Below, one piece after another: positions 1 to 21,790 of a DNA stretch of 21,790 nucleotides. The notes under the pieces were generated by a model that saw nothing but the letters and a program-made list of their open reading frames with translations, was not told the DNA's origin and searched no databases. How positions within the stretch are numbered: the first letter of the stretch is position 1; each line of letters begins with the position of its first letter. The position numbers were made by a program, and so were the translations under genes. Source of the DNA: a virus; the IMG/VR virus record IMGVR_UViG_3300042691_018841, positions 1 to 21,790 of that record. One strand, given 5' to 3'.

Positions 1-1
1 A

Positions 2-325
2 GCTTCAAATCACAACCAGAACGATCGTAGAACTTCTACAGAAAAAGTATCAAAAGAAAATCTCCCTCAGAACTATTCAACTAATCCGCAAAGACTGGCA
101 GCAATCCGCCGTCACCACGAGTTACTGCGGTTGTTAAGCTTCAATCAGCCGCTCTCAACGTCTGAGATCCAAAAAGAATACTATATTCCTAAAGACCGAC
201 TCCAAAGAGCGTTGCGGCAACTCACCGCACTCGAACTAATCATCAAAGTTAACTTTGAGAGTCATGTGCTGTACGTAATTAACGGCACGTTTAATGATCT
301 GATTAACACTGTACTTGGTCTATGA
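2..325 (+). CDS. Winged-helix-like protein, 5' end outside the window
   Basis: The reading frame is open from base 2 with no start codon before the TTG at 131, and the translation upstream of that TTG is protein-like (RLAAIRRHHELLRLL leads straight into the rest). The gene therefore probably begins outside the window. The visible part is about 107 residues: a polar, Asn/Gln/Ser-rich stretch, then a helical region with a winged-helix look (LSTSEIQKEYYIPKDRLQRA, followed by a second helix and a short beta-like segment). That suggests DNA binding, as in replication initiators or regulators, but I do not recognise the family. The stop overlaps the next start as ATGA, so the two genes are translationally coupled. 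Confidence 0.6.
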   Translation, partial: ASNHNQNDRRTSTEKVSKENLPQNYSTNPQRLAAIRRHHELLRLLSFNQPLSTSEIQKEYYIPKDRLQRALRQLTALELIIKVNFESHVLYVINGTFNDLINTVLGL

Positions 326-753
326 CTAACTCTTTTACAGTCCACGCTGACGCGAAGTCCTGCTTGTGGGACAAACGCTATGTCATCGAAAATCTGCCCG
401 CTTGGATTTACACAGACAACGAACAACCAAACAATCTGTCTGAGTGCAGAGCCAAAATCTCCTCGCTGAAATACACCATCGAGGACATTGAGTTACAGAT
501 TCAGATTCGTGAGCTGGAACTGAAGACAGGCAACAGCCGCCATCAATCAAACTTTGATTTTGAGAAATGGAAAACGCAAGCGTTAAGAGCACGGCAAACT
601 CATCTGTATCTTTTAAACGCTTACACATACTGGCTGCTGCTGAATGAGCGAGAAGAGTCAGAAGAAAGACTTAACGATCGGTTGAATACACTTATTCAAC
701 TGTTGATTGATGATCCTGTGGACTTTGTGCCGAGACTTGAAGCGATGCTATGA
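322..753 (+). CDS. Unrecognised protein with coiled-coil centre
   Basis: A 143-residue protein beginning at an ATG that overlaps the previous stop by ATGA, which fixes the start. Residues about 40-70 form a likely coiled coil (ECRAKISSLKYTIEDIELQI), and residues about 85-115 form a second helical segment rich in aromatic residues. There is no signal peptide or membrane segment. Its stop also overlaps the next start as ATGA, so it is the middle member of a three-gene coupled run. I do not recognise it. Its setting beside DNA-binding-type proteins suggests an early phage function, but no activity can be assigned. Confidence 0.75.
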   Translation: MTNSFTVHADAKSCLWDKRYVIENLPAWIYTDNEQPNNLSECRAKISSLKYTIEDIELQIQIRELELKTGNSRHQSNFDFEKWKTQALRARQTHLYLLNAYTYWLLLNEREESEERLNDRLNTLIQLLIDDPVDFVPRLEAML

Positions 754-1133
754 AGTGCATACGAAACAAAAACCACAAGAAAACCGAAAAAGTCTGCCAG
801 GAGTGTCTTAAACAAATTCATTTAGAGCCACGCCAACCAGACGTACGCGATCTAGAGCCCGATCTACGGGCTCTTTTTTCGCAGTTGACTTTGCAGAACA
901 GAGATCTAGCTGACTGTTGGCCTACGTCTTACACACGCTTAAAGATTTTTGGAGAATACATCAAAATAGAGAATCTATATTACGCGTTTTATAAAGCAGA
1001 CGTAAATAACGAGCCATTAAAAAAACTATGCAATACTAGCAACTGTATAAACCCCGCCCACTACAGGTCTAGTTACGAACCTACGTTGCGGGCTAAATGC
1101 GCGTCAGGTGCAGCGTGGCTTAAACAGACCTAA
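750..1133 (+). CDS. Degenerate HNH-like protein
   Basis: A 127-residue protein starting at an ATGA overlap. An N-terminal Cys cluster (C3, C16, C19, with H9) could hold a metal. The C-terminal half has the frame of phage HNH proteins: a CW near residues 56-57, a YYAFYKA helix where the family has an H-R-x-x-Y-type helix, then C94-x4-C99-INPAH104, matching the usual C-x4-C-[VI]NPxH block. The first catalytic His of the beta-beta-alpha-metal fold is not obvious, so it may be a non-nuclease relative or a decayed homing endonuclease. Unusually, a perfect intrinsic terminator lies inside the coding sequence at 854-879, ahead of the HNH-like part. The call rests on motif reading only. Confidence 0.55.
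   Translation: MKCIRNKNHKKTEKVCQECLKQIHLEPRQPDVRDLEPDLRALFSQLTLQNRDLADCWPTSYTRLKIFGEYIKIENLYYAFYKADVNNEPLKKLCNTSNCINPAHYRSSYEPTLRAKCASGAAWLKQT
854..879 (+). terminator. Intrinsic terminator inside a coding sequence
   Basis: AGAGCCCG, a five-base loop (ATCTA), CGGGCTCT, then a T-run through 879: an uninterrupted 8-bp GC-rich stem followed by U-rich RNA. It sits about a third of the way into the HNH-like gene in the direction of transcription. Confidence 0.7.
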
Positions 1134-1142
1134 AATAAAGCG

Positions 1143-1259
1143 ACCGTATTCCGTAAGAAGGACCGGAGTGCGGTTACTATGGGGCTCGGACAGTTTTCGT
1201 CCTTTCCTGTCCGACGCAAGCGATCTGATCTGCCTAGTACTAGGTGGATCGGCGGCCCC
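1143..1259 (+). promoter_or_regulatory. Strongly structured leader RNA (candidate cis-regulatory or small RNA)
   Basis: Nearly all of the 134-nt gap before the next gene can fold. Hairpin A is 11 bp: ACCGUAUUCCG (1143-1153) with CGGAGUGCGGU (1164-1174), including two G-U pairs. After six unpaired bases, GGGGC (1181-1185) can pair with GCCCC (1255-1259) and enclose two further hairpins: UCGGACAG (1186-1193) with CUGUCCGA (1207-1214), and an arm at 1221-1251 centred on the 12-nt perfect palindrome CCTAGTACTAGG (1233-1244). Together this is a possible three-way junction ending 8 nt before the start codon at 1268. There is no Shine-Dalgarno sequence between the fold and that start. It matches no RNA family known to me. 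Confidence 0.5.
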
Positions 1260-1267
1260 TTCACATT

Positions 1268-1582
1268 ATGGAAATCAACAAAGAGTATCTAGAGGTTCTT
1301 AAAAGCATTGACTTGTCTTTAAAGATCCTCGCTTCTGGCACTGAGGATGCGCCCACGACTGTCTTGGTCGACAAAAAGACAGTCGCTACTTCGCTTGGCG
1401 TCAGCTCAGCATCCATCGATAAACTGATATTTCAAGGTATTGTTTCCAACGGATCGTCTGGGCTGGTTGAACGTAGACACTACTGTAAACTGACGCCAGA
1501 CGAGAAGAACACAGCTAACTACAGGTTTAACTTAAATCGTGTTTTAGCTGATGCTTGGAATTCTTTCACTAACTACGGTTAA
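1268..1582 (+). CDS. Helix-turn-helix protein
   Basis: A 104-residue protein. I take the ATG at 1268; a GTG at 1244 lies inside the leader fold and would add only DRRPLHI. Residues about 37-60 (KKTVATSLGVSSASIDKLI) form a helix-turn-helix of the small excisionase or MerR-like type. The following segment (SGLVERRHYCKL) would be the wing, and the C-terminus (NYRFNLNRVLADAW) is probably a packing helix. It is likely a small DNA-binding regulator or recombination-directionality-like protein. The next gene starts 4 nt after its stop. A structured leader and no recognisable ribosome binding site suggest translational control. Confidence 0.65.
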   Translation: MEINKEYLEVLKSIDLSLKILASGTEDAPTTVLVDKKTVATSLGVSSASIDKLIFQGIVSNGSSGLVERRHYCKLTPDEKNTANYRFNLNRVLADAWNSFTNYG

Positions 1583-1586
1583 CAAC

Positions 1587-2006
1587 ATGACCAACGACAA
1601 CATTAAAGCACTTGGAAACAAGCTGTTTAGCAAGTCAGAGGTGCAAAATCGAATCGCAAAGAACGCACTCAAAGTTATTTTGGGTGATATGACTACATTG
1701 TATAACGAGTTTAGAACTGCATCAGGATTAGGAGCACTGTTTTTCAACACAATGTCTCCTTTAAATTCTTTGTATATGACGACTAAAGAAATCTATAATG
1801 ACATTATATTAGCTGAAGAGTTAATGGATACCGATACAAAAGAGTTTCTGCAAAAAACACTCAATGTTATTGAAAAAAACTCAGACAACACAACACCAGT
1901 AGTCGTAATGGTAGATAGCGATGGCATGAGCATTCATTTGTTGGATTTAGATGAAATCAGCCAGCGAATCGACCAACAAGCCGAAGAAGCTGCCCAAGGT
2001 CTGTGA
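1587..2006 (+). CDS. Unrecognised phage protein
   Basis: A 139-residue protein from the ATG at 1587, 4 nt after the previous stop. A longer in-frame start at 1551 would overlap that gene and adds an unconvincing N-terminus. The predicted content is mainly helical: a basic N-terminal third (KLFSKSEVQNRIAKNALKVI), a Gly/Phe-rich middle, and an acidic C-terminus with a short beta-like VVVMVDSDGMSIHLL segment. No signal peptide, membrane segment or catalytic motif is visible. Its last 56 nt overlap the start of the methyltransferase-like gene in another frame. Confidence 0.6.
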   Translation: MTNDNIKALGNKLFSKSEVQNRIAKNALKVILGDMTTLYNEFRTASGLGALFFNTMSPLNSLYMTTKEIYNDIILAEELMDTDTKEFLQKTLNVIEKNSDNTTPVVVMVDSDGMSIHLLDLDEISQRIDQQAEEAAQGL

Positions 2007-2565
2007 CTACGTATCACCTCCTGACGTAATCGGAACCGCCACGGCGTTTTTTAGCGGATCTATAGACTTAGACCCAGCGTCAAGTGACTTAGCTAATACG
2101 ATTGTTGACGCAGCTCGTTACTTTACATTCTTAGAAAACGGGCTAACACAAGAATGGCGAGCTAAAACAGTTTATTTATATCCTCCAAGGGATTTTCTAG
2201 AGCACAGCGATCAACCGAAAGACACAAGACTTTTTGTTAAAAAAACTCGATTCAAAAAGTCGGCGCAACGCGTGTGGCTAGAGTTAGCACTACGTAAATA
2301 TAATAAACAGGAATATGACGAAGCTATTATATTTTTAACGTCGACAGAAGTAGCTTTAATCACAACACAAAAACTTGGCATAGACTTGCCAATTTGTGTG
2401 CTAAAAGAAAGACCTAGATTAATATGTGAAGAAAACGGACTCCCGAAATTGCAGTCAGTTAAGTGTCATGGGTTTATATTATACGTACCCGCGTTTTATA
2501 ATACAGAAAAACGTATGTATGAATTTAAAGAAACTTTCAGTAATTTGGGACGGGTTTATATGTAA
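1951..2565 (+). CDS. Dam-family (phage N6-adenine) methyltransferase homologue with altered catalytic motif
   Basis: A 204-residue protein. Residues 19-75 match the front of the phage Dam family (PF05869 type): a YVSPPDVI opening in place of W-x-TP, then IDLDPAS (38-44) with the following N in the cofactor-binding region, then ENGLTQEW. The family next has an NPPY-type motif that holds the target adenine; here it reads YLYPPRD (75-81). The later part keeps the family layout: an aliphatic strand (EAIIFL), then a CVLKERPRLI block like the family's R-x-x-F segment, and a final strand (GFILYVPAF). I infer a methyltransferase fold with lost or changed catalysis. It has no in-frame start other than 1951. 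Its end converges with, and overlaps, the minus-strand gene ending at 2537. This stretch looks more AT-rich than its neighbours. Confidence 0.65.
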   Translation: MKSASESTNKPKKLPKVCDYVSPPDVIGTATAFFSGSIDLDPASSDLANTIVDAARYFTFLENGLTQEWRAKTVYLYPPRDFLEHSDQPKDTRLFVKKTRFKKSAQRVWLELALRKYNKQEYDEAIIFLTSTEVALITTQKLGIDLPICVLKERPRLICEENGLPKLQSVKCHGFILYVPAFYNTEKRMYEFKETFSNLGRVYM

Positions 2566-2824
2566 TGAACTCTCTAGTTCCGTAGTTTTCATCGGGACCA
2601 GCCACGTCCGTCGCCTCAAACCAAAAAGGATTTGTCTTTGAACGCTCTCGTATCCTTTCTTTAGCTAAACGACGATTCCGTTCGGCTGGACTTTCGCTCC
2701 AGACCTGCCCAGCAAGACGAACATCTAAACGTCTACTGAACTTATAATCATGCTTAGCTTCAGGTGCAAACGAGTGGAAAGCAATCCGACGTTCGTGCCT
2801 AGAGCTTTTTATTGCATCAGACAT
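2537..2824 (-). CDS. Unrecognised small basic protein
   Basis: A 95-residue, Arg-rich protein starting with ATG at 2824 and overlapping the end of the preceding minus-strand gene by 8 nt. Its 3' end overlaps the opposing methyltransferase-like gene by 29 nt. Residues 8-28 are basic (RHERRIAFHSFAPEAKHDYK), and residues 45-65 hold a charged helix (ESPAERNRRLAKERIRERSK). No membrane segment or catalytic motif is visible. As the last gene of this minus-strand unit it may be a minor virion or assembly protein, but I cannot assign a role. Confidence 0.6.
   Translation of the reverse strand: MSDAIKSSRHERRIAFHSFAPEAKHDYKFSRRLDVRLAGQVWSESPAERNRRLAKERIRERSKTNPFWFEATDVAGPDENYGTREFITYKPVPNY
2567..2580 (+). 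terminator. Weak stem-loop after the plus-strand run
   Basis: GAACT-CTCT-AGTTC lies just past the stop at 2565 and is followed 5 nt later by TTTT. A five-base-pair stem is marginal. It lies inside the 3' end of the opposing gene, so it could end the plus-strand transcript, but the case is weak. Confidence 0.2.
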
Positions 2825-3368
2825 TGTACGTCCACATATTTCTGTACATTTTCATAGCGTCATTTTGAATAGTAGGAGGTTCTTTTGCGAAGTTTACATA
2901 AGCAACGTTTGCGAGGTTTTCAAACGCAGGATTTTGTGCGGAAGCGCTGAAGGCTTTCTGAGCCTCGCCCGGCAAACGATCTAATCTGCTACCAGCGCGT
3001 GTAGCAACTCCTTCAATCTCATTCGCAAACTTTTGGCCTAAAGCAGCCAGATACTTTGAAGTTAAGTCAGTGCTTCTAGAGGTTATTAAATCTGGTTGAA
3101 ATCTTTCTAAACCTCTTTGTCCTTCTTCTGTTAAGCGAGCGGCAGTGTCAAAAAATTCTCTGCGGGATCTATCGACATACTGAGGAAAGGGTGTGCCAGA
3201 AGCACCACCTATCTTCTTCAGTACTTTTTTATAATTACCGTACCCTGGACCTATAAATTCACGCTGTTGTTCAGTTAAACTCGCAGTTTGCTCAGCTTGT
3301 CTTGCAAGAGTTTCGTTTATTGTTCTATTAGCCGCGATTTGAAACTCTCTTTCAGGGGATTTTCCCAC
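2817..3368 (-). CDS. Unrecognised helical protein next to the lysin gene
   Basis: A 183-residue protein from a GTG at 3368. It is mostly helical and rich in charged residues and Gln, with a Gly-rich turn (EFIGPGYGNYKKVLKKIGGA) around residues 37-56. The C-terminus (AMKMYRNMWTYNV) is aromatic, as is common in small virion proteins. No signal peptide or membrane segment is visible. It lies 74 nt downstream of the lysin gene; that gap holds a long inverted repeat (3395-3439). It is possibly a minor virion protein, from context only. Confidence 0.6.
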   Translation of the reverse strand: MGKSPEREFQIAANRTINETLARQAEQTASLTEQQREFIGPGYGNYKKVLKKIGGASGTPFPQYVDRSRREFFDTAARLTEEGQRGLERFQPDLITSRSTDLTSKYLAALGQKFANEIEGVATRAGSRLDRLPGEAQKAFSASAQNPAFENLANVAYVNFAKEPPTIQNDAMKMYRNMWTYNV

Positions 3369-3394
3369 AGCGAACCTACGGTCGAAGCTGAACT

Positions 3395-3439
3395 AACTCT
3401 AGCAAAAACAATATGGATAGACAGAGGTTTACTAGAGTT
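3395..3439. repeat. Inverted repeat in the lysin-downstream gap
   Basis: AACTCTAG (3395-3402) and CTAGAGTT (3432-3439) are perfect 8-bp complements separated by 29 nt. The pair fills most of the 74-nt gap between two minus-strand genes. There is no T-run right after it, so a terminator is unlikely. Paired operator half-sites or a processed RNA hairpin are alternatives. Confidence 0.4.
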
Positions 3440-3442
3440 CCG

Positions 3443-4792
3443 TCAACTCGATGTGGTATGAAGCAATTTAATTGTATATGGTCTTCCTTGAGCATCTGTT
3501 GTTTCAATGACGCCATACCCTCGTTCAGGCTTAAAACTGCCTCCACCACGCCACTCCAGCGGTGTACCAGCGTCAACACCTAGATCAATGCCTCGGTGAT
3601 ACGTAGAAGCCCCCGGAGCTGGAGCGCTGCGTGGACCGAACCTCGAAGTAATCGGGTAAGAAACATTCCAATTCTCACCCTGCTGTGTGTACAAAGGCTT
3701 GCCTCCTACATACAGATTTTTAAGAACAGATCTAGCAAACTCAGGGTTTACATACTGCCCGTCTTTGACAACACGCACATCTAAATGAGCCCCCGTGGAC
3801 GGAAAAACATCTTGACTGGGATCAACAACTCTCCCTACAGCTAAAGCTCTACCGGCAGGAGTTGTAGCCATAGCTGGCTGTGTAGCTGCAGGCTGCGCTT
3901 GAGTCTCAGCGACAGCAGCCTGAGCAGGGGCCGGAGTCATTGCAGCAGTTATGTACTCCGAAATAATCCCAGGAACAATACTGCCCAATGTATCTAACTC
4001 ATTAGCACCCCGAGAAGCGGGAATAGCGTCAGCTTCTAGAGCTTTTGTGTATAACGCCATAGCGGTGTCCGACTCACCCATGGCGTCAGCTTGCATAGCA
4101 GCGTCGAAGTAGTTATCCGCTGCAGAACTACGTGGTTGACCAGTCGCTCCAAACACACCTTGAATCCCACGCATGATTTGCTGGAAGTAGTCAGGCGCGG
4201 GTCTCTGCGGTGGAGTTGAGCGAGGCTGAGAAGCTGGAGCTGCCTGTGCTGAACGCGGAGCCGAAGTAGGTCTAGCTGAAGGTCGCTGAGCAGAAGGTTT
4301 CGGTGTGTACTGTTGATAAACGTTTTGCAGCTCAGCCGCACTCTTTACAGGTTGGCCGTAGTAACTACGACCTGCCATAGTAGGCAAAGAAGCCCACTCT
4401 GGAGCCATCGCTGCTAAAGCTTCTCTAGTTAAACCTCGTTGTTGTATATACGCTAAACCTCCTAGATCGCGTAGACGATTACGAGCTAGATCTAAAGCAG
4501 CAATATCTTGATTAACCGGACCAAAATCTCTAAGGCCAAGTTTCTGCGCTTGCTGATTCCAAGTCGGCGTTAAAAATTGATACGCCCCAGCGGCAGAACT
4601 ACCGCGCTCAAAACCACGGGTGCGGATGACACGATCGGGATGTCGACTCAGATCGGAAAATTGACCGCCGCCAAAAAGAGTTCCGTACGGATTTGCAGCT
4701 TTAGCTGTTCCCTCTGCGTACCGAAGAACAGCCAACAGTTTCTGCCCTTCGGGCGTCAGACGAAACTGTTCGAGAAAAGCTCTATCCGACAT
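3443..4792 (-). CDS. Modular virion lysin: GH104-like lytic transglycosylase plus M23-like endopeptidase region
   Basis: A 449-residue protein. Residues about 12-165 resemble the lambda R endolysin family (GH104): AEGT with candidate catalytic Glu27, then FGGGQFSDLSRHP (40-52), SSAAGAYQFL (65-74), a TW, LGLRDFGP, and EWASLP (132-137). These act on peptidoglycan glycan strands. Residues 165-330 are a Pro/Ala/Gln-rich linker around a helical patch. Residues 330-449 carry M23 peptidase-type motifs: ITSRFGPR (381-388), H399-x3-D403 in HRGIDLG, GTPLEW, GYG and a late H445. A block like the usual M23 end, STGAHLDVRVV with H336 and D338, comes before these motifs instead of after, suggesting a permuted order. 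There is no signal peptide, so a virion-associated wall-penetration lysin is more likely than a secreted endolysin. The start is the ATG at 4792. Confidence 0.75.
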   Translation of the reverse strand: MSDRAFLEQFRLTPEGQKLLAVLRYAEGTAKAANPYGTLFGGGQFSDLSRHPDRVIRTRGFERGSSAAGAYQFLTPTWNQQAQKLGLRDFGPVNQDIAALDLARNRLRDLGGLAYIQQRGLTREALAAMAPEWASLPTMAGRSYYGQPVKSAAELQNVYQQYTPKPSAQRPSARPTSAPRSAQAAPASQPRSTPPQRPAPDYFQQIMRGIQGVFGATGQPRSSAADNYFDAAMQADAMGESDTAMALYTKALEADAIPASRGANELDTLGSIVPGIISEYITAAMTPAPAQAAVAETQAQPAATQPAMATTPAGRALAVGRVVDPSQDVFPSTGAHLDVRVVKDGQYVNPEFARSVLKNLYVGGKPLYTQQGENWNVSYPITSRFGPRSAPAPGASTYHRGIDLGVDAGTPLEWRGGGSFKPERGYGVIETTDAQGRPYTIKLLHTTSS

Positions 4793-4811
4793 GACTTACG
4801 CCGAAGGTAAA

Positions 4812-4837
4812 ATCCGCAGCTTTAGCTGAATACGGAT
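4812..4837 (-). terminator. Imperfect stem-loop after the NblA-like gene
   Basis: On the minus strand ATCCG, a four-base bulge (TATT), CAGCT, a two-base loop, AGCTG and CGGAT form a 10-bp interrupted stem followed by TTTTA. It lies in the 61-nt gap between the NblA-like gene and the lysin gene. The U-run is short, so termination would be partial. Confidence 0.35.
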
Positions 4838-4853
4838 ATTCTAGATCAAACGA

Positions 4854-5102
4854 CTATTTACTTTCAGCAGCGTCATCCTCGATTATTTTCACATTAGTAT
4901 CTATACATATACCCATGTCACTCATTACTGTTTTATAAGCTCGTTCACGACACACAAATCTGTAAACAGTAGACCAAAAGAACTGATCTCTATCTTTTTG
5001 ATTGGTTAGAGACTTGGCTTTCGCTCGAATCTGAGTTAACACAAACTCATCCTCAAGCTGCAAGTTACATGAAAGGGTGTGGTCGTGACCGGAAGCGCCC
5101 AT
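4854..5102 (-). CDS. NblA-like protein (phycobilisome degradation), putative
   Basis: An 82-residue protein from the ATG at 5102. Residues 14-60 follow the NblA pattern: LQLEDEF-x-L (14-22, family L-x-LEQEF-x-L), a helix with a central L32, then a helix with D39-x-F41 and the block VYR (46-48)-x3-RE-x-AYK-x-VM (52-60), where the family reads LYRQMM-x-RENMY[KR]-x-LL. NblA proteins are about 60 residues long and recruit the Clp protease to phycobilisomes; several freshwater cyanophages carry nblA. The extra residues are a short N-terminus and an acidic tail (GICIDTNVKIIEDDAAESK). No ribosome binding site is obvious. If correct, it would help dismantle host light-harvesting antennae. The match is by motif spacing and could be coincidental for so short a helical protein. 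Confidence 0.5.
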   Translation of the reverse strand: MGASGHDHTLSCNLQLEDEFVLTQIRAKAKSLTNQKDRDQFFWSTVYRFVCRERAYKTVMSDMGICIDTNVKIIEDDAAESK

Positions 5103-5173
5103 AGCGAATCGGTGTCTCGATTCAGTCTAGCGGCACCGTTCAAAGAAATTTAAAATGCACAGAACGCACAGTG

Positions 5174-5422
5174 TTACCAAGCTTTACAAGACCAGTACCC
5201 CGGAGACAGCTTGCTCTTAGGCTCGTCGCAGCTATGACGGCTGCGGAACGCTTTACGACGATCGGGATCATCGCTGCGATTCTTCATATTCGGATCGCCG
5301 AATCTAACTAAGCGAACCGTGTCACCATCTTTAGCCGCCACGGCAAATTCCTTGCCGCCCTGGACATCCCGTTTGGGAACGTTAAAATTTTTGAAAACTT
5401 CTCCAGCAATTCTAATGGACAT
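5174..5422 (-). CDS. Small conserved phage protein with RFGDPxM and YWSCKxW motifs
   Basis: An 82-residue protein. I take the ATG at 5422 because GGGAG lies 7 nt upstream; an in-frame ATG at 5452 has no such site. Residues 37-46 (RLVRFGDPNM), the following DDP-x-RR-x-AFR-x-RHSC (51-65) and the terminal YWSCKAW (76-82) match a small protein I recall from many tailed phages, usually near head or portal genes. Its function is not known to me. The Cys and His residues could bind metal. Its start codon is interleaved head to head with the start of the GIY-YIG gene (ATGGACAT at 5415-5422), so no promoter can lie between them. Confidence 0.7.
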   Translation of the reverse strand: MSIRIAGEVFKNFNVPKRDVQGGKEFAVAAKDGDTVRLVRFGDPNMKNRSDDPDRRKAFRSRHSCDEPKSKLSPGYWSCKAW

Positions 5423-6101
5423 AAGCTCACTCCCAGACCCTAGCCAGTTCAAGTATAAATGGAAATCTCCTTACGACTTTAATAATACATTCGCTGTGCC
5501 GCACATATACGCTATATCGTATGAAGGAGTAATTAAATACGTAGGTAAAAGTACAGGAACTAGATTTAATTACTACACAGGAGGTGTTATTCCTAATAAA
5601 ATTAAAAAAGTTGGAATAAAAGGTGTACTAGAGTTTGTTACTGAAGAAAGTATTGACGAAGCAGAAGTAAAGTGGATAGCAGAGTTTAAACCACAATTTA
5701 ACATAGCAGCCGGAGGAAGAGGAGGTTTAGTGGGATACTTAAACCCAGCGAAGAGAAAAGAAGTTAGAGAAAAGATAAGCCAAAAAGCTAAAGATAGAAA
5801 ACTCACTAAAGAACATAAAGAAAAATTAAGACAAGCTAAATTAAATAATCCCGTACGAGCACATCTAGGGAAAAAACGATCAATCCAAACAATAACAAAA
5901 ATCAAAGAAACGTACGCAAGGAGAAGAGAGCACAAAAACGATAAAATTGTAGATATGTTGCAGCAAGGATACTATGTAAACGAAATAGTTTCAACACTCA
6001 ACGTATCTACCTCTACCGTGGCAAAGCTTAAAAATCAATTAGGGCTTAAAGGCAAACACAGTAGAGCTAGGAGAAGTCTGAGCCCCCTTCATAAAAATTA
6101 A
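5415..6101 (+). CDS. GIY-YIG homing endonuclease (Seg/I-TevI type)
   Basis: A 228-residue protein from the ATG at 5415. The nuclease domain covers residues 28-100: HIYAI (30-34) for the GIY strand, YVGKS (42-46) for the YIG strand, candidate catalytic Arg50, a metal-binding Glu in DEAEVKWIAEF (E82 or E84) and FN at 95-96. Residues 108-170 are Lys-rich with repeated REKISQKAK- and KEKLRQAK-type units like NUMOD3 DNA-binding modules. Residues 176-212 form a helix-turn-helix (NEIVSTLNVSTSTVAKLKNQ). Such enzymes are free-standing mobile genes that cut intergenic phage sites. Base composition is AT-rich relative to neighbours, consistent with transfer. An upstream in-frame ATG at 5319 would overlap the opposing gene by about 100 nt and adds no recognisable sequence. 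No clear ribosome binding site is seen. Confidence 0.85.
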   Translation: MDISSLPDPSQFKYKWKSPYDFNNTFAVPHIYAISYEGVIKYVGKSTGTRFNYYTGGVIPNKIKKVGIKGVLEFVTEESIDEAEVKWIAEFKPQFNIAAGGRGGLVGYLNPAKRKEVREKISQKAKDRKLTKEHKEKLRQAKLNNPVRAHLGKKRSIQTITKIKETYARRREHKNDKIVDMLQQGYYVNEIVSTLNVSTSTVAKLKNQLGLKGKHSRARRSLSPLHKN

Positions 6102-6126
6102 AAAATTATTAAACAACAAAAGTCAG

Positions 6127-6154
6127 TTGCCATAGGCGTGTTTCAGGGTAATAT
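6127..6154 (+). promoter_or_regulatory. Candidate sigma70-type promoter
   Basis: TTGCCA (6127-6132) and TAATAT (6149-6154) are separated by 16 nt, within the 83-nt gap before the helix-turn-helix gene starting at 6185. The -35 box matches five of six consensus positions and the -10 box four. It would drive the helix-turn-helix and Dps-like pair. Confidence 0.4.
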
Positions 6155-6184
6155 ATTCCAGTTGCGTTCCCCTAAGCGCTCTAC

Positions 6185-6454
6185 ATGACTGACAGCAAAA
6201 CTCTGCTCACGATCGCCGAAACCGCTGAACTGCTTAACTGCAGCAGTGGGTTTGTGCGGAAGCGTATTGCGCTCTCCGAAGGCAATCAGCCCGGCGGTTG
6301 GCCTAAAACCGTCTATGTGAACCTCCAACCCAACGGTGCAAAGGCCCTGTATCGGGTCAAAAAGTCTGCTCTCGAAGAGTATCTCGAAGGAACCACCAAC
6401 GCTAAAGTTGAAGAAACCGTAACCGAAACTGAGCCTGCTGTTTGCGCAGCCTGA
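6185..6454 (+). CDS. Excisionase-like helix-turn-helix protein
   Basis: An 89-residue protein from the ATG at 6185, 31 nt after a candidate -10 box. Residues 7-35 (LLTIAETAELLNCSSGFVRK) are a winged helix-turn-helix of the excisionase/MerR-like HTH_17 type. They are followed by a wing with a GGWPKTVYVNLQPNG loop, and then YRVKKSALEEYLEG (56-69), the typical closing helix. The last 20 residues are acidic and Thr/Glu-rich. It is either a transcription regulator or a recombination-directionality factor. With no integrase in view and the Dps-like gene 4 nt downstream, control of this small cassette is the more likely job. Confidence 0.75.
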   Translation: MTDSKTLLTIAETAELLNCSSGFVRKRIALSEGNQPGGWPKTVYVNLQPNGAKALYRVKKSALEEYLEGTTNAKVEETVTETEPAVCAA

Positions 6455-6458
6455 TCCT

Positions 6459-7004
6459 ATGACGCTCTCTGGTATGTTCTCCCAGCAACAAATCACTCCT
6501 AATCAAATGGATACGGATATGAGCGAAGAGAACATGCCGGAGGCGGAAGAAACCACGGGGGCATCGCTTGGCGATCTTATAAACCAAATGGTGTCCCTGT
6601 GCTCTCTTCTAGATAAGTTGTACATGCAGTCGCATTTAATTCACTTAAACATTGAGGGGCCTTTATTTTTTCCGTTGCACGCGTTCTTTAAAGAACAATA
6701 CACGCAACTCGTTGAAGAGTTTGACACCATAGCAGAGTTAATCCGATCTATGGATTATCTGATGCCTATGTGCGAGCGGGGACTAAGCAACGCTTGCCCT
6801 AAATTCATTCACGTTAAATCGAACGACGCTCGCGATATGTCTACGGTATACCTCCGTAACCTTGAGCAGTGCGGAATGATGGCTAAGGAAATTATCGAAG
6901 TTGCTCGGGAAGTAGAAGCACCTGATGCCGAGAATCTATTGGCTAACACCGTCAACTTCTGCTTTAAGTCCTCGTGGATGCTTAAAGCAACTCTGCGCGG
7001 TTAG
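6459..7004 (+). CDS. Dps-like ferritin (DNA-protection, iron-storage type)
   Basis: A 181-residue protein. Residues 42-180 follow the Dps layout: LYMQSHLIHLNIEGPLFF, LHAFFKEQY, then EEFDTIAELIRSMDYLMP and a final helix ending SSWMLKATL. The four ferroxidase ligands are present with Dps spacing: H62, H74, D89 and E93 (12, 15 and 4 apart); the usual W after the first His is L63. Dps dodecamers oxidise and store iron using peroxide and may bind DNA. About 40 N-terminal residues, acidic and Gln-rich, are an unusual extension; ATGs at 6474, 6507 and 6519 are possible shorter starts, and no strong ribosome binding site decides. The stop overlaps the stop of the opposing gene (TTAG at 7001-7004). 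A possible role is protecting phage or host DNA from oxidative damage. Confidence 0.8.
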   Translation: MTLSGMFSQQQITPNQMDTDMSEENMPEAEETTGASLGDLINQMVSLCSLLDKLYMQSHLIHLNIEGPLFFPLHAFFKEQYTQLVEEFDTIAELIRSMDYLMPMCERGLSNACPKFIHVKSNDARDMSTVYLRNLEQCGMMAKEIIEVAREVEAPDAENLLANTVNFCFKSSWMLKATLRG

Positions 7005-7726
7005 ATAAAGTACCAGTCACTCCCGGCACGTATGTACAAACCAGACGGATACGTGCCCGAACTTTCGAGCTGCAAGTAAGCCACGCCGGATTCAATCGTC
7101 ACCGGATCAGGCAGTCCGCTTGCGATCACCGTGGCAATTGAACTGGCACCAGAGGCATAAACAGCGCCGGATGCAAGTGTTGCTGTATCACTAAAAATAG
7201 AACCAGACGCCAAAATAGCACCTGAAGCTAGTGATGCTGTTTCGCTAAACACTGCGCCGGATGCTAGAACAGCACCTGAAGCCAGAATAGCAGTAGTGCT
7301 TGAAGTGGAAGAGACAGCACCAGAAGCTAAAATAGCTCCCGATGCGAGTGTAGCTGTTTCGCTAGTAATAGCCCCAGACGCTAGTACAGCCCCAGAAGCT
7401 AACGTAGCTGTATCCGAAAACCCAGCACTTACTTTAATCCAGTTAACACCATTCCAGACTTTGTAATAGTTATGTACATTTGAATCAGTCCACGCTTCAC
7501 CGACTGAGTTCCCTGAAGCACCTATGTAAATAGCGTTAGGAGCTGTCGTTCCATACCCCGCAGGACCGATCTTACGAACATCGTTATTAGTGTCAAGAAA
7601 ATAGAACCCAGGATCACCTGACCCAGCGCACAAGGCCATTTCTCCAAACTGGAGAATAGTGCCGCTAGGTCTATCTGAATTTAAGTTAGACCGTAGAACA
7701 AGAATAGTTACAGGAGTTGAAGTCAT
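7001..7726 (-). CDS. Tail-fibre-like virion protein with ASG repeats
   Basis: A 241-residue protein whose ATG overlaps the previous stop (ATGA at 7726-7723). Residues 10-60 resemble the head of phage fibre proteins: RP-x-G-x-x-LQFGEMAL, then DPGFYFLDTNNDVRKIGP. Residues 103-204 consist of about five 18-residue units built on [ST]-x-TAxLASGAxLASGA, with eleven ASG triplets in all. The C-terminal 35 residues (YLQLESSGTYPSGLYIRAGS) look like a small beta domain. Such repeats probably form a fibrous, trimeric shaft. The C-terminus of the upstream-encoded protein carries the same ASG and GGxYASG motifs, suggesting that the two interact or share origin. Its stop overlaps that of the Dps-like gene. 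Confidence 0.7.
   Translation of the reverse strand: MTSTPVTILVLRSNLNSDRPSGTILQFGEMALCAGSGDPGFYFLDTNNDVRKIGPAGYGTTAPNAIYIGASGNSVGEAWTDSNVHNYYKVWNGVNWIKVSAGFSDTATLASGAVLASGAITSETATLASGAILASGAVSSTSSTTAILASGAVLASGAVFSETASLASGAILASGSIFSDTATLASGAVYASGASSIATVIASGLPDPVTIESGVAYLQLESSGTYPSGLYIRAGSDWYFI
7115..7420 (-). repeat. Tandem coding repeats (18-residue ASG units)
   Basis: About five degenerate 54-nt units encode the LASGA pairs in the fibre-like protein. The nucleotide copies differ at many third positions while the amino acids stay constant, which indicates selection on the protein. Confidence 0.6.
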
Positions 7727-9258
7727 GTATAGATACCTCCGTTAATAGGAAACGCAATAGCAGAAATTAAGATACCGCTGGCATACTGCCCTCCATCAAG
7801 AGTAGCCACGGGGGCGTGAGGCAGACGGATACCGCTAGCGTAAGTTCCGCCATCATAAACGTCTAAACCGGAAGGAGGTACAAAAGGAGTATATGAGTTA
7901 GTGTCAAAAAAAGTAAGCCCAGAAGCCAAGATAATCGTAGGACTGTCTAATGTTCCAGCGTTAGTTAATTTAGAAAATACATTATACGTATCAGGATTTA
8001 AAACACGAGTAGGCAACTCAGATCTTGTTGGACCGTACCGAAGCCACCATCTGTAATCGCGCTCGCGCTTAAAGAAGTTCATTTGTTTATCGAGATCCCT
8101 GTCGAACATCTCTCGATAAGCAGGGTGCGTAGGCTCGTCGTTAGGCTGAGGCAGCCATTGAGCTACTACATCACCCTGATTAAATTTACGTTGCAAATCC
8201 CACATAGCAGCATAAATATGTTTACACCATTTGGGCTGAAAATAATACAAATTAGGATCTGAGTATGTCTCTTGAGTATAATTAGGAATATTGTATATCT
8301 CGTTTAAATAGATAAAGCCAAAACTACGAGCCCAACCTGGATCGTCTATAGACCTTAAAACTCTATCTCCCTGGCTTTGAGACCCTGCGTCATAGAAACC
8401 AGGCTTCATGTTCAGGACACCTGTGTACGGGTATCTCTTTTTGAGGCTAATTTCATACAGATTGACAGTTTCTCTATTTAAAAAATCAGGACAGTTACAC
8501 TGCGCTTTGAGTTCCGTGGTGAAAAAATCTCCCACGCTGGGAGGACCAGCCGCAGGCACTTGCAGAGTATTAGCGTCAACTACTTGCCAACTCGTTGCTT
8601 CGTCATGACTCAAGAATAAAGTGTTATACAATGACGAATAATTTACATTATTGTCTAAGACACCGTTAAGACCAACCCCAACAACTGTATAGTTTCCAAA
8701 ACCGAACTTACGTTGGTTGCCGCTGGAGTCAATCCTGTTAGCTATAACTTCTCCTTTAAAAGAAGACACAGGTAAACCAAAAGAATTTGAAAACTGAACA
8801 GCATATATTGTGTCTGTGTAGTCAGTAACAGAAGAAACAGCTAACCCGAAATCTTTGAAATTAAACGATCCCTGAGGTTGAATAAACACCGACCATATAC
8901 GCTCGTCATTGCGCGTATTGGGGTACATAAACATAAGGCCAGGTATGTAAGGCCCTATCCCAATCACATTAGTGTAGTAGTACTTGTAGCTATTTTCATA
9001 CGCTTGGTACACCTGCTGGGTGTACATTGACAGTTCATAGCCACGGCGCCATCGGCTCCAAAGTGACGCGTAATCGTAGTCACTAAGAATGCTGAAGTCT
9101 TTTGTACCTACAGCCGGGCGAAACCTTTGTTTAAAAGGCATCGGGCGCGAAAGCTGAAAAGAGGAGTCAGCCCCATGAAAATGGCCGTTCTTTTCTATGC
9201 GTTTTGCGCCCTCATAACGCTTGGGGTTAAAGTTATCCCCAGCGGAGCGTTTGGCCAC
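7723..9258 (-). CDS. Large virion protein with SWIM-like Cys/His motif
   Basis: A 511-residue protein from a GTG at 9258, 3 nt after the previous stop. The content is aromatic-rich and beta-like (Tyr-rich at residues 60-105), typical of virion components. C254-x-C256-PDF and, after an insert of about 85 residues, WC345-K-H347-IYA reproduce the two halves of a SWIM zinc motif (CxC...CxH, often followed by Ile/Ala). Residues 355-430 are charged and aromatic (HPAYREMFDRDLDKQMNFFK). The last 70 residues have ASG and DGGxYASG repeats also seen in the fibre-like protein encoded next. It is likely a tail or adhesion component; exact role unknown. Confidence 0.65.
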   Translation of the reverse strand: MAKRSAGDNFNPKRYEGAKRIEKNGHFHGADSSFQLSRPMPFKQRFRPAVGTKDFSILSDYDYASLWSRWRRGYELSMYTQQVYQAYENSYKYYYTNVIGIGPYIPGLMFMYPNTRNDERIWSVFIQPQGSFNFKDFGLAVSSVTDYTDTIYAVQFSNSFGLPVSSFKGEVIANRIDSSGNQRKFGFGNYTVVGVGLNGVLDNNVNYSSLYNTLFLSHDEATSWQVVDANTLQVPAAGPPSVGDFFTTELKAQCNCPDFLNRETVNLYEISLKKRYPYTGVLNMKPGFYDAGSQSQGDRVLRSIDDPGWARSFGFIYLNEIYNIPNYTQETYSDPNLYYFQPKWCKHIYAAMWDLQRKFNQGDVVAQWLPQPNDEPTHPAYREMFDRDLDKQMNFFKRERDYRWWLRYGPTRSELPTRVLNPDTYNVFSKLTNAGTLDSPTIILASGLTFFDTNSYTPFVPPSGLDVYDGGTYASGIRLPHAPVATLDGGQYASGILISAIAFPINGGIYT

Positions 9259-9261
9259 GGC

Positions 9262-9828
9262 TTAATAGAACCCGCCCTGGCTCCAGATTGTGATACCCGA
9301 GGGACTCAGACCACCAGACACAGCGGCGGGACCGTTACCCAAATAGCCGACACACAGGATGTAGCCTTTCTCTAAGTAAAGTCCTTCGCCTTTACCTAAC
9401 TGAATCGGAGCGACGATGCTGGTATCGCCGACCTGCGGCACAGGAGCGTTGATTCCAAACAGTTGAATCGGAAGGGGATACCCAAAAGTAGAGCCACTGA
9501 GACCCACTTCAAACCGCCCAATCATCATGGCAGCCGAAGTAGAAGGCGCAGATTGGTTTGGAGCGTATACATATAATCCTATGTCGCAGGTGCGTCGCCC
9601 AGAATTGTCTGGGTAATCCTCATTTGAAATGATGGTGATGTCTTCAACCAGCGCAGCGTCTTCAGACGGAAGATCGCCCACGCGGACTAACTGAATCAGG
9701 TCAGTTAGGTTCGGGTTTGTCGGATCGCACGTCTGAGTGCTGTTATTGATCTTGGCGCCCCGGAGAAAAGGGCGATCGATCAGCGCGGGAGCTTTGTTTG
9801 TGCTAGTGCTGGATATTTGACTGAACAC
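9262..9828 (-). CDS. Unrecognised virion protein
   Basis: A 188-residue protein from a GTG at 9828. The composition is beta-rich with Gly, Pro and Ser. It includes SGRRTCDIGLYVYAPNQ (about 76-92), a possible beta-sandwich strand pair, and GEGLYLEKGYILCVGYLGNG near the end. There is no signal peptide or catalytic motif. A 7-bp hairpin (9828-9851) covers the region just upstream of the start codon and may limit initiation. Position between capsid-proximal and fibre genes suggests a minor head, tail or decoration protein. Confidence 0.6.
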   Translation of the reverse strand: MFSQISSTSTNKAPALIDRPFLRGAKINNSTQTCDPTNPNLTDLIQLVRVGDLPSEDAALVEDITIISNEDYPDNSGRRTCDIGLYVYAPNQSAPSTSAAMMIGRFEVGLSGSTFGYPLPIQLFGINAPVPQVGDTSIVAPIQLGKGEGLYLEKGYILCVGYLGNGPAAVSGGLSPSGITIWSQGGFY

Positions 9829-9851
9829 CCTGTCTACAGTGTTTGACAGGG
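9828..9851 (-). promoter_or_regulatory. Hairpin abutting a GTG start
   Basis: CCCTGTC (9828-9834) and GACAGGG (9845-9851) are perfect 7-bp arms around a 10-nt loop. On the minus strand the hairpin ends at the first base of the GTG start and includes the ACAGGG that could serve as a ribosome binding region. There is no T-run, so it is not a terminator. Confidence 0.4.
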
Positions 9852-9892
9852 GCCTCCGAAACCTTCGCTTATTCTAGCGGTACAAGCAAAAC

Positions 9893-10387
9893 TCAGCTAA
9901 GGAAACTACCGGCCATCCGAGTACCCGTACTCGAACCAATACCGGCAAGAGAAGGTAATTGTCCAAACACAGTTTTACGTTCGCGACGCTCCGCAGCAGG
10001 ATCAAGTACACCCGTAATTGCTTCAGTAGAAGACGCTCCCATAGCATCCTTCAGTAACTCAGCTAACCGTTTGTCAGCTTCTTTTTGCTCTTCTTGAGCA
10101 AGGTACTGCTGAAAAGGACTGCCCCCAGGAGGCGTGGGCTCACCACGAAAAGCTCGGATTGCGTCACCCGCTGCACTTAACGCAAGCCCTCCCGCTTTGA
10201 GGTAGTCCATCCAATTGGATGAAGCAGGCTGAGTTTGATACGACTGAGCGTAATTGTAAGCGTTAAAAGGGGGGACAGAAAAATCGTAGGACGAAGAATC
10301 GCTCGCAGGGACCACGGAAGGAGCTGAAAAAGACTCCTGCCAGCTCGGAAGATTGTAAGAACCAGACTCGGAGAAGTTAAACTCCAT
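9893..10387 (-). CDS. Unrecognised virion-associated protein
   Basis: A 164-residue protein. The ATG at 10387 has GGGAGG 8 nt upstream, which fixes the start; a TTG at 10393 would overlap the upstream stop. Residues 1-58 are low-complexity, Ser/Pro/Tyr-rich. Residues 62-78 (YLKAGGLALSAAGDAIRAF) form a short amphipathic or weakly hydrophobic helix. Residues 90-115 are a charged helix (QQYLAQEEQKEADKRLAELL). The layout resembles small internal or tail-proximal proteins. It starts 2 nt after the stop of the 624-residue protein gene, so they are likely cotranslated. Confidence 0.6.
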   Translation of the reverse strand: MEFNFSESGSYNLPSWQESFSAPSVVPASDSSSYDFSVPPFNAYNYAQSYQTQPASSNWMDYLKAGGLALSAAGDAIRAFRGEPTPPGGSPFQQYLAQEEQKEADKRLAELLKDAMGASSTEAITGVLDPAAERRERKTVFGQLPSLAGIGSSTGTRMAGSFLS

Positions 10388-10389
10388 GA

Positions 10390-12264
10390 TCAAATCCTCC
10401 CAGCAAACCCAGGCCGATTATAGAAATAAGGCTGCAGAGATACAGCCATACGAGGCCGCGTGGCGTCCATCAGAGCCGGATCCGCGCCTTCAACTGCAAC
10501 TCTGGCAGCTTCCTGCGAATTACCGATTGCGTTATTACTCGTATTTGAGCCCAACTCAGTCGTAATTTCAGGTTGTTGAATGTTCGGCATCTGCTGGTTT
10601 TGCAGAAGCTCGTACGCCAGACCGGGATTAGCTGTAGCCCAAGCTTGCATATCGGGCCGATCGAAACGAGGATCGACTTGAATAAGCTGCTCAACTAAGT
10701 TGCCGACCACGCCGGGTTGAGCCGCGTAAGCGCCACGAGCTTTATAGTATGCTCCGATGTTTCCGTAGGATGCAGGAGCGCTAGGTTGCATTGCAGCGGC
10801 GGCAGCTAAAGCATTAGCTGCTGCTTGCCTTTGATTGCTAGCAGCATCGCTCGTGCGAATAACGGCTGGTGCAGTTTGACCAGGCACACCCCCCGTGGCA
10901 GACCCAACAGCAGCGCCAGGCGCTCGATAATAATCCGCAGCAACAGGCGGCACAGACTGATCGGTGTCAGCAGGAACCTCATAGGCACCGGGAGCACCGA
11001 GGTCAGGTGCCAGCGGAGGTACACCTGCATCGCTAGCTCCACCGCCGCCAAACATGTTGTAAGCAATCGGTGCAAGAACAGCGCCACCAGCACCAGCTGC
11101 TGCAACACCACCCAGAATCTTATACAGATTACTGAGATCGGTTTTGCGCGTACCGCCGACAGCGTTACGGATGACGGCTTGAACCGCCTCCGCTTGAGCG
11201 GGTGTTACCTCATCAACAGCCTGAGCAACAGCAGGGGCACCTTCAGTCAACCTGCCGGTGGAACCAAGATCGACCACGCGTGCAGGGCGCACAGGCATTT
11301 CGCCCCAAGGTTGACTGGAGTTACCAATCCGAACACCAGGCGCTTGGGTGCTGGCGGGAATCTGCCGACGCGCTCCGATGCGACCCATAGTAGGCACCAG
11401 GCCGCCACCACTACTAGAATACTCACCGAGTAATCTAGAAGGCATAGTTTGGGCGCCAAGCAAATCCTCTGCCGTTACAGTGCGCCCGTAGTTCCGCGAC
11501 GCTTCGAGCGCCATATCGGAAATAGACTTGTACGTTTCGGGATCTTCAGCAAGAAGTTGTCTACCCAAAGGCCCCGTGGGAGCGTTATACCCGAGGGAAT
11601 CGATTGCGATCTGACCAGGACTGACAGCGGGGCCGCGAGTCACACCCGGATCAACCGGGACAGCCATCCTTTGCCGACCTTGAATAACGGCACTCGGCTC
11701 ACCATAAATCGACTGAAACTGACCGCGAGGGCCACGAGGATTCGGAAGATTCGGTTGAAATGCAGACGAACCGGGAGGCATAAAAGGCTCCGGCACGCCC
11801 GGTGCTCTTACACCGTACATATCTACTTGCCCGCGCAGAGGGCCTTGTCCCCAGTTCTCGGGTGCGGGTGCAGGTCGCGAGGGTGCCTGAGTACGAGCCG
11901 GAGCAGGCGCGGGAGCTTGCGGGCGAGGTTGACCAGAACCCCAACCGCGCGGGCGGGGAGCCGGAGTACCGAGTTGAGCCGCCTGGCGAGCCCTCCGACT
12001 AGCTTCTTGACTAGCTAAAGCTCTAGTAACAGGTTCTTGGGCTTGTGTATAAACACGCTGAGCAGTGCCACGCGGGGCAACTACATCCAAGATTGCTTTA
12101 CCTGCAGGATTCCCACTCTGCTGCAGAGTAACGCCAACTGATCTGGCTGCGTCTAAAAGTTGTTGGCCTTGAACACCGCCAGCGCGAATCTGTTGCTTCA
12201 GAGCTTCAACAGCACCAGGACCAGCCTGTTGAGCCGCTTTCAGTAGGTTTCTTAAGACAGACAT
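10390..12264 (-). CDS. Large Pro/Ala-rich virion protein with one membrane-like segment
   Basis: A 624-residue protein from the ATG at 12264. Residues 1-65 are helical. Residues 98-140 are an extended Pro/Ala/Arg linker. Residues 140-340 are Gly/Pro/Arg-rich and probably largely unstructured, with a helical island at about 235-275. Residues 381-405 (ILGGVAAAGAGGAVLAPIAY) form one Gly/Ala-rich membrane-like segment flanked by Gly. An Ala-rich helix follows at about 475-495. A large, partly disordered virion protein with one membrane segment fits an internal protein ejected into the host envelope, but that is an inference. No enzymatic motif is seen. Confidence 0.65.
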   Translation of the reverse strand: MSVLRNLLKAAQQAGPGAVEALKQQIRAGGVQGQQLLDAARSVGVTLQQSGNPAGKAILDVVAPRGTAQRVYTQAQEPVTRALASQEASRRARQAAQLGTPAPRPRGWGSGQPRPQAPAPAPARTQAPSRPAPAPENWGQGPLRGQVDMYGVRAPGVPEPFMPPGSSAFQPNLPNPRGPRGQFQSIYGEPSAVIQGRQRMAVPVDPGVTRGPAVSPGQIAIDSLGYNAPTGPLGRQLLAEDPETYKSISDMALEASRNYGRTVTAEDLLGAQTMPSRLLGEYSSSGGGLVPTMGRIGARRQIPASTQAPGVRIGNSSQPWGEMPVRPARVVDLGSTGRLTEGAPAVAQAVDEVTPAQAEAVQAVIRNAVGGTRKTDLSNLYKILGGVAAAGAGGAVLAPIAYNMFGGGGASDAGVPPLAPDLGAPGAYEVPADTDQSVPPVAADYYRAPGAAVGSATGGVPGQTAPAVIRTSDAASNQRQAAANALAAAAAMQPSAPASYGNIGAYYKARGAYAAQPGVVGNLVEQLIQVDPRFDRPDMQAWATANPGLAYELLQNQQMPNIQQPEITTELGSNTSNNAIGNSQEAARVAVEGADPALMDATRPRMAVSLQPYFYNRPGFAGRI

Positions 12265-12296
12265 CTACAAGACCAGACCTAAGACCATATTAGCTT

Positions 12297-12917
12297 CTAT
12301 CGCCAATTAGTTGCAAAATAAATTCTATCTGCACGAGACATCGTAGGAGCGCCAGGTAAAGCCTGAACATAAGATGCACCGCTACGTTCAAACCGATAGC
12401 GATTCACCATCGGATTCTTGTAGTTAGCTACATACAACATTTGAGCTAAACGATCAGTCTCAAAGATATAGTTTTCTCTCCAGATTTTTGCAGTCTCCTG
12501 TTTATCCTGAACGCTAATTGTACGGCTCACGTCACCCAGAATAATTTCCTGGCGACTGGTGCCGCGCCCCCCAGCAAGCTCGGAAATACGCTCAGCCTCT
12601 TCGCAGCGTTCGATTTGCTGAACGATCTTGTCAAAATAGTACTGGCTTGGGATGCTCGTGCAAGCCAACTCAAGACGAGCGTAGTCACCAGCAGGAACTG
12701 TCGCCACGTTATACCCAAGGTGATACGTAACCCGACTGAAGTTAAAATCGTCTAATTTATAACCAAATACCTGACCGGGATTTCGGCCAATCTGGTTTAA
12801 CGCAGCATATACAATCTCGCGCTTAGTCCTATCGGTAGTCGTAGGCTGAGTTACGACCCCCTGTTGAGCTAGATAGCTGTAGATCTGCTCTAGTTGTTGA
12901 ACCGTTAAGTCAGCCAC
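12297..12917 (-). CDS. Neck- or head-completion-like protein, paralogue 1
   Basis: A 206-residue protein from a GTG at 12917 with GGAG 5 nt upstream. It is a clear paralogue of the protein encoded immediately upstream (12943-13575). Both share L-x-QIxxYLxxQGV, VYAAxN, LDDxNFxRVxYHLxYN, DYARLxxAC-x-x-IPSxxY, QQEIILG-like RQEIILG, a TWRENY/IWRENY block with xDRLxxxLxVxNYKxP, and a C-terminal F-x-x-x-WR. The duplicates diverged in the linkers. Mainly helical, with a conserved Cys-Glu pair in RCEEAE. Position after the capsid genes suggests a head-tail connector or a virion protein, not an enzyme. Confidence 0.65.
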   Translation of the reverse strand: MADLTVQQLEQIYSYLAQQGVVTQPTTTDRTKREIVYAALNQIGRNPGQVFGYKLDDFNFSRVTYHLGYNVATVPAGDYARLELACTSIPSQYYFDKIVQQIERCEEAERISELAGGRGTSRQEIILGDVSRTISVQDKQETAKIWRENYIFETDRLAQMLYVANYKNPMVNRYRFERSGASYVQALPGAPTMSRADRIYFATNWR

Positions 12918-12942
12918 GGTCTCTCCTTTTAACTAAGTCTAC

Positions 12943-13575
12943 TCAACGCCAGGAGTTGAAAAAGTACAGATCGTCAAACCGGGCAGGATCAACAGGCCCC
13001 GGAAGACTTTGAATGAAATCACCCTCCGTGGCAATGAAACGTGATTCAGCGATAACTGGATCTTTATAGTTTACAACGTGCAAGATCGCGGACAACCTGT
13101 CGCACTCGTACAGGTAGTTTTCCCTCCACGTCCGCATGATCTTGCGGTTGTCCTGAATCGTAATCGTACGATTTAGCACCTCATCACCTTGGCCCAAGAT
13201 AATTTCCTGTTGGCTTGCGGCCCGGTTGGACGCCAACTCTGTGTAAATCTCAGCGGTCTCGCAGCGCTGTATCTGATTTATAGTTTTAGAGTAATAAAAG
13301 TCACTAGGTATATTGTTACAAGCTTCTATAAGCCGAGCATAATCAGCAGGGCTTACAGCAGAGATATTGTAATTTAAGTGATAACAAACGCGCTCAAAAT
13401 TGTAGTCATCAAGCGCAGAAACCTTTAGCTGCGGTGTTCCCCGAAACAGGGAGTTAACCGCAGCATATACAGTGTCTAAACGGGCCGAGTCTGTAAAACT
13501 GCCGTCAAAGATGACGCCTTGCTCGCGCAAGTAGCGTTCAATCTGCGCAAGTTCTTCAGCTAAGAGTTGCGCCAC
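12943..13575 (-). CDS. Neck- or head-completion-like protein, paralogue 2
   Basis: A 210-residue protein from a GTG at 13575. It is paralogous to the gene 25 nt downstream (12297-12917) along its whole length. It differs mainly by a short insert (GQGDEVLNR, about 127-135) and in the region before LDDYNFERVCYHL. It keeps WRENYLYECDRLSAILHVVNYK and ends in FFNSWR. The pair probably arose by tandem duplication in an ancestor, since nucleotide identity looks low while the protein signature stays. Two related subunits suggest a hetero-oligomeric ring or a split of function in the neck. Confidence 0.65.
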   Translation of the reverse strand: MAQLLAEELAQIERYLREQGVIFDGSFTDSARLDTVYAAVNSLFRGTPQLKVSALDDYNFERVCYHLNYNISAVSPADYARLIEACNNIPSDFYYSKTINQIQRCETAEIYTELASNRAASQQEIILGQGDEVLNRTITIQDNRKIMRTWRENYLYECDRLSAILHVVNYKDPVIAESRFIATEGDFIQSLPGPVDPARFDDLYFFNSWR

Positions 13576-13621
13576 GGGGCTCGAACACTTGTGCCCCTAT
13601 TCTAGACAGCTATTTAAATTT

Positions 13622-14095
13622 TCACTCGACGTAAGCAATATCTCCTTCTAACACAGAGTCCCAGTCAATGTTAGAAATTGACTTCAGTTGATCGAGTTTT
13701 GAGAAACGCTCACCAGGCAAAGACTGCTGAAGTTCTTTAATTTCGATAGCGGTTTTCATCCCGATACCTTTAAGAACCTGGGTCAGCAGCTCGGGGGTCG
13801 CCGAGTTGATGTTGATCCGAGTCAATGCCGGAACCTCAGGCCGAACTATTTGCCGACCACGCCTGCGCTTAACGGGTTTTTCGCCCTCCTCCACTTCTAC
13901 ATCTTTTTCAGCGATCTGGTTCTTATGAGCAAAGAAAACCTTACCAGTTGTCAGGGATTTAACCATAAAGTACTCACCGTCATCATGAGTACTGATAATG
14001 GAGACTTTCACACCGTTTGGCGTGAAGGTGTACTCCCGCGTGGCGGCGACTGTCATTATGAAAGCACTGACTAAGTAAAGTATAGCGCCAAGCAT
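13622..14095 (-). CDS. Helix-hairpin-helix protein, possibly membrane-anchored
   Basis: A 157-residue protein if the ATG at 14095 is used. Residues 1-18 would be a hydrophobic segment (MLGAILYLVSAFIMTVAA). Residues 28-60 look like a small SH3-type beta unit (NGVKVSIISTHDDGEYFMV). Residues 70-85 are a basic linker (KRRRGR). Residues 93-147 are a ComEA-type helix-hairpin-helix pair: RININSATPELLTQVLKGIG and FSKLDQLKSI-x-NID. It likely binds DNA non-specifically. The start is uncertain: 14095 follows the T-run of a terminator and has only GAGG, from the terminator stem, 10 nt upstream. An ATG at 14056 would drop the hydrophobic segment and lies behind a possible -10 box (TATACT, 14084-14079). 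Confidence 0.65.
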   Translation of the reverse strand: MLGAILYLVSAFIMTVAATREYTFTPNGVKVSIISTHDDGEYFMVKSLTTGKVFFAHKNQIAEKDVEVEEGEKPVKRRRGRQIVRPEVPALTRININSATPELLTQVLKGIGMKTAIEIKELQQSLPGERFSKLDQLKSISNIDWDSVLEGDIAYVE

Positions 14096-14122
14096 AAAAA
14101 AACCCCCTCGTGTGAGGGGGCT
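14096..14122 (-). terminator. Intrinsic terminator of the capsid transcription unit
   Basis: On the minus strand CCCCCTC, a short ACAC-type loop, GAGGGGG and seven T residues. It lies 24-50 nt after the stop of the 289-residue virion protein and directly before the helix-hairpin-helix gene. It would end the highly expressed capsid transcripts. Confidence 0.85.
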
Positions 14123-14145
14123 TGAAATCCACAAACTGAGTGCGA

Positions 14146-15015
14146 TCAGGAAGGGGAGATCGACGTAAAGACGCTGGATTCGACAATACCACCGGGTTGC
14201 AGCACAACATCGTCGCGCTTAGGCGGCTCATCGGGAATAAGCCAGCACACTTCACAGATGGCAAGGGCTTTGTCCTTACCTCTGAGACGACCGGCGCCAG
14301 CACGGGGATCATAGATACCCGAGGCCTGAGCCAGACCGGAAGCAGCCGCACCGCCGAGGTTGCCCACGGTGGCAAGAGCGTACTCAGTCTCAGCCGTAAC
14401 ACGGTGCATGTTGGCCTCATTCCATGCGTTCGAAGACCCGTACGAACCGTTAGCAATACGGCTGTTCGAACCAACGATGGTTGCATAGAAACCGCTAGGG
14501 GTCGGCGTGGTCGTAAGACCAACACTCAGACCAGGGCCAAGGCCCAGTTGCGGAGAGGAGGAGCCCTGAACCACGCCGCTGCTCACCATGTCGCCACCGT
14601 CAACACGGAGGCCCACACGGTACACATAAGCACCGGAAGGCACTTTGATACCAGTGGTGATGTCAGCACGAATATCTTTGTGATAATCCGGGGAGGGGAT
14701 GATCACAGTACCGTTAGTAAACGGTCTATTCGAAGCGCCGCCAGAAGCGTAGGGCTGAGTGTAGTACTCAAGCTGATTGACAGAACCGAGGGCCTGATAG
14801 GACAGGTCCACGTAACCAACGGCTTGCTGAGCAATCCAACCGGGGCGGAAAACCACGCCGACAGGACCGCCAACAGGCTGGCCGGTCAGGGTCTGAGGAG
14901 TACCGTTCTCGTTGTTGTAGACAACGGTTTTCTCTTCGTGCCAGTACTTCAGCACGTTTGTGTAGTTTCCAGGGTAAATCTTGGAAACTGCAAGCTGATT
15001 AGGGTTGATAGCCAT
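14146..15015 (-). CDS. Abundant virion protein next to the capsid gene (decoration-like)
   Basis: A 289-residue protein from the ATG at 15015 with GGAGG 8 nt upstream, the strongest ribosome binding site in the late block. It starts 15 nt after the capsid stop and is followed by a strong terminator. The sequence is Gly/Ser/Val-rich and beta-like, with few charged clusters, for example KVPSGAYVYRVGLRVDGGD (about 123-141) and a Gly/Ala loop before RLRGKDKALAICEVCWLIP (about 243-261). No catalytic motif or membrane segment is seen. A strong ribosome site, a place next to the capsid gene and composition suggest a major structural or capsid-decorating protein. That role is inferred from context. 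Confidence 0.7.
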   Translation of the reverse strand: MAINPNQLAVSKIYPGNYTNVLKYWHEEKTVVYNNENGTPQTLTGQPVGGPVGVVFRPGWIAQQAVGYVDLSYQALGSVNQLEYYTQPYASGGASNRPFTNGTVIIPSPDYHKDIRADITTGIKVPSGAYVYRVGLRVDGGDMVSSGVVQGSSSPQLGLGPGLSVGLTTTPTPSGFYATIVGSNSRIANGSYGSSNAWNEANMHRVTAETEYALATVGNLGGAAASGLAQASGIYDPRAGAGRLRGKDKALAICEVCWLIPDEPPKRDDVVLQPGGIVESSVFTSISPS

Positions 15016-15030
15016 CGTTAATACCTCCTA

Positions 15031-17139
15031 TCAAGCGTTGAAGGAATAAGCGATGGTGGCGAAATCAGCGTTCAGGAGTTCGAAACCTGCGTACAGGCTC
15101 CAAATCATCATGATAAATCTGCTGAAGTCGTCGTTATTATTCAACAACACTTGAGCGTTGTTGCCGCCGATACCGACACCGACGCTTTGGGGACCGAAGA
15201 ACATGCCGATGGCAGTCTCGTACGAAGCGGCAGTAGAAGCGATCGTGGCAGTTTGATTCTGCGAGGGCATGTTTGTGCTCTCGAAAAATCTAACGCCTTC
15301 GAACACAAATCCGGTAGGCATGATCGGCTCACCGGCCACAAAAGTAGCCTGGCCGAAACCCTGACCCATGTAGATAGCAGCGTTAGGCTGCATCGAAGAC
15401 ATGAGAGGATTGATCTGACCGTTGCCAGGATAGCGAGCAACTTCACGGAAGTCACTATTCTGTCTCAGGTGCATAAGGAAGGTCGGATCGCATACACAGC
15501 GATAGAAACCATCCTGATACGTCGGGACGTTTCTCTTGCGCAGAGACTTAACCACGCGGAGAAGATCGTCCTTAACGTCGAACTTGGCTTGCTCGGCGTT
15601 AGCGTACGAAAGAGCACCAACTGCAAGATCACCAGGGTAGTAGTAACCACCTTGGGTGTCAGAAGATTGACCCTTCGAAACAGCTTTCAGAAGTTCATTA
15701 ATGAACACTCTGTCGCGCCATCTTCTATAGTCGTCTAACAGAGTCAGAGAACCAATAGATTGATGGAAGGCCGTCAGATTACCAGTGTCCAGCAGTAAAC
15801 GCTGTGCGGTAATCAGGGTCTCTCTAGCAATCTTGAAAGTGCTAGGTTGAGTAGGATCGCTAGGATCAGCAGGACCTGTGTACTCACGAAGAGTTACAAG
15901 AACTTTGTCCTTGACAATGTTCCTGCTGTTCGCAGTACCAATGGTTTGCTCTGCAGTGCGCTCACGAGATTCTTTAGAGCCAGGATTGCCCCAGAATCTG
16001 TATCTGTCCAGCTGCACAGTCTGGCCGGGTTGTTTAGCCGATTACACTCTTACTTAGAGTGCCGCAAAGCTCTTTATCTTTGCGTAACATTACCTTAAGG
16101 ACGGTAATGAGTAGACTATATCATCACCCACGGCGTTATCCGTTTGGGTGCTCCGCGCTCGTGTCACCTTATCGGCTTCTAAAGCAAGTTTGCTTCGGTC
16201 AGCCTCGCTCCATTTTGACTTTCCTCGATTGGTTCGAGTGTCGTAACGGAGGTCGAATTTGTAGCTCATAGCTTTACACCCGTATGGTTTTAAAACCTCT
16301 ACGAATTGCCTTGCGTTTCGCCCGTTTCCTCGAAGATTCCAGAGATTTGGATTCTTCTTAGCCATCGGTAAACGCGGAGTAAGTGAAGCTCCTGTAAGGC
16401 TTTCTATCCAGTCTGATACAACTAAAGCTGCATCATAAGGGACGTATAAAGCTAACTCTACAATACGCTCCCTAATATAAGGTTCTCCGGTCCGCGTGGA
16501 CTGACCACGCTTGCGAAGATGCAGGTTTCCGTCGTCCATGTAAAGGACAGCTAAACCTTCTAGACCTATATCTCTCAAAAAAGTAGCCGTAAAAACTTTC
16601 TTTCCCTGAGGATACAGTTCCCTATAAATAGGCAGCAGTAGCTCCTGTTGATTTGACCACCACTGACAGGCAGCAAATGTACCAGTCTGACAGTCAGCTT
16701 CCCTGTCTTTTATGGGTTGTTTTATGTCAAAGATACGATTGAGTCTTCCAACTTTCCAGCGGAGAAACTCAAACTGTTTCTTAGAGTGACTTATGTGAAG
16801 ACCAGGGTAAGTCGTCACAAGCCGTAAACAGCCGTCACCTAAACAAACCCCTTTAAGAAAGGAGCGGTCGCTTCGAGAGAGCATTCGAGCAGTGTTAGTC
16901 GTTGAACCTTCCAATCATTTCTGATTGGCTTGGCTGCTGATTAGCCTCCCTCTCGGGTCCGGCTTTCCAGCAATTCACGGAGTTGTCAGCTAGGATTTCG
17001 CCTAGCAGTTCCCTAGCTTACTACAAGCTCAGAAATCATGAACAACCACGGGCTCTGCCGCCATCTCAACCACATACGCGGGATGAGGACGATAGAGTTC
17101 TGCACCGAGCAGCTTCGGAAAATCATTGTCGACGAACAA
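15031..17139 (-). CDS. Major capsid protein, split by a group I intron; join(15031..16037, 17031..17139)
   Basis: Exon 1 (17139-17031) starts at TTG with GGAGG 8 nt upstream and encodes MFVDNDFPKLLGAELY, then R-x-HPAYVVEMAAEPVVVHDF. Exon 2 (16037-15031) continues KQPGQTVQLDRYRFWG. Splicing after the T at 17031 recreates a TCT serine codon, giving one frame of 371 residues. The joined N-terminus, with hydrophobic AAEPVVV followed by G-x-TVQLDR-type beta strands, resembles N4-gp56-family major capsid proteins, and the C-terminus (FSRFIMMIWSLYAGFELLN) is the usual hydrophobic end. Unspliced reading meets TGA at the exon border, so unspliced RNA gives only a 36-residue product. It lies downstream of portal-like and scaffold-like genes and directly upstream of a decoration-like gene. 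Family naming is by recollection; the capsid role is well supported by context. Confidence 0.75.
16038..17030 (-). mobile_element. Group I intron in the major capsid gene
   Basis: A 993-nt intron. The 5' splice site follows exon U 17031: exon UUUCU pairs with GGGAA of the internal guide, forming P1 with a U-G pair, and the P1 extension is a perfect AGCTT/AAGCT hairpin. The P element reads AATTGCTGGAAA (16975-16964), Q reads GCAGCCAAG (16937-16929), and the R element TTCAACGACTA carries GACTA (16900-16896), which pairs with TAGTC of the S element (16118-16114) to form P7. P9-type hairpins (CGCAAAG/CTTTGCG and CACTCT/AGAGTG) precede the terminal G at 16038. The endonuclease gene occupies the P8 loop region. 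The exact splice points are inferred from frame and pairing. Confidence 0.85.
16090..16884 (-). CDS. LAGLIDADG homing endonuclease encoded in the intron
   Basis: A 264-residue protein from the ATG at 16884; a TTG at 16914 would start inside the R element of the intron core. Two LAGLIDADG-type helices are visible: FLKGVCLGDGCL (residues 9-20) and GLEGLAVLYMDDGNL (about 112-126), with the acidic catalytic residues in GDG and DDG. Between and after them are basic, aromatic DNA-contacting segments (HSKKQFEFLRWKVGRL, HLRKRGQSTR). The C-terminus (GDDIVYSLPSL) is encoded by the intron's S element and P9 region. The enzyme would cut an intronless capsid gene and copy the intron into it. No ribosome binding site is obvious. 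Confidence 0.88.
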   Translation of the reverse strand: MLSRSDRSFLKGVCLGDGCLRLVTTYPGLHISHSKKQFEFLRWKVGRLNRIFDIKQPIKDREADCQTGTFAACQWWSNQQELLLPIYRELYPQGKKVFTATFLRDIGLEGLAVLYMDDGNLHLRKRGQSTRTGEPYIRERIVELALYVPYDAALVVSDWIESLTGASLTPRLPMAKKNPNLWNLRGNGRNARQFVEVLKPYGCKAMSYKFDLRYDTRTNRGKSKWSEADRSKLALEADKVTRARSTQTDNAVGDDIVYSLPSLR

Positions 17140-17225
17140 AGCGCCAACCTCCGAAGAACTACAAAGTTAATCTAACTGGAAAAGAGGAGGAATACAGAGT
17201 GACTGTCGCAAATACCTCGGTTGCA

Positions 17226-19721
17226 TTACGGTGTATCTTGTCCACCGAAGTAACCAAATTGGTCATTGGTTGTTCCCGAAGCGACAACAGAAGGAGAAAC
17301 AACGGAACTAAAGTAACTAGAAAGATTTCTTGAAAGAAAACCAGGAGGAGAGCATGAATTAAACTTATAAAAAGTAGCGCTAGATTGATTTGGAGTGATC
17401 CCACTTACTGTATAAAAAGTAGAAGAACTTTCAATAGGATAGGAAGAACCAGGAGTAGGTAAATCGTTTACATCTAATCTAAGTCTAAATCCATTTCCAC
17501 TTTGAATTAAAAATTTAGTGTTCTCTGGCATACGTTGAATGCACATAGAACCCTCAAATTCAATAGGAGCGTGAATTTCAATAGCGTTTAACATCGTCCC
17601 CGTATCAGGATCAAAAACACAAATAGCGGGTCTATGCCTAGAAACACTGCTTATAACGTACTCCCACGGCAAAACAAGAACTAATTTTGAATCAATATAA
17701 AGTAACTGCCGTTCTTCTACATTTACTGTAGGTCTGCCTGCACTGTAAAAAGTGTTTCTAATATCAGTAGCCCAAAGAGTTATATCAGAAGGAGAATCTT
17801 TGTAAACAATAAAACTGCCAAATCTGCCTAAAGCTACACTATCTTCATAACCTCCAATCCCATATACATTTCCTTCTAAATCTCTGCACACAGACCTAAC
17901 TAAAAAAGGATTAATATCTGTAGAGAAGTCTGGAGTACTGAACTTAGTTTTAAAAAGTGTAGCTACAGTTCCGTCAAAGTTAATAGCAAAGAAATTACTG
18001 TAAACAAAAAAAGAATCTCCTCTCCACGCGGAACCTATGATCTGATTGTTGTCAATACCGCTAATGTACAACTGTCCTTCGTTTGTTTTTAAAGTGCACA
18101 GAGACCCGCTTCTATATCTAACAGCTTGAGAAAGCAAACTCCACTGATATTGAAAATTTGAATCAAATTTAACAATATGAGGAGACCATGTTTCACTATT
18201 TATCGGTAAAAACCCAACAAAATAATAGTTGTTATCGTTGTCAACAAAAACATCTCTAATATTAACGTTAGAAGCAGAAGGAGAACCAGGAGGTGTAAAG
18301 TCAACAGCTACAGTATTAGAAACAGATCCGGTTGATTTATTAACAGTAACTTTGTAAAAACGAAAAGGAAATATAGGAAGACCGCCAGAAGTGTGTGAAG
18401 CTAATAATATAAACTCTACACTTGAACTGTTAATGTCTAAAACATCATACCCGTAACCAGCTGCGTTTATCACAACGGTAACAAAAGGAGAATTGTTTGC
18501 AAGGTACGTAAAAGCCCATAATTTAGATACATCATTAGAGATTTTACACAGAACAGGACGGTTTAAACCACTTTGATTGAAGGATGTAGTTAATAGCAAC
18601 CCCCCATCGGTATCAATTACACCAAAAAACGTTTTATCGATAGTAGAACTAAAGCCAAATCTAAACCAATATCTAAACGAATCTGCAATAACAGCAGGGA
18701 AACAGTTAGTAGACGAGCTGTCAGTAGATCCGTCAGGATAGGTAACTTTAAAATATATTCTATAATCTATATCAGCAGACGTAACAGTATAGGTTAAACC
18801 AGTCCCTAATAAAGTATTATTAGAATTAAACCATTCTATCTTAACGAAGGGACAATAAACAACTGCAGATAAAGTATCACCAACAATCAACTGGTCAGAA
18901 GAACCAGAATTTGTAGGACATCCAACAGGGAACGAACAGCCGAGAACTTCATCGTCATAAGGTAATAACTCAAACCCGCCTTTATTAGCAAGCAACTCAC
19001 TGCCGTAATTGTAATTATACGAACTAGCCGAACCTCGATAAACATACCGAAGCGGCGTGGACATTAAACCGGGGGATTCAGATCGTCTCGTCTCCGTATA
19101 CGTCTTGCAATACACCGGCTGGTGATACCGCCACTGCGACCGATCGGATGTACCTTGGCTGCCTAAAACATTCGTCAGCAGAGAACTTTCAAACGATCTG
19201 TGAGTAACCCCGCCGCCGGTCTTACCTTCAGCAGCACTATTTGCATCCGGTGTGTTATACGGTGAATAGTCTTGATTATCAGGGGCTGCGCCCCCGAAAT
19301 ACATATACGTCTCAGGCCGAGTGACATCCGACCGGGCTTGCAGTGCCCCACCACGCGGATTGACCTTTCCAGTCTCCGGCCCAATCGCACTCGCCGCTTG
19401 AGCCCCAGCTACGGTATCCCGTGTATAGATACGCGTAGCATCATATGTATCTAATGCACCGCTGACGTTGTACGGCGTCGGATTTAGCGAACCGCTTTGA
19501 CTCGGCAGCGTGGACGGAACATATCGCCAGTTCGAGTCATAGTCCCACGCTCCAAGAGCTAACGTTCCACTAAGCGGAGCGCCGAGTACAGCAAAGCCGT
19601 CATCGGCCCCAGTAGACTCTACACCAGAATATAAAACTACATAGCCCTCATGATCTGGGCCTGACTGTATACGCCTAGGTCCAGAGTCGTGATTGAAGTT
19701 TGGCAGGGGTAAGTAGGGCAC
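17226..19721 (-). CDS. Large adhesin-like virion protein with Ig-like and propeller-like regions
   Basis: An 831-residue protein from a GTG at 19721 with GAGG 6 nt upstream. Residues 1-250 are Tyr/Ser/Gly-rich and read like a virion-attachment module. Residues about 278-340 resemble a bacterial Ig-like unit (IVGDTLSAVVYCPFVKIEWF, then TYTVTSADIDYRIYFKVTY). Residues about 350-760 contain repeated strand motifs typical of a beta-propeller (KFDSNFQYQWSLLS, NEGQLYISGID, DLEGNVYGIGGYEDS, CVFDPDTGTMLNA). Coding base composition drops sharply to AT-rich between the first module and the rest, near 18960, suggesting a joined-on module. It is probably a host-recognition protein on the capsid or tail. 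Its location between small head genes and the capsid gene is unusual for a tail adhesin. Confidence 0.7.
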   Translation of the reverse strand: MPYLPLPNFNHDSGPRRIQSGPDHEGYVVLYSGVESTGADDGFAVLGAPLSGTLALGAWDYDSNWRYVPSTLPSQSGSLNPTPYNVSGALDTYDATRIYTRDTVAGAQAASAIGPETGKVNPRGGALQARSDVTRPETYMYFGGAAPDNQDYSPYNTPDANSAAEGKTGGGVTHRSFESSLLTNVLGSQGTSDRSQWRYHQPVYCKTYTETRRSESPGLMSTPLRYVYRGSASSYNYNYGSELLANKGGFELLPYDDEVLGCSFPVGCPTNSGSSDQLIVGDTLSAVVYCPFVKIEWFNSNNTLLGTGLTYTVTSADIDYRIYFKVTYPDGSTDSSSTNCFPAVIADSFRYWFRFGFSSTIDKTFFGVIDTDGGLLLTTSFNQSGLNRPVLCKISNDVSKLWAFTYLANNSPFVTVVINAAGYGYDVLDINSSSVEFILLASHTSGGLPIFPFRFYKVTVNKSTGSVSNTVAVDFTPPGSPSASNVNIRDVFVDNDNNYYFVGFLPINSETWSPHIVKFDSNFQYQWSLLSQAVRYRSGSLCTLKTNEGQLYISGIDNNQIIGSAWRGDSFFVYSNFFAINFDGTVATLFKTKFSTPDFSTDINPFLVRSVCRDLEGNVYGIGGYEDSVALGRFGSFIVYKDSPSDITLWATDIRNTFYSAGRPTVNVEERQLLYIDSKLVLVLPWEYVISSVSRHRPAICVFDPDTGTMLNAIEIHAPIEFEGSMCIQRMPENTKFLIQSGNGFRLRLDVNDLPTPGSSYPIESSSTFYTVSGITPNQSSATFYKFNSCSPPGFLSRNLSSYFSSVVSPSVVASGTTNDQFGYFGGQDTP

Positions 19722-19728
19722 TTAAGCC

Positions 19729-19971
19729 TCACTCAATTACGGGGTCAGCAACCTCAACAGGAGCGTCAACAACCGCAGGCTCCTCTGCAGGAGGCGTTTC
19801 AGTCTGAGAAGAAAGCTGCGAAACTAACGCCCGCATGTCGCTGCTCACATTAGCCATATCCTGAAGATATAGCTTACGCAGATCACTTAATTCTTCTTTT
19901 AACTTAGAAATCTCTTCTTTAGCCTCAACAGGCGTTGTATCGACGCGACGACGACCAAGAGGATTAGGCAT
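19729..19971 (-). CDS. Small coiled-coil protein
   Basis: An 80-residue protein from the ATG at 19971; an in-frame ATG at 19998 would add VEEKHLKKM and overlaps the previous gene by 35 nt instead of 8. Residues about 16-58 form a charged coiled coil (KEEISKLKEELSDLRKLYLQ), and the tail is Pro/Glu/Val-rich. Placed between head-assembly genes and the adhesin-like gene, it may be a small structural or chaperone protein. I do not recognise it. Confidence 0.6.
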   Translation of the reverse strand: MPNPLGRRRVDTTPVEAKEEISKLKEELSDLRKLYLQDMANVSSDMRALVSQLSSQTETPPAEEPAVVDAPVEVADPVIE

Positions 19972-20176
19972 TTTTTTCAGATGCTTTTCTTCTACCATAC
20001 ATCTTAGCTTTTTTCTTCGCCTCAGACTTAGCCCCAGGCACTCTCTCGGGAAGATCCCCTTTAGTCTCTTTCTCGTACTCAGCTACTTTGGCTTTCGAAA
20101 TCTCGCCACGCTTAGCCATTGCGTAAAATTTGCGTCTTTGACTATCTGACTTAAAAGGCACCTTAACTAAACCCAC
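19964..20176 (-). CDS. Small conserved phage protein (PFKSxxQRRKFYAMAxRGEIS)
   Basis: A 70-residue protein from a GTG at 20176; a second GTG at 20161 would begin just before PFKS. Residues 7-30 (PFKSDSQRRKFYAMAKRGEI), then TKGDLPERV (38-46), match a very common small phage protein I recall from many tailed phages, of unknown function. The C-terminus is Lys/Arg-rich (AKKKAKMYGRRK) and may bind nucleic acid. It lies right after a terminator and a 16-bp inverted repeat, so it may head a new transcript. Confidence 0.7.
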   Translation of the reverse strand: MGLVKVPFKSDSQRRKFYAMAKRGEISKAKVAEYEKETKGDLPERVPGAKSEAKKKAKMYGRRKASEKNA

Positions 20177-20192
20177 TGTAGATAAGTCTACA
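20177..20192. repeat. Inverted repeat just upstream of a GTG start
   Basis: TGTAGA-TAAG-TCTACA: perfect 6-bp arms around a 4-nt centre, filling the space between the terminator T-run and the start codon at 20176. It could be an operator for the genes downstream or an RNA hairpin masking the start. Confidence 0.4.
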
Positions 20193-20222
20193 TAAAAAAA
20201 AGACCCACCCTAAGGTGAGTCT
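20193..20222 (-). terminator. Intrinsic terminator after the scaffold-like gene
   Basis: On the minus strand AGACTCACC, a TTA-type loop, and GGTGGGTCT followed by a run of T residues; the nine-pair stem contains one G-U pair. It lies about 24-53 nt downstream of the scaffold-like stop (20246) and ahead of the small conserved gene starting at 20176. Confidence 0.85.
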
Positions 20223-20245
20223 TCTCCTTCGTCCGATTTAGTCTA

Positions 20246-21187
20246 TCAACCTTGATCCATGAACAGGAGCTTGCTGCGCAGAGCATCGGGACTCATTTGC
20301 GACAGATAACGCCACGCCTGATCAGGGGCTTGGTTCATCACTTGGCTGAAGGCATTCCACTGAACTTGAGGATCAGCGGAGCGGGCACCAGCCGAAGCGT
20401 TAGCGGGAACAGCGGGAAACTGATCGTACTGCTGAGGAGTTGCGGTTTGAGAAGCGGGCCAGAACTGACCGTTTTCGTCGTAATAGCCATCAGCAGTCTG
20501 CACATCAATCGGCTCCACTTCAGTGAAGTAACGATTGGTGTAATCCGCCAGAGTGTCACCATCAGTCAGAATGTGCTCCATAGCAGCAGCACGCTGGCTG
20601 GTTTGCTCCAGAACAGCTTGCTGTTGAATTAGAGCATCTTCGAGCGTGGTGGCATACTGATTCAGGATGCCAGGAGCCTCGATCCCGAAATGATTAACGA
20701 CGGCGGCGGTTTCCGCGCTGAGCTGCGGAGCTGCCGTAGAAGTCGGATAAGAATTCGGGGTTGTAGAGACGTTGTTGTACGAGGTCTGCGGAGCCAAGGC
20801 CGCCGGATATTGCGCCGGGGCCTGTAAACTCGGATTGTACTGTGCTGTACCCTGCGGCACCGTTTGGTACGAGGGATACTGTGCTGTCGGGCTGGGGGAC
20901 GGGGAGATTTGGGAAACCACCCGCTCCAGGCTGCTCATTGCTGCTTCCCACGGATTGCTCGGGGAGTAGCTGGACGGAGACTGGCTGAACTGGTTGTTGG
21001 TAGAAGGGGCCATAGCCGGTGTTCCCGGCAACGGCTGTTGGGGCATAGCTACCGAAGGTGCCCCCTGGGTAGTTGCTACCCATTGCGGGTAACTGGTTGA
21101 ACCCGTATCCACCGAAGGCGCTGCCTGCGGGGCCGCTACCGCCGGGGATACCGGGCTCGGGATCGAAGCTGGGATCTGCTGGCTCAT
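20246..21187 (-). CDS. Scaffold-like head-assembly protein
   Basis: A 313-residue protein from the ATG at 21187. The first about 160 residues are Pro/Gln/Ser/Tyr-rich and disordered, and the last about 150 are helical and acidic (AETAAVVNHFGIEAPGILNQ, then QYATTLEDALIQQQAVLEQT), ending MSPDALRSKLLFMDQG. This low-complexity plus helical composition, upstream of the capsid gene and next to a portal-like gene, fits a scaffolding protein. The N-terminal 494 nt overlap the portal-like gene in a different frame. An ATG at 20938, with GGAAG 6 nt upstream, would shorten the overlap to 245 nt and give 230 residues. A terminator follows the stop. The assignment is by composition and position only. Confidence 0.6.
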   Translation of the reverse strand: MSQQIPASIPSPVSPAVAAPQAAPSVDTGSTSYPQWVATTQGAPSVAMPQQPLPGTPAMAPSTNNQFSQSPSSYSPSNPWEAAMSSLERVVSQISPSPSPTAQYPSYQTVPQGTAQYNPSLQAPAQYPAALAPQTSYNNVSTTPNSYPTSTAAPQLSAETAAVVNHFGIEAPGILNQYATTLEDALIQQQAVLEQTSQRAAAMEHILTDGDTLADYTNRYFTEVEPIDVQTADGYYDENGQFWPASQTATPQQYDQFPAVPANASAGARSADPQVQWNAFSQVMNQAPDQAWRYLSQMSPDALRSKLLFMDQG

Positions 21188-21790
21188 AGCTGCCCGAGTA
21201 GGTTAATTCCTGCGCAAGGTGGTCGAAAGTCCTGTATAACAGGGCCGTTAAGTTGAGCCGAGGGTCAGCGGCTAACGGCTGATTCGGCGCAAGCGGATGT
21301 GGCGTCTGCAACATCTGATTCAATAATAATAGAAATTGGCTGAATGCGCCCTGAGTTTGCTGAACCATTCTGAATGGAAAGCCTTTAAGCATTTCCGCCC
21401 GCTCAGAATCGGTCTTATCTGGGAACAAGAATTTGAGTGCTTCCACGCTGTCAACACCAAGTTCTTGTAAGTTCCGAACAACAATAGACTTTTGGTTAAT
21501 GTCATACGCTGTATCTTCGTAGACATCACCTTGGAATCTATACGAAACTGTGCGATCACCGTCTGGAGGTAATCCGTACACACCACGCGGGATCTTGTTA
21601 TTTTCAAGCGCCTCAGCAATCTTTCGATCGACATCCTGCTCGAACTTCGCTATTCGGTTTTCGTACCGAGCAATCGCTTCTTGGGTCTGCTCAGTCGGAG
21701 GCTTAGGCGCCTTCAGTCCTGTAACTTCTACAAACGTCTGACGGAATACATTTTCCTGATGATACAGAATCATTTCAAGAAGCTTGCAGA
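20694..21790 (-). CDS. C-terminal part of a portal-like protein, 5' end outside the window
   Basis: The frame is open to the right edge of the window. An ATG at 21773 gives 359 residues, but the preceding codons (CKLLE) read naturally into it, so the true start may lie beyond. Residues about 35-60 form a charged helix (YENRIAKFEQDVDRKIAEAL). Residues about 115-190 hold the FPFRMVQQTQGAFSQFLLLL and FDHLAQELTYSG segments of a helical wing-like domain. From about residue 195 it is Gly/Pro-rich, ending GSSAAQRGNRRRR. Placement ahead of scaffold and capsid genes suggests the portal C-terminus, which is an inference. The last 494 nt overlap the scaffold-like gene in another frame. Confidence 0.55.
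   Translation of the reverse strand, partial: CKLLEMILYHQENVFRQTFVEVTGLKAPKPPTEQTQEAIARYENRIAKFEQDVDRKIAEALENNKIPRGVYGLPPDGDRTVSYRFQGDVYEDTAYDINQKSIVVRNLQELGVDSVEALKFLFPDKTDSERAEMLKGFPFRMVQQTQGAFSQFLLLLNQMLQTPHPLAPNQPLAADPRLNLTALLYRTFDHLAQELTYSGSYEPADPSFDPEPGIPGGSGPAGSAFGGYGFNQLPAMGSNYPGGTFGSYAPTAVAGNTGYGPFYQQPVQPVSVQLLPEQSVGSSNEQPGAGGFPNLPVPQPDSTVSLVPNGAAGYSTVQSEFTGPGAISGGLGSADLVQQRLYNPEFLSDFYGSSAAQRGNRRRR

Follow-up and report, generated by a model that had tools for sequence, protein, structure and literature searches.

NblA is a bacterial protein that triggers the dismantling of the light-harvesting antenna. A conserved motif near its N-terminus has been reported to bind ClpC, and a second motif near its C-terminus to bind phycobiliproteins (PMC4103541). 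Phage-borne nblA genes are known from Ma-LMM01, MaMV-DC, PaV-LD, marine podoviruses, S-TIM5 and S-SCSM1, the latter having been identified by HHpred, and for some of them pigment loss was shown (PMC9602691). A marine survey attributed about 3% of the cyanophage content to the group of phage S-EIV1 and gave only hli and ptoX as photosynthesis genes of this group (PMC5332604). No nblA description for the S-EIV1 group was found in the literature searched, which did not extend to the original S-EIV1 paper or to Nadel 2019. Phage nblA genes are thus already known; for the branch described here, which we term A2, no description was found, and its co-occurrence with a second NblA-like family, A5, is a new observation.

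The window, that is the whole stretch of DNA analysed, is a virus record of 21,790 bases. Its major head protein is 66.5% identical to the homologue of Synechococcus phage S-EIV1 over 99% of the protein. S-EIV1 was the only relative of the head protein found in phage records, while at least 598 relatives were confirmed in viral contigs. Based on this relationship the window is a fragment of an S-EIV1-lineage cyanophage genome, and the host is therefore very likely a phycobilisome-bearing cyanobacterium of the Synechococcus type. Such a host had been proposed from the NblA-like motifs; the lineage of the phage supports it independently of the NblA reading. Our best explanation of the A2 open reading frame (Table 1) is that it encodes a distant, elongated NblA homologue that would work as NblA does, to which we assign a probability of about 0.68.

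Table 1. Coordinates of the A2 gene, its segments and the compared genes; positions are those of the window unless an accession is given.
Feature	Position	Strand	Remark
NblA-like ORF (family A2)	4854..5102	-	ATG start, 82 aa
LQLEDEF, residues 14-20	5043..5063	-	counterpart of NblA N-terminal L-S-L-E-Q-Q-F
RERAYKTVM, residues 52-60	4923..4949	-	counterpart of NblA C-terminal R-E-x-x-Y-K
Acidic C-terminal tail and stop, residues 75-82	4854..4880	-	beyond the NblA core, from alignments
Upstream neighbour, phrog_7595 (unknown function)	5174..5422	-	E 1.2e-17
Lysin, muramidase-like N-terminal and metallo-endopeptidase-like C-terminal part	3443..4792	-	downstream of A2
Major head protein	15031..16017	-	66.5% identical to Synechococcus phage S-EIV1
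AHV82245 (S-EIV1)	KJ410740.1 73902-74222 (L084:32915-33235)		NblA-like with long acidic tail

The reading frame spans positions 4854-5102 exactly as originally predicted, on the minus strand, and encodes the protein MGASGHDHTLSCNLQLEDEFVLTQIRAKAKSLTNQKDRDQFFWSTVYRFVCRERAYKTVMSDMGICIDTNVKIIEDDAAESK, in which the motifs L-Q-LEDEF-V-L and VYRFVCRERAYKTVM are indeed present. A copy with 98% identity was found on a contig of 65.7 kb, the codon changes between both copies being 11 silent and 2 replacement changes. A second contig carries a copy with 48% identity, and many further contigs carry relatives at 38-59% identity. A profile scan of viral contigs for family A2 found 130 relatives, of which 80 were kept. 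When residue conservation was computed on 49 diverse members, L14, E17, D18, L22, A29, W43, E53, R54, A55, V59 and G64 were invariant in 49/49, and the median dN/dS among close A2 pairs was 0.06. The near-identical copy, the many relatives, the invariant columns and the low dN/dS together show that A2 is a genuine gene evolving under purifying selection and not a chance reading frame.

Outside this set of contigs, the window protein as a single query found no relative among 50,697 phage records, and a pattern scan of bacterial genomes found no relative of the window gene. Weak tblastn matches in phages were mostly located inside uvsW helicases and were rejected as chance, as was a match of the A2 profile in S-SCSM1 (E 0.04) inside a lectin gene. 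Among 292 cyanobacterial genomes the profile gave one partial match (E 0.003), which contained internal stops and was likewise attributed to chance.

The resemblance of A2 to cyanobacterial NblA (PF04485; 1OJH, 3CS5) extends over a two-helix core, predicted in A2, an L-x-L-E-x-x-F start and [RK]-E-x-x-[YF] near the C-terminus followed by a conserved Gly, with a spacing that is equal within one residue. In the N-terminal LQLEDEF the Leu, Leu, Glu and Phe of the NblA motif are kept, and the Gln is changed to an invariant Asp. In the C-terminal segment R52 is found in 82% of the A2 members (Lys in 14%), E53 in 100%, Y56 in 86% (Phe in 14%) and K57 in 94%. Using Nostoc numbering, Leu8, Leu10, Glu11, Phe14, Arg45, Glu46, Tyr49 and Gly58 are wholly or largely kept, whereas the NblA-invariant Gln12 is replaced by Asp throughout and Trp57 is not retained. 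The motif spacing had been proposed to match that of NblA, which holds apart from one extra loop residue in the window protein; this residue is absent from many A2 relatives, leaving their spacing exactly as in NblA. The protein is also longer than NblA, as expected from the original prediction (82 versus about 60 aa), with about 20 extra residues including the acidic tail.

On its own, the window protein gave no match to Pfam or PHROGs, and its sole match in NCBIfam is not NblA; PHROGs gave no convincing family for A2 or A5. However, Pfam NblA (PF04485) was matched by 34/49 A2 members with a best E of 5.1e-4 (12/20 in a first A2 set), while the Pfam runner-up was matched by 8 members at E 0.015 or worse. 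Homology to PF04485 was detectable across the whole 50-column domain in a single register. Scores of the matches listed ranged between 14.5 and 20.9 bits and were all below the curated cut-off of 25 bits. When the A2 profile was searched against 177,635 PDB sequences, NblA 1OJH ranked first (E 0.058 and 0.077) and NblA 3CS5 third. An hhalign comparison of A2 with 25 cyanobacterial NblA sequences gave a probability of 71% (E 3.7e-5, 54 columns). The control was a profile-profile comparison of NblA with each of 133 ORF families taken from the same phage loci: A2 came first (probability 36, E 3.7e-4), the runner-up reaching a probability of 4.4 (E 0.009).

We also scored shuffled decoys derived from known NblA proteins. 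With the A2 profile, the NblA of PaV-LD and an S. elongatus-type NblA outscored all 1,880 scored decoys; those of Ma-LMM01, S-SCSM1 and S-EIV1 did not rise above them. With a cyanobacterial NblA profile the window protein outscored all but 1 of 1,915 decoys. Like A2, the proteins of Ma-LMM01 and PaV-LD are cyanophage-borne NblA homologues, but they score above the Pfam cut-off (E 1.9e-14 and 1.2e-12) and belong to other phage lineages with other hosts. The NblA-like genes of marine cyanopodoviruses, S-TIM5 and S-SCSM1 are divergent as A2 is and were reported as distant homologues (PMC9602691), although the S-SCSM1 protein (54 aa) was not detected by the A2 profile. While each of these comparisons is weak individually, in combination the sequence evidence favours homology.

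AlphaFold runs on the window protein with 20 and with 49 family sequences predicted helices at residues 16-30 and 35-63, forming a helix-turn-helix hairpin. This agrees with the two-helix core anticipated for an NblA, the pLDDT being 83-94 at residues 21-50 with a mean of only 68-69. A Foldseek search of two predicted models against the PDB, run without a positive control, returned nothing significant and retrieved no NblA. The identification as NblA is thus partly supported, as a distant homology, by Pfam, PDB sequences, profile-profile comparison and the helix prediction.

Since Foldseek found no NblA and A2 has features foreign to NblA (a conserved W43, an RDQ stretch and a GxxVDTN tail), we considered that A2 might be a small helical phage protein with a function unrelated to NblA, such as a lysis regulator or a virion-assembly accessory, whose resemblance is convergent. 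The position of A2 between a conserved gene and a lysin in most relatives would fit such a role: a phrog_7595-like gene is located within 700 bp upstream in 64/80 related loci, and a muramidase-like gene follows downstream in 49/80. In the window the start of the phrog_7595 gene is probably an internal ATG near 5422, and A2 sits among virion and lysis genes, in agreement with its predicted placement in the virion-gene half. Convergence is nevertheless unlikely, as independent profile searches, covering families or sequences by the tens of thousands, picked out NblA, and a gene recognisable as NblA-like is present in S-EIV1 itself in a comparable setting. There a related upstream gene and a lysozyme gene are followed by AHV82245, which is annotated as hypothetical yet matches Pfam NblA at E 5.9e-4. 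This protein of the same phage lineage is NblA-like, has 106 aa and an acidic tail, and its gene adjoins that of the lysozyme; it differs from A2 in belonging to another sequence branch and in lying on the opposite side of the lysozyme gene.

During whole-record searches with Pfam NblA, additional matches distant from A2 were found in several relatives. They represent the second, clearer NblA-like family A5 (loci L286-L291 and L303-L382), in which 22/25 members match Pfam NblA with a best E of 1.6e-10 and hhalign gives 92% against NblA. We searched profiles of both families in 19 metagenomic contigs of this lineage with sizes of 61-87 kb: A2 was present in 19/19, A5 in 17/19 and both together in 17/19. 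One of the two contigs devoid of A5 is the near twin of the window, and these two may be incomplete sequences. On linear records A2 and A5 are 21-64 kb apart, mostly 25-30 kb. In A5 the Glu-Gln-x-Phe is invariant and the R-E-x-x-Y-K segment is lacking; in A2 Arg/Lys-Glu and Tyr/Phe-Lys are kept and Glu-Asp replaces Glu-Gln.

These complementary halves of the NblA signature suggest that A2 and A5 act as a heterodimer or as adaptors for two targets. A2 would then be an NblA homologue that is inactive alone and forms half of a phage NblA pair, a refinement we put forward tentatively. A5 would supply the N-terminal E-Q-x-F and A2 the C-terminal R-E-x-x-Y-K, either in one heterodimer or on different phycobiliproteins, a division of labour that is conceivable but doubtful. 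Besides the complementary motif halves and the co-occurrence in 17 of the 19 contigs, the NblA1/NblA2 heterodimer described in Synechocystis (PMC12638213) speaks for a pair. Against it, just one NblA-like gene is seen in S-EIV1; on the contigs behind L001 and L024, which may be incomplete, only A2 is seen; the A2 and A5 genes are not adjacent; and their profiles match each other only weakly. The broader picture is speculative: a widespread cyanophage lineage would dismantle the antenna with a pair of NblA-type adaptors that evolved separately and either form a heterodimer or serve different phycobiliproteins. S-EIV1-like phages are widespread; two conserved NblA-like genes per genome, if true, would place antenna dismantling at the core of the infection programme of this lineage, and the pair would offer a natural test of the role of each NblA half.

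Returning to A2 as a distant NblA homologue, the homology itself is likely, and from it we infer an adaptor function. The helix hairpin would dimerise into a four-helix bundle, the C-terminal helix with the RERAYK segment would contact phycobiliprotein and the N-terminal motif would deliver the phycobilisome to ClpC, a protease of the host. If A2 works in this way, the antenna would be degraded during infection, which would make amino acids available and ease light stress. An NblA-shaped A2 might instead occupy ClpC or the phycobilisomes and thereby block antenna breakdown by the host, given that the N-terminal motif is altered (Gln to Asp) and the C-terminal segment is kept. Such a decoy or inhibitor is highly improbable, as those phage NblA proteins that have been characterised promote the degradation of the antenna (PMC9602691).

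Further features were noticed in the window. A homing-endonuclease-like ORF is located at 5319-6101 (+) (phrog_314, E 9.5e-16), its first possible start overlapping the phrog_7595 gene on the opposite strand, and the gene of the major head protein has a LAGLIDADG homing-endonuclease-like ORF directly upstream, at 16090-16914 (-). A helix-hairpin-helix domain (PF12836, E 4.2e-6) was recognised in a virion-region protein encoded at 13622-14134 (-), whose N-terminus is hydrophobic. A tandem pair of paralogues is found at 12297-12917 and 12943-13575 (-), both matching phrog_29158 of unknown function. The minor-tail-like protein encoded at 7001-7726 (-) (phrog_356) shows repeated LASGAV/ASGAI motifs, and the adjoining protein encoded at 7723-9258 contains similar ASG motifs.
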